64,000 nucleotides of DNA from an uncultured Alphaproteobacteria bacterium (GTDB taxonomy: Bacteria; Pseudomonadota; Alphaproteobacteria; Micavibrionales; Micavibrionaceae), in assembly GCA_937923625.1 (NCBI GenBank), contig CALDTV010000023.1, positions 1 through 64,000 on the forward strand, read 5' to 3'. How positions within the stretch are numbered: the first letter of the stretch is position 1; each line of letters starts with the position of its first letter. The notes under the pieces are model-generated. The model ran no database searches. It saw only the letters and a list, made by a program, of their open reading frames with translations, and had not been told where the DNA came from. Below, piece by piece: positions 1 to 64,000 of the stretch. The position numbers were made by a program, and so were the translations under genes.

Positions 1-986
1 CTTTCATAGTCCGGCATTTTAAGCCAATAAATCCCACGCACATATTCGCGCCAGCCTAATATCTGCCGAATAAACCCCTCAACCGCGTTCAGCGGTGCGT
101 TATCTTCGTGATAGGCTTTTTCCGCCGCGTGAATACACTCCAGTGGATTGAGCAAGCCAATATTAATGTAAAAACTTATGTGGCTATGGAACATCCACGC
201 CTCGCCCTGCACCATCGCGTCTTGGTAGGTGCCGAAATTAATCAAACGCTCGTCAATAAACTTACGCAGACAATAAAGCGCTTGGTCACGCGTCACGGCA
301 AAATAAAACGGATCAAGACCACCAAAATGATCGTCAAAATGTTCTGCGACCAAATCAATCACCTCACGCGTGATATCGTCCGTTTGCGCCGTATAGGGTT
401 CGGGCACATCCAGCCCTTCTTTAGGGGGCTTGCGGTTTTCGGAATCATAATTCCATTGCCCGCCCTCCGGCTCACCTTCGGGAGTCATCAGCACATCATA
501 TTTTTTGCGCATCTCGCGGTAAAAATATTCCATGCGGGGGGATTTTCGCCCTTCTGCCCATTTTTCAAAATCATCATGGCTGGCAAGGAAACGGTCATCA
601 TCGCGTATCTCAACCTCAATATTAAAATTCTCCGACCAGCTTTTAACATCTTCCAACACGCGATATTCTGACGGCTCGGTCACAATAATTTTATCCGGCG
701 AATATTCTTTAATCGCACGCTCAGCTTCGGCGTAAAATGACCCTGCGTTATCTTTATCATCCAGTTTTGTATAATGAACATTATACCCCTTCTCCCGCAA
801 CTCTTTGGCAAAATGCCGCATAGCAGAAAAGATAAACGCAATCTTTTTCTTATGATGCCTAACAGATGTTGCTTCATCCTTCACCTCACACATCCAAATA
901 ATGTCCTTATCCGCGTCAATATCGGACAGGCTAGAGATAGAGTGGCTCAGTTGATCACCAAGGATGAAGTGGAGTTTTCTTATCAT
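1..986 (-). CDS. FeS-type bacterial cryptochrome/photolyase, N-terminal part (runs off left edge)
   Basis: About 328 residues are visible; the gene continues beyond base 1 and has no stop here. The start is the ATG at 984-986, giving MIRKLHFILGDQLS, the usual opening of the deoxyribodipyrimidine photolyase-related (FeS-BCP, PhrB-like) family. Further family blocks follow: RHHKKKIAFIFSAMRHFA, a 'TEPSEYRVLE' block, 'RMEYFYREMR', and near the edge 'NAVEGFIRQILGWREYVRGI'. The family repairs UV (6-4) photoproducts or acts as a photoreceptor using FAD and a 4Fe-4S cluster. The C-terminal cluster cysteines are outside the window, so an intact cluster cannot be confirmed. It diverges from the M32 peptidase gene across a 95-bp gap. 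Family assignment is firm; repair versus photoreceptor role is open. Confidence 0.9.
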   Translation of the reverse strand, partial: MIRKLHFILGDQLSHSISSLSDIDADKDIIWMCEVKDEATSVRHHKKKIAFIFSAMRHFAKELREKGYNVHYTKLDDKDNAGSFYAEAERAIKEYSPDKIIVTEPSEYRVLEDVKSWSENFNIEVEIRDDDRFLASHDDFEKWAEGRKSPRMEYFYREMRKKYDVLMTPEGEPEGGQWNYDSENRKPPKEGLDVPEPYTAQTDDITREVIDLVAEHFDDHFGGLDPFYFAVTRDQALYCLRKFIDERLINFGTYQDAMVQGEAWMFHSHISFYINIGLLNPLECIHAAEKAYHEDNAPLNAVEGFIRQILGWREYVRGIYWLKMPDYE

Positions 987-1081
987 TGTAGCGAAGAGTA
1001 CAACATACAAATATTTGAGACAACACAGCTAAAATTAAATTTACATAAGATTGACTCTCAGTTAGAAATATTTTATAAAAA

Positions 1082-2593
1082 GTGATGACCATATTGTTCA
1101 CATTATCCGCCATCGGTGCGCAAAAACAAGAAGGGATTTTCCACCATGTAATTGCGCATGGCATGAGAGCAAAACTTCTAACGCTCTTTCAGCTTGTACG
1201 CATTGAAAGATCACTTTTTTCAGTGACAAGTTTGAAATCAAATTTTAGCAACCTAACATCCTCCCCTCTCGCTATTAGAAATCATTTAGACCATTTGGCA
1301 AGAGAAGCAGAATCTAGATCACTGAAACAATTTTTGCACGATGGCTTTGATATTGGCTTATCGTATAAGGCATGGGAGCAAGCAAAAGAGAAAAATGATT
1401 TTTTCATCCTTGCCCCAAAATTAAAAAAAGTAGTCGCTGGCGTCAGATATTTGGATGAGTTTAAAAAAGCAGCTATGGGATTTAAATCTTCTTATGATGC
1501 ACGCTTGGATCGTTTAACACCGGGAATGTCTTCAGAAGTGGTCGACAGACTTATCGCAAGGATACTGCCTTATAGGGATAGGTTGCAATCTATCCCCGCC
1601 CAATACACAGACCATCAAGACACAGACTTTTCTTGTCCGAAGGATACCCAGATAAAAGTAATAAAAAATGTTTTGCAAGCACTTGGCTTGAACGAAGATA
1701 ATACAGATTTATATAATGGCAATTATCACCCTCTTGCTTTTTTAATAAATAACCGCCTTAAAATTACGCATAATATTAATCCAACAGATATTGTTCAAAG
1801 TGTTTTAGATGTTGTTCATGAAGCAGGTCATGGACTCTTTCGTCTTCACATGGGCGAAGATTCACAGAACAGTTTTTTAAATATGACTGACATGTATTAT
1901 CATGGCCCCGATGAAACAACTGCATTTATTTTTGAACAATATATCTGCCGAACGCCCGAATTTGCGCATTTTCTACATCAGCAAATAAAAGAAGCCTATG
2001 ACGAAAATGAAATGGAAGCGCCTTCGTTTAATCAAGTGTATTCCCGTTTAATGTCGGATGCAGGAGGACTTCAAAGGGCTAAATCATGTTCAACAAGATA
2101 TCCTTTTTTCTTGTTTCAATATTATGAGATAGAAAAAAAATTATACGAAAGAGAAATCGAAGTTAAAGATATTCCAGCGGAGTGGCAAGAACTATCAATA
2201 AAATATCATGGTTGGCATGTCACAGATGATCCAAACCAAAATGTCCTACAAGATCCCCACTGGTCGACGGGGGAGTTTGGTCGATTTGCGGGGGGATATT
2301 TACCAGGTTTGATGATGGCAGCGCAGATGTTTGAAACAATGATAATGCAGCAGCCAGAAGCATTGGCAGAAGTTGCAAGAGGCAATTTCACCAATATTAT
2401 TAATTGGTGCAAAGAAAATATTTACACACAAGACAGGCGCGCCACTTTCCAAGATTTTGTGCGGCACGCCACAGGAAACGAATTAGACCCTGATGCTTAT
2501 CTTCGCGTAGAGCTAGCAAAGGAAAAATATGCGCCACGACATGTTTTACTTCAACGACCTAAACACCCACCCGCATCATGTGGGCTTTTTTAA
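1082..2593 (+). CDS. M32 family metallocarboxypeptidase (carboxypeptidase Taq type), possibly 5'-truncated
   Basis: 503 residues if the GTG at 1082 is used; an ATG follows at 1085 and an in-frame stop lies just upstream at 1076. The zinc motif HEAGH (His246, Glu247, His250) is present, followed by '[10 protein letters not shown]', which fits the third-ligand Glu region, and by '[13 protein letters not shown]', the conserved C-terminal block. These are the landmarks of M32 zinc carboxypeptidases, which trim C-terminal residues in the cytoplasm. Similarity to the family becomes clear only from about residue 60; the usual start, which carries a W-D-Q/E block, is not visible, so the N-terminus may be lost or divergent. 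The frame also runs about 15-20 residues past the expected end, through a terminator hairpin, to overlap the aspS stop by 4 bases. No clear ribosome-binding site was seen. Confidence 0.8.
2566..2591 (+). terminator. Rho-independent terminator between the M32 peptidase and aspS
   Basis: CCCAC at 2566-2570 pairs with GTGGG at 2580-2584 around a 9-base loop, followed by C and six T. It lies within the last codons of the M32 reading frame, suggesting that the ancestral stop codon was upstream. Confidence 0.55.
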
Positions 2594-4431
2594 GCTGCTT
2601 CGGACTTTACCTTCGCCTTTGGCAAATCCAACTTAATATGAAGCTCTTTTAATTGTTCCGCGCTGGCGGTGCTGGGGGCTTTCATCATGAGGTCTTCGGC
2701 GTTGCCGTTCATGGGGAAGACGATGACTTCACGGATGTTTGGCTCATCGGCGAGCAACATTACGATGCGGTCAATCCCTGGGGCGATGCCGCCGTGGGGT
2801 GGTGCGCCGAATTTCATAGCGGTCAACATGCCACCAAATTTTTCTTCCAACACGGCTTTATCATAGCCCGCCATGTTGAACGCTTTTTCCATGATTTCAG
2901 GTTTGTGGTTTCGGATCGCGCCGGACGATAGCTCCACGCCGTTACAAACAATATCATATTGCCATGCGAGGATATCGAGCGGGTCTTGGGTTTCCAATGC
3001 TTCCATGCCGCCTTGGGGCATAGAGAATGGGTTGTGCGAAAATTCCAGCTTGCCCGTATCTTCATCCATTTCAAACATCGGGAAATCAACAATCCAGCAG
3101 AATTTAAATTCGCCTTGTTCGCGAGCGGCTTTGTGGCCTTCGGGGAGCGCATTACAAATCGCTTCACGTGCCAAGCCCGCAAATTTTGCGGCAGGGAGTT
3201 CTTTGTTACAGATGAAGAATACGGCGTCGCCATCTTCTGCGCCTGTGATTTTTTTCAGCTCTTCTTGTGCGGCGGCAGGAATGAATTTTGCAATAGGGCC
3301 AGCGCCTTCGCCATTTTCAAACTTCACATACCCTAAACCCGGCGCACCTTCGCCCTGCGCCCAGCTATTGAGTTTGTCAAAAAAGCTTCGCGGTTGATCC
3401 GCCACGGCAGGGGTACGAATAGCACGGACAACGCCGCCTTTTTCAATCGTGCCTTTGAAAGCTTTAAATTCGACATCATCGCGTGCGAATACTTCGGTGA
3501 CGTCAGAGATCAAAAGCGGATTTCTGAGGTCCGGCTTGTCAGAGCCATATTTCATCATTGATTCACGAAACGGGATGCGGGGGAATGGCCCTTCTGGGAT
3601 TTGGCGGGCGCTCTTTTTATCCTTGGCGTTAAAATCACCAAATTCTTCAAACACACCGCGCATGACGGGCTCAATCACGTTGAACACATCGTCTTGGGTG
3701 ACAAAGCTCATCTCCATATCAAGTTGGTAGAACTCACCGGGGGAGCGGTCGGCGCGGCTGTCTTCATCACGGAAACAGGGCGCGATTTGAAAATAACGGT
3801 CAAAACCGGACATCATCAATAATTGTTTAAATTGCTGTGGTGCTTGCGGCAGCGCATAAAATTTACCGGGGTTCAAACGTGACGGCACAAGGAAGTCCCG
3901 CGCCCCTTCGGGTGAAGACGCCGTCAAAATAGGCGTTTGAAATTCTTGGAAATCCATCGCACGCATACGCTCACGAATGGAAGTAATCACGTTATTCCGT
4001 AAACGAATGTTCTTTTGCATTTTTTCGCGACGCAGGTCGAGGTAGCGATATTTGAGGCGGATTTCCTCCCCCGCTTGGTCGTCATCGGCCACTTGGAAGG
4101 GGATCACGTCTGCGGCGGATTGAAGCTCGACTTCGTCAATATAAAGCTCGATCTCGCCCGTTGGCATATTTTTGTTTTGGGTTTCACCGGGGCGTTCACG
4201 GACCACACCTGTAACGGTCAAAACTGATTCAGGGCGGTATTTTTCAATATCGGCCAAAAGCGGAGAGCCTTCGTCAATCACACATTGGGTTAGGCCATGC
4301 GTATCGCGTAAATCAATAAACAGCACCCCACCATGGTCGCGTTTACGGTGAATCCAGCCGGATAAACGAACGTTTTCACCAACATTGGCGGCGCGCAATT
4401 CAGCGCAATTATGGGTACGGTAGCTATGCAT
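2590..4431 (-). CDS. aspS: Aspartyl-tRNA synthetase, bacterial type, probably non-discriminating
   Basis: 613 residues, normal for bacterial AspRS with the GAD insertion domain. It charges tRNA with aspartate in the cytoplasm. Visible blocks are the anticodon-binding OB fold ('[19 protein letters not shown]', about residues 25-43), motif 2 '[19 protein letters not shown]', and motif 3 '[14 protein letters not shown]'. The OB fold carries His33 after 'RKRD' and a Gly in the 'RPGETQNKN' loop. In the bacterial family this His/Gly pair is associated with non-discriminating enzymes that also aspartylate tRNA-Asn, whereas E. coli has Leu/Lys. If so, Asn-tRNA would be made by GatCAB, which is not in this window. 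The gene is convergent with the M32 peptidase. Confidence 0.97.
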
Positions 4432-4539
4432 GGTTTAAATCCTTTAATAATGTAGGTTTTTATTACCATGAAGCCGTTTGAAGGCAAAGATTTGTTTTAA
4501 GAAAAAACCGTTATTAAATACAGCTTTTGATATTATTTT

Positions 4540-5019
4540 TTAAGGAAAAGAGAAGCCACAACCGCTTTTTATTTTTTCCCCAATAACGTATAAGTCGGAC
4601 ACGACATCGCGCGTTGTTTCGCCTTGTCCTCTAAAATATACGGTATTTGCATTATAATTAGCCTGACTTCCATCGGGCAATAATTCATTAGTTGGTCTTT
4701 CATCGACATGAGCCTGATGTTTAATACCATGAGATTCAACCTCAAACGCAACATGAATACCATTTATATTTTTACCAGTATGCAAAACATTTACCGAAAA
4801 AGTAGCACCCGTCGTTTTTTGTTCTACCCCAATAACACCGCCCCAGCCACTTACTTCACCAAATTGGCTCAACACATTGGCAACACATTGAGGTTTTATT
4901 GAAAAACTCAAATCCTCTTCTCCCACTGCCTGTGCATAATGGCCATTAGCCATAGCAGTTCCTGCAAAGGCCGTTTGCGCTAAAACTACCCCTACTGCTA
5001 TTAATCTTTCTGAAACCAT
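4540..5019 (-). CDS. Small secreted protein, related to the next gene, function unknown
   Basis: 159 residues from the ATG at 5017-5019, chosen because a GAGGGTGA ribosome-binding site lies 6 bases upstream; an in-frame start 12 codons earlier lacks this. The N-terminus is a signal peptide (MVSERLIAVGVVLAQTAFAG, cleavage likely after AMA). The mature part has two cysteines, one near the start ('KPQCVANVL') and one near the end ('KSGCGFSF'), which could form a disulfide in the periplasm. It shares the pattern 'GVIGV-acidic' and a terminal 'IGEK' block with the neighbouring 5112-5600 gene, so the two look like diverged duplicates. I do not recognise a family. Confidence 0.6.
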   Translation of the reverse strand: MVSERLIAVGVVLAQTAFAGTAMANGHYAQAVGEEDLSFSIKPQCVANVLSQFGEVSGWGGVIGVEQKTTGATFSVNVLHTGKNINGIHVAFEVESHGIKHQAHVDERPTNELLPDGSQANYNANTVYFRGQGETTRDVVSDLYVIGEKIKSGCGFSFP

Positions 5020-5111
5020 TATTTCACCCTCGTTTTTTAAAAATAATTTAAACAAATTACAGAATTATTTACATAAGTCAATATATTTTAAAAATTAATA
5101 AAATAAATTTT

Positions 5112-5600
5112 CTACACACATGGGCTCAAATTGTCCCAAAATTTTTCTCCGATCTGCATTGCATCTGCAACAAATTTATACCCGATATATTCATTTTGCG
5201 TTTTCATCGGAGGATTATACGTTTCAGCAAGAAAATCTACTTCACCTTTTGCAGGATCAATAACAGCCGCTGCAAAAAATTCTGATTCAAGACGGAAAAG
5301 GCCTGTTTGAGAATCAACGCCAATGACACCAGAATGTGATGCGCTTGTAATAAAAACTTCTTCTAGAGCATTATTTGTATTTCTTGCGATGACAAGCTCT
5401 CTTTGAAATTTTTCCGTTCCGGCGCTTGCTACAACAGAATTAAAGTTTGCATCAATTTTTATAATCGCTCCCTCGCCGAGTACGGCGTGAATAGAATCCT
5501 TAACGCATTCACTCACAGGCGGGCTAACGTTATCCGCCATGGCGGAACCAGCTAGGCCAATGACAGGTACTAAAAAACCTATTTTTCCTAATATATTCAT
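5112..5600 (-). CDS. Small secreted protein, related to the neighbouring gene, function unknown
   Basis: 162 residues with a signal peptide (MNILGKIGFLVPVIGLAGSA, cleavage likely after AMA). Two cysteines survive in the mature protein, at 'SECVKDS' and the penultimate residue ('SPCV'), mirroring the 4540-5019 protein. Shared features are a Cys-containing N-terminal helix ending near 'GEG/GEV', a 'GVIGVDS' versus 'GVIGVEQ' block, and 'IGEKF' versus 'IGEKI' before the last Cys. The two genes run the same way, 92 bases apart, consistent with tandem duplication. A periplasmic or exported role is inferred from the signal peptide only. Confidence 0.65.
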   Translation of the reverse strand: MNILGKIGFLVPVIGLAGSAMADNVSPPVSECVKDSIHAVLGEGAIIKIDANFNSVVASAGTEKFQRELVIARNTNNALEEVFITSASHSGVIGVDSQTGLFRLESEFFAAAVIDPAKGEVDFLAETYNPPMKTQNEYIGYKFVADAMQIGEKFWDNLSPCV

Positions 5601-5754
5601 TACAAACCTCTACTTAATACTCATTAACAAATTGAATAATCGCAGCCTTAAAAAAGCATAATACTGCAAGATTTAGCAGTATTTTTTACATAATGCAAAT
5701 ACTTTATATATTAATTTTCGTGGCGTTTGGGGCGCGTTAGGGCTACAACTTCAT

Positions 5755-6915
5755 ATGATTATAAAAACTCAAGATGAGCTTAATAGTATTTGCGCCGAAT
5801 TGGCCACGCAGACTTATATCACCATAGATACCGAATTTTTACGGGATAAGACGTTTTATTCTAAGTTATGTCTTGTGCAGTTGGCAGCGCCTGACGTTGA
5901 TGCCGTGGCGGTTGATCCGATTGAATTTGATCTTGATTTAACGCCGCTGAATGATCTGCTACATAATGAAAATGTTCTAAAAGTTTTTCATGCGGCGCGG
6001 CAGGATTTAGAAATTTTTTATCAATTAAACGGTAAAATCCCTACGCCAATTTTTGACTCTCAAGTCGCGGCGATGGTCTGCGGCTATGGGGATAGCATCG
6101 CCTATAATAAGTTGGTGCAAGATATTACAGGACAGGCACTAGCCAAGAATGCGCAATTCACCGATTGGTCGCGCCGCCCGCTCACGGAAAAACAACTCAC
6201 CTATGCATTAAATGATGTGATTTATTTGCGCGATGTGTATGAGCGCCTTGCCGCGCGGCTTGAAAAACAAAATCGCGATCATTGGGTAAAGCAAGAGATG
6301 GAAATTCTCACAAATCCTGACACTTATGAAATGCCTTTGGAAACTATTTGGAAGCGAATCAAAATTCGCTCAGACAAGCCAGAAGTTTTAGCCGTTTTAC
6401 GAGATCTGGCGATATGGCGCGAAGAAATTGCGCGCCGCAAAGATATTCCACGCGGGCGCATTATGAAGGATGAGGCATTGGCGGATATTGCCGTTTATAT
6501 GCCAAAAGATACGGAAGGGTTAAGCCGTATTCGAAACGTACCGCGCGATGTATCAAAAAGCGCCACGGGCAAAACATTGCTGTCAATTGTTGCAAAGGCA
6601 CGCAAAACAGATAAATCTTTATGGCCCAAAAATGAGCGCAAAGCTCCCTTCCCACAGGAGGCTGTTCCAATTTTAGAGATGTTAAAATTATTGCTAAAAA
6701 TTAATTGCTCCCAGGAAAATGTTGCCGCAAAGTTAGTAGCCAACGTTAGTGATTTAGAAGACATAGCCGCAAATGATTCCCCCAGCTGCAACGCCATGAA
6801 AGGATGGCGGTTCGAAATTTTTGGCGCAGACGCAATGGCTCTTAAAAACGGTGAAATCACATTAGGCTTAAAAGACGGGAAAATGCATAAATATAAACAA
6901 GGTGAAGATGCCTAA
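5755..6915 (+). CDS. rnd: Ribonuclease D
   Basis: 386 residues, the usual RNase D length. It is a 3'-5' exoribonuclease that trims tRNA and other stable RNA precursors. The DEDDy catalytic set is visible: 'TIDTEFLRD' (Asp25, Glu27), 'HAARQDLEIF', and 'YALNDVIYLRDVY', which carries the Tyr and last Asp. An HRDC domain follows at about residues 210-290 ('LRDLAIWREEIARRKDIPRG'). A second, weaker HRDC-like segment may occupy the C-terminus. The stop overlaps the start of the SixA-like gene by 8 bases, implying translational coupling. Confidence 0.95.
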   Translation: MIIKTQDELNSICAELATQTYITIDTEFLRDKTFYSKLCLVQLAAPDVDAVAVDPIEFDLDLTPLNDLLHNENVLKVFHAARQDLEIFYQLNGKIPTPIFDSQVAAMVCGYGDSIAYNKLVQDITGQALAKNAQFTDWSRRPLTEKQLTYALNDVIYLRDVYERLAARLEKQNRDHWVKQEMEILTNPDTYEMPLETIWKRIKIRSDKPEVLAVLRDLAIWREEIARRKDIPRGRIMKDEALADIAVYMPKDTEGLSRIRNVPRDVSKSATGKTLLSIVAKARKTDKSLWPKNERKAPFPQEAVPILEMLKLLLKINCSQENVAAKLVANVSDLEDIAANDSPSCNAMKGWRFEIFGADAMALKNGEITLGLKDGKMHKYKQGEDA

Positions 6916-7393
6916 ACTTTATTTATTAAGACATGCACAAGCAGATATGGCCTATGGGATGGAGGATAAAAACCGCCCTTTGACACCGCATGGAATAACC
7001 CAAGCGACTTTAGTGGCCGCGCATTTAAAAGATATTAATGTTGTTTATTGCTCCGCGGCGGAGCGAACAAAAATGACTTTGCAGGCCGCCATAGATGGTG
7101 GTGCAGAGATAAAACGACATGAAATTATAGATAATTTTTACAACGCCCCTGCTGAAATTTTAAGGCAAAAAATTCTTGATAGCGATGCAGAGAATATTTT
7201 AATAATCGCGCATAATCCAGGCATACACCAGCTTGCCGCATCTTTAACGATGACGGGTGAAGAACAAAAACTTAATCAATTAATGTCAATGTACCCCCCT
7301 GCTAGTCTGTCTATTTTTGATTGTGATATAGAAGCGTGGAGCGATTTAAAATCATATCAAAATACGTTGATTGATTTTATCATACAGCCTTAG
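6908..7393 (+). CDS. SixA-like histidine phosphatase
   Basis: 161 residues from the ATG at 6908; a GTG at 6902 is also in frame, but the AGG at 6900-6902 is well spaced only for the ATG. The start 'LYLLRHAQAD' holds the RHG/RHA catalytic histidine of the histidine phosphatase superfamily, and 'IIAHNPGIH' holds the second active-site histidine, a pattern typical of SixA. SixA removes phosphate from His in phosphorelay or PTS-Ntr proteins. Overlap with rnd suggests one transcript. Its substrate here is unknown; the large hybrid kinase nearby carries an HPt domain, but a link is speculation. Confidence 0.85.
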   Translation: MPKLYLLRHAQADMAYGMEDKNRPLTPHGITQATLVAAHLKDINVVYCSAAERTKMTLQAAIDGGAEIKRHEIIDNFYNAPAEILRQKILDSDAENILIIAHNPGIHQLAASLTMTGEEQKLNQLMSMYPPASLSIFDCDIEAWSDLKSYQNTLIDFIIQP

Positions 7394-7396
7394 GCC

Positions 7397-7422
7397 ATCA
7401 TTATGAGGAATGTAATGATTTT
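7397..7422. terminator. Weak inverted repeat, possible shared terminator
   Basis: ATCATTA (7397-7403) pairs perfectly with TAATGAT (7413-7419) and is followed by three T. It sits between two convergent genes (SixA-like and hdaA). The stem is AT-only and weak, so terminator function is tentative. Confidence 0.3.
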
Positions 7423-8107
7423 AAGATTGAGGATTGAGAATTTCGCGTAAGAGCGGGATGGAGATTTTGCGCTTTTCAATCATAGCTTTTTGATCCGCTT
7501 GCTCCACCAAATCACGCACCGCTTCAAAAGATCTTTCGATACGCGGCAAGATATATGTCAGTACATCTGCCCCCACACGGATTTGACGATCAGAAAAATG
7601 TTTCACCAAAACAGCGCTTAAAAGCTGTTCATCTGGTTCGCGTATCGCCACAGAAGGCGCAGCACGCAATCGAGAAGCAAGGTCAGGTAAAGCAAAACTG
7701 CGGCGCACAGGGGGCTCCAGCAAGGTAATTAAAAAACTTTTTTGCTCTTCTTTAAAAATATTATAAAGATGAAATAAGCCCTTCTCCCCAACGATGTCAC
7801 CAATCAAATTATCGGCATCTTCGATAATCACATTTTGTTTTATATCGGCAATATCGCGGATCATATCTTCGTTAATATTGGCGGCCTTGACGCAAATAGC
7901 AGAAGATTTCTCTGCCCAAACAGCACCCAAATGTGTTTTACCGCTGGCTACAGGGCCATATAAAACCAAACATGGCGCAGGCCATTCAGGCCATAAATCA
8001 ATCCACGCCACCGCGTCATGATTGTTCGGCGCAACCAAAAAATCATGTCGCTCCAGCGCAGTGCGATGACCTAAATCAAGCGGGATTTGCCTTAATGCAT
8101 CAGCCAT
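7421..8107 (-). CDS. hdaA: HdaA, DnaA-related regulator of replication initiation
   Basis: 228 residues, the size of Hda/HdaA proteins, which consist of a DnaA-like AAA+ module without the DNA-binding domain. With the beta clamp they stimulate DnaA-ATP hydrolysis to prevent re-initiation. The start 'RQIPLDLGHR' resembles the clamp-binding QL/IPL-type motif. Walker A is 'YGPVASGKTH', Walker B is 'NVIIEDADNL', and a sensor-type 'LPDLASRLRA' block follows, as in Hda. It abuts the permease gene immediately upstream (8108), an arrangement common in alphaproteobacteria, so both are probably cotranscribed from the DUF2066 side. Confidence 0.9.
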   Translation of the reverse strand: MADALRQIPLDLGHRTALERHDFLVAPNNHDAVAWIDLWPEWPAPCLVLYGPVASGKTHLGAVWAEKSSAICVKAANINEDMIRDIADIKQNVIIEDADNLIGDIVGEKGLFHLYNIFKEEQKSFLITLLEPPVRRSFALPDLASRLRAAPSVAIREPDEQLLSAVLVKHFSDRQIRVGADVLTYILPRIERSFEAVRDLVEQADQKAMIEKRKISIPLLREILNPQS

Positions 8108-9232
8108 CTATTTTTCTACAGCTTTCTTAGATTTTTTATTATAAGTTTTTTGGGAAGTTTTCTTAGAAGCAGTTCTTTTTTGATAAATCGCGCTTTTCTT
8201 ATATTCAGAAATAGCAAAGCCCCCTAATACGCCGACCACTGCCGCAATCGGCACGGCAATCAACATCCCTAAAATACCAAAGGCACTTCCGCCCGCCATC
8301 AACGCAAATAAAATCCAAAGTGGATGAAGGCCAACACTATCGCCCAATAATTTAGGTGATAAAACATTGCCTTCAATAATTTGGCCAATAAAGAAAATCG
8401 CCGCAATGATTAGAACATAATTAATTTCGCCCGCTTGGAACCATGCGACCGCGACACTAACCACAAGGCCAATAACCGATCCGACCATAGGGATAATCGA
8501 TAACACACCCGCCGCAATACCAATCAAAAAGCCGTAATTTAATCCTGCGATACTTAACGCGATGGCATATATAAGCCCCAGCAAAAATGCGACGGTGATT
8601 TGACCACGGATAAAGCCAGAGAGTTTTCCATCAATTTGATGAATAAGCCCTTGAACGGTTTTTTCATTGTGACGCGGAATAAGATCTTCAACCCAATCGG
8701 TAATGCTCGGCCATTCACGCATCATATAGAACGCCACCAACGGGGTTAAAACAAGCGTTGTTGCAATACCAATAACGGCTTGCCCCCCCGCCGCAAGTTT
8801 ACCCGCAACACTGCCTGACACGCCCAGAATTTTAGACACGTTTTCTTTCAGGAATGTTTTAGCGTCTTCGATATAACCATCGCCGAAGCGTTCCTGAAAC
8901 CACGTCGTATAAGGCTGTATATAAACAAAAAGTTTCTCCAGATAGTCTGGCATTTTATCAATAAGATCAGCGCTTTCACGCGCAACAATCGGCGCAACCA
9001 ACGCAACAATAAGGGTTAACGCCAAAAAGAAAAGTGCCAGTATAATAACTGTTGCCGTGGTGCGCTTAATACCTTTGGTAGAAAAGCGTTTCACCAACGG
9101 GTTCAATAAATAAGCAATAACAATCCCGAGAACAAATGGCGTCAATACCGCCTTAAATAACCAAATAAAAGCAATGATTAACGCAGAAGCAAAGCCCCAG
9201 AAAAGCATTTGTGTTTTAGCTGAAACGATCAT
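8108..9232 (-). CDS. AI-2E family (PerM-like) transporter
   Basis: 374 residues with about eight membrane segments and the family's long central region between the third and fourth spans. Supporting blocks are 'PFVLGIVIAYLLNPLV' near the N-terminus, 'GFIRGQITVAFLLGLIYAIAL', and the C-terminal 'GNVLSPKLLGDSVGLHPLWILFALMAGG', all typical of AI-2E transporters. The C-terminus is Lys-rich (about residues 345-374). Substrates in this family range from AI-2 to ions, so no specific substrate is assigned. It sits one base upstream of hdaA. Confidence 0.9.
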   Translation of the reverse strand: MIVSAKTQMLFWGFASALIIAFIWLFKAVLTPFVLGIVIAYLLNPLVKRFSTKGIKRTTATVIILALFFLALTLIVALVAPIVARESADLIDKMPDYLEKLFVYIQPYTTWFQERFGDGYIEDAKTFLKENVSKILGVSGSVAGKLAAGGQAVIGIATTLVLTPLVAFYMMREWPSITDWVEDLIPRHNEKTVQGLIHQIDGKLSGFIRGQITVAFLLGLIYAIALSIAGLNYGFLIGIAAGVLSIIPMVGSVIGLVVSVAVAWFQAGEINYVLIIAAIFFIGQIIEGNVLSPKLLGDSVGLHPLWILFALMAGGSAFGILGMLIAVPIAAVVGVLGGFAISEYKKSAIYQKRTASKKTSQKTYNKKSKKAVEK

Positions 9233-9276
9233 AATTCCCCCAGATTATATTATTTTTTAAATAACGCTTTTACATT

Positions 9277-10638
9277 TTAGCGATATATAGCCGCAGGCGA
9301 TATTTGATAAATAGGCATACTACCATCCGCGCCATTCATATTAGAACTGCTTAAACCAATTCCTTGTTGTTGCAAAGACTGCCGCATGCCGTCCAAACCA
9401 CCACGGAAATTAATTGCCACCGTCGCTGTTTGCGGGGATAAAGACTTCACTTCTACTGATTGTACACCACGTGTACTTTCAATGAGGCGTTTGGTATCGA
9501 CCCACTCACGGACATTATTGAAAGTAAGCTGCGCCATAATATTTTCTACGGCACCAGTGAGAGCTGGTGTTTGAGTGCTATTTTGCTGCTGCGCGTTCAT
9601 TTGCGGTGCAGTCGATGGCACTTCACGCGCTAAAGTTGGGCGTTGCCAGTTATTTTCTAAGGCTATAGATGTCTGTGCAATAACCCTATTAAAGAATTGA
9701 TCCTGCCCTTCCCCTGGATAACTTCTCACGGAGAATTGCTTTGCCAAAGTTGGACCAAAAGATTTTGCCTCATAAACACTCACAGCCATAGCAGTTGTCC
9801 CATCACTCATTGGCTCTGGTGTTGCGACCACAAGCGCCGCTTCTCGTGCCTGATAGCGTAAACGCATGTTATTGAGCGCCGAAGGATCATATCGCAACGC
9901 ATCACCACTCCCCCCAATACTTGCCATATCTTGCGCATCCCCAACGGGCAGCAATGCACGCCCAGAGGTTCGGTTTTGCTCTGCCCGCGCCCATGCTTCT
10001 AAAAAGGGGTTTTGACGCCATAAAACAGCGCCCCTTTCGCCTTCATAAAAAGGAATCACCAAAATATCTGCCGCACCGCTTAAGGGTGCTCCTGAAAGCG
10101 TATTTGAAGCCGTCTGATTTAACGCTGGGTTATCTAATGCTCCATTGGCGTTGGTCATGTCTGCTTGTTGGCGTTGTCCCCGAAACGCACGGTTGCTAAA
10201 GCTAATTTTATAATTCCCCTTATAACGCACAGCCGAAAGCTGTTCATTTGTAACTTCAAAATTTCGCACGAACATCGACACTTCTTCGATAGAGGGGGCT
10301 TCAAATGTTTCCATCTCTTCTGCAGATAAAAAGCGTCCCGCCAATTCTGTGTAAGCTTTTATTTGTGCTTCTTGAAATGCTTTTTCTCTGGCCTCAACCG
10401 CGTTATCGGCGGTTACATCAACAATCACATTATCCACGGTGTAGAGCGCTTTGGCTTCTTCTCTAGCGGCTGTAACGGCAGCGGGGTCATAAGCTGGCGC
10501 GGTGACGATTTCTTGCGCTTGAGCCTTTGGTGGTAAAACACTGTTAAAAAACGTCAGACAAAACACTGTACCGATGCACAGGGAAGCTTTATAAGAAGTT
10601 TTATACAAAGAGGCGGTATATTTATTTAGACGGGTCAT
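9277..10638 (-). CDS. DUF2066 domain protein, exported
   Basis: 453 residues from the ATG at 10636-10638; a GTG three codons earlier is possible. A signal peptide or N-terminal anchor ('ASLCIGTVFCLTFFNSVLPP') ends near 'AQAQ'. The DUF2066 domain follows from about residue 65 ('YTVDNVIVDVTADNAVEARE...AQIKAYTEL'), with a long tail containing 'ADILVIPFYEG'. The molecular function of DUF2066 is not established. It lies between purM (divergent, 60 bases away) and the permease-hdaA pair, a neighbourhood I associate with alphaproteobacteria. Confidence 0.8.
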   Translation of the reverse strand: MTRLNKYTASLYKTSYKASLCIGTVFCLTFFNSVLPPKAQAQEIVTAPAYDPAAVTAAREEAKALYTVDNVIVDVTADNAVEAREKAFQEAQIKAYTELAGRFLSAEEMETFEAPSIEEVSMFVRNFEVTNEQLSAVRYKGNYKISFSNRAFRGQRQQADMTNANGALDNPALNQTASNTLSGAPLSGAADILVIPFYEGERGAVLWRQNPFLEAWARAEQNRTSGRALLPVGDAQDMASIGGSGDALRYDPSALNNMRLRYQAREAALVVATPEPMSDGTTAMAVSVYEAKSFGPTLAKQFSVRSYPGEGQDQFFNRVIAQTSIALENNWQRPTLAREVPSTAPQMNAQQQNSTQTPALTGAVENIMAQLTFNNVREWVDTKRLIESTRGVQSVEVKSLSPQTATVAINFRGGLDGMRQSLQQQGIGLSSSNMNGADGSMPIYQISPAAIYR

Positions 10639-10698
10639 GTTCAACACTTTATTGTCAGAAGATGGCTTTTTTATAACTTAAAATGAGATAAAAAGACA

Positions 10699-11778
10699 AT
10701 GAAACAAGGCGCATATAAAGAAGCGGGTGTGGATATTGAAGCAGGAAATACGCTGGTTGAGCGCATAAAGCCCGCGATCAAGGCAACAAGCCGTAGTGGC
10801 ATGATGAGCGGAATTGGCGGGTTCGGCGCGCTTTTTGACCCAAAAGCCGCAGGATATGATGACCCTATTTTGGTTTCAGCCACTGATGGTGTTGGCACAA
10901 AGTTAAAAGTTGCGATTGATACAGGAAAACACGATACGGTCGGCATCGATTTGGTCGCAATGTGCGTCAATGACCTTGTCGTACAGGGCGCAGAACCTCT
11001 ATTTTTCCTCGATTATTTTGCCTGCGGCAAATTAGATGTAGATCATGCGGAAGCCGTGATTAAAGGCATTGCAAAAGGTTGCAAGGACTCTGGCTGCGCG
11101 TTAATTGGCGGTGAAACAGCCGAAATGCCAGGGATGTATGAAGCAGGCGATTATGATTTGGCTGGCTTTACAGTTGGCGCAGTAGAGCGCGACCGTATTG
11201 TCACGGGCGAAAATATCTCCAAAGGCGATGTCATTATTGCGCTGGCCTCTAGCGGTCTTCACTCAAATGGTTATTCATTGGTCCGCAAAATTGTGACATC
11301 AACGCAAGGTCATGATTATGACTCCCCAGCGCCATTTGATACATCACAAACAATCGCTGAGAGTTTACTCATCCCTACAAAGTTATATGTTAAATCTGTA
11401 CTTGCGGCATTGAAACTCAACAACGATCAGGGCGAACAGATCATTAAAGGAATCGCCAATATCACTGGTGGTGGTTTGGTTGAAAATATTCCTCGTGTCT
11501 TACCAAAGGGTACAAAAGCCATTATAGACGCCAGTAGCTGGGACTTACCGCCTGTGTTTAAATGGCTAAAAGCGGCAGGAAATTTATCTGATGATGATAT
11601 GGCTTTGACGTTAAATTGTGGGATTGGCATGGTTTTGGTCTGCCCCATTGATGATGCCGAAAAGCTGATGGAAAATTTAAAAGAAAACGGTGAAACCGTC
11701 ATGAAAATTGGGTATATTGATTCAAATGATGATGAACCCCACGTGGTCACTCATAACACCAACAGCGCATGGACATAA
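10699..11778 (+). CDS. purM: Phosphoribosylformylglycinamidine cyclo-ligase (AIR synthetase)
   Basis: 359 residues, close to the usual 345-355. It closes the imidazole ring to make AIR in purine synthesis, using ATP. The start '[17 protein letters not shown]' and the blocks '[10 protein letters not shown]', '[25 protein letters not shown]', '[14 protein letters not shown]' and '[14 protein letters not shown]' are diagnostic. It is divergent from the DUF2066 gene; a short gene for an oxidase subunit follows 17 bases downstream in the same direction. No purN was seen next to it, although purM-purN is the commoner arrangement. Confidence 0.96.
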
Positions 11779-11795
11779 TTCAAGGATTGAAGAGA

Positions 11796-11939
11796 ATGGC
11801 AAATACCCCCAAAGCAGACGTATCCGTCGAAGAAGTTCAAAAAGCCAAGAATTTATGGTTAAGCTTCACTGTCATGATGAAGTGGGGCATAATTTCTGTT
11901 ATTGGGATTTTAGCCCTCATGGCTCTATTTTTGCTTTAA
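11796..11939 (+). CDS. aa3-type cytochrome c oxidase subunit IV (small membrane protein)
   Basis: A 47-residue protein (MANTPKADVSVEEVQKAKNL..., one membrane span, ending LMALFLL). A soluble N-terminus, the 'W-x-x-F-T-x-x-M-K-W-G' approach and a single hydrophobic helix match the COX4_pro_2 family of bacterial aa3 oxidase subunit IV, known mainly from alphaproteobacteria, where it decorates the oxidase without being catalytic. An AAGAGA stretch lies just upstream of the ATG. It stands alone 17 bases after purM; no other oxidase genes are in the window. A longer frame in another register (11708-12007) overlaps it but shows no protein-like features. Confidence 0.75.
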   Translation: MANTPKADVSVEEVQKAKNLWLSFTVMMKWGIISVIGILALMALFLL

Positions 11940-12118
11940 ACTCACCGTTAATTTTCATAAAAATTTATTTTTCACTGTCTGTTTTCATAAGAAAAAAACC
12001 CCTCTAACAATAATGTTTAAAAAGACGTAAATTCATATTTTAGTAATAATTTGAATGGCATACTAGCTGATTAGGCGTCAAATCCTGATGTCTTGGTATA
12101 TTCAAAAAAAGTTATGTA

Positions 12119-15100
12119 ATGAAACGTGAGTGTATAAAAATAGATTGGATATCGGCGGCCTGCACTCTCAGGGCGTTAACAATCTTACTATGCCTTTTAT
12201 GCCTTACCTATTCGGGGCAAGTGGCGGCACAGAATTCTTCACCAAGCACACTTATTCTCAGTGATAAACAACAAGAGCATTACCTATCTCCTTACATTGC
12301 AATTTATGACGATGATGAAAAAAAATTAGATGCCCGTACGGTTGTCACACAACAATCAAAACTAAAAAAAACAATCAATGCCTCTGGCACGTTGGTTGAT
12401 TTGCAGGCAAAAGCAAATAAAAAATGGTTTAATTTTAATGTGATTAATCGATCTAAAACAAATCAATGGGTCATAGATTTTGGCAATAGTTTTAATGGCC
12501 GCTTCGGATTAGTTGGGGAAATAGAAAGCTATGCTTTTAATTTTGAGACAAGAGCTTTATCAAAAAATCAAGAAATAGAAAATAGCGCTATAAAATTATT
12601 TATACCGACGAATAAAAAAGTTCAAATTCTGATTTCAATGGAATTAGACAATAAGCTTCCCGTGACAATCCCGTTTAAAATCAATAATATTGATAATTAT
12701 ACAAAACCAACCCATAAATTATTATTCTCCCTTACAGCGACCTTTCTCATAGGAATGGCTTTTTTCTTCAGCGCCGTAGCCCTCATGAGAAAGCAATATA
12801 ATTATTTTATTGTAAGTGCTTATTACATTGGATTATTTGGATTATTGTTCGTGCAAAATAATTTTGTTGCCCTGTCTTTGCCGCTTTTAGGCAACGCTTT
12901 AATACCTTTTTCCTGCTTAGTTATTTCCCTTATTGGGTACGGTGTTGCCTCTATATTTTGGTATATAGATTCCGCATCCTCCTTTTGGAAAAAGATTTAT
13001 TTTTCCCCTATCATCGTAACTATCCTATCATTTTTTGTGGTTCACTTTTCTCCACTCTCTAATTTCTCAGTGTTATATTTTCTTCCTACATTTATAATAT
13101 TAGCTTTGATCCCAGTGGTTTCCGTATACAAGTCTCAAAGAGCGGCCAGTGAAATAACAGCTTTCATGTTTAGTGGTCTAATATTACTTTTTGGTGCTTG
13201 CATTACATTGTTAAATTTCAGCCCGATAATGCAGCCATTATCTACAGCTATTAATGCTTACTGGCTGGCGCTTGTTCCACAAACAGTGTTTTTTATCTTG
13301 GCCACCTATAGTGAACTCAATCAGAAAACAAATCATTATATGGCCTCTAAAACGGTTGAGATTAATGAAACAGAATCTGTGTCGCGCCTGCGAGAGTCCA
13401 AAGAAAGCATGGAGCATGAGAGACTATTAAAAGTTATTGAGCAGGAAAGAAAAGTCTTAGGCCAACTGCGAAAGAGTGAAGCCAAACGCGGCGAGGAAAT
13501 GCGCACTGCAAAAGAAGAAGCAGACCTTGCCAATAAAGCGAAGTCGGCTTTCTTGGCAGTTGTAACGCATGAAATCCGTACGCCAATGACAGGTATTATG
13601 GGCATGGTGCGCTTACTTTTAGACACGAGCCTTGGCAAAGAACAAAAAGAATATGCACAAACGATACAAGACTCAAGCGACGCAATGCTGGCTCTTTTAA
13701 ATGATATTTTAGATTTTGAAAAAATTGAACAAGGGAAAATGACGTTCGAGAACATTAGTTTTGATCTTCACCGCCTGATAAAAGGTGTGGCAAGATTAAT
13801 GAATGGTCACGCTGTACAAAAAAATATTGAGCTTGAAATTCAAATGGGTGGAAATCTTCCGAGATATGTCATGGGAGACCCCAACAGGCTAAGGCAAGTG
13901 CTTTTAAACCTGACAGGAAACGCGGTAAAATTTACTGAAAAAGGTAGTGTGACGATCACAGTAGAGAGACTGAATGAAACGATAAAAGATGGCTGCTTTG
14001 AAATATATTTTTCTATTAAAGATAGCGGGATTGGTATTTCTGAAGAAGCGCAAAAAAATCTTTTTAATCCCTTTGCACAGGCAGATAAATCAATTTCGCG
14101 TAAATTTGGTGGCACTGGCTTAGGCCTTGCGATTAGTAAAGGTCTCATTGAAAATATGGGAAGCAGTATCAACATTAATAGTAAAGAAGGTGTTGGTAGC
14201 ACATTCTTTTTTACCTTGAAAATGAAAGCCAGCAGCGAAGAAGACCAACAACAAATTCTTGACGAAAGCGCAGAGACAAATTCATTAGCGCAACAAGATA
14301 GTAACATACAGCCAATAAATATTTTAATTGTTGATGATAATGAAACAAATAGAAAAGTTATTCGTGGGTTTTTGAAAAAACAAAATAACTTCATGGAAGA
14401 TGCTGAAGATGCTCATGTCGCCTTTGAGAAACTGGCGCAGAAAAAATATGACCTCATACTCATGGATATTGAAATGCCAGGCTTGTCAGGCGATGAAGCG
14501 ACGAAAAAGCTACGTCAATCTCATGACCCACACTTAAGAAATATTCCAGTTATCGCTATTACGGGCAATGTAATGCCCAATCATATTGACCGTTTTAACG
14601 TCGCGGGTATGAATGGTTATCTTGCGAAACCTATTGATCCAGAAAAACTAAATGATCTTGTTAGGCGCGCCGCCCTGGGAGAATTTAATAACAAGCCTGT
14701 AACATCTTCTGGCGCAATGGATAGTTGGAAAAACGATAATAATCAAAAACTGGGACAAGATAAGAATGAGGTAGAAGACCTAACCCCAACCATCAGTCGC
14801 ACAAAAGATATTGAAAAAAATATTGAAAAAGAGGATATCGAACTAGCCGCAGATGTATTTAAAACCGACACGATGGACACCTTAAAAGAGCATATGAGTC
14901 ATGAAGAGCTTACAGAGATGCTCGATGATGTCATGTCTAAAACAACTGAAATTATTGAAAGTATGCAAAAAGCATTGGGGCAGAAAAACACTGAAATGCT
15001 ATCGGCAAAAGGGCATGAGTTAAAAGGAATGGCAGGAAATTTTGGATTGATGGAATTAAGCAGGCAAGCCTCTGAGATTGAATCAAAAGGGAAAACGTCT

Positions 15101-15199
15101 GCCGCCCTTGTTCTTAATAGCTTGGTAGAACCTCTCCCTGATATGCAAAAGAGGGCCCAAAAGGCCCTCGATCAATGGTTAGATTCAGCGAATAAATAA
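12119..15199 (+). CDS. Hybrid histidine kinase with 7TM sensor, receiver and HPt domains
   Basis: 1026 residues. Order: signal or anchor helix (about 15-37), an extracytoplasmic beta-rich sensor (about 40-195) resembling the 7TMR-DISM extracellular type, about seven membrane spans (200-400), a coiled coil, HisKA with 'THEIRTPM' (His484), HATPase ('NLTGNAVKF', then 'DSGIGI' and 'GTGLGLAISKG'), a receiver ('LILMDIEMPG', Asp783) and a C-terminal HPt ('GHELKGMAGNFG', His966). All three phospho-acceptors are present, so an internal His-Asp-His relay can run to an external regulator. No partner receiver is adjacent; the nearest receiver-only genes lie about 40 kb away. The start is an ATG with no strong ribosome-binding site. 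Confidence 0.93.
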   Translation: MKRECIKIDWISAACTLRALTILLCLLCLTYSGQVAAQNSSPSTLILSDKQQEHYLSPYIAIYDDDEKKLDARTVVTQQSKLKKTINASGTLVDLQAKANKKWFNFNVINRSKTNQWVIDFGNSFNGRFGLVGEIESYAFNFETRALSKNQEIENSAIKLFIPTNKKVQILISMELDNKLPVTIPFKINNIDNYTKPTHKLLFSLTATFLIGMAFFFSAVALMRKQYNYFIVSAYYIGLFGLLFVQNNFVALSLPLLGNALIPFSCLVISLIGYGVASIFWYIDSASSFWKKIYFSPIIVTILSFFVVHFSPLSNFSVLYFLPTFIILALIPVVSVYKSQRAASEITAFMFSGLILLFGACITLLNFSPIMQPLSTAINAYWLALVPQTVFFILATYSELNQKTNHYMASKTVEINETESVSRLRESKESMEHERLLKVIEQERKVLGQLRKSEAKRGEEMRTAKEEADLANKAKSAFLAVVTHEIRTPMTGIMGMVRLLLDTSLGKEQKEYAQTIQDSSDAMLALLNDILDFEKIEQGKMTFENISFDLHRLIKGVARLMNGHAVQKNIELEIQMGGNLPRYVMGDPNRLRQVLLNLTGNAVKFTEKGSVTITVERLNETIKDGCFEIYFSIKDSGIGISEEAQKNLFNPFAQADKSISRKFGGTGLGLAISKGLIENMGSSININSKEGVGSTFFFTLKMKASSEEDQQQILDESAETNSLAQQDSNIQPINILIVDDNETNRKVIRGFLKKQNNFMEDAEDAHVAFEKLAQKKYDLILMDIEMPGLSGDEATKKLRQSHDPHLRNIPVIAITGNVMPNHIDRFNVAGMNGYLAKPIDPEKLNDLVRRAALGEFNNKPVTSSGAMDSWKNDNNQKLGQDKNEVEDLTPTISRTKDIEKNIEKEDIELAADVFKTDTMDTLKEHMSHEELTEMLDDVMSKTTEIIESMQKALGQKNTEMLSAKGHELKGMAGNFGLMELSRQASEIESKGKTSAALVLNSLVEPLPDMQKRAQKALDQWLDSANK

Positions 15200-15209
15200 G
15201 CTTCCGCTG

Positions 15210-15632
15210 TTAGCCTACGATTTCATCGTCTTTGAAAAAATAGGCAATCTCAATTGCTGCATTCTCATCAGAATCTGATCCGTGAACAGAATTCTCACCA
15301 ATGCTTAAGGCATATTCTTTACGAATTGTACCAGCATCTGCTTCTTCTGGGTTTGTGGCGCCCATGATATCGCGGTTTTTCTTCACGGCATCTTCACCTT
15401 CTAAAACCTGAATAACAACTGGCTCAGAAATCATAAATTCAACCAATTCGCCAAAGAATGGGCGCTCTTTATGAACAGCATAAAAGCCTTCCGCTTGATC
15501 ACGTGTCATGTGAATACGCTTTTGCGCCACAATGCGCAGACCGTTCTCTTCAAATTTTTGGTTAATTGCGCCTGTTAAATTACGGCGCGTTGCATCAGGT
15601 TTTAAAATCGAAAATGTTCTTTGTGTAGCCAT
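15210..15632 (-). CDS. ndk: Nucleoside diphosphate kinase
   Basis: 140 residues, exactly the family size. It transfers the gamma phosphate between nucleoside di- and triphosphates through a phosphohistidine. The start '[17 protein letters not shown]' and the active-site block 'NSVHGSDS' with His117 are complete. It is convergent with the hybrid kinase gene (10 bases apart) and divergent from the RelA/SpoT-like gene. Confidence 0.98.
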
Positions 15633-15749
15633 CGGTATTACCTTCTTAATTAGTGTTATGTGCGCTTTATAAGCATCGCATTCGTTAAGAGCAAGAAAAA
15701 GCTTTACATTTACATAATATTTAATTATTTTATTGGTGGAGACATAAAA

Positions 15750-16349
15750 ATGACAGTATCAAATTTACAACAACCTTTTCGATCCTCTTCCTACGATCCT
15801 AAAAAGTGGTGGTCTATTACGGCGCAACCTATGCCTGATTATTCTGTCCAAGAATATCTAGGCTTAGCAGAAGCAGCACAAGATGATCTCGTCAATAATG
15901 CCCGAAATTTTCTAAGCGATAATGATTTTTCTTTTATTGAAATCAATCACGATATATTTACCCAGTATGAAAAAAGCAAACTTAATTTTCGTGAGTGGCT
16001 CGAAAATTTTTGTGATGAAAATAGATTAGATAAAAACGTAGATTTTCTTATGGTTGGGCCACGCGTTAAAGCGCCTAACTCAGCTGAGAGAAAAGCCAGC
16101 ACTGGCGAATTACCTAATGACAGAATAGTCGATTATCTTGGCATCATGTTTGTAAGTTTAAAGCAAAATCCAAAAGCAAAAAAAATAGAGATAGTCTTAA
16201 AACTTTGGGCAACGCGATTGACGCAATTGAAGCGCATGAACCAACAGTTGCTTATAAAAATCAATATTGGGAGCCGCACCCTAAAACAAGCTTTAGAGGA
16301 CATAAATCTTTGTGGATTGCTAAAGGCCCCCATGACAAAGCTATTTTAG
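15750..16349 (+). CDS. RelA/SpoT-like nucleotidyltransferase, 5' half (frame broken)
   Basis: The ATG at 15750 follows GGTGGAG at good spacing. Reading runs [20 protein letters not shown] onward to the family-like stretch '[10 protein letters not shown]...[11 protein letters not shown]' (about residues 105-140), which resembles the R-x-K-x-x-S ... D-x-x-G-I-R region of (p)ppGpp synthetase folds. After base 16178 the frame gives about 55 residues without family character and stops at 16349, while the matching continuation is in the -1 frame (16205-16786). The gene is therefore either frameshifted or uses slippage. It is divergent from ndk. Confidence 0.6.
16177..16185 (+). other. Slippery A8 run (A-AAA-AAA heptamer) at the frame change
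   Basis: GCA-AAA-AAA-ATA in the upstream frame contains the heptamer A-AAA-AAA, a canonical -1 ribosomal slippage sequence, within a run of eight A (16178-16185). A -1 shift here joins the two halves into one reading frame of about 345 residues with no intervening stop. I found no upstream Shine-Dalgarno-like stimulator and no strong downstream hairpin, so an ordinary homopolymer indel is equally possible. Confidence 0.5.
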
Positions 16350-16786
16350 CTGAGATAAAATTAGAACATGAAAGTCAAATGGATGTTGATAAACTAACTA
16401 GAAGATTTTTAAACATAGGCCGTGCAGGAAAAAGATTACAAGCAGAAGTAGTAAGAGTGGGAAAAACCCCTAAAAAATCTTTTGATGCCGCCAGAAAAGA
16501 AGAAGACAAAGACGAAGCATTAAGAGGGATAGGCGCAATGCTTTATAATCGAGTTTTTACAGATGCGCAGTTAGTAAATCTTATGAATCCTGAAAGGCGT
16601 GGAAGCTTTCCAGCGTTACCACCTAAAGCTATATTGGAAGCTTTAAAAGAGACTATTAAGGGGCTCGGTTTTACGCGGAGCACAACCAGAGATTTAACAG
16701 CCCTTGTCACGAATATGTCTATGTTCGAGGAGCTTAAAAAGCCCACTAAAACAAGGAGTCCTAAACCAGGAAGAGTAAAAACTTAA
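16205..16786 (+). CDS. RelA/SpoT-like nucleotidyltransferase, 3' half (frame broken)
   Basis: Open in the -1 frame relative to the upstream half and readable from the A8 run onward. The first in-frame start-like codon is a TTG at 16205, without a ribosome-binding site. The block '[21 protein letters not shown]' followed by '[19 protein letters not shown]' matches the shape of RelA/SpoT synthetase cores (K-x-Y-...-P-K-x-x-G-Y-x-S-L-H, then E-I/V-Q-I-R). The conserved GYxSLH appears as RGHKSLW, so the protein is a distant member. The C-terminus is basic. Its stop overlaps the convergent alaS stop by 4 bases. Confidence 0.55.
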
Positions 16787-19437
16787 CCCAACTTTTTTTC
16801 AATCACACTCAACGCATCATTCGCCGCGGCGGGGTTTGCGCCGCCGGCTTGGGCCATGTCAGGCCGACCACCGCCGCCAGAACCACCAAGAGCTTCTGCG
16901 CCAAGCTTCACCAAATCAACCGCATTAATGTTATCGGTTAAATCTGGCGTTACAGCGACAATGATTGAAGCTTTGGCGTCATCGGTAGCCACCAAAACAA
17001 TCACCCCTGATTCAATTTTTTTCTTTAATTGATCTGCCATACTTTTTAAATCTTTCGGTGGAAACCCTTCTAATATTTTACCAATAAATTTCACGCCATT
17101 AATTTCTTTGACATCATCATTAGATGATCCGCCGCCGCCCATCGCAATGCTCTTTTGCAGTTCGACAATTTTCTTTTCTAAAGATTTCTTATCACTCAAA
17201 AGTGTTTCAACCTTTTGGCTGACCTCTGCCACAGGTGTTTTCATTAATTGTGATAGATGTTTCACTGTTGCCTCTTGCTCACAAAGATATTGTTGCGCAC
17301 GCTCCCCCGTCAGCGCTTCAATACGGCGCACCCCTGCTGCTACAGCGGATTCGGAGACAATTTTGAACAACCCAATATCACCCGTGCGCGTCACATGCGT
17401 TCCACCACAAAGCTCAACAGAATATGGTTTATTATCGCCTATGCCTTGGCTTCCCATAGACACCACGCGTACCTCATCATCGTATTTTTCACCGAAAAGT
17501 GCCATCGCGCCACTTTCCATGGCTTCTTCGATTGGCATCACACGGGTAACAACAGAACTATTGGTGCGTATTTCTGCATTTACTTTTTCTTCAACTGCTT
17601 TCAGTTGCTCCGCAGTGACAGCGACAGGTTGCGAGATATCAAAGCGCGTGCGCTCGGCATCTTGCAGTGATCCTTTTTGCGCCACGTGATCGCCCAAAGT
17701 TTCGCGCAATGCTTCATGAAGTAAATGTGTAACAGAATGATTTGCACGAATGGCCGAACGACGGTTATGATCAACACGCAGCTCCAAACTATCGCCTTTA
17801 TCAATTGTACCCTCCTCCACCTTAATATAATGCGCAAATAATTTGCCTAGCTGTTTTTTTGTATCGGTCACGATGGCGTGACCATTGTCGCTTTTAACTA
17901 TTCCCGTATCGCCAACTTGTCCACCAGACTCACCGTAAAACGGGGTTTGATTGACGACAACAGCGCCCTCTTCGCCTTTTTGAAGGCTATCAACAATTTT
18001 GCCATCTTTAACAATCGCCAAAACTTCGCCTTCGGCAGTTTCAGTTTTATATCCAAGAAATTCTGTTGGCTCAATTTCTTCTAATAAGCTGAACCAAAGT
18101 TTTTCTGTGCCTGCATCGCCAGATCCCGACCATGCGGCGCGGGCTTTCTTTTTCTGCTCTGCCATACACGCATCAAAGCCAGCCATATCGACATCAATAC
18201 CTTTGGTGCGCAATGCGTCTTGGGTTAAATCAACGGGAAAGCCATAGGTGTCATATAGTTTAAACGCAACGTCACCCGCCAACGTGTTATCACGCACATT
18301 GCTTGCTTCATCGTCCAGCATTTTTAGGCCGCGATCCAGTGTTTGTTTAAAACGTGTTTCTTCATTTTTCAAAGTTTCAGAGATCAACGATTCTGCGCGC
18401 TTTAATTCAGGGAAAGCTTCGCCCATCATCGAAACGAGTGTCGGCAATAATTTATACATCAGCGGATCATCCGCCCCCAATAAATGCGCGTGACGCATGC
18501 CGCGGCGCATAATACGGCGTAGAACGTAACCACGCCCTTCATTAGATGGCATCACGCCATCCGCCAACAAGAATGACGCACAGCGTAAATGATCGGCAAT
18601 GACGCGGTGGCTGGCGGCCTGATCACCATCAGCGGCGACGCCCGTCAACTCTGCGCTGTTATCAATAATAGATTTGAGCAAATCAATATCATAATTAGTG
18701 ACTTTGCCTTGCATCAAGGCCGCCATACGCTCCAGCCCCATCCCTGTATCAATAGAAGGCTTCGGTAAGGGGCGGCGGATAGGTTGACCATCTTCGCCAG
18801 GTTCTTGCTCGTATTGCATGAAAACCAAATTCCAGAATTCTAAAAATCTGTCACCGTCTTCTTCTGGGGAACCAGGAGGGCCACCCTCTAACTGATCGCC
18901 TTGGTCATAGAAAATTTCGGAGCATGGGCCGCAAGGGCCACTATCACCCATTTGCCAGAAATTATCGTCAGTGGGAATTCTTATAATGCGATCATCACTA
19001 AACCCAGCGATTTTCTTCCATAGTCCTGCGGCTTCTTCATCGGTAGAATGAACCGTGATTAATAACTTGTCCTGCGGCATTTGGAAATTTTTACTGACCA
19101 ATTCCCACGCATAAGAAATTGCCTCTTCTTTAAAATAATCCCCAAAAGAAAAGTTACCCAGCATTTCAAAAAACGTGTGGTGACGGGCGGTGTAACCAAC
19201 ATTATCGAGGTCATTATGCTTGCCTCCTGCTCGTACACATTTTTGTGAAGTCGTTGCGCGGGTATAGTCGCGACTTTCTGCGCCAGTGAAAACATTTTTA
19301 AACTGCACCATACCCGAATTGACGAACATCAAAGTCGGATCATTTTGCGGCACAAGCGGCGAAGATTGCACCTGCGTATGACCGTTCTTCTCATAAAATC
19401 CAAGGAATTCTTTACGGATATCGTTTACTGTTTTCAT
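16783..19437 (-). CDS. alaS: Alanyl-tRNA synthetase
   Basis: 884 residues from the ATG at 19435-19437 ([20 protein letters not shown]), preceded by AAGG; an in-frame start 20 codons earlier adds a non-conserved leader. Domains in order are the class II catalytic core ('[21 protein letters not shown]'), the tRNA recognition region, the editing domain with the zinc-ligand sets '[12 protein letters not shown]' and 'ELCGGTHV', and the C-Ala domain with the glycine-rich '[16 protein letters not shown]'. The enzyme charges tRNA-Ala and hydrolyses mischarged Ser/Gly-tRNA-Ala. All key motifs are present. Confidence 0.98.
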
Positions 19438-19711
19438 GTTTCGCCTTAAGGTTTTGATATTGAACAGACATAATGCGAAATGACACCAAATATGCAAGAA
19501 TTTATTGACTCCTTACTTCCTTAAGTCCCCCATATGGCTGAGCGTTAATGCCCCCCAACCACAAGAAACCGCAGGAATCGTCATCTGGAGAGATAATTCC
19601 TAATTTCAAGATTTTTTGAGCCACAGTAAGTTAGATTAAGATGGCTATATTTGTGTTGGTTAAAATTGACAAAAATTATGTCAGATTGCCTCGATCACGT
19701 TCGCCGCGACG

Positions 19712-20809
19712 TTATTGATAATTGTCTAAAACTTCCATCAATTTTGTATTTTGATCGGGTAAGGCAGGCGCGATGCGCAGGCAATTTTTTGTTTCTTGTG
19801 TATGAGAGAAATCACGAAAAATAAAACCTTTATCTGCGCAATATTGATAAATATCAGAAGCTTTTATGTCGGGTATAATTTCAACTAATAGGAAATTTGC
19901 GTCTGAAGCATAAACTTTTGAGACAAGGTTTGAATTTTCAAAATACTCTTTTAAACGATCACGCTCCACCAAGCTTTTTTGAATATTTTCTTTTATTTGC
20001 GCCGCATTTTCTGGCGCAAGGGCAATCATTGCCGCTTCAATCGAAGGACGTGGTAAAGGATACGCATCCATTATCTTTTGTTGCATGAACAAGATAAAAT
20101 CTTCGTCATCACACAAACACGCGCCGATCCGCACACCTGCCAAAGAGTAAGCTTTGGATAAAGTGCGCAGGATTAAAAGATTTGGGTAAGTCTGTAATTC
20201 TTTCACCATACTTCCCGCTTTAGAGCATTCAGCATAAGCTTCATCTAAAATGACGATACAATCATCTTTGACCGCGTTAATAATTTTTAAAATATCTGCT
20301 TTTGGGAAGACTGTTCCCGTCGGGTTGTTTGGATTACAAAGATACATCATTTTGACTTTGTTATTTTTATTCAAAGCAGCATGAATGATGCCTTCAACAT
20401 CCAGTGAAAAATCATTGTCCTTTTTTATCAACGGCACATCAATAATTTTTACGGGAGCAGCATTGGCATTCACGGCGTACATACCAAAGGTTGGACCATG
20501 AATAACAATGGCATCTTCGTGCGGTTCACAAAATACTTTTGTGAGCAAACTAAGCGCTTCATCGGCACCGCGCGTTGCAACAATCTGGCTTGGTTTAACG
20601 CCATAGGCCTGCCCCATGCGTTCCAACAATTTAGGGGGCTGTGGTTCAGGATAAAAGTTATAACCTTCCAATTCTGGCAACACAAAATGGTTTTCGTTCG
20701 CGTTCATAAGCACCAAAGGCTCATTTTTGCCCGAATTCATCCCTGCTGAAACGTATCCTGCCATATCCGCATAATGTGGCCGTATCAATTTTTGAAGAAT
20801 ATCTTTCAT
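19712..20809 (-). CDS. hisC: Histidinol-phosphate aminotransferase family protein
   Basis: 365 residues, a PLP-dependent fold-type I aminotransferase. It converts imidazole acetol-phosphate and glutamate to histidinol phosphate in histidine synthesis. Seen are 'NPNNPTGTVF', 'ILDEAYAEC', the PLP lysine in 'RTLSKAYSLAGVRIG' (Lys219) and the C-terminal 'LRIAPALPDQN'. No other his genes are nearby, so a broader aromatic or other specificity within the HisC family cannot be excluded. The lytic transglycosylase gene follows in the same direction after 30 bases upstream on the plus-strand map. Confidence 0.88.
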   Translation of the reverse strand: MKDILQKLIRPHYADMAGYVSAGMNSGKNEPLVLMNANENHFVLPELEGYNFYPEPQPPKLLERMGQAYGVKPSQIVATRGADEALSLLTKVFCEPHEDAIVIHGPTFGMYAVNANAAPVKIIDVPLIKKDNDFSLDVEGIIHAALNKNNKVKMMYLCNPNNPTGTVFPKADILKIINAVKDDCIVILDEAYAECSKAGSMVKELQTYPNLLILRTLSKAYSLAGVRIGACLCDDEDFILFMQQKIMDAYPLPRPSIEAAMIALAPENAAQIKENIQKSLVERDRLKEYFENSNLVSKVYASDANFLLVEIIPDIKASDIYQYCADKGFIFRDFSHTQETKNCLRIAPALPDQNTKLMEVLDNYQ

Positions 20810-20839
20810 AAGAAATTCACGTCCCTATCCTAATATAAA

Positions 20840-22738
20840 TTATTGTCCCATAGCGACCTGCGCTACTTGACGATCTTGACTCTCATATCTCGCCCAACGA
20901 CCTTTTGCAACATCATCCAAAGATGGCGTATCTTGATTTAGACGAAGGCGATAAATCCAATAATTTGCCATCACCCTTTCAACAAAGGCGCGCGTTTCAC
21001 GATAGGGAATTGTTTCAATAAATAAAAGTGGGTCTTTGATATGCTGACGCTCCGACTTCCATTTCGATAAATTTCCAGGGCCTGCATTATAAGCCATAGC
21101 CATGGATAAAATATCTTGGCTAACATATTTATGCGTTAATAATTTCTTTATATATCGCTGACCTAATTCCAAATTAATTTCAGGGCGGGATAAATCTGCT
21201 TGTGTAAATTTTAGATCATCTCCCGCAATGTAAGCCGCTGTTTTGGGCATTAGTTGCATCAAGCCTGTTGCACCACTAGGGTTTTGCGCATTGACATGAA
21301 AACGGGATTCTTGGCGGGCAATCGCATAAACCAGCGCACGGTCAATATAATATCCTTCTTTAGGTTTCCAGTCAGGCAAAGGATAAAGAGCGGCATCATA
21401 TAATCCACCTTTTTGACGACTAAAAGCATTTGCAAGCTTTATAGATAAAGCAGGTAAATTATTGTAATAGGCATAGGCAATCAAAGCTTGTTTGTGTGAT
21501 TCAGAGTCCTTTACGGGGAAAATTTTTAATTCTTCTTCTGCCAAATCATGACGCCCTGCTTTTATCAACGCACTAACACGACGCCCCACAGGCGTGCTTT
21601 CAACATATTTAATATGTTCGCGGGACAAACTGGGCATAGACCAATCAAAAACACTTTTCTTGCCCATCGCCCGCATTGCGATCAATCCATAAAAAGTTCT
21701 GGGGTATGCCGCGGCATTATCAAGCCATTTAGCCACCACATCTGTATTTTCGTTACGCATATGCGCCCGCGACGCCCAATAAGACGCCGCAGAAATCATC
21801 CATCCCGAGGCATAAGGCGACGTCGCAGCGACCTCGAAACCTTTTGCGGCGCTGGCATAATTGCTTCGTTGCCATTGCACCAACCCTTTAATCCATCCTG
21901 CTTCAGGAACAGCTTCACCCGACCTATTCAGCGCTGTTGTCGCTAATTTTAAGGCCTTATCAAGCTTTCCTGCATAGAGATGCCCCGCAGAAATTTTTGC
22001 TTGCAGGCGATCATATTCGACATTGTCCATGAACTGGACAGAATAGTCATTGGCCAGCACGGTCATCGCCAATGTTGGCTCATAACGTTCAATGTGGCGC
22101 GTAATATTTCGGCGTAATTTTTGAACACGTGCTTGCTCACTTTTGCTGCGGCGTTTGGAAGAACGATAGGTTTGTCCGTTTTTGCCCACGTTTGCCAAAT
22201 TTCCTGAGATCACACGGCGATTTTGCGGTTCGACTAAATCCACTCTTGCAGGTTTGCGTTTTAACGCCAGTTCATAGATACGCTTTGCTTGTGGGTGATC
22301 ATCATATTGGTACATCCAAGACGATAACTCAGAAAAAGTAGATTTATACGCCGCATGTAAATAACGCTCCGCCAATATGTGTCCTTCCAAGATATCAGTC
22401 TTCAAATTTACACGGCGCTCATCCGCTTGAACAAAAAGGCCTTTACTTTGTAGGTCGAAAATCTCACGCGCTAGGCGTGCTTGCCTATCCGAAAAGACAC
22501 CTTTAACCGCGTAAGAACGCGCTTTTTTAGTAAGCGCGATGTCTTTGGGCGGTGCTTTGGCAACTTCGATTGATTTTACCACATCTTCGCGTTTTGGCTT
22601 TCGCGCAGGAATGGGCACTTTAGAGTCTGAAGCAGATTTCTGGGCGTAAGCAACGTGACTGCCAAGCATCACGGGCAAGCTAGAAATCAAGCAAAACGCT
22701 GTTGCGATGCTCAGAAAGTAGGAACATATTTTTACCAT
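20840..22738 (-). CDS. Soluble lytic murein transglycosylase (Slt70-like)
   Basis: 632 residues with an N-terminal signal peptide ('FLSIATAFCLISSLPVMLGS', cleavage near AYA). It cleaves peptidoglycan glycan strands in the periplasm, forming 1,6-anhydroMurNAc ends. A long alpha-helical superhelical region (about 80-440) precedes the catalytic SLT domain, which reads 'AIARQESRFHVNAQNPSGATGLMQLMP' in pieces: catalytic Glu477, then the GLMQLMP block, and 'MAMAYNAGPGN' later. This order is that of Slt70. It lies between hisC and the uracil-DNA glycosylase, all on the minus strand. Confidence 0.93.
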   Translation of the reverse strand: MVKICSYFLSIATAFCLISSLPVMLGSHVAYAQKSASDSKVPIPARKPKREDVVKSIEVAKAPPKDIALTKKARSYAVKGVFSDRQARLAREIFDLQSKGLFVQADERRVNLKTDILEGHILAERYLHAAYKSTFSELSSWMYQYDDHPQAKRIYELALKRKPARVDLVEPQNRRVISGNLANVGKNGQTYRSSKRRSKSEQARVQKLRRNITRHIERYEPTLAMTVLANDYSVQFMDNVEYDRLQAKISAGHLYAGKLDKALKLATTALNRSGEAVPEAGWIKGLVQWQRSNYASAAKGFEVAATSPYASGWMISAASYWASRAHMRNENTDVVAKWLDNAAAYPRTFYGLIAMRAMGKKSVFDWSMPSLSREHIKYVESTPVGRRVSALIKAGRHDLAEEELKIFPVKDSESHKQALIAYAYYNNLPALSIKLANAFSRQKGGLYDAALYPLPDWKPKEGYYIDRALVYAIARQESRFHVNAQNPSGATGLMQLMPKTAAYIAGDDLKFTQADLSRPEINLELGQRYIKKLLTHKYVSQDILSMAMAYNAGPGNLSKWKSERQHIKDPLLFIETIPYRETRAFVERVMANYWIYRLRLNQDTPSLDDVAKGRWARYESQDRQVAQVAMGQ

Positions 22739-22839
22739 TTGCGCTTTTCATAGCGAATTAAGGCGAATTTGTCTATTTCTTTAGGAATCCCAGCCCAAAT
22801 CATAAAAGCCAGAAAAACCCAAAAATGAACCCAATAGGG

Positions 22840-23739
22840 CTATCCATACAAATCTTTAAGTTTTTCTTGAAAAATCAATATGTCTTGCCAGACCGCCTTT
22901 TTCTGGGCTGGGGTCTGTATCAGATAAGCAGGGTGATAGGTCGCCATCACAGGGATTGCCGCATCATCCAAGTTACCGCCTAATGTCTCAGGCACTTTAT
23001 ACGCATGAAAAACACCGCGAAGCTTGGAAATACTCTCGCTTCGTCGCAAAAGCCCCTTGGCCGCAACGCCGCCCAATAAAATAACAGCTTTAGGCTGAAC
23101 CAACGCAATATGGCGTTCAATAAAGGGCAAAGACACATCTATTTCTGACTGCGTAGGTGTGCGGTTCCCTGGAGGACGCCAATTGAGAATATTAGTGATA
23201 TAAAATGATTTATCTGGCTCATGGCTTTGGCGCTCTAAGTCAATACAAGCCATGATTTTATCTAAAAGCTGTCCATTCTCACCGACAAAAGGTTTGCCTT
23301 GGACATCCTCCTCTGCCGCGGGAGCTTCGCCAATGATCATCACATCAGCCTGCGGGTTACCATCACCAAAGACCAAATTACTCGCCGTTTTTTTCAATGA
23401 TATACCATCAAAATCAGCAATAGCTTTTTTCAGCGCGTCTAAATCTTCCGCCTCACGCGCAAGCTTTTGCGCAACAGTAACAGCCTCTGCCGCCCCCATA
23501 ATATTTGGCGCGTTAGCTTCTGGGGCTGATGATGTTTCTGCTTTTGATTGATTAATAACAGAGGGCGACGCAGGCAGGGTTTTAAGCCCTTCCGTCATTT
23601 TTTTGATATCCGGCATTGCCGTGCGATCCGTGGGTTCATCCAGCAAAACATCCGCTGCTTCATGGTCTAAATGCCATTGCAACGCTTCAATATATACGGC
23701 TCTATTATCAATAGTTTGTGACATTCTTATTAAAATCAT
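22840..23739 (-). CDS. Uracil-DNA glycosylase, family 4-like, lacking Fe-S cysteines
   Basis: 299 residues (295 if the ATG at 23722-23724 is used). Motifs are 'GEAPAAEEDVQGKPFVG', 'TNILNWRPPGNRTPT' and 'ATYHPAYLI', the signature set of family 4/5-type uracil-DNA glycosylases, which excise uracil from DNA. About 110 N-terminal residues of low complexity precede the catalytic domain. Only one cysteine ('MACID') occurs in the whole protein, so the four-cysteine 4Fe-4S site of classical family 4 enzymes cannot be present; the usual 'FDGC' reads 'FDGI' here. It is divergent from the ETF-QO gene. Confidence 0.9.
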   Translation of the reverse strand: MILIRMSQTIDNRAVYIEALQWHLDHEAADVLLDEPTDRTAMPDIKKMTEGLKTLPASPSVINQSKAETSSAPEANAPNIMGAAEAVTVAQKLAREAEDLDALKKAIADFDGISLKKTASNLVFGDGNPQADVMIIGEAPAAEEDVQGKPFVGENGQLLDKIMACIDLERQSHEPDKSFYITNILNWRPPGNRTPTQSEIDVSLPFIERHIALVQPKAVILLGGVAAKGLLRRSESISKLRGVFHAYKVPETLGGNLDDAAIPVMATYHPAYLIQTPAQKKAVWQDILIFQEKLKDLYG

Positions 23740-23813
23740 AGTATGATGCGTGAAGTCATATCATATTGCCCCGTTGGCGATATGTCACCCAACAAATAAA
23801 GGAATATCAACTT

Positions 23814-25481
23814 ATGCCAGCCCCTGTTCGTCAAGACCGCGAAGCCATGGAGTATGACGTTATCATTATTGGGGCAGGCCCTGCAGGCTTATCCGCCGCC
23901 ATACGTATCAAGCAATTAGCCCAAGAGTCAGGCAAAGATGTCTCCGTTTGTGTGCTTGAAAAAGGTTCGGAAGTTGGGGCGCATTTGTTATCAGGAGCCG
24001 TTTTTGAAACAAAATCACTTGATGAGTTAATTCCCGATTGGAAAGAAAAAGGCGCGCCCGTCACGTGCGCAGCAAAAAAAGATCAATTCCTGTTTTTAAC
24101 TAAAAACGGGTCGTATCGTTTACCGACACCCCCTCAAATGAAAAATCACGGCAATTATATTATTAGCCTTGGGGCTTTGGGGCGCTGGATGGCGGGTGAA
24201 GCGGAATCTTTAGGAGTAGAAATTTTCGCAGGTTTCGCCGCCGCCGAGGTTTTATATAATGACAAAGATGAAGTCATCGGCATCGCAACTGGCGATATGG
24301 GCTTAGGCAAAGAAGGTGAAAAAACCGATATGTTTGAAGCTGGCGTTGAGCTTCACGCAAGACAAACTATTTTCGCCGAAGGTTGTCATGGTTCGCTAAC
24401 CAAGGAGCTTATTGAAAAATATGATCTTCGTGCAAACTCTGATCCGCAAACATATGCTTTGGGCGTCAAAGAAATTTGGGAAATCAAACCTGAAAACCAC
24501 GATGAGGGTCATATTACCCACACAGTTGGTTGGCCTGTTGATCGCAAAACTTATGCGGGCTCGTGGATTTACCACATGCCCGATAATCATATTTCTATTG
24601 GCTATGTCACAGGATTAGATTACCAAAATCCTTATTTATCGCCTTTTGAAGAAATGCAGCGTTTTAAAACGCATCCCATCGTTGCGAAATTATTAAAAGA
24701 TGGTCGCCGTGTTTCTTACGGGGCAAAAACCCTTGTTGAGGGTGGTTTACAATCTCTACCCAAATTATCTTTTGCTGGCGGTGTATTAGCAGGCGATAGT
24801 GCAGGATTTTTAAACGTGCCTAAGATTAAAGGGAATCACACCGCGATTAAATCTGGCATTTTGGCCGCAGAATCAGTTTTTGCTTGTTTGAATTTACCAG
24901 ACACCCCCGCTTATGGTTGGGAATGTAGCCGCTATGAAAGGAATTTCAAAAATTCATGGCTTTATAAAGAACTATATAAAGTACGCAATATCCGCCCTGG
25001 ATTTCATTTATTTGGCAGTATAGGCGGGCTGTGGACGGGGATGGCGCACGCGGCATTTCAAACGATAGGCGGTTGGCGCTTGCCGTACACGTTAAAAAAC
25101 CATGCAGATCATATGCAATTAAAAAAAGCGGCAAAGTCCAAAAAAATTGACTATTCCAAACCAGATGGCGTTCTGACATTTGACCGCCTCACAAGTGTTC
25201 AATTATCAAACACGAACCACGAGGAAAATCAGCCAAGTCATTTAAAGCTTAAAGACCCCGCTATTCCCATTACTGTGAATCTTCCCGAATATGCCGAACC
25301 CGCGCAACGTTATTGCCCCGCCGCGGTTTATGAGATTGTCGAAGAAGCAGGAGAGAAGAAGTTTCAGATAAACGCCCAAAACTGTGTGCATTGTAAAACA
25401 TGCGACATTAAAGACCCGTCACAAAACATTACGTGGACTGTCCCACAAGGGGGCGGCGGGCCTAATTACGGCAATATGTAG
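23814..25481 (+). CDS. Electron transfer flavoprotein-ubiquinone oxidoreductase
   Basis: 555 residues from the ATG at 23814, preceded by AAAGGA about 8 bases away; a TTG 16 codons upstream is less likely. The inner-membrane-associated enzyme passes electrons from ETF to ubiquinone during fatty-acid and amino-acid oxidation. FAD binding is seen in 'DVIIIGAGPAGLSAA', the ubiquinone/membrane region in 'HLLSGAVFE', and the 4Fe-4S ligands in 'YCPAAVYEI...NCVHCKTCDIKDP'. The end 'QGGGGPNYGNM' is typical. No etfAB genes are in the window. Confidence 0.97.
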   Translation: MPAPVRQDREAMEYDVIIIGAGPAGLSAAIRIKQLAQESGKDVSVCVLEKGSEVGAHLLSGAVFETKSLDELIPDWKEKGAPVTCAAKKDQFLFLTKNGSYRLPTPPQMKNHGNYIISLGALGRWMAGEAESLGVEIFAGFAAAEVLYNDKDEVIGIATGDMGLGKEGEKTDMFEAGVELHARQTIFAEGCHGSLTKELIEKYDLRANSDPQTYALGVKEIWEIKPENHDEGHITHTVGWPVDRKTYAGSWIYHMPDNHISIGYVTGLDYQNPYLSPFEEMQRFKTHPIVAKLLKDGRRVSYGAKTLVEGGLQSLPKLSFAGGVLAGDSAGFLNVPKIKGNHTAIKSGILAAESVFACLNLPDTPAYGWECSRYERNFKNSWLYKELYKVRNIRPGFHLFGSIGGLWTGMAHAAFQTIGGWRLPYTLKNHADHMQLKKAAKSKKIDYSKPDGVLTFDRLTSVQLSNTNHEENQPSHLKLKDPAIPITVNLPEYAEPAQRYCPAAVYEIVEEAGEKKFQINAQNCVHCKTCDIKDPSQNITWTVPQGGGGPNYGNM

Positions 25482-25503
25482 CTCTTTTATATATGTAAAG
25501 AGC
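25481..25503 (+). repeat. Inverted repeat after the ETF-QO stop
   Basis: GCTCTTT (25481-25487) and AAAGAGC (25497-25503) form a perfect 7-bp stem with a 9-base loop between ETF-QO and the TPR gene. There is no T-run, so processing or attenuation is more likely than simple termination. Confidence 0.3.
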
Positions 25504-25528
25504 ATGGCTTTTGTTCAGGAGAAAAATT

Positions 25529-27388
25529 TTGAAAACCAGACATTTTATCACAATTTGTATTGTTGGCTTGCTCGCAGGTTATGCGGGCGCAGAATATTTA
25601 ATGCCGCGCTATTTCCACCCAACGGAAGAAACAACAATCAAACAGCCACAAAGTCTATTTGAAGCCCTCGGTTTACAAAAGGATTATTACCGTGAAACGG
25701 TCTCTGGGAATTATTTGGCAGGACAATTCGCCCAAAATCAAAAAGATTGGGAAAAGGCCAGCGATTACATTGGTAACGTTCTAGAGCAAGACAAAAATAA
25801 TTTAAGCCTACAAAAACACGCCATGGTTTTGGCAATGGGTGCAGGAAAAATAGATAATGCCATTGATTTATCAAAGCAGGTTTTAAAAAATGAAAAAGGT
25901 GAGAATGACCTTCTCGCTGTTCTTTTTTCTTCTGTTGATGCCTTCCACCAAGAAAATTATATTGGCGCTATTGAGGCGCTTGAAAAAGTTGAAGCACAGA
26001 GCGTTGCCGCCTTTATCGTGCCTGTTTTACAACTTTGGGCCTATAGTTCGGAAGGCACGTTAAAGATTGATATGCTTGATGATCATTCTTTTTACGCTTA
26101 CCACGCAATGCTCGCGGCTAATTATTTAAATAAAGGCTATGAGGCAACAGAATATGCTCTAGACGCTTTTGATATCGGCGAAATGGATGTCCGTGACTTA
26201 GAAAAAGTCGCTGATTTATTTTATCACCTCGATAAAACAGAAAAAGCATTTGAAATTTATAAAATGCTGAATCAAAAAGGCTTTGGCACAGAAGAAGTAG
26301 AGCAGAAAATTCAACGGCTTAATGAACAACAATCTATCAAAGATTTACTGAAGATAACCAATGTCAACAGCCCCAAAGAAGGCGCTGCTATTGTTTATTT
26401 AGACATGGCAGAAATTTTACTGCGGGAACAAAGCTATGATAGCGCCATATTATTTAGCCGTATGGCGCTTCACTTAAATGCAGAATTATCCAAGGCCAGA
26501 ACCTTTATAGGTACGGCGCTTGCACGCTTTGAACAATATGAGGATGCTATTGAAGAATTAGAGTTTATTCAAAAAGATGATGATTTATACATCTTAGCCC
26601 AGCGCCAAATAGCCGCCCTACACACAAATCTTAAGCAGCAAGACAAAGCTATTTCCATTCTTGATCAGCTTTATAAAACACATGATGATCTGGATGCGCT
26701 GATTCAAATTGGTGAGATTTATCGCTTTGATGAAGATTATAAAAAAGCGGCTAAAATTTATAACAAGGTTCTGTCGCGCTGGGATGACAGTGAAATTCCC
26801 GAAGATTACTGGCATGTTTTATATGCCCGTGGCATGGCATATGAAAGATTAAAGAAATTTGATATCGCCGAAAAAGATTTAAAAACCGCTTTGGAATTTC
26901 AACCAAACAACCCCTATATTTTAAATTATTTAGGATATAGTTGGGCAGATCAGGGAAAGAATTTAGATCAATCCCTTGAAATGATCGAACGCGCCGTTCA
27001 GTTACAACCCAATGATGGTTACATTGTCGACTCCCTTGGTTGGGTTTATTACAAGCTGGGTGATTATAAAAATGCGGCAAAATATTTAGAACGCGCCGTT
27101 GAATTACTACCCTATGATGCGACAATTAACGATCATTTGGGCGATGCTTATTGGCGTAATGGACGCAAAATAGAAGCAAAATTTCAATGGCGGCGCGCTG
27201 TAAATTATAGCGACGACACCACTGAAGAAGGTCTAAAAGAAAGAGTGCAAAAGAAACTCTTAAGTGGCTTAGGCACAGTTGAGGAAGAAGAAGAAAAACG
27301 CAAAAAAGAAAGATCAGCAGCGGCACTTAATGCCAAAACAGCTTCTGAAAGTTCCACCGAAGAGACTTCTGAAAATACGCCTAAATAA
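25529..27388 (+). CDS. TPR-repeat protein, membrane-anchored or exported
   Basis: 619 residues from a TTG at 25529 placed 7 bases after AGGAGA; an upstream TTG at 25511 is possible. The N-terminus is a hydrophobic segment ('FITICIVGLLAGYAG'). The rest is a chain of tetratricopeptide repeats, clearest at about residues 390-560 ('ALEFQPNNPYILNYLGYSWADQG', 'AVQLQPNDGYIVDSLGWVYYKLGDY', 'AVELLPYDATINDHLGDAYW'), which match the C-terminal repeats of alphaproteobacterial outer-membrane-linked TPR proteins. The tail is Lys/Glu-rich. A scaffold role is likely; partners are unknown. ispE follows 5 bases downstream, so both may share a transcript. Confidence 0.85.
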   Translation: MKTRHFITICIVGLLAGYAGAEYLMPRYFHPTEETTIKQPQSLFEALGLQKDYYRETVSGNYLAGQFAQNQKDWEKASDYIGNVLEQDKNNLSLQKHAMVLAMGAGKIDNAIDLSKQVLKNEKGENDLLAVLFSSVDAFHQENYIGAIEALEKVEAQSVAAFIVPVLQLWAYSSEGTLKIDMLDDHSFYAYHAMLAANYLNKGYEATEYALDAFDIGEMDVRDLEKVADLFYHLDKTEKAFEIYKMLNQKGFGTEEVEQKIQRLNEQQSIKDLLKITNVNSPKEGAAIVYLDMAEILLREQSYDSAILFSRMALHLNAELSKARTFIGTALARFEQYEDAIEELEFIQKDDDLYILAQRQIAALHTNLKQQDKAISILDQLYKTHDDLDALIQIGEIYRFDEDYKKAAKIYNKVLSRWDDSEIPEDYWHVLYARGMAYERLKKFDIAEKDLKTALEFQPNNPYILNYLGYSWADQGKNLDQSLEMIERAVQLQPNDGYIVDSLGWVYYKLGDYKNAAKYLERAVELLPYDATINDHLGDAYWRNGRKIEAKFQWRRAVNYSDDTTEEGLKERVQKKLLSGLGTVEEEEEKRKKERSAAALNAKTASESSTEETSENTPK

Positions 27389-27393
27389 AAATA

Positions 27394-28230
27394 ATGGCAA
27401 AAAAAATCGAAATTACCGCTCCCGCGAAAGTAAATTTATTTTTGCATGTTATCGGCAAACGCCTTGATGGATATCATTTATTACAATCTATCAATGCATT
27501 TACAGATTTCGGCGACGATATCATTATAGAACCAAGCAATCATTATAATTTGGAGATAGAGGGAGAATTCTCCGTTGCAAACGATCAAAACAACCTCGTC
27601 ACAAGAGCCGTTCACGCTTTGTCAGATGCCATTTCTATCCCGCCAGATGTCTCCATACATTTAAGAAAAAACATTCCCTATGGAGCAGGATTAGGCGGGG
27701 GATCTTCCGATGCAGCCACCGTCATAAAAGCATTGTTAAATCTTTGGGACACAACCATAACAAAGAACCAGCTTGATAAAATTTTGCTTTGCTTAGGGGC
27801 AGACGTGCCTGCCTGTTATCAAGCAAAAGCTTGTCTGATGGAAGGTGTTGGCGAGATTGTTCGCCCGATAGAAAATTTTGCGCCGCTCCATGCCGTCTTG
27901 GTTTATCCTCGTCACGTCAGCCCAACGCATAATATTTTTCAAGATTTCTCCCAAAATTTTTCAGATGAAATCACAAATATTGGGCATGATGTTGAGTTCT
28001 TAAAAAATCAAAAAAATGATCTAACTGCGGCGGCGGTAAAAAATATGCCCCTCATTGATGAGGTTAAGAAAATCATTCGTGATCAAAAACAATGTATCTT
28101 TTCCCGCATGACCGGAAGCGGATCAGCGTGTTTTGGCATTTTTGAAAACCAACAAAGCGCCGTTAAGGCGGCACAAATAATTAAAATTAAGCACCCAGAT
28201 TGGTGGGTGAAAAGCTGTATTTTATCTTAA
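27394..28230 (+). CDS. ispE: 4-diphosphocytidyl-2-C-methyl-D-erythritol kinase
   Basis: 278 residues, a GHMP-family kinase of the MEP isoprenoid pathway that phosphorylates CDP-ME. Visible are 'PAKVNLFLHVIGKRLDGYHLL', the ATP loop 'PYGAGLGGGSSDAA', 'ADVPACYQAKACLMEGVGE' and the C-terminal 'RMTGSGSACFGIF'. Its end overlaps the convergent Sel1 gene by 4 bases. It follows the TPR gene, a pairing seen in other alphaproteobacteria. Confidence 0.97.
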   Translation: MAKKIEITAPAKVNLFLHVIGKRLDGYHLLQSINAFTDFGDDIIIEPSNHYNLEIEGEFSVANDQNNLVTRAVHALSDAISIPPDVSIHLRKNIPYGAGLGGGSSDAATVIKALLNLWDTTITKNQLDKILLCLGADVPACYQAKACLMEGVGEIVRPIENFAPLHAVLVYPRHVSPTHNIFQDFSQNFSDEITNIGHDVEFLKNQKNDLTAAAVKNMPLIDEVKKIIRDQKQCIFSRMTGSGSACFGIFENQQSAVKAAQIIKIKHPDWWVKSCILS

Positions 28231-30338
28231 CGTTGGCTCAGCTTATTAACCGCACCGTCTACCATGTGTTCTAAAAGCATGTTTGAAACACGCCCATCCA
28301 CTGTTAAACCATTTTGTTTTTGGTACGCATTGATTGCTTTTTCTGTATTTGCCCCCAAAATGCCATCCGCAGGCCCTTTATAGACTCCCGTTAGCATTAA
28401 ATATTCTTGTACTTGCGTAATCATAGAACGGCGTGCTTCAACATTTGATGTTTTTGCCTCCCCTTTTATCGCAGGGCCAGCGCGGCGTCCTTTAACAGAC
28501 TCATTTATTTGTTGCATCCGCTCTACAAGATTATCAACATCTCTCATATCTATCTGAAGGCTCTTAACCAATTGCTCCATCGCAGATTTAGAATCCGCAT
28601 TGCCTTGATCCGCAGAAATTTTATACCACATCAATGCTTCTTGTGGATTTTCACTTCCCAACAAGCCATTCTCATAGATTAAACCTAAATTATACGCGGC
28701 TTCAACAATGCCGTTATTTGCGGCACGTTCAAAAAAAGCAGCGGCTAAAGCGGGATTATAATCAGTACCAATACCTTCAATATGCGCAATGCCCAGATTA
28801 TATTGTGCTTCGGCATGTCCCAATTTTGCCGCTTCGCGATACCAATATAAAGCACGGCCTAAGTCACGCTCTTGCCCTAAGCCTTGATGATATAACACAC
28901 CAAGGTTGTAACGTGCGTTCGCAATACCGTTTTCTGATGCTTCGCGAAACCAAAAGGCTGCGCGGTCAAAATTTTGACTCACGCCACCATGCCCCGCAGT
29001 ATAAATCGCTGCCAAGTCATGCTGTGCTTCTGCATCCCCTTGAAAAGCTTGCTTTTCAATATTCTTGACCGCCGCAGGCAAGGCACTGTCGAAATTCATA
29101 CGAGAATACAAAGGCGCTGAGTCGCGTTCAGAAGTAATTGCTTTTGTCATTTGCGAGTCTTGCTTAAAAGCAAGTTTTTCAAAATTCTGCATAGGCTTTG
29201 TGATTTGTGGATCATTGAATGAAATCACCTTTGTTGCCTTATCTTGAACCGCCGCGCCCTTTGGATCGACTGCTGAAGGTTCAATGTCATTTAACGCACC
29301 CGCTAATTTTTTTGGATTGTCATTTAATGCTGCCAATAGCTGCTCATCGTTATAATCTAAAATATTTTCAGGAGTATCCGCTAACGCGCCAGCAGAAATA
29401 TTCGCGGGTGTCGCGATAGCGCTTTGCGTTGGGTCACTGCTGCCCTGTTCAGCGGAGACCTCATTAAAAATTGCGCTATCTGTTTTTAATGTTTCCGACG
29501 CCGTTTCTAAATTTTCAACCTTGCTGAAAGCAGCCATATCAGGGCGTTGCATTTGATTAATGCCCCAACCACCCAAAATGGCCAAAATAATTGCTGAAGC
29601 GATCATTACAGAGCGTTGCGTCATAAGTTCCTGCCACCATGGATTATTGTCATTTTTGTTGCGATGTGTCGCGGCTTTCGGCGCTTGTTTTTTAGTTTGC
29701 GTTGCCGAAAGCGATGCAGTCTTCGCCTGATTTTCATCACCAATTAATTTGGGTGAAGGCTTGTATGATTTCGCCCCTTCTGGCGGTGGAAGGATGTTAC
29801 CATCCCCTATCATTGTTTCAAGGCGCTCAAGTTTACGCAGTAAAACCGACTTATCTTGAGAAACAGCTTCAATTTGACGTCCTAATTTTGTTTGCTCGAA
29901 AACTGAGCGATCAAGCCGCGCATCAATTGCTATTTGCTTATCCGCTGTTTCTTTCAAACGTTGATCAATGAGGGCTTGTCCCGCAATGGCCTTGACCATT
30001 TTTTCTTCTGTCTGCTTTAACTTATTTTCAAAAGCGAGCTGGCGCTTACCGACCTTTTCGCTATCTGCTCCTGTGGCGGAGAGTTTGCTTTCTAAGGCTA
30101 AATAAGCTTTTTCTGAATTTTCGGCTTTATCTTCTAGCTTACCGAGTACTTTACGGTAATTGCGCAGCTCTCCCAATAACTCATAACGCTCTGCTTCACT
30201 GCGCTTTAGCTTATCACCAATATGCGCAAGCATTTTGACGATTTCAGTGCTCTGCCCTTCAGGGTTACGGCGAACGCCACGGTCTTGTTCTGGCGTTCTA
30301 ACGACATGGACTCTATCTGGGGCGCGCTTTGATTTCAT
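28227..30338 (-). CDS. Coiled-coil, single-span, Sel1-repeat and peptidoglycan-binding protein
   Basis: 703 residues. A cytoplasmic coiled coil (about 30-180) precedes one membrane span ('SVMIASAIILAILGGWGIN', about 240-258), a low-complexity periplasmic linker, four or more Sel1 repeats (about 430-580, e.g. 'NARYNLGVLYHQGLGQERDLG', 'AEAQYNLGIAHIEGIGTD') and a C-terminal PG_binding_1 domain ('LTGVYKGPADGILGANTEKA'). This layout resembles PodJ, the Caulobacter polar organiser, though sequence identity cannot be judged here. A role linking the cytoplasmic pole to the cell wall is inferred. Confidence 0.8.
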   Translation of the reverse strand: MKSKRAPDRVHVVRTPEQDRGVRRNPEGQSTEIVKMLAHIGDKLKRSEAERYELLGELRNYRKVLGKLEDKAENSEKAYLALESKLSATGADSEKVGKRQLAFENKLKQTEEKMVKAIAGQALIDQRLKETADKQIAIDARLDRSVFEQTKLGRQIEAVSQDKSVLLRKLERLETMIGDGNILPPPEGAKSYKPSPKLIGDENQAKTASLSATQTKKQAPKAATHRNKNDNNPWWQELMTQRSVMIASAIILAILGGWGINQMQRPDMAAFSKVENLETASETLKTDSAIFNEVSAEQGSSDPTQSAIATPANISAGALADTPENILDYNDEQLLAALNDNPKKLAGALNDIEPSAVDPKGAAVQDKATKVISFNDPQITKPMQNFEKLAFKQDSQMTKAITSERDSAPLYSRMNFDSALPAAVKNIEKQAFQGDAEAQHDLAAIYTAGHGGVSQNFDRAAFWFREASENGIANARYNLGVLYHQGLGQERDLGRALYWYREAAKLGHAEAQYNLGIAHIEGIGTDYNPALAAAFFERAANNGIVEAAYNLGLIYENGLLGSENPQEALMWYKISADQGNADSKSAMEQLVKSLQIDMRDVDNLVERMQQINESVKGRRAGPAIKGEAKTSNVEARRSMITQVQEYLMLTGVYKGPADGILGANTEKAINAYQKQNGLTVDGRVSNMLLEHMVDGAVNKLSQR

Positions 30339-30502
30339 GGCAGAACCTTATTAAGTAATTATGGATAAGAAAGTCTACAGATTATTCAGCCAAAATCCAA
30401 GATAAATAAGCATTTTCAGTCAAATTATGCCCAATTAATAGAATAAATAGCCAACAAAACAGCTAAACCTGCCATCTTTGCCTTGGTTCACCAGAATTCT
30501 TC

Positions 30503-30530
30503 TTGTTTGACAGTACTAATCGCCTATAAT
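30503..30530 (+). promoter_or_regulatory. Candidate sigma-70 promoter for the polysaccharide operon
   Basis: TTGTTT (30503-30508) and a perfect TATAAT (30525-30530) are separated by 16 bases, 39 bases ahead of the wbpA-like ATG. A TTGACA at 30507 is too close (12 bases) to serve as the -35 for this -10. Confidence 0.4.
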
Positions 30531-30569
30531 CCGATCAATTTTATACACGCAATAAATTAAAAAAATAAT

Positions 30570-31940
30570 ATGTCACAGCAACAAATAAGCCCCGCCATTC
30601 ATGCCGTCCCCAATGTCGATTCCTTGGAACACAAATTTTTAAATGCTGAGGCTAATATTGCTGTGGTCGGGTTGGGTTATGTCGGGCTTCCACTTGTTGC
30701 CGCCTTATATAACCAAGGGTTTAATACCGTTGGTTTTGATGTTGACAAAAAGCGCGTCAATAATCTTAACAAAGGTCAATCACCGATCAAACATATTGAA
30801 GGTCGCGACATCCAAAAAATGATTGATGATGACAAGTTCATCGCCACCCATGATTTTGAAAAATTATCACAAGCAGATGCGGTGATTATTTGTGTCCCAA
30901 CACCACTAACCAAACAGCGTGAGCCAGACCTGTCTTACGTTTTAGAAACCACACGAACAATCGCGAAATATTTAAAACCCGGTCAGTTGATCACATTAGA
31001 ATCAACAACCTACCCTGGTACAACAACCGAAGTGATGAAACCTTTAATCGAAGCCCAAACAGGTATGATTTCAGGTACGCATTTCTTCCTTGCTTACTCA
31101 CCAGAACGAGAAGACCCGGGAAATGCAGGATTTTCAGCACAAAATACGCCAAAAGTTGTGGGGGGGGATGGCGATAATGCTATGCGCCTTGCCAAAGCCT
31201 TATACGGCAAAATAATTGAAACAGTTGTGCCTGTCTCTTCGCCCGAAACAGCAGAAGCCGTGAAGCTAACGGAAAATATTTTTCGCGCGGTAAATATTGC
31301 CCTCGTTAATGAACTCAAAGTCATTTACGCGGAGATGGATATTGATATTTGGGAAGTGATTGATGCCGCAAAAACCAAGCCATTCGGCTTTATGCCCTTT
31401 TATCCGGGTCCTGGCCTCGGTGGGCATTGTATCCCGATTGACCCATTTTACCTGACATGGAAAGCCCGTGAGTTTGAAGTCAATACACGCTTTATTGAAC
31501 TGGCGGGGGAAATCAATGTCAGCATGATTAAATACGTTACAAACAACCTTGCAGAGGCATTGAACGAGCACGCACAAAAAAGCTTAAGCGGTTCAAAAAT
31601 TCTTTTACTGGGCGTTGCCTATAAACGTGATGTTGATGACATGCGCGAAAGCCCCTCTTTACGTATTTGGGAGCTATTAGAATCAAAAGGCGCAGAAGTG
31701 GATTATCACGATCCATTTTTGCCACGCATCCCTAAAACGCGTGAGCACATGTCGTTGAGAGATCGTGAGAGCATTTCGCTCAGCGCTGAAACAATCAAAA
31801 ACTATGACGCCGTTTTTGTTGCCACAGACCATAGCAATGTTGATTACAAACTTATCGCCGATAATTCACCGTTAATTATCGATAGCCGAAACGTGTTTGA
31901 ACGCAACAACATTAAAGCCCCCCATATCATCAAAACTTAA
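30570..31940 (+). CDS. wbpA: UDP-N-acetyl-glucosamine 6-dehydrogenase (WbpA type)
   Basis: 456 residues of the UDP-glucose/GDP-mannose dehydrogenase superfamily. It oxidises C6 of UDP-GlcNAc to the uronic acid with NAD. The Rossmann motif 'VVGLGYVGLPLV' sits at residues 32-43, 'ICVPTPL' and 'ESTTYPGTT' follow, and the catalytic Cys287 lies in 'PGPGLGGHCIPIDPFYL'. The C-terminal domain has 'GVAYKRDVDDMRESPSL'. The WbpA call over WbpO/UDP-ManNAc dehydrogenase comes from the three following wbpB/D/E-like genes. It starts the polysaccharide operon, with wbpB 16 bases downstream. Confidence 0.88.
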   Translation: MSQQQISPAIHAVPNVDSLEHKFLNAEANIAVVGLGYVGLPLVAALYNQGFNTVGFDVDKKRVNNLNKGQSPIKHIEGRDIQKMIDDDKFIATHDFEKLSQADAVIICVPTPLTKQREPDLSYVLETTRTIAKYLKPGQLITLESTTYPGTTTEVMKPLIEAQTGMISGTHFFLAYSPEREDPGNAGFSAQNTPKVVGGDGDNAMRLAKALYGKIIETVVPVSSPETAEAVKLTENIFRAVNIALVNELKVIYAEMDIDIWEVIDAAKTKPFGFMPFYPGPGLGGHCIPIDPFYLTWKAREFEVNTRFIELAGEINVSMIKYVTNNLAEALNEHAQKSLSGSKILLLGVAYKRDVDDMRESPSLRIWELLESKGAEVDYHDPFLPRIPKTREHMSLRDRESISLSAETIKNYDAVFVATDHSNVDYKLIADNSPLIIDSRNVFERNNIKAPHIIKT

Positions 31941-31955
31941 ATCGAGAAAAATAAT

Positions 31956-32924
31956 ATGAGCGACCAAAAATTTATTGCTGTTGCAGGTTGTGGACACTGG
32001 GGTAAAAATCTTGTGCGTAATTTTGCAGAGTTAGGCGCGTTAGCCACCATATGCGACAACAATCCTGACACGGCCAGCCATATGGCGGCGCAATATAACG
32101 TAAGTGCCAGCACCTATCAGGAAGTACTGGCAAATGATGACATTAAAGCCGTTATACTTGCTTCCCCCGCCCCGTTTCATTTTGATATGGCGCGTGATGC
32201 GCTTAAAGCAGGTAAAGATGTTTATGTTGAAAAACCCATCACCTTAAAAACTGATGAGGCGCAAATTCTTTGTGATCTTGCCACACAGAATGATCGTATT
32301 TTAATGGTTGGGCATTTGCTTCAATATCACCCCGCCTTCATCACGTTAAAAGAAATGGTGTTGGACGGTAAACTTGGTAATTTACAATATATTTATTCTA
32401 ACCGAATGAGCTTTGGCAAAGTGCGCCGCGAAGAAAATGTTTTATGGAGCTTTGCTCCACACGATGTTTCAATGATACTCGCCCTTGCTGGCGGCGAAGC
32501 ACCGATAGACGTCACCGCGAATGGTAGCGCCCAAACGCATAGCACCATCGAAGATTTTGCCCTTATCAAAATGGCTTTTAAAAATGGTCTGGCTGCGCAC
32601 GTTAATGTGTCATGGTTAAACCCCTTTAAAGAACAAAAATTGGTTGTGATTGGTGACAAGGGCGCTGTTGTTTTTGACGACCAGCAAGATTGGTCACAAA
32701 AAGTTATGCATTACCCACACGTCATTGATATGTCGAAGGATATGCCAAGCTTAAACAAGGCAGATGCCGTCCCCGTCGCCGTTACCGAAGGCGAACCCCT
32801 TAAAATGGAATGTCAGCATTTCATTGATTGCGTAGAAAACCGCGCTCAGCCCCGCACAGATGGTGCAGAAGGCTTACGCGTTTTAGACGTTCTGACCCGC
32901 GCCGATAAAGCCATGGGAAATTAA
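31956..32924 (+). CDS. wbpB: Gfo/Idh/MocA oxidoreductase (WbpB type)
   Basis: 322 residues. The NAD-binding '[14 protein letters not shown]' and catalytic 'DVYVEKPIT' blocks define the Gfo/Idh/MocA family; WbpB oxidises C3 of UDP-GlcNAcA to the 3-keto sugar. Its place between a WbpA-like dehydrogenase and WbpD/WbpE-like genes supports that role. In the established pathway WbpB works with WbpE, recycling NADH through 2-oxoglutarate. The next gene starts 5 bases after its stop. Confidence 0.85.
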
Positions 32925-32928
32925 TAAA

Positions 32929-33519
32929 ATGAGCGAGCAAAAACCTTACGATAAAAACCCTAGCGTGTTCATCCATGAAAGCTGTTATGTGGATGAGCCA
33001 TCAACCATTGGCGATAACACAAAAATTTGGCATTTTAGCCACATCCTTGGCAATACCGACATTGGCAATGACGTAACAATAGGTCAGAATTGCGTGATCG
33101 GCCCCCATGTTAAAGTAGGCAATAATTGTAAAATTCAAAATAATATTTCACTTTATAAAGGCGTGACCTTAGAAGATGGGGTTTTTTGTGGCCCCTCTTG
33201 TGTATTCACCAACGTCAATAACCCACGCGCGGAGATAAGCCGTAAGGACGAATTTCGTGACACTCTGGTTAAGCGCGGCACAACCATTGGCGCAAATGCA
33301 ACCATCGTTTGCGGTTATACTTTGGGTGCTTATTGCTTTATCGCCGCAGGCGCCGTTGTGGCACAAAATGTACCCGATCATGCCCTTATGGCTGGCGTTC
33401 CTGCCAAGCGCATTGGTTGGATGAGTCATGCAGGCGCGAAGCTTAGTGATGATTTAAAATGCCCTATTGAAGGGCTAGAATATGAAGAAACTAAAAACGG
33501 CCTCCGAGAAGTAAAATAA
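32929..33519 (+). CDS. wbpD: Left-handed beta-helix N-acetyltransferase (WbpD type)
   Basis: 196 residues made largely of hexapeptide repeats ('[26 protein letters not shown]', read in pieces, then '[17 protein letters not shown]'). WbpD acetylates the 3-amino group of UDP-GlcNAc(3NH2)A with acetyl-CoA. The opening '[20 protein letters not shown]' and the '[15 protein letters not shown]' insert are typical of the WbpD/WlbB group. The gene is tightly spaced behind wbpB and followed by a 271-bp gap before wbpE. Confidence 0.87.
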
Positions 33520-33670
33520 TTTTCACTTTAACTGCCCCTCCCGCAAATAGTCCGCTGAAGATGACTTTTATTTTTAAGTGTTATTTACCTCCGCATACGG
33601 GTCTAGAAACATGCCAAAGGCATTCCTCCCTTTTTTCATTCACACAATATAAGTAACAAAATATATATCG

Positions 33671-33730
33671 TTTTACATAAATCATTATGTAAAATATAAG
33701 TGGTTGCTGTACGTTTCTTTACAGTGTAAA
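33671..33730. promoter_or_regulatory. Two TTTACA/TGTAAA palindromes upstream of the wbpE-like gene
   Basis: A 10-bp perfect inverted repeat with a 4-base spacer (TTTTACATAA at 33671-33680, TTATGTAAAA at 33685-33694) and a second palindrome, TTTACAGTGTAAA (33718-33730), share the half-site TTTACA. They lie in the 271-bp wbpD-wbpE gap. Paired half-sites suggest a regulator-binding region; no known regulator is named. Confidence 0.4.
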
Positions 33731-33790
33731 AACCATATATGTTTCAAAAAAATCTAAGCACCTAACTTAAAAAATAGAGTCCCCAAAAAA

Positions 33791-34933
33791 ATGACCCCTA
33801 ATATTCCAAATATTCCCTTTATCGATCTTCAAGCACAGCGCAGACATATCGGCAGTGCCATGGATGACGCTGTATTAAGCGCGGTACATGATGGCAAATA
33901 CATTATGGGCCCACAGGTCAAGGAATTAGAAAGTAAGCTGGCAGAATTTGCAGGGGCGAAACATTGCGTGTCTTGCTCCAACGGAACGGATGCTCTCGCG
34001 CTTGTTCTCATGGCAAAAAGCGTGCGACCAGGGCAAGCGATTTTTGTTCCTTCTTTTACTTTCGTTGCCACCGCCGAAGTTGTTGCTTGGTTGGGCACAA
34101 AACCTTTTTTTGTCGATGTGGATGAAGATAGTTTTAATATAAATCCTGACTCCTTAAAGCAAGCCATAAAAGATGCCACTGACCAAGGGTTAGAACCAAC
34201 AGGAATTATCGCCGTTGATCTTTTTGGTCAACCTGCCAACTATAGCGCCATTGAAGACATCGCCGCCGCACATAATATGTGGGTTATGGCAGATGCCGCG
34301 CAAAGCTTTGGCGCTTCGCGTGATGGCAAGCCTGTTGGCTCTATGGGGCATGTTACCTCCACCAGCTTCTTCCCTGCCAAACCATTAGGTTGTTACGGGG
34401 ATGGGGGCGCGGTCTTTACAGATGATGATGAATTGGCGGAAGTGATGGTCAGCATGCGCGTTCATGGAAAAGGTACAGACAAATACGACAATGTCCGCAT
34501 TGGTATGAATGGTCGCCTCGATACACTTCAAGCCGCAATTTTGTTGGAAAAATTTAAAGTTTTCCCTGATGAATTAAAGGCACGCCAAAAAATAGCGGAT
34601 CGTTATAACGAAGGTCTAAAAGATGTGATAAAAACACCGCAACTTATCGGCAATGCCACGAGCGCATGGGCACAATATACCTTAATCCTACCAGAAAATA
34701 TCAACCGTGATGACTTTGCCGCGGCCTGTAAAGAAAAAGGCGTTCCAACAGCTGTTTACTATCCTATTCCACTTTCACAGCAAAAAGCTTATGCGCATTA
34801 TCCTACCGTCACAGGCGGCACATCGATAGCAGAAAAACTTTCCGCATCAGTCATAAGCCTTCCTATGCACCCTTATCTAGAAAGTGACACACAGGATTAT
34901 ATTATCAATGTTGTCAAAGATGTCCTTAAATAA
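33791..34933 (+). CDS. wbpE: DegT/DnrJ family UDP-sugar aminotransferase (WbpE type)
   Basis: 380 residues. PLP-dependent sugar aminotransferase with 'SCSNGTDALALVL', 'MADAAQSFGASRDGKPVG' and the PLP lysine in 'TSFFPAKPLGCYGDGGA' (Lys197), the pattern of WbpE, which aminates C3 of UDP-3-keto-GlcNAcA. With WbpA, WbpB and WbpD it completes synthesis of UDP-2,3-diacetamido-2,3-dideoxy-glucuronic acid. It begins after a long gap with palindromes, so it may have its own promoter. Its last 14 bases overlap the next gene. Confidence 0.9.
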   Translation: MTPNIPNIPFIDLQAQRRHIGSAMDDAVLSAVHDGKYIMGPQVKELESKLAEFAGAKHCVSCSNGTDALALVLMAKSVRPGQAIFVPSFTFVATAEVVAWLGTKPFFVDVDEDSFNINPDSLKQAIKDATDQGLEPTGIIAVDLFGQPANYSAIEDIAAAHNMWVMADAAQSFGASRDGKPVGSMGHVTSTSFFPAKPLGCYGDGGAVFTDDDELAEVMVSMRVHGKGTDKYDNVRIGMNGRLDTLQAAILLEKFKVFPDELKARQKIADRYNEGLKDVIKTPQLIGNATSAWAQYTLILPENINRDDFAAACKEKGVPTAVYYPIPLSQQKAYAHYPTVTGGTSIAEKLSASVISLPMHPYLESDTQDYIINVVKDVLK

Positions 34934-36074
34934 GTTGCAGAAATCATCCTGCCTTTGCTGCGCGCATGATAGATTTCATGCTGTTCCTACGCTGCCCCAA
35001 ACAATCATTAGCGATGGGCAAATATGGTCAAAGCCGCTTCAAAAACATATCTGCGAGAATTGTGGTGCAACCGCTCATATTGTCCCCCTTTCAGATCATG
35101 ATATCGAAGAAATATATAGTGCGCCCTATTCCCTCGGTGGACAACATACACAAGCTGACATCACACGTGCAGAAAATTATAAAAATTGGATTTTAGATAC
35201 GCTTGATATCGCCCCAACAAAAGTCCCAGATAAAATTTTAGAAATTGGCTGCGGCAATGGATTGCTCGCGAAAAAATTTAAAGATTTATGGCCTAGCGCC
35301 ACTCTTTTTGGTATCGAGCCCGCGACACAAGCCAGCAAACATGCCCAATCATTGGGGGTGGAAGTGTCCCAAGGCATTTTAGAAGACCTAAACTTAGAGC
35401 ATTTAAATAAAAAAATTGATCTCATATACTCTGTCAATGTTATAGAACATAGCCTAGATCCTGTTTTATTTTTAAAACGACAAAAGGCGTTTTTAGCCGA
35501 TAATGGCATTATTGTCACCATATGCCCCAATGCTACGCGCCCCAATATTGAAACTTTGTTTTATGATCATATTACAGGTTTCACGCAAAAATCATTATTA
35601 GAAGCCGCAAAAATGGCAGGCTTGATTTTAAAAGACATCCAAGTTGCACCTGATTCTATTGGTAATTTTCAAATTGCTGTTTTTCAAAAAGACGGCATTG
35701 CAACAAAACTGGACAATAACATTCCACAAATTATTGAAGATAAAGAAAATTATTTTAACCAATGGCAGAAGCTCGATAAAACGCTCTGTGATAAGATAAC
35801 TGATAAAGAAGTTGTGATGTTTGGCGCGGGGGAAATGGGCAGTATAATACGCGGCCTCGCACCTAACTTTTGGTCAAAAATAAGTGCCGTCACCCTCGAC
35901 ACACTAACCAATGATATGTTTCATGAAAAAAATATTATTGCCTTGGACAAATTAGACACGCAAAATAACACTTTATTTATTGCTGTTCGACCTGATTTTG
36001 GCGATATTGTTGAAACTAGATTAAAAGACCAAAATTTTAAAACCGATAGTATTCATCACTATATTTCACACTAA
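34920..36074 (+). CDS. Three-domain SAM methyltransferase (sugar C-methyltransferase-like)
   Basis: 384 residues from the ATG at 34920, overlapping the wbpE stop by 14 bases. The N-terminus has a zinc-type pair, 'CLCC' (about residue 10) and 'CENC' (about 46). A class I methyltransferase core follows ('ILEIGCGNGLLAKKF', 'IDLIYSVNVIEHSLDPVLFL'), then a C-terminal Rossmann-like part ('VMFGAGEMGSIIRGL'). This order matches the Methyltransf_13/11/14 architecture of NovU/TylC3-type sugar C-methyltransferases, although the protein is slightly short. The target sugar is not known. Confidence 0.75.
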   Translation: MSLNKLQKSSCLCCAHDRFHAVPTLPQTIISDGQIWSKPLQKHICENCGATAHIVPLSDHDIEEIYSAPYSLGGQHTQADITRAENYKNWILDTLDIAPTKVPDKILEIGCGNGLLAKKFKDLWPSATLFGIEPATQASKHAQSLGVEVSQGILEDLNLEHLNKKIDLIYSVNVIEHSLDPVLFLKRQKAFLADNGIIVTICPNATRPNIETLFYDHITGFTQKSLLEAAKMAGLILKDIQVAPDSIGNFQIAVFQKDGIATKLDNNIPQIIEDKENYFNQWQKLDKTLCDKITDKEVVMFGAGEMGSIIRGLAPNFWSKISAVTLDTLTNDMFHEKNIIALDKLDTQNNTLFIAVRPDFGDIVETRLKDQNFKTDSIHHYISH

Positions 36075-36088
36075 AGGAGGATGTCGTA

Positions 36089-36907
36089 ATGACGGAAGAT
36101 CATAAAATAGGCGCCTATGGCATTCGCGAACAAAATAAAATTATTGCCACAGAAGATACCCATATTGAGGAATTAAAGAACCTTGGCTATACGATTGTAA
36201 AAAGTGGCTTCTCCGATAAAAAAAAGCAAGATATAGAGCAAGCATTTGAAGATGCGCGCACAGAACAAGAAAATAAGCATGGCCTTGATTATCTTAAATC
36301 AATTGATGAGCACAGATTAATTCGCTGCCCCTTACAATATAACCCAATTTTCATTGAGATTCTAAACCATCCATTAATAGCAGCTATCTGCCAAAGTTTA
36401 ATCGGCCCTTTTGTTATTTTAAACCAACAAAACGGCATTATTAATCCGCCAAATAAAGAAAAATACAGTCAAGGAAGTTACCATCGCGATCTTCCTTATC
36501 AGCATTTTACTTCCTCGCATCCGTTAGCGATAAACGCGCTTTATTGCATAGAAGATTTCACCACTGAGAATGGCTCGACTTTTGTTCTTCCAGCATCCCA
36601 TAAGGAAGAAAAATTTCCGTCTGATCAATTTATTCAAAAGCATCAGCGACAAGTTGAAGCCAAAGCGGGTGATTTTATTGTGCTTGATTGCATGCTCTAC
36701 CATAGTGGCGGCGTCAACAAAACGGATCAGCAGCGCCGCGCCATTAACAATGTTTACACCATCCCCATGATGAAACAGCAGATTAATTTACCTAATATTT
36801 TAGCTGGCTTATATAAAGATGATCCTGTTTTAGAAAAACTTCTGGGGTATACAACCAACGTTCCTAATTCTATTCAGGATTATTACGATACGCGGCAGAA
36901 AAAGTAA
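36089..36907 (+). CDS. Phytanoyl-CoA dioxygenase (PhyH) family protein
   Basis: 272 residues with a strong AAAGGAGG ribosome-binding site. The Fe(II)/2-oxoglutarate facial triad is visible: His132-x-Asp134 in 'YHRDLPY' and His205 in 'YHSGGVN', followed by Arg in 'QQRRAIN'. Such enzymes hydroxylate small molecules, and members in polysaccharide loci probably modify sugars or lipid parts. It follows the methyltransferase by 14 bases and closes the first plus-strand run of the locus. Substrate unknown. Confidence 0.8.
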   Translation: MTEDHKIGAYGIREQNKIIATEDTHIEELKNLGYTIVKSGFSDKKKQDIEQAFEDARTEQENKHGLDYLKSIDEHRLIRCPLQYNPIFIEILNHPLIAAICQSLIGPFVILNQQNGIINPPNKEKYSQGSYHRDLPYQHFTSSHPLAINALYCIEDFTTENGSTFVLPASHKEEKFPSDQFIQKHQRQVEAKAGDFIVLDCMLYHSGGVNKTDQQRRAINNVYTIPMMKQQINLPNILAGLYKDDPVLEKLLGYTTNVPNSIQDYYDTRQKK

Positions 36908-36912
36908 GAGAG

Positions 36913-38832
36913 CTATTTTTTTCTAGATGTATCATCATCCATAAAAAATGACTTTTCACAGACAAAGCTATCCTTTTCCCAATACTCCGCATTATTTTCT
37001 TCTGGCAACTTTGGCAGCGGCAAATAATGATATGTGAGTTTGAAATACCCCTCTTTGATATTATTCTCAAGCAAATAAAGCTTCGCAACTTGGTGTAAAA
37101 AACCTGTCTTATTGACATCATCAACGCCATAATCGCAAACAGCCCCATCATTAATAAGCTTTCGCCGCCAACGCAAGCTACCACCATAATAAAGACTATC
37201 CGAAGAGTGATAATGAAGACGCCTACCATCCTCACCGGTCATGGGAACGAGCTTACAGTCTTTTAAATTTGCATCCTGACAATACTCCATAATCCGCCAA
37301 TGGGTCGACATTTGTAAATCTGGTTTATTAAAAACATTAATCGCCGAGATTCCCAAAATATTTGCCGCACGGTAAAATTTATAGAAAGGTTCAAAAAATT
37401 TACTCTCATGCGCCATACCCGTTGGCAAGAACGTGATGAATAATAAAGCAAAGCTGCAAATCGTTAGGAATGTGGCCTTAATAAATGTTTTATTAAAAAC
37501 ATTCCCCTTAAATTCAGGATAAAGCGGTGCTTTCGGGGGAACCAATTCACACACACCAAATAACTTAATGCGGTTATCAGCAATCTTTTGGTAAATAGCC
37601 GGACCAATCTTTGTTATTTTACCCAGCCATAAGAAGGGCCAGAAAATCCAAAATAAAGGAAGTTTTGAAACAACCTGAATATAGAGATCATATCCTTTAT
37701 AGAATTTATCCTTATAACGTCCCGCCAAATAATACAGCGCGTCTTCTAGGGGAATACCATTTTTTTCTAAATACTCTTTGGAACTTTGCGCCGAGACGAA
37801 ACGAACGCGGCGTGTAATATCGAACAATCTTACGATCTTCACCGCGCGTTGGCATAGATTACATTTACTATCATAGAAAAATTCGATTTGTTTTCGGCTA
37901 CGGCTTAAAGGAACGATGAGCAAAGCGGCAAAGTAAATCAGCTCGATATATCCCATTGACCCTAGCTGCAAAACAAAAGTTGAGAGTAAAAGGAAGCAAA
38001 GCCACCAGAACATATTTAATTTTTGCACCCAACCTCCGATAAAGAATGCAGGTAAAAACATCATGTACCACGGGAACATCAGCCACATGCTATATCGCAG
38101 CACATGATCGAAAAACGGCATAGTCAAAAGATAGCGGAAAATTTCAAAATGTTCGTTCAAATAAGACGACGTCATCAACCAAAATGACGCATCAGAACTC
38201 ATCCAAGACGGCTCGTCATAATGTTTGAAAGCCGAGTAAAGACATAAGCACCAGTAAGACAAAACAGAAACAAATTTAAAGCGTGCTATTTGGGAGGGCA
38301 TCAATTTTAAATCATACGAAAACAGTTTATTTCCTGAAAACTTAAACCATTTAGACCACTTATTTTGTAAAAACCGATCAACAGAAAGACTGTGATGCGA
38401 TCCACAAAATACGAATAAAATAGCAAGAAGAGCGCCAATATCATTGCCAAGCGTTGAGGAACGAAGTGCTTTTTCTCCAAACAACATCAAAACCACTGCC
38501 ACCAATGACAAGGTGGTCATAAAACCGATCATGATAAAGACACCTAAGACTGTGATGATAATCAGCGTGTTTAAAAAAGTCGGATCATTTATATCTTGTG
38601 GAATAATATAAAACCATTGGTGGAAGGCGCGATTAACCAACACGGCGCCAAAAATGAAGCGTAAAACACCAAATTTAGGCAATTCATGCAAAGATGAAGG
38701 GAAGGCTTTTTCCAAAATAATTTGAAAGCTGTCTTTTTGATAACGATTAACCTCAGGAAATAACGTGTATTTCGCGAGTAACAACAAAATAAATGCCAAA
38801 CAAACGATACCCAAATAAGGAACAAAAACCAT
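36913..38832 (-). CDS. Multi-span HTTM-like membrane protein fused to a DCC (DUF393) redox domain
   Basis: 639 residues. About seven or eight membrane spans (1-310) show HTTM-like character ('FGVLRFIFGAVLVNRAFHQWFY', 'FFDHVLRYSMWLMFPWYMMF'). They are followed by a DCC thiol-redox-like domain beginning 'IEFFYDSKCNLCQRAVKIV', with Cys324 and Cys327, and running to about 430. Another membrane span (about 453-472) and a soluble C-terminal domain with several Cys (about 500-639) follow. HTTM proteins are relatives of vitamin K-dependent gamma-carboxylase; DCC domains have a C-x-x-C redox-type site. The function of the fusion is unknown. The gene is inserted, opposite in direction, between two plus-strand runs of polysaccharide genes. 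Confidence 0.65.
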   Translation of the reverse strand: MVFVPYLGIVCLAFILLLLAKYTLFPEVNRYQKDSFQIILEKAFPSSLHELPKFGVLRFIFGAVLVNRAFHQWFYIIPQDINDPTFLNTLIIITVLGVFIMIGFMTTLSLVAVVLMLFGEKALRSSTLGNDIGALLAILFVFCGSHHSLSVDRFLQNKWSKWFKFSGNKLFSYDLKLMPSQIARFKFVSVLSYWCLCLYSAFKHYDEPSWMSSDASFWLMTSSYLNEHFEIFRYLLTMPFFDHVLRYSMWLMFPWYMMFLPAFFIGGWVQKLNMFWWLCFLLLSTFVLQLGSMGYIELIYFAALLIVPLSRSRKQIEFFYDSKCNLCQRAVKIVRLFDITRRVRFVSAQSSKEYLEKNGIPLEDALYYLAGRYKDKFYKGYDLYIQVVSKLPLFWIFWPFLWLGKITKIGPAIYQKIADNRIKLFGVCELVPPKAPLYPEFKGNVFNKTFIKATFLTICSFALLFITFLPTGMAHESKFFEPFYKFYRAANILGISAINVFNKPDLQMSTHWRIMEYCQDANLKDCKLVPMTGEDGRRLHYHSSDSLYYGGSLRWRRKLINDGAVCDYGVDDVNKTGFLHQVAKLYLLENNIKEGYFKLTYHYLPLPKLPEENNAEYWEKDSFVCEKSFFMDDDTSRKK

Positions 38833-39007
38833 AATATCTTCTCCAAATGTAATCTATGAACAGATATAAATGATAGTTTGCAAAGCTTCAATTCTTAATC
38901 AAAGCCTGTATTTTCCTTCGATCATTTAATAAAGCTAGTATTGTATAAAAAATTTTGAGAAAACAGTCATAGCAAATCACCATCTGTCACTCACAGGGCT
39001 AAAATTT

Positions 39008-39817
39008 ATGAATAAAGACGATTTATTAACGCTCTACAAAGATTTACCCAATAAAGAAATGTGGGTAAACGAAGCCCTGTTTGGGTATGAGCATATTCAA
39101 TCACATTTAGAAAAATTAAGAGATGCTAGTGATATTTTGGAAATTGGTAGCGGCAGCGGAATTTTACTCTCCTTGATTCAATCTCAATATCCGACTCTAA
39201 ATATAGACGGCATTGAGCCCTTTAGTGATGGTTTTGATGCGTTACAAACGTATCAGAAAAGAATGGAAGATGATGGTATTCATATTGCAAAATGTGGTTA
39301 TGAGGATTTTGAAACAGAGAAGAAATATGATTTTATTTTCCTCATCAATGTTTTTGAACATCTACCAGATTTGCGTGATTTTATTCTTTTTACCAAGCGG
39401 CATTTAAAAAAAGACGGCGTTTGCCTTATTCTCTGTCCTAATTATAGCTTTCCTTATGAAAGCCATTTTAAACTTCCTATTATCTGGAACAAAAGACTGA
39501 CGTATAAAATATTCAAAAAACAGATAGAGAAATTCGAAGAAGATCATGATTGTGCGGGGCTTTGGAAAAGCTTGAACTTTGTGAAATTGCGCCAAGTTAG
39601 AAAAACAATCTACGTTCAAAAGATGAATTTAAAAGTCGATACCTCTATCATTAATGACATAATAGAACGCCTCAACAATGATGAAGAGTTTTATCAAAGA
39701 CAGAAAATCATCGCGAAAGTTGCACGCCTCGTTCAAAAAATAGGGTTGTTAAAGCTACTAAATTTAAAAATTGTGCAAAATATAGCCCCATACATGAAAA
39801 TAGAAGTAAGACGTTAA
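39008..39817 (+). CDS. Class I SAM-dependent methyltransferase
   Basis: 269 residues. The SAM-binding '[15 protein letters not shown]' and the post-core '[20 protein letters not shown]' establish a class I fold, followed by a '[19 protein letters not shown]' segment seen in polysaccharide methyltransferases. The C-terminal 100 residues are basic and helical. It stands alone between the HTTM-DCC gene and rfbA, both on the minus strand. Its acceptor, probably a glycan or lipid-linked sugar, is inferred from location only. Confidence 0.75.
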
Positions 39818-40602
39818 GACTTTGCTTTTTGCATCGCAGCGATCTCATCAAGATCTGCAATTTTTAATCCTTGGCGTTTTTCAATCGTTGCAATGAACTG
39901 CGATGCTTCTAATAAAGCGTCCGGTTGCCCGACATCCATCCACGCCGCGCCGCGCCCTAATGGCTGAACGTAAAGCTCACCCAACTCCATGTAAGCCTTA
40001 TTAACATCCGTAATTTCAATTTCACCACGAGGCGAAGGTTTTAGATTTTTTGCAATTTCAATTACGCGGTTATCATAGAAATACAAACCAATCACAGCAT
40101 GATTAGATTTCGGTTTTTCTGGCTTTTCTTCCAGTGATATTGCTTTCATATTTTCATCTAACTCAACAACACCGAAACGCTCAGGATCAGAAACATGATA
40201 GGCAAAAACGGTTGCGCCCTTTTTACGCTCCATCGCATCGGATAACATCGTCTGGAACGCGTCTTTGTAAAAAATATTATCGCCTAAAATAAGCGCAACA
40301 TTTTCATCACCAATAAATTCTTCACCTAAAATAAAAGCATCAGCCAACCCGCGGGGTTCGTCTTGCACTTTATATTCCAGCGATATGCCCCATTGTGATC
40401 CATCCCCCATAAAGCTTTTAAATTTATCAATATCTTCAGGCGTCGTAATAAGCAAAATTTCTTTAATCCCCGCCAACATAAAAACAGATAACGGATAGTA
40501 AATCATTGGCTTGTTATAAACAGGCAACAAATGTTTGTTTGTTACCTTTGTCATGGGATAAAGACGCGTGCCTTTACCGCCTGCTAAAATAATGCCCTTC
40601 AT
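39814..40602 (-). CDS. rfbA: Glucose-1-phosphate thymidylyltransferase, short form
   Basis: 262 residues; RmlA is usually about 290. It makes dTDP-glucose from dTTP and glucose-1-phosphate. '[14 protein letters not shown]' (6-19), '[20 protein letters not shown]' and '[11 protein letters not shown]' are diagnostic, and the C-terminal catalytic part '[19 protein letters not shown]' is intact. The protein ends at '[13 protein letters not shown]', about 25 residues before the usual C-terminal helix ('...LKKSGYG...'), which in RmlA contributes to the regulatory surface. It is transcribed after rfbB with a 4-base gap. Confidence 0.92.
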
Positions 40603-40606
40603 TTTA

Positions 40607-41608
40607 TTACTCGCTCTCTTTTTTGTTCATATACCATTTAATTGTCTCTAAAAGACCTTGTTCCAGATCATATTTTGGCCGCCACCCCAGCGTGCGTTCA
40701 ATCTTGGCATTATCAATAGCATAACGCATGTCATGCCCCAAACGATCCTGCACATAAGTGATTTGCTGTTTGTAAGATTGTCCGTCGTCACGCGGGCGTA
40801 ACGCATCCAGCCTGTCGCAGATTTGATTGACCAAATCAATGTTACGCACCTCGTTTTCGCCACCTAAATTATAAACTTCGCCTACTTCGCCTTTTTCCAA
40901 CACATCAATCAGCCCATCGACATGATCTGTCACATAAATCCAATCACGAATATTCTTTCCTGTGCCATAAATTGGCAAATTCTTGCCTGATAACGCGTGA
41001 GAAATCATCAGGGGGATAAGTTTTTCTTCATTTTGCCACGGCCCATAGTTATTGGAACAATGAGTCATGAGAGTCGGCAAGCCATGAGTATGATAATATG
41101 CCCGCACCATATGATCGCTGGAAGCTTTGCTAGCGGAATAAGGGGAATTGGGCGCGTAAGCCGTCTCCTCTGTAAAGGCAGGGTCATCATCCTTAAGCGA
41201 GCCATAAACTTCATCGGTAGAAACATGTAAAAATCGGAATCCATCAAATTTATCGTGTGCCCCCCAATAAGTCAGGGCGGCATCAAGCATATTACACGTG
41301 CCATTAATATTAGTTTTGATAAAGTCCGAGGCATCATCAATAGAACGATCAACGTGTGATTCAGCCGCTAAATGCATCACGGCATCTGGTTTGAAATCGT
41401 CAAATGCTTGACGCACCGCTGATGCATCACATATGTCCGCTTTAACAAAGCTATAACGATCATTATCTTCAATACCCGACAATGCCTCCAAATTGGCGGC
41501 ATAAGTCAATTTATCAAGGTTCAACACCGCATGTTCTGTATCGCTCATCAGCTTTCTGATAAGATCAGAGCCAATAAAACCCGCGCCGCCAGTCACCAAA
41601 ATTCGCAT
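40607..41608 (-). CDS. rfbB: dTDP-glucose 4,6-dehydratase
   Basis: 333 residues, extended short-chain dehydrogenase fold. It converts dTDP-glucose to dTDP-4-keto-6-deoxyglucose. '[15 protein letters not shown]' binds NAD, '[10 protein letters not shown]' holds the Thr-Asp-Glu of RmlB, and '[15 protein letters not shown]' holds the Tyr-x3-Lys pair. '[17 protein letters not shown]' is also typical. No rmlC or rmlD is present, so the product probably goes to the WecE-type aminotransferase encoded about 5 kb away rather than to dTDP-rhamnose. Confidence 0.95.
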
Positions 41609-41709
41609 TCTTATGTTTTCCTTTATATCAAACGCCTTTATAGTAAATTGAACGCGGTATGCTGTAAAGAAATCGCTCTTCTATCATCATTAAAGTGTTA
41701 TTTTCATCC

Positions 41710-42426
41710 ATGAAAACAGTAGCTGTCACACAATCAAATTACATCCCGTGGAAGGGGTATTTTGATATAATACGCGCCTGCGATCATGTGATCTTTTTGG
41801 ATGATGTCCAATATACGCGCCGTGATTGGCGTAACCGTAACAAGATTAAAACGCCGCAAGGCGCCAAATGGCTCACCATTCCCGTGGATGTGAAGAACAA
41901 ATACGCCGATTTACGGATTTGCGATGTACAAATATCCGAACCCGACTGGGCGGAAAAACATTGGAATCTTATTAAGCAAAATTACCAAAAATCAGCTTTT
42001 TTTGACGAAATAAGCGCGCTTATACGGCCATTATACGAAAAAATAGACAAAGAAACGCATCTGTCGGCTATTAACAGGTTATTTATTGTAGAAATTTGCC
42101 AATATTTACAAATAAAGACGCAATTTTCTAACTCGACCGATCATTTTTCTCTAAAAGAGCTCGATAATTTCTATTCAACCGATAGACTTTTGCAATTATG
42201 CCGCGCCGTTGACGCCACGCATTATATTTCTGGCCCTGCTGCCAAGGATTATATGGATGTCACGGCCTTTACGGATCAAAACATCACTGTTCAATGGGCA
42301 GATTATAGTCAATACCCCGTTTATGAGCAACCTTACGGAGATTTCACTCATGCTGTCTCCATTATTGATTTATTGATGACACAGGGCGATAAAACGCTGG
42401 ATTATATGATTGATTTCAGGGGATAA
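41710..42426 (+). CDS. WbqC family protein
   Basis: 238 residues from the ATG at 41710; a GTG five codons earlier is less likely because the conserved start is 'KTVAVTQSNYIPWKGYFDII'. The 'FLDDVQYTRRDWRNRNKIKT' and 'YISGPAAKDYMD' blocks identify the WbqC family, found in O-antigen and glycan loci next to amino-sugar genes. The biochemical role of the family is not firmly established. The gene is divergent from rfbB and starts a four-gene run (WbqC, methyltransferase, acyltransferase, glycosidase-like). Confidence 0.85.
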   Translation: MKTVAVTQSNYIPWKGYFDIIRACDHVIFLDDVQYTRRDWRNRNKIKTPQGAKWLTIPVDVKNKYADLRICDVQISEPDWAEKHWNLIKQNYQKSAFFDEISALIRPLYEKIDKETHLSAINRLFIVEICQYLQIKTQFSNSTDHFSLKELDNFYSTDRLLQLCRAVDATHYISGPAAKDYMDVTAFTDQNITVQWADYSQYPVYEQPYGDFTHAVSIIDLLMTQGDKTLDYMIDFRG

Positions 42427-42434
42427 TCACCACC

Positions 42435-43055
42435 ATGTCAGACATTCACCAAAAAATAGATCAATATTATACTGATAAGATTAAAGAGCATGGCGCCGTC
42501 CCCCAAGGCGTCGACTGGAATGGCATCGAAAGCCAGACGCTTCGGTTCGATCAACAAGCGCTGCTTTTTCAAAACGAAACAGCCTCTTTTTCGGTGAATG
42601 ATTATGGCTGTGGCTATGGATCGTTCGCACAATATCTCAGCACCCATTATAAAAATTTTGACTATCATGGCTTCGATCTATCGCAAGAAATGATTGATAA
42701 CGCTTTAACGCAATGCGCAGATATTAAAAACGCCAACTTTCAACGCGCTGACAAACCCAACAAGATTAGAGATTATTCAGTCTCCAGCGGTATATTCAAT
42801 GTACAAATGGAAATTGAAGATGGCGCGTGGAAAGAATATATTAAAACCACCTTAGAAAATATGTCGCAGCACAGCGAAAAAGGTTTTTGCTTTAACATTC
42901 TGACCTCTTATTCAGATAAAGAATATATGCGCGATTATTTACATTATGCTGATCCCTGTTTTTGGTTTGATTATTGTAAGAAAAACTTTTCACGCAATGT
43001 AACTTTGCTGCATGATTATGAACTTTATGAATTTACAATTTTAGTCAGAAAATAA
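42435..43055 (+). CDS. Class I SAM-dependent methyltransferase
   Basis: 206 residues. The SAM-binding core reads 'NDYGCGYGSFAQYLSTHY' and 'YHGFDLSQEMIDNAL'. The block 'SVSSGIFNVQMEIEDGAWKEYI' replaces the usual motif IV, a pattern seen in small methyltransferases of O-antigen loci. It starts 8 bases after the WbqC stop and is 11 bases from the acyltransferase, so cotranslation is likely. Target inferred to be a nucleotide sugar or glycan. Confidence 0.75.
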   Translation: MSDIHQKIDQYYTDKIKEHGAVPQGVDWNGIESQTLRFDQQALLFQNETASFSVNDYGCGYGSFAQYLSTHYKNFDYHGFDLSQEMIDNALTQCADIKNANFQRADKPNKIRDYSVSSGIFNVQMEIEDGAWKEYIKTTLENMSQHSEKGFCFNILTSYSDKEYMRDYLHYADPCFWFDYCKKNFSRNVTLLHDYELYEFTILVRK

Positions 43056-43066
43056 TTGAGAAAATA

Positions 43067-43726
43067 ATGACACAAAAATTAATTATCTTTGGCTCTGGCG
43101 AAATTGCAGAAGTTGCACATTATTATTTCACTCATCATTCTGATTATGAAGTTACTGCGTTTTGTCTTGATCAAGATTACATCACAGAAGACACATTTTT
43201 AGGAAAGCCTGTCTTGCCTTTTGAAACTGTTCAAGACCACCATAAGACAGATGAGCATCATTTTTTCATTTCCATGGGCTATAAAAATCTTAATCAATTA
43301 CGTGCGGATAAATATCAGGCGGCAAAAAACAAAGGTTATGAAATAGCTTCTTACATAAGCGCCAACGCCAACGTAATGACCGATGATATAGGAGAAAATG
43401 TTTTCCTGCTGGAGGACAGCACCATTCAGCCTTTCACGAAAATTGGTAATAACGTCACGCTTTGGAGCGGCAATCATGTTGGTCATCACAGCATCATTCA
43501 AGATCATTGTTTTATTACCTCGCACACCGTTATTTCTGGTGGCGTCACGGTTGGAGAGAATAGCTTTGTCGGCGTTAATGCCACGTTGCGCGATCACATT
43601 AATATTGGTAAACGCAACATCATTGGCGCTGGTGCGATTATTTTATCAAGCACTGAAGATGATAGTGTTTATCCCTCAAAAGAGACCGAAAAATCTCGCG
43701 TTCCTAGTTCAAAAATAAGATTATAA
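43067..43726 (+). CDS. PglD/NeuD-like sugar acyltransferase
   Basis: 219 residues. An N-terminal Rossmann-like part ('KLIIFGSGEIAEVAHYYF') binds the nucleotide sugar, and a C-terminal left-handed beta helix ('IQPFTKIGNNVTLWSGNHVG', 'VGENSFVGVNATLRDHINIG') binds acyl-CoA, as in PglD and NeuD. 'HHSIIQDHCFI' supplies candidate catalytic histidines. With a WecE-type aminotransferase in the locus, N-acylation of dTDP-4-amino-4,6-dideoxygalactose is a plausible role, but not shown. Confidence 0.82.
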   Translation: MTQKLIIFGSGEIAEVAHYYFTHHSDYEVTAFCLDQDYITEDTFLGKPVLPFETVQDHHKTDEHHFFISMGYKNLNQLRADKYQAAKNKGYEIASYISANANVMTDDIGENVFLLEDSTIQPFTKIGNNVTLWSGNHVGHHSIIQDHCFITSHTVISGGVTVGENSFVGVNATLRDHINIGKRNIIGAGAIILSSTEDDSVYPSKETEKSRVPSSKIRL

Positions 43727-43743
43727 AACTGAAAGATTCTAAA

Positions 43744-44646
43744 ATGAAATGGGAAAAACAAGGGCAAATTTTTCAAGTTGAATCACAGCATCCAAAATTA
43801 AAAACACACGCCGCCAACCCCCTCGCCGTTTCATTAAAGGACGACATTTACCGCGTGTATTATAGCGGTAGAGACGACGGGAATAAATCATCCGTTGGTT
43901 ACATCGATATAGATATTGTTAAACAAGCAGTCGTCAATTACCCCGATCACGTTGCCTTTGAATATGGCGCGGCGGATAGTTTTTATTCCCACGGCGTCAG
44001 CATTGGTAACATGTACCGCCAAGGCGATAAAAATTATATTCTATTCATGGCATGGCAAATTCCTGAGGGCGGTCATTGGCGCGGCGACGTAGGCCAGTTA
44101 GAGGTTAGTAAAGATTTAGGCACATTATCATTAAGTGCAAATAATCCCTTCATGACATCTGACAATGACGATCCCGTGAGCCTCTCTTACCCTTGGGTCA
44201 TGCATCATGAAGGTATCTACAAAATGTGGTATGGCTCGACTGTTGAATGGGATGCGGGCAATGGCGAAATGCTCCACGTTATAAAATATGCAACCTCAGA
44301 AGATGGTGAGAACTGGCAAAAATATGGGCAAGCCGTCCCTTCTACCCTTGGTGAAGCGCAAGCCTTTTCACGCCCGACAGTTTTATATAAACAAAGTAAA
44401 TATCATATGTGGTATTCATACCGCAGCGGCACAGGGCAAACATACCGCATAGGATATTCTACCAGTAACGACGGTCTTCAATGGCAAAATAACCTGCTGA
44501 ATGCGGGTATTGATGTTTCAATGACTGGCTGGGACAGTGAAATGATATGCTATCCTTATGTGTTTGAGCATAGAGGCCAAACTTACATGCTTTATAACGG
44601 CAACGGATATGGACGCGAAGGTTTTGGGCTTGCGATATTAAGTTAA
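43744..44646 (+). CDS. Five-bladed beta-propeller, glycosidase-like protein
   Basis: 300 residues without signal peptide. Repeated 'W-Y-S/G' strands ('YRVYYSGRDDGNKSSVGYIDID', 'YKMWYGSTVEWDAGNGEM', 'YHMWYSYRSGTGQTYRIGYS') are the hallmark of the GH43/GH32-like five-bladed propeller. Conserved acidic residues fall near each blade start. Such proteins in O-antigen loci are commonly annotated as glycosylases, but their reaction is seldom known. It ends the WbqC run and is convergent with the glycosyltransferase 2 gene, with 2 bases between. Confidence 0.7.
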   Translation: MKWEKQGQIFQVESQHPKLKTHAANPLAVSLKDDIYRVYYSGRDDGNKSSVGYIDIDIVKQAVVNYPDHVAFEYGAADSFYSHGVSIGNMYRQGDKNYILFMAWQIPEGGHWRGDVGQLEVSKDLGTLSLSANNPFMTSDNDDPVSLSYPWVMHHEGIYKMWYGSTVEWDAGNGEMLHVIKYATSEDGENWQKYGQAVPSTLGEAQAFSRPTVLYKQSKYHMWYSYRSGTGQTYRIGYSTSNDGLQWQNNLLNAGIDVSMTGWDSEMICYPYVFEHRGQTYMLYNGNGYGREGFGLAILS

Positions 44647-44648
44647 CA

Positions 44649-45581
44649 TCATTTCCAAATTTTTCGAATAACAGAAAAAGGGTGCCCACGTGTTTCAAGA
44701 AATATTTTTGAAATATAAATTGCCGTGACGCCCAAAAATGAAATCATTGCCCCGCCGATAAACCAAATGGAAACCATTATACTCGCCCAGCCATCGACAC
44801 TTGTGCCTAAAAATATTTTATTAAACACAATTGAAAGACCGAAAATAAAAGCCAGAAACGCAATCAACATGCCAAAGTAAAAAATAAAATAAAGCGGCGC
44901 AGTGCTGTAAGATAAAATTGCTTGTACCAATAAATTATATCTTTTGAAAAAACTGTAACTGGTTTTAGAGCTGCTTTTTTTAGCAACTTCAATTTCTTTT
45001 TGGTTAAATCCTGCAAGGCTACAAACAGGCGCAAAGATAAAATTATTTCCTTTAAATTTTTCTAACTCACGCACATAATTTTGCTTCATTAATCGCACGG
45101 TGAGAAAATTTTTAGGAATTTTCGCATTATCCGCCATGAGGTTAAAAACTTTATAGAATAAATCACCACTCCAGCGTTCTAACCATCCCCCCTTACGGGT
45201 TTTTTGAACACCAAAAACCACATCGATATCTTGGTTTTCTGCCTTACGCATCTCTAACCAAAATTCTTCCAGCAATTCTGGCGGCTCTTCCAAATCCATA
45301 TCAATCAAAAAAATATGCTCTCCTATGGCGTGTGATAGCCCTGTCATAATCGCCTTGTGATGACCAAAATTGCGCGAAAGCTCAATTACTTTAACGCGCT
45401 TATCTTGTTCATGAAGGTTTACTGCCTCACGCAGACTATCGTCTGGTGAACCATCATTCACCAAAATAAATTCGTAATCTTGAATATCCAGCGTATTTAA
45501 AACTTTCTTTGTACGCTCGTAAAACTCTTTCACATAAGGCGCGGAGCGATACATGGTCGAAACAATTGAAAGCTGTGTCAT
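44649..45581 (-). CDS. Family 2 glycosyltransferase, DPM1/GtrB-like, with two membrane spans
   Basis: 310 residues. The GT-A domain has 'LSIVSTMYRSAPYVKEF', 'ILVNDGSPDDSL' and the metal-binding 'IFLIDMDLEEPPELLEEF' block. Two C-terminal spans ('TAPLYFIFYFGMLIAFLAFIF', 'WASIMVSIWFIGGAMISFLG') fit enzymes that load sugars on undecaprenyl phosphate. The nearby small carrier (45678-46052) would be the matching flippase, as in GtrA/GtrB or ArnC/ArnEF systems, but the two genes are divergent with a 96-base gap. Confidence 0.88.
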   Translation of the reverse strand: MTQLSIVSTMYRSAPYVKEFYERTKKVLNTLDIQDYEFILVNDGSPDDSLREAVNLHEQDKRVKVIELSRNFGHHKAIMTGLSHAIGEHIFLIDMDLEEPPELLEEFWLEMRKAENQDIDVVFGVQKTRKGGWLERWSGDLFYKVFNLMADNAKIPKNFLTVRLMKQNYVRELEKFKGNNFIFAPVCSLAGFNQKEIEVAKKSSSKTSYSFFKRYNLLVQAILSYSTAPLYFIFYFGMLIAFLAFIFGLSIVFNKIFLGTSVDGWASIMVSIWFIGGAMISFLGVTAIYISKIFLETRGHPFSVIRKIWK

Positions 45582-45677
45582 GGGATATAATTTCTTTTAT
45601 TTTCAATATTTCTCTGTAGTCTACTATAGTCATTTCAATAAACAACGTTAAAAACAATCACATAAGAAAAAAACCAA

Positions 45678-46052
45678 ATGGGCTATATTTATATTTTAGG
45701 GACGATCCTATTTACCGTATTTGGGCAGCTTATCGCAAAATGGCGCATGACATATCATGGCCCTCTTCTACCCGATGGTTTGCTTAACAAAATCAATTAT
45801 TTCTTTTTTAAAATGATGTTTGATCCATACATCATCGCAACTTTTGCCTGTGCCTTTATCGCTTCATTCTTGTGGCTGATGACGGTCAATAAATTTGAGC
45901 TCAGTTTTGCTTACCCCTTTATGGCCTTGGCATTTGTTTTGGTTGTTGCCGCTGCCGTGCCTCTATTTAATGAAACACTGAATATTTATAAAATCTCTGG
46001 CACATTACTGGTTGTCGTCGGGCTGATTGTCCTGAGCAAAGGTCACGCTTAA
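45678..46052 (+). CDS. Small EamA/SMR-type membrane carrier (ArnE/F-like)
   Basis: 124 residues with four membrane spans ('YIYILGTILFTVFGQLIAKW', 'PYIIATFACAFIASFLWLMTV', 'FAYPFMALAFVLVVAAAVPLF', 'SGTLLVVVGLIVLS'). The conserved 'FELSFAYPFMALAFVLV' and 'FNETLN' segments resemble small multidrug-resistance-type proteins used to flip undecaprenyl-phosphate sugars. Its stop overlaps the WecE start by one base, and the divergent neighbour is a DPM1-like transferase, which supports a lipid-linked sugar flippase role. Confidence 0.75.
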   Translation: MGYIYILGTILFTVFGQLIAKWRMTYHGPLLPDGLLNKINYFFFKMMFDPYIIATFACAFIASFLWLMTVNKFELSFAYPFMALAFVLVVAAAVPLFNETLNIYKISGTLLVVVGLIVLSKGHA

Positions 46053-47182
46053 TGAAAGTACCGTTTAACATACCTGCGATTTTAGGCACAGAAATTGACG
46101 TGATAAAAGATGTCCTTGAGTCACAAAAACTCTCTGGTAATGGTGTCTTTAGCAAAAAATGTGATGATTGGTTTAAAGAAAATTTAGGCTGTCATGGCGC
46201 AATCCCCGTTCCTTCAGGAACTGCTGCGCTTGAAATGGGATTAATGCTGGCAAATATTAGCCATGGTGATGAAGTCATTTTACCATCCCACACATTCACC
46301 TCCACTGCCACTGCCATAGTCCTGCATGGTGGCGTGCCAGTGTTTGTGGATGCTGAACCAGAGACATTAAATATAAATACCGCGCTGATTGAGCAAGCGA
46401 TTACACCCAAAACAAAAGCCATTATACCCGTTCATTATGCGGGGGTTTCATGTGATATGCATCACATCATGAAGATTGCAAAACAGTATAATTTGACCAT
46501 ATTAGAAGATGCCGCACAATGCATAAGCGCACGCGACCAAAACGGCATGGTTGGCTCACAAGGTCATATGAGTATTTTCAGCTTTCATGAAACCAAAAAT
46601 ATTACCTGCGGTGAAGGCGGCATGTTATGCATTAACGATCCATCATTATGGGAGCGTGCTGAAATTATAAGGGACAAAGGCACCAACCGCCAAAAATTTT
46701 TTCGTGGTCAAGTTGACAAATATTCATGGCAGGATAAAGGAAGCTCTTATTTGATGAGCGAGCTGCAAGCGGGTTATCTTTACGCACAATTACAAGCCTG
46801 TGAGAAAATCATTCAAGACCGATTAGAAACGTGGAATTTTTACCACCGCGCCCTTGAAGATATGCAAAACCAAGGAAAGCTGCGCCGCCCCATTATCCCA
46901 GAAGGCGCAGCACACAACGCCCATGTATATTACATTCTTTTGCCCTCGGATGAGGAACGCAAGCACGTTCAAAAATCATTAAATGATCAAGGCGTGAACG
47001 CCGTAACTCATTACGTTCCGCTTCATTCATCAGACGCAGGTAAAAAATATGGATATGTTGCAGGAGAGATGTCAGAAACAGATGATTTCACTTCACGCCT
47101 TCTGAGGCTTCCGCTTTTTTATGGTCTTGCTCAAGAACAACGTGACCATGTGATAAAAACACTCCTTAAAGCTTTAGCGTAA
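46052..47182 (+). CDS. wecE: dTDP-4-amino-4,6-dideoxygalactose transaminase (WecE/RffA type)
   Basis: 376 residues. It matches WecE along its length: 'VPFNIPAILGTE', 'PSGTAALEMGLML', 'VPVHYAGVSCDMHHIMKIAK', the PLP lysine in 'FSFHETKNITCGEGG' (Lys182), and 'GTNRQKFFRGQVDKYSW', a WecE hallmark. WecE uses glutamate to aminate dTDP-4-keto-6-deoxyglucose, the product of RmlB encoded in the same locus, giving dTDP-Fuc4N. The start overlaps the carrier gene. The stop overlaps the convergent GT-C-like gene by 9 bases. Confidence 0.93.
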   Translation: MKVPFNIPAILGTEIDVIKDVLESQKLSGNGVFSKKCDDWFKENLGCHGAIPVPSGTAALEMGLMLANISHGDEVILPSHTFTSTATAIVLHGGVPVFVDAEPETLNINTALIEQAITPKTKAIIPVHYAGVSCDMHHIMKIAKQYNLTILEDAAQCISARDQNGMVGSQGHMSIFSFHETKNITCGEGGMLCINDPSLWERAEIIRDKGTNRQKFFRGQVDKYSWQDKGSSYLMSELQAGYLYAQLQACEKIIQDRLETWNFYHRALEDMQNQGKLRRPIIPEGAAHNAHVYYILLPSDEERKHVQKSLNDQGVNAVTHYVPLHSSDAGKKYGYVAGEMSETDDFTSRLLRLPLFYGLAQEQRDHVIKTLLKALA

Positions 47183-49015
47183 TATATAAGGACCACTGAG
47201 CTTTATATCGACTTGGCGATGACTGCGGTAATGCCAAAATTGTCCTATATCATAATGAGTGTAATTATCGCTTTTTTTGACGCGATCAAAAAAGCAGTTT
47301 AAATCTTTAGTGTCTAAACTTGCATTGGATAAAATATAAATTTCATCGGCATCTTGCATATTTTCAAAATCAACATGCAAACAGGTACGCGCGACACTAT
47401 TTTTATAACCAGAAATAAGCCACGCTTCAGAAAAAGATTTTGCCCCCACGGCAGAAAGCAAACCAGGCATGTCTTGATAGGCAAAAATTTGATCTTTTTT
47501 AAAATCAAAATTTTCTTTTTCTAAAGCCAGCCAGAGATTATCTATAACGGTTGCATAAGATTTCTCAATTTTTATATGTTTTAAATAAGGACTATATTGC
47601 GAATAAGTCGTTTGCTGTGACAATGGTGCATTTCGGTAACTATAAAATATCTGGTTGCGCGCGACACCATATCCAACCAATATTGTCATTCCAATTAAAA
47701 GGGAAATCGTTATACCCTTTTTTTCTTGAAATTTATGACTATCAAAAAAGTAGAAAATAAAAAATATTGCAGCAAAACTGCCTAATGACAAAGACAATGT
47801 ACTCATAAAATTTGTGTTCGTTCCGACAGGGTGACCAAAGACAACAGCAACAGTAATAATGCAAAAAATAATGTCTTTTATTATCGTTTGATATTCGGTT
47901 TTACGCCAAAAAGACACTGCGTAAAAAATACTAACCGACACAAAAACCGCCATTAAAATTCTTAAGATATTTTGCCCTTGGAAATATCTTGGCTTTTCTG
48001 GCACATAACTATCGATGGCCAAGAAAGCAAAAACGACAACGGCTAAAATTGCGAAAGCGGACCAGAGGGGATTTGATTGTAAGATTTGAATTTTTGTTTT
48101 TTGCGCTGCAAGCGGCGCAACACATAAAGCGCCGAATAAGATGGCGAAAACAGGCAAGAAATCCTTTATAAACCAGCCATTAAAATGATTTAAATACCGC
48201 CCTAATAAGGTTGATAAATAGCCATCGCCAGAAACATTATCCAACATATTGTTTGATTCTGAAAATGTTAGTAATTCGGCAAAATTCTTCCAAAACTCAG
48301 TGGCACAAAAGTAAATAATTACTGCTCCTAAAGATAACAAAATTAGGTAAATAAAAATATCTTGATATTTTCGAACCTTAAACATCAAAGATATAGCCAC
48401 AAAGAAAAATGGAAAACATAGCGCCAAACAAAAGCCGAAAGGAAATTTTGACAAAAATGCGACTACTGTAAAAACAACTAAGCCGATTAAATAAAAATAG
48501 CGGGATGATTGATTGCCCCTAATGTAATGGGTGTAGAACAACAAAGACGCACTCCACCCCATCCCCGCCATGATTGATAAGGCGTTATAATGGCCTGAAG
48601 GCATAAAAACAAAATACCCCATCGCGGCAATAGCAATGAAGCTGAATAAAATAGTAAATTGCCCGCTATTTATATTTTCCTTGTTAAAAAGAAATAGCCG
48701 TATCGAAGCCGTTAGATAAAAACTTAAGATAATGAATAAAAATAAATCTAACAATCGATAGCCAATCAACTGATGACCAAATAAAAATCCAATTGGATGG
48801 GTAAAAAAATGCAAGCCTAATAGGCCGTATACTTCGGATGGCCCATGGATGTGATGATGAAAAACATACCCCTCATCGGTAATATCGAAATTAGTAAAAA
48901 ATCCAAATGCCGTAATGCACGCCACAAATGCAGAACAACATAATGCAATGAGAGGCAGAGCATCACAGTGATTACGCTTATTTTTAGCAGTCTTATGAGA
49001 AATAGTAGATTTCAT
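47174..49015 (-). CDS. Multi-span membrane protein, probable GT-C-like glycosyltransferase
   Basis: 613 residues with about 11-12 membrane spans and a soluble C-terminal domain of about 140 residues. The first extracytoplasmic loop carries 'FDITDEGYVFHHH', an acidic pair after the first span, as in GT-C enzymes (PMT/ArnT-like), which take lipid-phosphate sugars as donors. No strict family was recognised. A DPM1-like transferase and small carrier nearby would provide such a donor on the periplasmic side. A polymerase-type role cannot be excluded. Confidence 0.65.
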   Translation of the reverse strand: MKSTISHKTAKNKRNHCDALPLIALCCSAFVACITAFGFFTNFDITDEGYVFHHHIHGPSEVYGLLGLHFFTHPIGFLFGHQLIGYRLLDLFLFIILSFYLTASIRLFLFNKENINSGQFTILFSFIAIAAMGYFVFMPSGHYNALSIMAGMGWSASLLFYTHYIRGNQSSRYFYLIGLVVFTVVAFLSKFPFGFCLALCFPFFFVAISLMFKVRKYQDIFIYLILLSLGAVIIYFCATEFWKNFAELLTFSESNNMLDNVSGDGYLSTLLGRYLNHFNGWFIKDFLPVFAILFGALCVAPLAAQKTKIQILQSNPLWSAFAILAVVVFAFLAIDSYVPEKPRYFQGQNILRILMAVFVSVSIFYAVSFWRKTEYQTIIKDIIFCIITVAVVFGHPVGTNTNFMSTLSLSLGSFAAIFFIFYFFDSHKFQEKKGITISLLIGMTILVGYGVARNQIFYSYRNAPLSQQTTYSQYSPYLKHIKIEKSYATVIDNLWLALEKENFDFKKDQIFAYQDMPGLLSAVGAKSFSEAWLISGYKNSVARTCLHVDFENMQDADEIYILSNASLDTKDLNCFFDRVKKSDNYTHYDIGQFWHYRSHRQVDIKLSGPYILR

Positions 49016-49160
49016 GGCAGTTTATGATTTACAGGTGGTAGGATTACCTCTCTAATTGATTTAACATGATAGAGCATATAATCAATAATCACTAAAACTA
49101 TTCAACGGTCAGCTTCTTTAACGCAACTCTTTCACGTCCATCTAAACGGCAATTATTTCA

Positions 49161-50591
49161 ATGAAAGCAAAGAAACTCTTTAAAGAAACCATTATTTACG
49201 GTGGCGCTGATTTTGTTGGGAAATTTATTGCCTTTATTACCTTCCCCATCATTGCCGCTACGCTGGGCCCAGAAGAATTTGGGTATCTTGATCTAATCCT
49301 GACCGTTACCACATTAAGCGGCATATTGATAAGCTGTGGCTTGAATGGTGCGATAAATCGGTTTTATTGGGATGAAAATACGCCTGAAAAAGACCGCTCC
49401 CTTATTATTTCCAATGGATTATTCGTTTTATGTGGCTTTGCCGCCCTGCTGGTTGGCCTTGCCTGTTTTGTCATTCCTGTCATCTTTCAAGAAACGCGCT
49501 CCTTGCCCTTTGGCTATCAAGCCTTATTGGGGGCGACCATTTTAACAATCACAGCCCAACTCATTCGCTATTCGCTTGACGTTATTCGCCTCCAATTCGC
49601 ACCTTTTAAATTTATGACAATCGCGCTTTTTGTCAAAATAATCTCAGCGGCATTGGCTGTCTATGTGGTGGTCTATCTTAGCAAGGGAATTGACGGGCTT
49701 TTGATCATACGCGCTTTGGTTGGCGTTGCGGCAATTCCGTTAATCTTCTTTTTCATCAAAAAAGATTTGGTTTTTAAATTTGATACTCAATGGACAAAGA
49801 AATTATTGGCCTATGGCTATCCACTGATTTTTGCCAATATTGCTTTTTGGCTCTTTAGCGCGATTGACCGTTGGATGCTGGCCTATTTTTCATCTGTAGC
49901 GGAAACGGGAATTTATTCCCTCGCCTTTCGCCTATCGACTATTATTTTGTTTATTTCATTGGCCTTAGGGCGCGCATGGAGCCCTTATGCGATTAAATTA
50001 AAAACAGAGAACCCAGCCTATAAAGAAATTTACGTAAATGTCTTTTTATTTTTAATTTACATTATGCTGGTTGCAGCAGGCACATTGGCCTTATTTTCAG
50101 GGGAATTTATAACGTTATTATTGCCAGACTCTTATGCCTCAAGCGCCATTCCTTTAACGATATTATGCTTTTCTATCATCTTTCAAGCCACACAACAAAT
50201 CACCATTATTGGCATTACGATTGAAAAGAAAACACACTTACAAGCAAAAATTGTCTGGTTCGCAGCTTTCGCTAATTTTACTTTAAACTTCTTTTTAATC
50301 CCCACTTTTGGCGCAACAGGGGCGGCCATCGCAACACTTTTGTCTTATTTCATTTTGACGGGTTCTTACTTTTATTTCACCCAACGATTACATAGATTGC
50401 CATTTGATAAGAAGAAAATTATTTGCTTTATAATTGCAGGGATAACCCTATTAATCACATCTATAATTGGCTATAACAACGAAATTATGTGGCATTTCAT
50501 TATGGTGAAAATAATTATTGGATTTTTAATTTTTGGCCTTTCAGCGTGGCTATTACCCTTCAAACAGCTACAAAATTTGTTAAATAAATAA
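49161..50591 (+). CDS. Wzx-type oligosaccharide flippase
   Basis: 476 residues with 12-14 membrane spans of the MOP/polysaccharide-synthesis superfamily. The start 'LFKETIIYGGADFVGKFIAFITFPIIAATLGPEEFGYLDLI' (quoted only in part as LFKETIIYGGADFVGK) and the mid-protein 'FWLFSAIDRWMLAYFSSVAETGIYSLAF' region are typical. It would move the lipid-linked repeat unit across the inner membrane. Two glycosyltransferase genes follow at 14 bases and with a 4-base overlap, so the three form an operon. Confidence 0.9.
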   Translation: MKAKKLFKETIIYGGADFVGKFIAFITFPIIAATLGPEEFGYLDLILTVTTLSGILISCGLNGAINRFYWDENTPEKDRSLIISNGLFVLCGFAALLVGLACFVIPVIFQETRSLPFGYQALLGATILTITAQLIRYSLDVIRLQFAPFKFMTIALFVKIISAALAVYVVVYLSKGIDGLLIIRALVGVAAIPLIFFFIKKDLVFKFDTQWTKKLLAYGYPLIFANIAFWLFSAIDRWMLAYFSSVAETGIYSLAFRLSTIILFISLALGRAWSPYAIKLKTENPAYKEIYVNVFLFLIYIMLVAAGTLALFSGEFITLLLPDSYASSAIPLTILCFSIIFQATQQITIIGITIEKKTHLQAKIVWFAAFANFTLNFFLIPTFGATGAAIATLLSYFILTGSYFYFTQRLHRLPFDKKKIICFIIAGITLLITSIIGYNNEIMWHFIMVKIIIGFLIFGLSAWLLPFKQLQNLLNK

Positions 50592-50605
50592 TAAAAATGG
50601 CATAG

Positions 50606-51769
50606 ATGACAAAGCGTGTTTTAATATTAGGATTGGTAGATCCAAGCGGAAACCCCAGACCGCGCCGCATGATAGAATTATGCCATAGCTTAGGCTACCA
50701 TATCTCCTGCGCCAGCTTTCCTTTAAAAAATGCGCTACCGATTGACGTACAATATAATTTTAAACGCCCCGCGATGACATTCGCAAGCCGCCTATTGCGC
50801 AAAATAATTGGGGCTTCAGCCTCACTTTTAAACTCCGCTTTTTTAACCGATAAATTATATGAAAGCCGTTGGAGTTTAAAGAAAATACAGCGTGATTTAA
50901 AACAGCAAAATTTTGATCTTATTGTCGTCGAAGACTTACAGCTTTTAAGCCTCGCTTTTAAAATTAAAAACAATGCAAAAATCATTTTTGATGCGCGGGA
51001 ATATTACCCCCTCCAGCTAGAGAACAGTCTCTTTTGGCGGTTAACCGAAAAAAGAACTCGCATACGCCTTTGCCGAACATATCTTGGCCAATGTGACCGC
51101 GTTATGACAGTCTCCCCTGGCTTGGCGGCAAAATATAAACAGGAATTCAATATTGATCCTATCCTGATCCGCAGCATGCCAAATTTTGTCGATCACAAGC
51201 CTGTAAAAATGGAAGATGATAAAATCAAAATGGTTCATCATGGCGTCGCAAATTATAATAGGAAGCTTGAAAATATTGTTGAAACGATGCGCCATGTGGA
51301 TGGGCGTTATTCACTCGATTTTTACTTAACAGGAAGCGCCGCTTATCAAAATAAATTAAAAGACAGCGCAAAGGACTTAAAAAATATTCAATTTCTACCA
51401 CCGATTGAATTTACAAAAATTATTACTAGTTTAAACCAATATGATATTGGGCTTTGCTTTATTTATCCATCAACTTTTAATCTTAAATATTGCCTACCAA
51501 ATAAATTGTTTGAGTTCATACAGGCGCGTCTAGCGGTTATTTCGGGCCCGCTTATTGATGTAGAGGACATTATTAAAGACCATGAAGCAGGCTTTGTTTC
51601 TGATAGTTTTGAGCCAAAAGAGATGGCCGATTTGCTCAACAGCCTTCAAACAGAAGATATAGCCCAAGCCAAGAAAAACTCCCACAAGGCCGCAAAAACA
51701 CTTAATTACGAAGAAGAAAGCCTTCAGGTCAAGAGCCTTATTCATCAGTTAATCGGGGAAGACGCTTGA
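50606..51769 (+). CDS. GT4-like glycosyltransferase
   Basis: 387 residues in a GT-B fold. The N-terminal domain begins 'RVLILGLVDPSGNPRPRRMIELC'; an 'IIFDAREYYPLQLE' block corresponds to the D-x-H/R-E region of GT4 enzymes, and 'CDRVMTVSPGLAAKYKQEF' is typical. The C-terminal donor domain has 'CLPNKLFEFIQARLAVI', the Glu-containing nucleotide-sugar site. It probably adds a sugar to the repeat unit at the cytoplasmic face. It overlaps the next gene by 4 bases. Confidence 0.85.
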   Translation: MTKRVLILGLVDPSGNPRPRRMIELCHSLGYHISCASFPLKNALPIDVQYNFKRPAMTFASRLLRKIIGASASLLNSAFLTDKLYESRWSLKKIQRDLKQQNFDLIVVEDLQLLSLAFKIKNNAKIIFDAREYYPLQLENSLFWRLTEKRTRIRLCRTYLGQCDRVMTVSPGLAAKYKQEFNIDPILIRSMPNFVDHKPVKMEDDKIKMVHHGVANYNRKLENIVETMRHVDGRYSLDFYLTGSAAYQNKLKDSAKDLKNIQFLPPIEFTKIITSLNQYDIGLCFIYPSTFNLKYCLPNKLFEFIQARLAVISGPLIDVEDIIKDHEAGFVSDSFEPKEMADLLNSLQTEDIAQAKKNSHKAAKTLNYEEESLQVKSLIHQLIGEDA

Positions 51770-52854
51770 AGCTGGTTTACCTCACATTAGAAGCACCGCG
51801 CGAAGGCCAAGCAAGCTATGTTCATGTGCATGAAATTATTGCTGGCCTAAAAAAACGCGGCGTTAATGTCTCTCTCTACCAACCTTATTACACCCATAAA
51901 AAAAGCTCTCCTAACTTATTGTTACGCTTGTTGCTATCCATTCCGTTACAATGTCAATTATGGTGGAACTGGCCAAAAGGTGGCGTTTTATATATGCGGG
52001 CGCATTACATGGCTTTTCCATCAGCTGTCATTGCGCGGCTTTTTAAAATACCGATTATCCATGAGATAAATGGCCCCTATGGAGATGTCTTTGTAACATA
52101 TCCGCGTTTAAATTTTTTCAAAAATATCCTAATCCGGAGCCAACGTTGGCAGTATAAAAAAGCCACAAGGCTTATTGCAGTCACAAAGGAATTAGTTGAA
52201 TGGGCGAACAAAGAAGCTGAGCGAAAAGACACCGTCTTTATATCAAACGGTGCGAACACCAAAATATTCACACCAGATTTACCAAAACCAAAAGACGCCC
52301 CAGCGCAATATGTTGTGTTCTTTGGCGGACTCACGCGTTGGCATGGCGTTGATGTGATGATTGATGCCTGCGCCAAGCCACATTGGCCAGATAATGTTAA
52401 ATTATTGGTTATTGGGGACGGTCAAAAAAGCAATAGCGTGATAAATGCAGCAAAAACCAATGATAAGATTATCTTTAAAGGCCGCTTGCCTTATAAGGAA
52501 GTCGCGCCGTACGTCACACATGCCATTGCAGGGTTAGTCATGATTGGCGACCCAGCAAAACGTTCCGCAACGGGCGTCTTTCCTTTAAAATTATTTGAAA
52601 CTTTGGCCTGCGCCACACCTGCACTGGTGAGTGATCTGCCAGGACAATCTGATTTCATCAAAGAACATAAATGCGGTATCGTTATCCCAATGGATGATGC
52701 CAATACCCTCGCCACAGAGGTCGCCAACCTCAGCAACAACCCAAATTTAAGAAAAGACCTAGGGCAAAATGGTCACCAAGCCGTTTTAACAAATCATAGC
52801 TGGGACAGCCGTGCGCAAGACACATTAGATATTATCAAGAACTTGAAAGCATAA
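51766..52854 (+). CDS. GT4 family glycosyltransferase
   Basis: 362 residues starting at a TTG whose TTGA overlaps the previous stop, with GGGGAAG upstream. GT-B features are 'VHVHEIIAGLKKRGVNVSLY', 'PIIHEINGPYGDVF', 'FISNGANTKIF', 'VVFFGGLTRWHGVDVMIDA' and the donor motif 'GVFPLKLFETLACATPALV' with its E-x7-E-like region. It is the last gene of the polysaccharide locus and is followed by a strong terminator. Confidence 0.9.
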   Translation: MKLVYLTLEAPREGQASYVHVHEIIAGLKKRGVNVSLYQPYYTHKKSSPNLLLRLLLSIPLQCQLWWNWPKGGVLYMRAHYMAFPSAVIARLFKIPIIHEINGPYGDVFVTYPRLNFFKNILIRSQRWQYKKATRLIAVTKELVEWANKEAERKDTVFISNGANTKIFTPDLPKPKDAPAQYVVFFGGLTRWHGVDVMIDACAKPHWPDNVKLLVIGDGQKSNSVINAAKTNDKIIFKGRLPYKEVAPYVTHAIAGLVMIGDPAKRSATGVFPLKLFETLACATPALVSDLPGQSDFIKEHKCGIVIPMDDANTLATEVANLSNNPNLRKDLGQNGHQAVLTNHSWDSRAQDTLDIIKNLKA

Positions 52855-52865
52855 AAGACATAAAA

Positions 52866-52889
52866 AAAAGCGCATAGAAACGCGCTTTT
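52866..52889. terminator. Bidirectional rho-independent terminator at the end of the polysaccharide locus
   Basis: AAAAGCGC (52866-52873) pairs with GCGCTTTT (52882-52889) around an 8-base loop, with A-run and T-run on either side. It serves the plus-strand glycosyltransferase and the minus-strand zinc-ribbon gene. Confidence 0.85.
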
Positions 52890-52922
52890 ATTCATAGCTA
52901 AAAAATTTCTATTTTAAAAAAA

Positions 52923-53114
52923 CTAATATGCTTTTGTTACACCATCAGAGACAGCCTTTTCAGCGTTCACTTTCGACATAATACAGCAAATTGTTGTACT
53001 ACATTTTGGGCAGGCTCCCTTGGCCATAAAGCCACCTTTTTTTGTTTGGTGAATGGCTGGATCTTTTAATTCAACCCCTTTTTCTTTACATTTAACGCAA
53101 TATCCTGAAATCAT
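52923..53114 (-). CDS. DUF5679-like zinc-ribbon protein
   Basis: 63 residues. 'GYCVKCKEKG' and 'GACPKCSTTICCIM' form a four-cysteine zinc ribbon, and the layout Y-C-V-K-C ... K-G-x-x-A-x-G-x-C-P-x-C matches the DUF5679 family. An AGGGAGA ribosome-binding site lies upstream of the ATG. The role is unknown; such ribbons bind nucleic acid or protein. It shares the bidirectional terminator with the glycosyltransferase operon. Confidence 0.75.
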   Translation of the reverse strand: MISGYCVKCKEKGVELKDPAIHQTKKGGFMAKGACPKCSTTICCIMSKVNAEKAVSDGVTKAY

Positions 53115-53299
53115 ATGATTATCTCCCTGTAAAAGATTTGAATCTGTTATTACCTTACATTCTACACGCCTATGAGCGCTTTAAATAGGGAATATTGAAA
53201 TTAAATGTGCTTATGGTTAATGAAGGGCTCTGTTTATATGCTTTACAACCTTTTTTCTAGCTTAGAAGCTTGCCCTTCTATAAGCTTCTTTCGATTATT

Positions 53300-55999
53300 A
53301 TGATAGAAAAAACAGCAACTTATTGTTTTCTTTGCGGCTCCTTGCTTATTGCACTTGGGGCTGCCGTTATGATGGGCTGGTACATCGATAGCCAGACACT
53401 CATTCAGATTTATCCTTCATTTGCCCCGATGCAATATAACACCGCACTGGGCTTTTTGCTAAGTGGCGTAGCCCTGATTTGCTTAATAAAAAAACAAAGA
53501 AGGACGACCAAAATACTTGGCTACCTGATTGGATTGCTGGGAATTACGACACTTTTTCAATATATCTTCCATGTTAATTTTGGGATTGATCAATTATTAA
53601 TGGATCAATCGATCATGACCCGCACATCACATGTGGGGCGCATGGCGCCCAATACTGCGCTTTGCTTTACCCTAACAGGGCTGTTTTTTGTGTTAGGACG
53701 CGACAAACATAAAATTGGCATTGGTATTTCTGTTACTATTTTAATCTTTTCTGCGATGGCATTGGCCGCCTACATACTTAAAGCCGACAGCATGCATGGG
53801 TGGGGTAATTTAACCCGCATGGCCCTTCACACGACTTTGGGCTTTGTGATGATTGGCTCTGCCTTATCCCTTGTCTTCACGAGACGCAATCAAGATTTAA
53901 ATTGGCAAAGAACACTCCCCCTTTCAATTTTCTTAATCACAATTGCAATAACATTATTCGCATGGCAAACGATCAGAGATACCATCCAAGCAAAAAACCA
54001 ATCTTATTTCGAAAAAATAACAGCGGATACCAAGCAGAATTTACAAACAGTTTATAAAGCTTATGAGCAGAGCTTGTGGGGCGGTTTGGGATTATTTTAC
54101 GCCTCTAAATCCGTTGAACCAGATGAGTGGAAAAAATTTGTTTCGGCACTTCAAATTGAAGATAAATTGCCCGGGATTAATGGTGTTGGCTATATTGATT
54201 ACGTTCAGGAAAGCCAACTTCAAAGATATTTAGGCAAAACACGTCAGGAAATTCCCGATTTCAGAAATAAACCACGCACAGCATATGATGATAAATTTAT
54301 TATTCGTTATATTGAACCAATTGATAAAAATATCAAAGCCATAGGGCTTGATATTGGCTTTGAAAAAAATAGACGCAACGCGGCTGAAAAATCCAGAGAT
54401 ACTGGTCAACCAGCACTCACGCAAAAAATTATCCTTGTTCAGGATCAGGAGAAAGCCCCAGGATTTTTATTGTTACTCCCCCGTTATGAAGACGGATATA
54501 CCCCCGCAACAATCCAAGAACGCCGAGAAAAAATTCTTGGGTGGGTGTATGCCCCCTTCATTGGAAAAGATCTATTTGGTAATTTAAATACGCTGGAGAA
54601 AGACCAACTTTCTTATCAGGTTTATGACGGTGAGATGACCACCACAGAGAATTTGATATACGCCAATAGCACAGCTCCTCTAAATCCAAAATTTATGCAC
54701 CAAGATCAAATTATTGTTGCAGGACAAAAATGGACGATTAATTGGCAAAGCGGCGCTTTATTTGCCCCCCCTATCAAACAAAATTCCGCTTACTTTATTT
54801 TATTATTTGGCACATTATTTTCTTTCTTTATTTTCTATATTTTAAACAAACTTGTTCATATCCAAGAGAAAATTTCCGAAGAAGTGACGATCAAAACAGC
54901 GGAAGTGAAATCTTCTGCCGCCTTACTGGAGCTTGTTTATGAGACTATTCCTGATTTAATTTTTGTGAAGGATTCTCAATTTCGTATTGTTTCTGCCAAC
55001 AAGTCGTTCTTAAAACTTTATCCAGCGGAAAAACAAGATTCAATTATTGGCACAACAACATTGGAAAAACACAAACCAGAAGAAGCAGAAGAATTTTTAA
55101 AAGATGACCGAAGAGCTTTTAAAGAAGGGCAAGTCACGACAGAGGAGACCATTACCTTTCCCAATGGCAATGTACGAACTTTACTAACACAAAAAATTCG
55201 TTTCGAAGATGCCAAAGGCGAAAAGTTCATATTAGGTGTTGCAAATGACATCACCGATCGCAAGCTATCTGAATTAGAACTTATGCGCTCTAACTCAGAG
55301 TTAGAACGTTTTGCTTATATTGCGTCGCATGATCTGCAAGAGCCTTTGCGGATGATTAATAATTTCACCCATTTGTTAGATGCAGAATACGCAAAAGATT
55401 TTGATAGCACCGCTTCAGAATATATGAGCTTTATAATGGATGCGGCAAAACGCATGCAGGCGCTTATTACCGATATTTTGGAATATTCCCGCCTTGAATC
55501 AGAAGAGATTGGTTGGTCAGAATTTAATTGTATGGATTCGATTGTTGTTGCCTTAAAAAACCTCAAAGACCCGATTGATGAAACAGAAGCACAAATATCT
55601 GTAGGGACAATGCCAACAATTTACGCAAACCCCATTCGATTCTCGCGCCTCATGCAGAATTTAATCGGGAATGCGATAAAATATCGATCTGCTGATAGGA
55701 CACTAAAAATTGACATATCATGTGAAGACGTGGATAATGAGTTGTTGTTTAGCGTTAAAGACAACGCGATTGGTATGGAAGAAAAATACCTAGATCAGAT
55801 CTTCGTTATCTTTAAACGTCTTCACAATAAAGACCAATATGGCGGAACAGGTATTGGACTGTCTATATGTAAGAAAATCGTCGAAAGTTTTGGTGGAACG
55901 CTAACGGTTTCATCAGAACACGGCGTCGGAAGCGAATTTAGTTTCACGATCCCAAAGAAAAAAATAGCTGACTCAACAGAAAGTAAGAGCAATGAATAA
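53300..55999 (+). CDS. CHASE-PAS sensor histidine kinase
   Basis: 899 residues from the ATG at 53300; a TTG ten codons upstream is possible. The N-terminus has about six membrane spans (1-215), then a periplasmic CHASE domain (about 250-470: 'LPGINGVGYIDYVQESQL', 'PGFLLLLPRYEDG'), a further span (about 500-520), a PAS domain (about 540-655: 'ETIPDLIFVKDSQFRIVSAN') and HisKA with 'ASHDLQEPLRM' (His677). The HATPase has 'NLIGNAIKY' and 'GGTGIGLSICKK', but the G1 box reads DNAIG rather than DxGxG. This kinase type pairs with Rcp1-like receivers. It overlaps such a receiver gene by 8 bases. Confidence 0.92.
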   Translation: MIEKTATYCFLCGSLLIALGAAVMMGWYIDSQTLIQIYPSFAPMQYNTALGFLLSGVALICLIKKQRRTTKILGYLIGLLGITTLFQYIFHVNFGIDQLLMDQSIMTRTSHVGRMAPNTALCFTLTGLFFVLGRDKHKIGIGISVTILIFSAMALAAYILKADSMHGWGNLTRMALHTTLGFVMIGSALSLVFTRRNQDLNWQRTLPLSIFLITIAITLFAWQTIRDTIQAKNQSYFEKITADTKQNLQTVYKAYEQSLWGGLGLFYASKSVEPDEWKKFVSALQIEDKLPGINGVGYIDYVQESQLQRYLGKTRQEIPDFRNKPRTAYDDKFIIRYIEPIDKNIKAIGLDIGFEKNRRNAAEKSRDTGQPALTQKIILVQDQEKAPGFLLLLPRYEDGYTPATIQERREKILGWVYAPFIGKDLFGNLNTLEKDQLSYQVYDGEMTTTENLIYANSTAPLNPKFMHQDQIIVAGQKWTINWQSGALFAPPIKQNSAYFILLFGTLFSFFIFYILNKLVHIQEKISEEVTIKTAEVKSSAALLELVYETIPDLIFVKDSQFRIVSANKSFLKLYPAEKQDSIIGTTTLEKHKPEEAEEFLKDDRRAFKEGQVTTEETITFPNGNVRTLLTQKIRFEDAKGEKFILGVANDITDRKLSELELMRSNSELERFAYIASHDLQEPLRMINNFTHLLDAEYAKDFDSTASEYMSFIMDAAKRMQALITDILEYSRLESEEIGWSEFNCMDSIVVALKNLKDPIDETEAQISVGTMPTIYANPIRFSRLMQNLIGNAIKYRSADRTLKIDISCEDVDNELLFSVKDNAIGMEEKYLDQIFVIFKRLHNKDQYGGTGIGLSICKKIVESFGGTLTVSSEHGVGSEFSFTIPKKKIADSTESKSNE

Positions 56000-56432
56000 A
56001 GGTAAAGCAATTGAAATTCTTCTCGTTGAAGATAACAAAGGCGATATTTTCCTGACCAAGAAGGCCTTTGAAAAAGCCAAAATAATAAATAACATCCACG
56101 TCGCCATGGACGGGGAAGAGGCAATATCTATGTTATTAAAAGAAGGGGAACATGAAAATTTACCAACCCCCGACATTGTTTTACTAGATATAAATCTACC
56201 CAAAAAATCTGGTGTCGAAGTATTAGAAGACATGAAAAAGCATGAACGTTTAAAAAGAATACCCGTTGTTATTCTTACCAGTTCGCAAGCAGAACGCGAC
56301 ATTGTTAAAACATATGATTTGCATGCCAATAGTTACATTGTGAAGCCTATCAACTTGGAAAACTTTAAAGATGTTGTTTCTGCGATCGAAGATTTTTGGT
56401 TCAGCGTTGTTGTTCTGCCAAAATTAGATTAA
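55992..56432 (+). CDS. Receiver-only response regulator (Rcp1-like)
   Basis: 146 residues, a single REC domain. 'IEILLVEDNKGDIFLTKKAF' gives the acidic pocket, 'DIVLLDINLPKKSG' the phospho-acceptor Asp66, 'VVILTSSQ' the Thr/Ser and 'SYIVKPINL' the Lys. No output domain is present. The sequence follows the Rcp1 pattern found with phytochrome-like kinases. Translational overlap with the CHASE kinase strongly suggests it is that kinase's target. Confidence 0.93.
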   Translation: MNKGKAIEILLVEDNKGDIFLTKKAFEKAKIINNIHVAMDGEEAISMLLKEGEHENLPTPDIVLLDINLPKKSGVEVLEDMKKHERLKRIPVVILTSSQAERDIVKTYDLHANSYIVKPINLENFKDVVSAIEDFWFSVVVLPKLD

Positions 56433-56453
56433 CAAAGTGTGTATCTCAAGATT

Positions 56454-56996
56454 TTAGTTAGATAGCTTCGAGCTAGAGCCGAAATTAATTTTGGCTTCTG
56501 CTTTATCTATTTCAGCCAAAACCTCATTTAGCTCCGCTAACACTAATGGTTTTTTTAAATACCCATTCGCATGAAGCTGGTAAGCATCTTGAATCTTTTG
56601 TCCCGATTGATCTGATGTTAATAAGATAACAGGAAAATCAGAGGTGATTGGATGATTACGAATTCTCTCTAAAACTTCAATACCATTCATTTCAGGCATA
56701 TGTAAGTCGAGAAAGATAATAGGCATATGCTCATCAGAATAATCCATGTCATCATATAGGCCATTATTTTCTAAACATTCAAACAAATCATCGGCGCAAC
56801 GCATGGGGCGTATTTCTTGCACTTTCCCAGATTTCTCTAACATGATGCCAGCATGTAGCCTGTCATCTTGGTCATCATCAACAATATAGGCTACGCTTCT
56901 CATAACTTCCTGCTCATGCGCATGATCAGAATAGCGCTCATAGATGTCCGCCTCACTTGATGCATGAATTTGATTTAAAATATCTTTACGACGCAT
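56454..56996 (-). CDS. Receiver-only response regulator
   Basis: 180 residues. A 32-residue N-terminal extension precedes a REC domain with 'VAYIVDDDQDDRLHAGIML', Asp97 in 'IIFLDLHMPEMNG', 'VILLTSDQ' and 'GYLKKPLVL'. It is closely related in layout to the next gene (57017-57508), both having the D-D-D-Q-D-D-R acidic stretch and H-M-P after the Asp, so they look like duplicates. It is convergent with the kinase-linked receiver (21 bases). Confidence 0.9.
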   Translation of the reverse strand: MRRKDILNQIHASSEADIYERYSDHAHEQEVMRSVAYIVDDDQDDRLHAGIMLEKSGKVQEIRPMRCADDLFECLENNGLYDDMDYSDEHMPIIFLDLHMPEMNGIEVLERIRNHPITSDFPVILLTSDQSGQKIQDAYQLHANGYLKKPLVLAELNEVLAEIDKAEAKINFGSSSKLSN

Positions 56997-57016
56997 TTTA
57001 TACTTTCAAATAAAAA

Positions 57017-57508
57017 TTACCACAACTCTTCAGGCGGCCATTGCCATGCTTGGGGTAAATATCTTTCAATGTTTCTAACATTTAATGGTTTGTGTAAATA
57101 ACCATTAGCGCCAGATTTATAAGCTTCTAATACTGTTTTCCTATCATTTTGACTTGATAAAATAACAATCGGAATCTCTTTCATAAAATTATCAGAGCGA
57201 ATATCTTCTATTACCTCTAACCCATTCATCTTTGGCATATGCATATCCAAAACAATTAACAAAGGATTGTACCGTATCACTGAATGATCATAAAAGCCTT
57301 CTTCTTTCATGTAAGAAATCAAATCAACCCCACTAGGTAAAGCTTTAACGTCGCGCACATGACGCGATCTGTTAAATTTACGAATAGCAAACTCACGATC
57401 ATCCTGATCATCATCAACCAACATAATCGTGCATGGTTTAATCACGCGATACGATCGAGGCACACGTAAATCAGTTTCAGTTTTAAACATGTTCATATGT
57501 GAGTTCAT
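57017..57508 (-). CDS. Receiver-only response regulator
   Basis: 163 residues from the ATG at 57506-57508, placed after AAAAAGGG; a TTG six codons earlier is less likely. The REC domain has 'TIMLVDDDQDDREFAIRKF', Asp88 in 'LIVLDMHMPKMNG', 'VILSSQNDR' and 'GYLHKPLNV'. No output domain. It is transcribed ahead of the 56454-56996 gene with a 20-base gap, and the pair is probably a duplication. Both could be alternative targets of the adjacent CHASE kinase. Confidence 0.9.
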   Translation of the reverse strand: MNSHMNMFKTETDLRVPRSYRVIKPCTIMLVDDDQDDREFAIRKFNRSRHVRDVKALPSGVDLISYMKEEGFYDHSVIRYNPLLIVLDMHMPKMNGLEVIEDIRSDNFMKEIPIVILSSQNDRKTVLEAYKSGANGYLHKPLNVRNIERYLPQAWQWPPEELW

Positions 57509-57610
57509 ATTTTTTCCCTTTTTCAAGACCTGCGGATAAAAGATAAAATTTTATGTATTTTTCACCATATGTTTTATGCATTAATAAAAAGTTAAAAATA
57601 CGAACGTATT

Positions 57611-57630
57611 TTTTATTATGCATAATAAAA
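57611..57630. repeat. Perfect 20-bp palindrome next to the recombinase remnant
   Basis: TTTTATTATG followed directly by CATAATAAAA, an exact 20-bp palindrome, ending two bases before the first readable codon of the truncated recombinase. A related imperfect element (TTTTATGCATTAATAAAA) lies about 40 bases to the left. It may be a regulator site for the divergent receiver gene or a junction trace of the element. Confidence 0.5.
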
Positions 57631-57631
57631 T

Positions 57632-58591
57632 TTGGAGGGTGGCATCATTCAAAACCCTTTCTATTGCGGAAACATGAAAATTAAAGGTGAAATTCACCCT
57701 CACATATACGAAACCATCATCTCCCAAAACTTGTTTGATAAGTGCCAGATTGTTCGAACTAGTCGAGCACAAAACAGAACCATCACCACACAAAAAAAGC
57801 AGTTTTTGTTTAGCGGTCTCATTAAGTGTGCTGTATCAGACAGACAAGTAACCTGTGATTTGAAGAAAGGAAAATACGTCTACTTAATCTGTCGCAATCC
57901 AGAAAATCATAAGAAAAAGATGTGGATTCGTGAAAAAGACGTGCTTGAGCAAATTGAAACAGCACTGCAACCGTTGATGATACCAGACGAAGAAATTAAC
58001 ACTATTATTGCATATATTAAGAAAACCAGTGCATCAGAGCAGTCAGACCACCGTGATAACCAGCGCAAATACCGCAAAGAACTGTCAGATGTAGACACCC
58101 AGATTGACCGATTAACTGATTTGTTAGTTAATAATTACATCACAGAAGACGCTTACAGACGCAAATGTGCTCAATTACAAGTGCAACGTAATGAATTAGA
58201 TAAGCAACTAACAATCAGGCACATCACTGCGAAAGAAACTGAACAAGCGTTGATAAAGCTGGTTAAATTCATGAACAAAATAGAAGTTGTCATAAAAAGT
58301 TCGAAAAATGATCAAATACGCATGCTTCTAAAAACACTTTTTTCGAACTTGTATCTAAACGGACGAAACGTACGCTATGATTGGGTTTCGGGTATGTGGA
58401 AGGGCTGTAACGCAAGGTTAAATCAAGAATGGCTGGGGTGGCAGGATTCGAACCTGCGCATGCCGATACCAAAAACCAGTGCCTTACCGCTTGGCTACAC
58501 CCCAACAATTATAAAAGATCATGGTAAGATAGGCAGATCTTTTAACGAAAGGAAAATGGTGCCGCAAAGAGGATTCGAACCCCTGGCCTGA
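57632..58591 (+). pseudogene. Large serine recombinase remnant, 5'-truncated
   Basis: The readable frame starts inside the Recombinase domain ('GGIIQNPFYCGNMKIKGEIH', normally preceded by 200 or more residues including the catalytic resolvase domain), and a stop codon lies just upstream at 57626. The zinc ribbon ('LIKCAVSDRQVTC...YLICRNP') and the following coiled coil ('DTQIDRLTDLLVNNYITEDAY') are recognisable. After about base 58425 the frame runs through tRNA-Gln and into tRNA-Thr, so its last 50 residues are not recombinase. It cannot be catalytic. It marks an old integrated element. Confidence 0.8.
58430..58504 (-). tRNA. tRNA-Gln (anticodon UUG), CCA encoded
   Basis: The minus strand reads TGGGGTGTAGCCAAGCGGTA from base 58504, with acceptor stem TGGGGTG/CACCCCA, T-arm GGTTCGAATCC and encoded CCA. 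The anticodon loop is TTTTGGT, giving UUG. It resembles bacterial tRNA-Gln throughout. The recombinase remnant abuts its 3' end. Confidence 0.95.
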
Positions 58592-58632
58592 TGATTACAA
58601 ATCAACTGCTCTACCAACTGAGCTATTGCGGC
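58557..58632 (-). tRNA. tRNA-Thr (anticodon UGU), CCA encoded
   Basis: The minus strand reads GCCGCAATAGCTCAGTTGGT from base 58632, with acceptor stem GCCGCAA/TTGCGGC, anticodon loop TTTGTAA (UGU), T-arm GGTTCGAATCC and encoded CCA. It lies 52 bases upstream of tRNA-Gln in the same direction, so they are probably cotranscribed. Confidence 0.96.
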
Positions 58633-58835
58633 ACACATATTTCAATATTCATTAACGAAAGCCGTTAATAGAATGAAACGGAACTTATCAAAAATGCCAA
58701 CGCTTGAATAGTCCTTTTTCATGATTTTCAAAAATTCATTAAATTCTTCATGTAATTGGCATTTAAACGCATTTTCTGCTAGTTTATATATGCAGTATAA
58801 ATACGCACTAACCTATTGAAAATAAGAGTTTTTAA

Positions 58836-60047
58836 ATGGCAGACGGTAAAGCAGACGGCATGGCAGAAGCAGCCATAGGATGGGGAATGATCTTGATCGT
58901 TGTCGCAATTTGCCTTTTTATCGTCTATTACAACTTCAAACCAGAGGTGCACAGCTTCATTCGGTGGATTCGTTACGCGGAAATATGGCTTGTCACACTT
59001 TTCACGCCAGAGAGCTATATGGTCACCTTAAATAATGGTGACGAAATAAACCTGCATCAATGGGCTGAAGGTGTGAAGGATATTCCCAAGGAACGGATTG
59101 ACTTTAGATTACTCTCCGCCATCACCGAAGTTGCCTTAACACCTTTCAAATGGGTTATTGCTCTTATTATCGGGTTAATCGGGCTTTGGACTTACACAAA
59201 AGGCCCCAACACCCAATATACTGAAGTATTTAATCTGGATAGATTTATAAAATTCCAAGCAGGATTTTTTCCAATTATTGCCCCTTTTGTTAAATTTAAC
59301 CCAGGGAACCAACCGCCGCGCTCTCCCGGTTCACCTGTTCCAGCGGATCTGCCCCTTTTCGCCGAAGCTTTAGGACCAGAAGAATGGCTGGCTTATAATG
59401 AAGTTCCTGTGCCCGATGGTGTCATTGATCAAGATGTCGTGAGGCGCTGCTTTTCTAAACAACTTGGTCCACGTTGGCGTGGATGGCAAAAGATGCAACC
59501 CTACAAACAAATCTTACTGGCAGCGTTTTGCTTGAAAGCGAAAAGAAAAAGAGACCAGTCCGATGACCTTATGGGACGACTGGCTTTATGCTGGAGCCAT
59601 GATAAAGGCTTACAATTATCAAATGACAAAGGGCTTATCCGCGAAGCCAGAAAAATCCTAAAAAATAAAGATATGGCACATGCTGTCTTAAAAAAATGCA
59701 ACCAACATGCCTTTGAGACAACAGCGTTGATGCGTGGCCTTATGACAGCCCGTGAGGAGGGCGGCGTTCTTGCGCCTGCGCAGTTTGTTTGGCTTCGTGG
59801 ACATGACAGGCTTTTATGGTATCCGTTAAATAATTTAGGGCGTCAATCAAACCATATTGAAGCCATTGGTGCTGTGGCACATTTCAAATCAGAAAAACGT
59901 ACAGAGCGCCCGATACCAAAACCAAAAGTGGAAGACGCGATAACAAGTATTGTTAGCTATATGAACGAAGATCACGCGCGCCCTATCCCAACGTTGGATT
60001 ACAGCCAGTCAAAAAAGCGTGGCATTAAAAAACTAAAAGACACTTAA
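58836..60047 (+). CDS. dotM: DotM/IcmP, type IVB secretion coupling-complex protein
   Basis: 403 residues. Two or three membrane segments (about 12-32 and 105-122) precede a cytoplasmic domain whose C-terminal blocks 'HAFETTALMRGLMTAREEGG' and 'FVWLRGHDRLLWYPLNNLGR' are characteristic of DotM/IcmP. DotM binds acidic glutamate-rich effector signals and sits with the DotL ATPase in the Dot/Icm or IncI-type coupling complex. It heads a run of three plus-strand genes ending with dotL; no other dot/icm genes are in the window. Confidence 0.9.
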   Translation: MADGKADGMAEAAIGWGMILIVVAICLFIVYYNFKPEVHSFIRWIRYAEIWLVTLFTPESYMVTLNNGDEINLHQWAEGVKDIPKERIDFRLLSAITEVALTPFKWVIALIIGLIGLWTYTKGPNTQYTEVFNLDRFIKFQAGFFPIIAPFVKFNPGNQPPRSPGSPVPADLPLFAEALGPEEWLAYNEVPVPDGVIDQDVVRRCFSKQLGPRWRGWQKMQPYKQILLAAFCLKAKRKRDQSDDLMGRLALCWSHDKGLQLSNDKGLIREARKILKNKDMAHAVLKKCNQHAFETTALMRGLMTAREEGGVLAPAQFVWLRGHDRLLWYPLNNLGRQSNHIEAIGAVAHFKSEKRTERPIPKPKVEDAITSIVSYMNEDHARPIPTLDYSQSKKRGIKKLKDT

Positions 60048-60067
60048 ACATACACATATGAGACAAA

Positions 60068-60655
60068 ATGAATTTTCTTTATAAAAATAAAAAATTAAAC
60101 AGTCAAAGCACAGCAGAAGTTGTCGACAACCATCTTATCTTGTCCGCCCCCAATGCAATTGACCCTGTCATGTGGCGTATGTCCTTAGAAAAAATTGGCA
60201 CAGCCGCTTTTGAGGTAAAATCAGATAACGACACAGAAAAATTCAAACTTCTTTTAAAACCTAAGAAAGGAACAGCAGAAATTATCGCAGTCTTTTCTTC
60301 AAAAGAAGAAGCCGTAGAGGCATTAATTGCATCATCAAACGCCATGCAAAGCGCCATCAATTTGAACGCATCTTCATCTAAAAGCACTATCGCTTCTGAT
60401 ATAGCGGATCACAAAAGCCAAAACAACGCGCACATAACATCTAATGCCCCTCGTAAGCAAGGCAGCGGAAGATGGTTCATCGTACTTATGGGCTTAGTTA
60501 TCGTTTCAGGATTATATTTTTACCTCAATACATTGATGCCAACGACCACCGCCATCGGACAATCAACATCACAAAGCAGCAATATTATAACAGACCCATC
60601 GCAGACGATTGGTAAACCAGTCTCAGCAGATGATTTTTTAAATAGTTTACAGTAG
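60068..60655 (+). CDS. Single-span protein between dotM and dotL, family not recognised
   Basis: 195 residues. An N-terminal soluble domain (1-105, mixed alpha/beta, 'LILSAPNAIDPVMWRMSLEK', 'IIAVFSSKEEAVEALIASSN') is followed by a polar linker and one membrane span at 136-153 ('WFIVLMGLVIVSGLYFYL'), then a 40-residue Ser/Thr-rich tail. No signal peptide, so the N-terminus is probably cytoplasmic. It is 20 bases after dotM and 50 before dotL, so it probably belongs to the same transcript. In Legionella dotM and dotL are adjacent without such a gene. I do not recognise it as a Dot/Icm subunit. Confidence 0.75.
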   Translation: MNFLYKNKKLNSQSTAEVVDNHLILSAPNAIDPVMWRMSLEKIGTAAFEVKSDNDTEKFKLLLKPKKGTAEIIAVFSSKEEAVEALIASSNAMQSAINLNASSSKSTIASDIADHKSQNNAHITSNAPRKQGSGRWFIVLMGLVIVSGLYFYLNTLMPTTTAIGQSTSQSSNIITDPSQTIGKPVSADDFLNSLQ

Positions 60656-60705
60656 GCTTATACATTAAGTTTCTCATAAGCGTAGAACAAGGAAGATAAA
60701 GCTAA

Positions 60706-63027
60706 ATGGCTCTCGATAGAAAACGGTTTGGATATGGGAAGAAGGATGTCGTTCGCGATATTCGTCCACTATATGTCCGTTTTGGTGATTGGTTACAATT
60801 ACCCGCCAATGCTTTGGGTATTTGCCTTATTGGCGTTGGCCTTTTCTTTTTTGTTCCCTCTTCGGTTCTCTACGCAGATATCGTCTTAATAATCTATCTG
60901 CTATTTTTTTGGTGGTTAAAGACGCGAGATCGTAAATTACCTGGAAAAATGCCTGTCGGGGCCCCGTATAAAGACACCAATAATATGGGCCCTGGAAAAA
61001 ATGGCACGCCAGAGGGGATTCTTTTTATTGGGAATGAAAAAAAGACGAAACAACAAATTTGGTATTCAAACTCTGATGCTAGAACACATATTCTTTACCT
61101 CGGGACAACAGGTTCTGGAAAAACGGAAGGGTTAAAGTCGTTTGTGACCAGCGCTCTTTCATGGGGGTCTGGTTGGGTTTATATTGATGGTAAAGCCGAT
61201 ACAGATTTGTGGTCTTCACTTTCTGCATTAATCCGCCGCTTTGGGCGTGACGATGATTTGCTTGTGTTGAACTATATGACGGGTAACTCCGATGCGCGCG
61301 CGCCATCCAACACCATGAACCCGTTCTCAAGTGGTTCTGCTTCTTATTTGGCGCAAATGTTGATCACTCTAATGCCTGAGGCAGAAGGTGACAACGCGAT
61401 GTGGAAAGAACGTGCGGTATCGCTCTTAAGCTCACTTATGCCTGCTTTGACTTGGAAACGTGACAACCAAGACTTCCCTCTTTCTGTTAATTCTATTCGT
61501 AATTACCTTGGCTTAAATTACATTATTATGCTCTCTCGTGATGAAGCGATTCCCGAAAAAATTCGTGAAGGACTCGTGGGTTATTTAGATACGCTTCCGG
61601 GCTATGCTGAAGACGCGTTTGATGACCAAGGAAAAGAAAAACCTATGGGGCCTGATCAACCGATGGTTGATACAACAACTGTTCGCCAGCAGCACGGCTA
61701 TTTGACCATGCAATTTACACGTGCCCTACAGTCACTCGGGGATGATTACGGTTATATTTTTGACACGCCTGCGGCGGATGTTGACATGATTGATGTTGTT
61801 CTAAACCGACGCTTTTTAATTGTTCTTATTCCTGCGCTTGAAAAATCAGGTGATGAAACAGCCAACCTCGGTAAGATTGTTGCCGCAACTCTAAAAGGAA
61901 TGATGGGATCGACCTTGGGCTCGACCCTTGAGGGGGAAAGCACCACAGTTATTGAGAATAAACCAACCCATTCCGCCACCCCATTTATGACGGTTTTTGA
62001 TGAGGTTGGTTATTATACCTCCCAAGGGATGGCAGTCATGGCCGCGCAAGCGCGTTCCCTTGGATTTTGTTTATGTTTTGCGGCGCAGGACTTACAAGCG
62101 ATGGAAAAGCGGGTGAAAGAAGAAGCACGCTCCATCACCGCCAACTGTAACATCAAAATTTTTGGTAAACTGCAAGATCCGACGCAAACCCGTGAGTTTT
62201 TTGAAAACCACATTGGTAAAGACTACATCGCAAAAGTATCCAGCCTCCAGCTTTCTGGCGGCATGTCAACAGGATCATATAAAGATACCCAGCAAGCCAG
62301 TATTGAAACAGGAACGCGTGCCGATTATGATGATTTGAAAGATATGAAAGAGGGCGAGGCCATCATCTCTTTCGCAATGGATGTTTTAGAGGCTAATATT
62401 TTCTATTCCAACCCAGGTCACGCCAAAGCCATGCGTGTTGCGCGTTTTCTTGCCCTTCCTGAGCCAGATGAAATTTACGCCAAGCACGCCACACAAATTA
62501 CCAAATTGCGCGACCTACTTTGCAACAAAAACTGGACAGCAATGAAGGCAGACGTTGCCGTAGAGACCCCAAAAGAAATTGAGGCCCTTAAGGCGGGATT
62601 TGATATGGGTGTGAGCGCCTATGACGATCCAATTGATCATGGAATTACAGCCGTCAGCGACCTGCACGCCAAATTATTCCCCGTTGAGGCACAAGAAGCA
62701 ATACGCGCAATTGCGTTAGGACAACAAGAGCAAACTGCACCAGCCGCCGCCCCCACCGCCCAAGTTCCAGCTACACCAGCCCCAACAGCTATAGCGCCGT
62801 CTGCGCAAAATGCTGCTCCTGTAGCGCCACCAGTAACGCAAACAACCGCACCAGCCGAAGCGCCTGCCGTTGAAAATATTATTCCTCAAACCTCAGCCCC
62901 TGTACAAGCGATCAAAAAGCAATTAAGTGCTGATGTTGAAAAGATTTTGGGGGATGCGGGTCAAAACTTACGCTCTTCTTTAATTAAATCGGATGATAAA
63001 GACGCGCCAATAGATGCCGCAGAGTAG
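60706..63027 (+). CDS. dotL: DotL/IcmO, type IV coupling ATPase
   Basis: 773 residues. Two N-terminal membrane spans (about 36-72), Walker A 'GTTGSGKT' at 133-140 and Walker B 'TVFDEVGYY' (Asp432-Glu433), followed by 'FAAQDLQAME', are those of DotL-type VirD4-family ATPases that recruit substrates to type IVB systems. The C-terminus, from about residue 670, is a Pro/Ala-rich linker plus a short helix, where Legionella DotL carries its adaptor-binding (IcmSW, LvgA) extension; no adaptor gene is visible here. It lies 50 bases after the unknown single-span gene. Confidence 0.93.
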   Translation: MALDRKRFGYGKKDVVRDIRPLYVRFGDWLQLPANALGICLIGVGLFFFVPSSVLYADIVLIIYLLFFWWLKTRDRKLPGKMPVGAPYKDTNNMGPGKNGTPEGILFIGNEKKTKQQIWYSNSDARTHILYLGTTGSGKTEGLKSFVTSALSWGSGWVYIDGKADTDLWSSLSALIRRFGRDDDLLVLNYMTGNSDARAPSNTMNPFSSGSASYLAQMLITLMPEAEGDNAMWKERAVSLLSSLMPALTWKRDNQDFPLSVNSIRNYLGLNYIIMLSRDEAIPEKIREGLVGYLDTLPGYAEDAFDDQGKEKPMGPDQPMVDTTTVRQQHGYLTMQFTRALQSLGDDYGYIFDTPAADVDMIDVVLNRRFLIVLIPALEKSGDETANLGKIVAATLKGMMGSTLGSTLEGESTTVIENKPTHSATPFMTVFDEVGYYTSQGMAVMAAQARSLGFCLCFAAQDLQAMEKRVKEEARSITANCNIKIFGKLQDPTQTREFFENHIGKDYIAKVSSLQLSGGMSTGSYKDTQQASIETGTRADYDDLKDMKEGEAIISFAMDVLEANIFYSNPGHAKAMRVARFLALPEPDEIYAKHATQITKLRDLLCNKNWTAMKADVAVETPKEIEALKAGFDMGVSAYDDPIDHGITAVSDLHAKLFPVEAQEAIRAIALGQQEQTAPAAAPTAQVPATPAPTAIAPSAQNAAPVAPPVTQTTAPAEAPAVENIIPQTSAPVQAIKKQLSADVEKILGDAGQNLRSSLIKSDDKDAPIDAAE

Positions 63028-63219
63028 CGTGATAGCTAACAAATATTCACCTTCACGGAAAACATATCCTCATGACTTATCAATCCGCTTAAAATGGTGG
63101 ATATTATTTGACACAAACCGCAAATCAGATTCTACTTATACTGCATCGTCATAACGCGTTCCCGCAACGCAAAACGCTCCATTCTCAAATGACGTATTCA
63201 ATAAACAAGGAAAAACGAC

Positions 63220-63894
63220 ATGGCTCGCCAAGCACGGATTGTTCTTTCAAATACGCCCCATCATATTACCCAACGTGGCAACCGTGGGGAGCCAGTATTT
63301 TTTGAAAAATCTGACTATCGAAGCTATCTTGATATATTAATCGAGCAATGTACGCGTTTTGATATAAAACTATTAAGCTATTGTTTATTACCAAACCAAG
63401 TACATCTTATTGCAATCCCCCAAGATGCTGAAATTCTTGCGCGCGCCATCGGTGAAAGCCACCGACGTTATAGCTGTTTCATTAACAATCGCCACAATTG
63501 GCGCGGTCATTTATTTCAAGACCGCTTTTTTTCTTATGCTATGGATGAGCCGACAACACTTCGCGCAGCACGTTTTATCGAAACCTTGCCCGTTACTTTG
63601 AAAATAACACCCAATCCAGAAAACTACCTTTGGAGCAGTGCCAAAAGCCGTATAAAGATTATACAAAACACGGTTATTCAACCCTATGGTTATTTCGATA
63701 CTATTGATAATTGGGAAGATTTTTTAAAGCGCCCTATTGACCCTCAAGAAATGAACCAAATTCAGCTTCATTTGCAAACAGGTCGCCCACGTGGATCAGA
63801 AACATTTTTAGACAATATTGAAAATAAGATAGGCCGCATTGTTCGACCACAAAAACGCGGCCGCAAACCAAAGAATCCCAAAAAAGCCGCCTAA
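63220..63894 (+). CDS. REP-associated (Y1/HUH) transposase with altered HUH motif
   Basis: 224 residues, starting 'MARQARIVLSNTPHHITQRG', the usual start of REP-associated tyrosine transposases. 'EKSDYRSYLDIL', 'GESHRRYSCFINNRHNWRGHLFQDRFFSYAMDEP' (in pieces) and the 'TGRPRGSETFLDNIENKIGR' to 'KRGRKPKNP' C-terminus are typical. The metal site normally P-N-H-V-H reads P-N-Q60-V-H62, losing one histidine of the HUH pair, so single-strand nicking may be impaired. No flanking palindromic REP-like repeats or target duplication were seen. Confidence 0.85.
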   Translation: MARQARIVLSNTPHHITQRGNRGEPVFFEKSDYRSYLDILIEQCTRFDIKLLSYCLLPNQVHLIAIPQDAEILARAIGESHRRYSCFINNRHNWRGHLFQDRFFSYAMDEPTTLRAARFIETLPVTLKITPNPENYLWSSAKSRIKIIQNTVIQPYGYFDTIDNWEDFLKRPIDPQEMNQIQLHLQTGRPRGSETFLDNIENKIGRIVRPQKRGRKPKNPKKAA

Positions 63895-63900
63895 GTCAGA

Positions 63901-64000
63901 TCACATACGCTCTGGCACATCTATGCCGAGCAACGTCAATATTTGTAGAATCTGCTGGGCTGTCATATCAGATAATTTTAAGCGACTTGAACGAAGTGCT
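63901..64000 (-). CDS. argS: Arginyl-tRNA synthetase, C-terminal end (runs off right edge)
   Basis: 33 codons plus a partial one are visible, ending 'LTLLGIDVPERM' and stop at 63901-63903. The L-L-G-I/V-x-x-P-E-R-M end is characteristic of the DALR anticodon-binding domain of ArgRS. Most of the gene is outside the window, so the call rests on this tail alone. Confidence 0.7.
   Translation of the reverse strand, partial: ALRSSRLKLSDMTAQQILQILTLLGIDVPERM

What the first reader, a model, noticed from the sequence alone, without database searches (positions are those of the whole stretch)
60068..60655. Unrecognised membrane protein embedded between DotM and DotL
DotM and DotL are partners of the type IVB coupling complex and are neighbours in Legionella. 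Here a 195-residue protein with a cytoplasmic-type N-domain and one late membrane span sits between them with tight spacing. It may be a lineage-specific coupling-complex subunit, for instance a substitute for adaptor-binding parts, since DotL here has only a short Pro/Ala-rich tail.
Basis: partly seen in the sequence, partly recalled or inferred. Interest (0 to 1): 0.65.

Follow-up and report, generated by a model that had tools for sequence, protein, structure and literature searches.

The report
TrbB-like protein between DotM and DotL
A small unnamed membrane protein encoded between two parts of a bacterial injection machine is conserved across a whole order of bacteria and shares its inner half with TrbB, a plasmid-transfer protein of unsettled function, so it is probably a real and overlooked part of the machine's loading platform.

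Summary
The 195-residue gene X is real (60068-60655), 20 nt after dotM and 50 nt before dotL. It is not cargo: a profile finds it in 51 of 58 genomes of the order, DotM in 54 of 58, and 47 of the 51 lie directly downstream of dotM. Class-wide it is in 11 of 385 genomes, all among the 14 with DotM. No Pfam or NCBIfam family reaches its cut-off. Anatomy: N-domain (six strands and a helix in AlphaFold2, PH-like in outline), one membrane span, tail ending GxPxSADDFL. The N-domain is homologous to that of TrbB, encoded between TrbA (DotM) and TrbC (DotL) on IncI/IncK/IncL-M plasmids (hhalign 93%; without the span 86%, and 0 of 199 column shuffles reach that score). X lacks TrbB's thioredoxin-like part; a DsbG-like gene sits separately in the secretion cluster. 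Published trbB mutants transfer poorly or not at all. Best reading: a membrane accessory subunit of the DotL-DotM-DotN coupling complex, a thioredoxin-less TrbB variant; contact with DotL/DotM is inferred. One genus has a PF14373 protein in the slot with a weakly similar tail.

The parts
60068..60655 (+). gene X, 195 aa single-span membrane protein between dotM and dotL
   Evidence: relatives
60110..60367 (+). N-domain, residues 15-100: six strands and a helix; homologous to the N-domain of IncI/IncK/IncL-M TrbB
   Evidence: AlphaFold2 pLDDT 81 on a two-sequence alignment; hhalign 93%, 86%/80% without the span, controls
60479..60535 (+). membrane span, residues 138-156
   Evidence: hydropathy 1.94, K/R 3 before and 0 after
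60611..60640 (+). C-terminal tail motif GKPVSADDFL, residues 182-191, predicted periplasmic
   Evidence: alignment; G.P..AD in the last 25 residues of 34 of 42 members
58836..60047 (+). dotM
   Evidence: PF23127, E 6.1e-50
60706..63027 (+). dotL (type IVB coupling ATPase, TrbC-like)
   Evidence: NF041447, E 2.6e-117, under its cut-off; TrwB_AAD_bind and TraG-D_C

Best explanation
X is an inner-membrane accessory protein of the type IVB (MPF_I) coupling complex, a thioredoxin-less variant of TrbB. Shown by sequence: same gene slot between DotM and DotL, homologous N-domain, one span, close co-occurrence with DotM, a conserved C-terminal tail, and much of a type IVB system in the same genome. 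Inferred: the cytoplasmic N-domain packs on membrane-proximal parts of DotM/DotL and, with the span, helps hold the coupling complex at the base of the channel, while the periplasmic GxPxSADDFL tail is a short docking peptide for an envelope partner. TrbB joins N-domain, span and a DsbC-like domain in one chain; here a DsbG-like enzyme is a separate gene of the secretion cluster, so one candidate tail partner is that enzyme (fusion argument), others are the inner-membrane and periplasmic Dot proteins.
For: X in 51 and DotM in 54 of the same 58 order genomes, both in 50; 47 of 51 directly downstream of dotM. In the three genomes where dotM is elsewhere (G025, G032, G048) X stays next to dotL. 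Class: 11 of 385, all 11 within the 14 with DotM. TrbB N-domain homology: hhalign 93%, 86% without the span; 199 column shuffles at most 5.7%, reversed 0.3%; 13 DotM/DotL windows at most 1.2%. Among 2744 ORFs the TrbB-N model at E<=5 hits only TrbBs and X proteins. Coupling partner DotN (NF038221) is in the same genome. Published: trbB deletion abolishes transfer in pCTX-M3 and lowers it in R64 (PMC6112013, passages) and in pMS7163B (PMC10286972, passages).
Against: No interaction data. The TrbB match is statistical: the first attempt with 4 TrbBs was negative (2.6%), and the 31 X of the window's own family alone give 27.7%. G036 and G275 have DotM without X; G172 has dotM-X without dotL beside it. 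Slot proteins of Pseudomonas and Acetobacteraceae-type plasmids show no detectable homology to X, and the Alteromonas plasmid has no gene between dotM and dotL. X and the DsbG-like gene do not co-occur perfectly. PH-like resemblance is weak (best Z 5.9; no Foldseek match at E<=0.001).
Confidence: 0.62

Rival explanations
1. X is a type IVB protein of the dotM-dotL operon that acts outside the coupling complex, for example as a scaffold that places the separate DsbG-like isomerase or another periplasmic protein at the secretion site.
For: TrbB carries a thioredoxin-like domain in the same chain; the DsbG-like gene heads the secretion cluster and is in 54 of 58 order genomes; in the 20 loci looked at it is next to the same cluster gene.
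Against: X and DsbG part ways: G029, G039, G050 have X without a DsbG match; G003, G008, G052 have DsbG without X or DotM; G044, G053, G056 have DsbG with the PF14373 protein instead. The gene sits with dotM and dotL, not with DsbG.
Confidence: 0.22
2. X has no common ancestry with TrbB; both are unrelated small proteins that took the same slot and X is specific to alphaproteobacteria.
For: Near X alone give only 27.7%; slot proteins elsewhere are not homologous; genus g35 shows that the slot can be filled by a different protein.
Against: 93% with full sets, shuffle, reversal, leave-one-out and decoy controls; two-way HMM hits without decoys among the hits printed.
Confidence: 0.12
3. Mobile or accessory cargo that landed between dotM and dotL.
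For: A partial serine recombinase, two tRNA genes and an IS200-like transposase flank the locus in this genome.
Against: Order and strand kept in 47 of 51 genomes; no plasmid or phage match for X.
Confidence: 0.01

Closest known systems
TrbB of IncI/IncK/IncL-M (MPF_I) conjugative plasmids
   Same: Gene between the DotM homologue TrbA and the DotL homologue TrbC; homologous N-domain followed by a span.
   Different: TrbB has a long periplasmic part annotated as DsbC-like or thioredoxin-fold; X has a 39-residue tail, no cysteine and no thioredoxin match.
Slot proteins of alphaproteobacterial and pseudomonad MPF_I plasmids
   Same: Between dotM and dotL, one span, tail with a short C-terminal motif (FGL in six alphaproteobacterial ones).
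   Different: No detectable sequence homology to X or TrbB.
Legionella coupling-complex proteins DotY, DotZ, DotN, IcmS, IcmW, LvgA
   Same: Accessories of DotL/DotM (PMC7280309, PMC12857230, passages).
   Different: X has a predicted span and its profile matched none of their PDB chains at E<=10; DotN is a separate gene here.
PH/PTB/FERM-F3 superfold
   Same: Most of the 50 rows for the N-domain model are of this kind.
   Different: Best Z 5.9 over 83 residues, rmsd 3.9; six strands in the model; no sequence link.

Membership tests
TrbB (IncI/IncK/IncL-M type) | encoded between the DotM and DotL homologues | tested here: met
   window layout and relatives
TrbB (IncI/IncK/IncL-M type) | N-terminal domain followed by one membrane span | tested here: met
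   hhalign 93%, 86% and 80% in the two directions without the span, controls; span
TrbB (IncI/IncK/IncL-M type) | periplasmic thioredoxin/DsbC-like domain | tested here: not met
   39 residues after the span, no cysteine, no such Pfam match. X is therefore not filed as TrbB but as a thioredoxin-less variant sharing its inner part
Type IVB coupling complex subunit | physical association with DotL/DotM/DotN | not testable with these tools
   no multimer prediction or experiment available
Type IVB coupling complex subunit | co-occurrence and linkage with dotM and dotL | tested here: met
   50 of 54 DotM-positive order genomes have X; 47 of 51 X adjacent to dotM
DotY/DotZ/IcmS/IcmW/LvgA | sequence relation to the solved Legionella proteins | tested here: inconclusive
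   profile A1 matched none of them in PDB sequences at E<=10; remote relation not excluded
PH superfold | fold | tested here: inconclusive
   best Z 5.9; Foldseek best E 0.014
PF14373 Imm_superinfect | PF14373 domain | tested here: not met
   absent in X; present in the slot proteins of G053 (1.9e-16) and G044 (8.8e-17)

The most novel reading that the evidence does not exclude
Many MPF_I/type IVB machines, conjugative or not, encode between DotM and DotL a single-span slot subunit of the coupling complex that went unrecognised because only its variable outer end was ever named. The inner half is a conserved PH-like adaptor sitting on DotL/DotM; the outer half is interchangeable (thioredoxin-like domain in IncI/IncL-M, SADDFL tail in this order, FGL tail in Acetobacteraceae-type plasmids) and links substrate loading in the cytoplasm to an event in the periplasm. 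In one genus even the inner half is swapped for a PF14373 membrane domain while a similar tail is kept.
Probability: 0.35. Interest if true: 0.75.

Novelty: new variant of a known kind. Interest (0 to 1): 0.57.

Why it matters
TrbB is needed for full transfer of IncI/IncL-M-type plasmids, yet its role is stated as still to be elucidated, and the coupling-complex model published for pOXA-48 contains TrbA, TrbC and a DotN-like protein (PMC12365149, passages). A natural relative that has only the inner domain, span and a short tail shows that evolution can drop the thioredoxin part while keeping the inner domain and the gene slot. That makes a clear test possible: is it the N-domain and anchor, not the disulfide chemistry, that the coupling complex needs? 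It also gives a profile to an unannotated gene of type IVB systems in small-genome alphaproteobacteria.

Tried and rejected
Searches that led nowhere: X or its alignment against Pfam, NCBIfam and PDB sequences, X against plasmids and phages. The best PDB-sequence match, mitochondrial IF-3 (E 0.0072, profile positions 68-123), was judged chance and not followed. The first TrbB-N comparison, with 4 TrbBs, was negative (2.6%). The full-length AlphaFold2 model (pLDDT 66.5) was replaced by an N-domain model (81.4). Foldseek gave no match at E<=0.001 for either. DNA pattern for the tail peptide in the own genome: 4 matches; one is X, one is internal to a 319-residue protein (L082), and near the other two no picked ORF of 60 residues or more carries the peptide. 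No name for the Pseudomonas or Acetobacteraceae slot proteins. Rows dropped: L004 was left out of A1 (29 of 30 distinct members); L031 was dropped before the tail count as a copy of L002; one of 200 shuffles did not run. Not tested: IcmS/IcmW/LvgA genome-wide; adjacency of dotM and dotL in Legionella (recalled); whether this order is Micavibrionales, which I guess only from genome sizes and from PMC9418006, where type IVB-like systems are reported in seven marine Micavibrionales (passages).

Full report
OBSERVATION. The ORF is at 60068-60655 (+), 195 residues, ATG start, 20 nt after dotM (58836-60047) and 50 nt before dotL (60706-63027). DotM is recognised by PF23127 (170 bits, cut-off 27). 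DotL best matches NF041447, the TrbC family of IncI type (393 bits, cut-off 800). The protein, here X, reaches no Pfam or NCBIfam cut-off; of the 25 Pfam families shown for 29 aligned members at E<=1, none is matched by more than 2 members.

CONSERVATION. With X alone, 48 of 58 genomes of the same order match. With a 17-row profile, 51 of 58 match; of the three gained, G041 and G050 were rows of that profile and G018 was not. DotM is in 54 of the same 58: both in 50, X alone in 1 (G018), DotM alone in 4, neither in 3 (G003, G008, G052). Of the 51 X, 47 lie 70-240 nt downstream of the end of the DotM_C hit on the same strand (from the coordinates). The others: G032 (DotM 51 kb away), G025 and G048 (DotM on another contig), each with dotL right after X, and G018, where X is a fragment at the first bases of a contig, followed by dotL. 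In loci L001-L031 (L031 and L002 look like the same record), a DotM match lies upstream in 30 of 31 and a DotL match downstream in 31 of 31, one of them (L012) a weak match of 79 aligned residues at a contig end. In a class-wide sample DotM is in 14 of 385 genomes and X in 11 of 385, all 11 within the 14; six of the 11 were rows of that profile, and the earlier order-only profile had found 9. Four of the 385 are from the window's own family.

DOTM WITHOUT X. In the order: G036 (no dotL or X beside dotM in the stretch read) and G044, G053, G056, all of genus g35. These three have in the slot a protein of about 140 residues; the two scanned carry PF14373 (G053 E 1.9e-16, G044 8.8e-17). Their tails end GVPEPANDILGK, GIPTPAGDLLGQ and GAIPAPASELLGK. 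Scored with a matrix from X tails, 9, 12 and 340 of 20,000 shuffles of the last 40 residues reach the observed score for G044, G053 and G056; the third is weak, the three are close relatives, and all three score below 41 of the 42 X tails. X proteins of other genera of the same family f3 end GEPVPADQLFGGGK (G050) and GTAVPADEFFR (G038), which look similar. In the class sample, G146 and G274 have an unmatched protein with one hydrophobic stretch in the slot, judged by eye, and G275 has no dotL beside dotM and no X match. G172 has dotM and X but no dotL beside them.

ANATOMY. The alignment shows a conserved N-domain, a variable linker, one span and a variable stretch ending in a conserved motif. 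All 31 members have a hydrophobic span; 27 have more K/R before than after it, three are tied (L005, L007, L022) and one is reversed (L020). The strict tail pattern G.P..AD is in the last 25 residues of 34 of 42 members, a looser form in 41 of 42. AlphaFold2 on the window N-domain with one relative gives pLDDT 81.4 and six strands and a helix. Most of the 50 structural rows are PH, PTB or FERM domains, best Z 5.9 over 83 residues, rmsd 3.9; the tool's note says such Z may mean only a common arrangement. Foldseek had no match at E<=0.001.

THE TRBB LINK. On IncI/IncK/IncL-M-type plasmids the gene between the DotM and DotL homologues is trbB (for example). The N-terminal part with span of 12 TrbBs was aligned with that of 43 X sequences (42 distinct). 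hhalign: 93.1%, one-against-one E 3.2e-7, 80 columns inside the N-domain. An earlier comparison with 4 TrbBs was negative (2.6%). Without the span: 86.1% in one direction and 79.7% in the other, 76 columns. Controls: 199 of 200 column shuffles ran, best 5.7% and best score 18.1 against 33.4; reversed 0.3%; dropping any one TrbB 68.8-91.3%; the 12 X from outside the window's set (six of the order, six of the class) 90.5%; the 31 X of the window's own family 27.7%. Thirteen windows of DotM and DotL give at most 1.2%. Against 2744 ORFs of the fetched loci, the TrbB-N model at E<=5 hits the 12 TrbBs used to build it and X proteins of two genomes (G048 at 7.2e-6; G157 at 0.0043) and nothing else; for the X-N model only the 25 weakest hits were printed, and they are X proteins plus the IncL/M TrbB at 0.0018.

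BEYOND. In a phylum sample DotM is in 5 of 398 genomes, three of them outside the class. Each of the three has a longer protein after dotM; one matches the TrbB-N model (4.1e-14) and two do not at E<=1; one of the latter has a thioredoxin-like match just under cut-off. Adding the three leaves the comparison at 93.0%. Of 12 non-TrbB plasmid loci read (L088-L091, L093, L095, L096, L098-L102), seven have a slot protein with a predicted span and an eighth (L090) an unannotated ORF of that kind seen by eye. Alteromonas L093 has no gene between dotM and dotL, Acinetobacter L095 and Gluconobacter L101 have other arrangements, and Lichenicola L098 is unclear. Pseudomonas slot proteins (2.6%) and Acetobacteraceae-type ones (3.2%) do not match X, so there only position and layout agree.

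THE REST OF THE MACHINE. Contig C7 of the same genome carries DotH (PF12293), DotI and DotN over their NCBIfam cut-offs and DotG under it, IcmT over and DotB under cut-off, DotD by Pfam, a 999-residue protein with a weak VirB4 match that I take for DotO, and a 298-residue gene that I take for DotC from its place only. A DsbG-like gene (NF008657) lies at the head of that run of genes. It is in 54 of 58 order genomes, and in the 20 loci returned it is next to the same 385-residue neighbour gene (20 of 20). TrbB thus looks like X's inner half joined to such an enzyme. Against a tight link: G029, G039 and G050 have X without a DsbG match, and G003, G008 and G052 have DsbG without X.

MECHANISM. 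Shown: gene, slot, co-occurrence, domain homology, tail conservation. From papers: trbB deletion abolished transfer in pCTX-M3, and trbB is needed for high efficiency in R64 (PMC6112013, passages); a trbB mutant of pMS7163B transfers less, while its transposon data only approached significance (PMC10286972, passages); for pOXA-48 TrbB is named among components whose exact roles remain to be elucidated, and the model of the coupling complex used TrbA, TrbC and a DotN-like protein (PMC12365149, passages). Inferred: X is a membrane-anchored accessory of the DotL-DotM-DotN complex, its N-domain on the cytoplasmic side near the membrane and its tail docking in the periplasm.

NOVELTY. Nine searches of the held library listed no title or abstract start about this protein or a conserved TrbB N-domain; I saw listings, and passages of eight papers. 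The R64 trbABC paper itself was seen only as a reference. [quoted passage not shown] whether that organism belongs to this order was not tested.

Noticed in passing
L057 2950-3372; L059 and L060 between dotM and dotL (genomes G044, G053, G056): In one genus the slot gene encodes a PF14373 (superinfection immunity) membrane protein with a C-terminal tail that resembles the X tail, as if the N-domain had been swapped.
   Followed up: partly
window 57632-58591, 58430-58504, 58557-58632, 63220-63894: dotM-X-dotL is flanked by a partial serine recombinase, tRNA-Gln and tRNA-Thr upstream and an IS200-like (Y1) transposase gene downstream.
   Followed up: no
L080 13733-14434: The DotN homologue also matches the RNA-guided endonuclease IscB model at its C-terminal part (E 3.1e-7, under cut-off).
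   Followed up: no
L081 15712-16866: A 385-residue gene without a family match lies between the DsbG-like and lytic transglycosylase genes of the secretion cluster; a relative is next to DsbG in 20 of 20 loci.
   Followed up: partly
L081 97-5886: Four consecutive genes of 433-591 residues with signal-like N-termini, three of them visibly cysteine-rich, in the secretion cluster; function unknown (the first gave no NCBIfam match).
   Followed up: no
L088 7173-7646, L089 6872-7477, L090 about 6890-7510, L099 5230-5697, L100 5101-5520, L102 5200-5502: Slot proteins of six alphaproteobacterial plasmids share a C-terminal FGL motif after a Pro-rich stretch, a different tail in the same position.
   Followed up: partly
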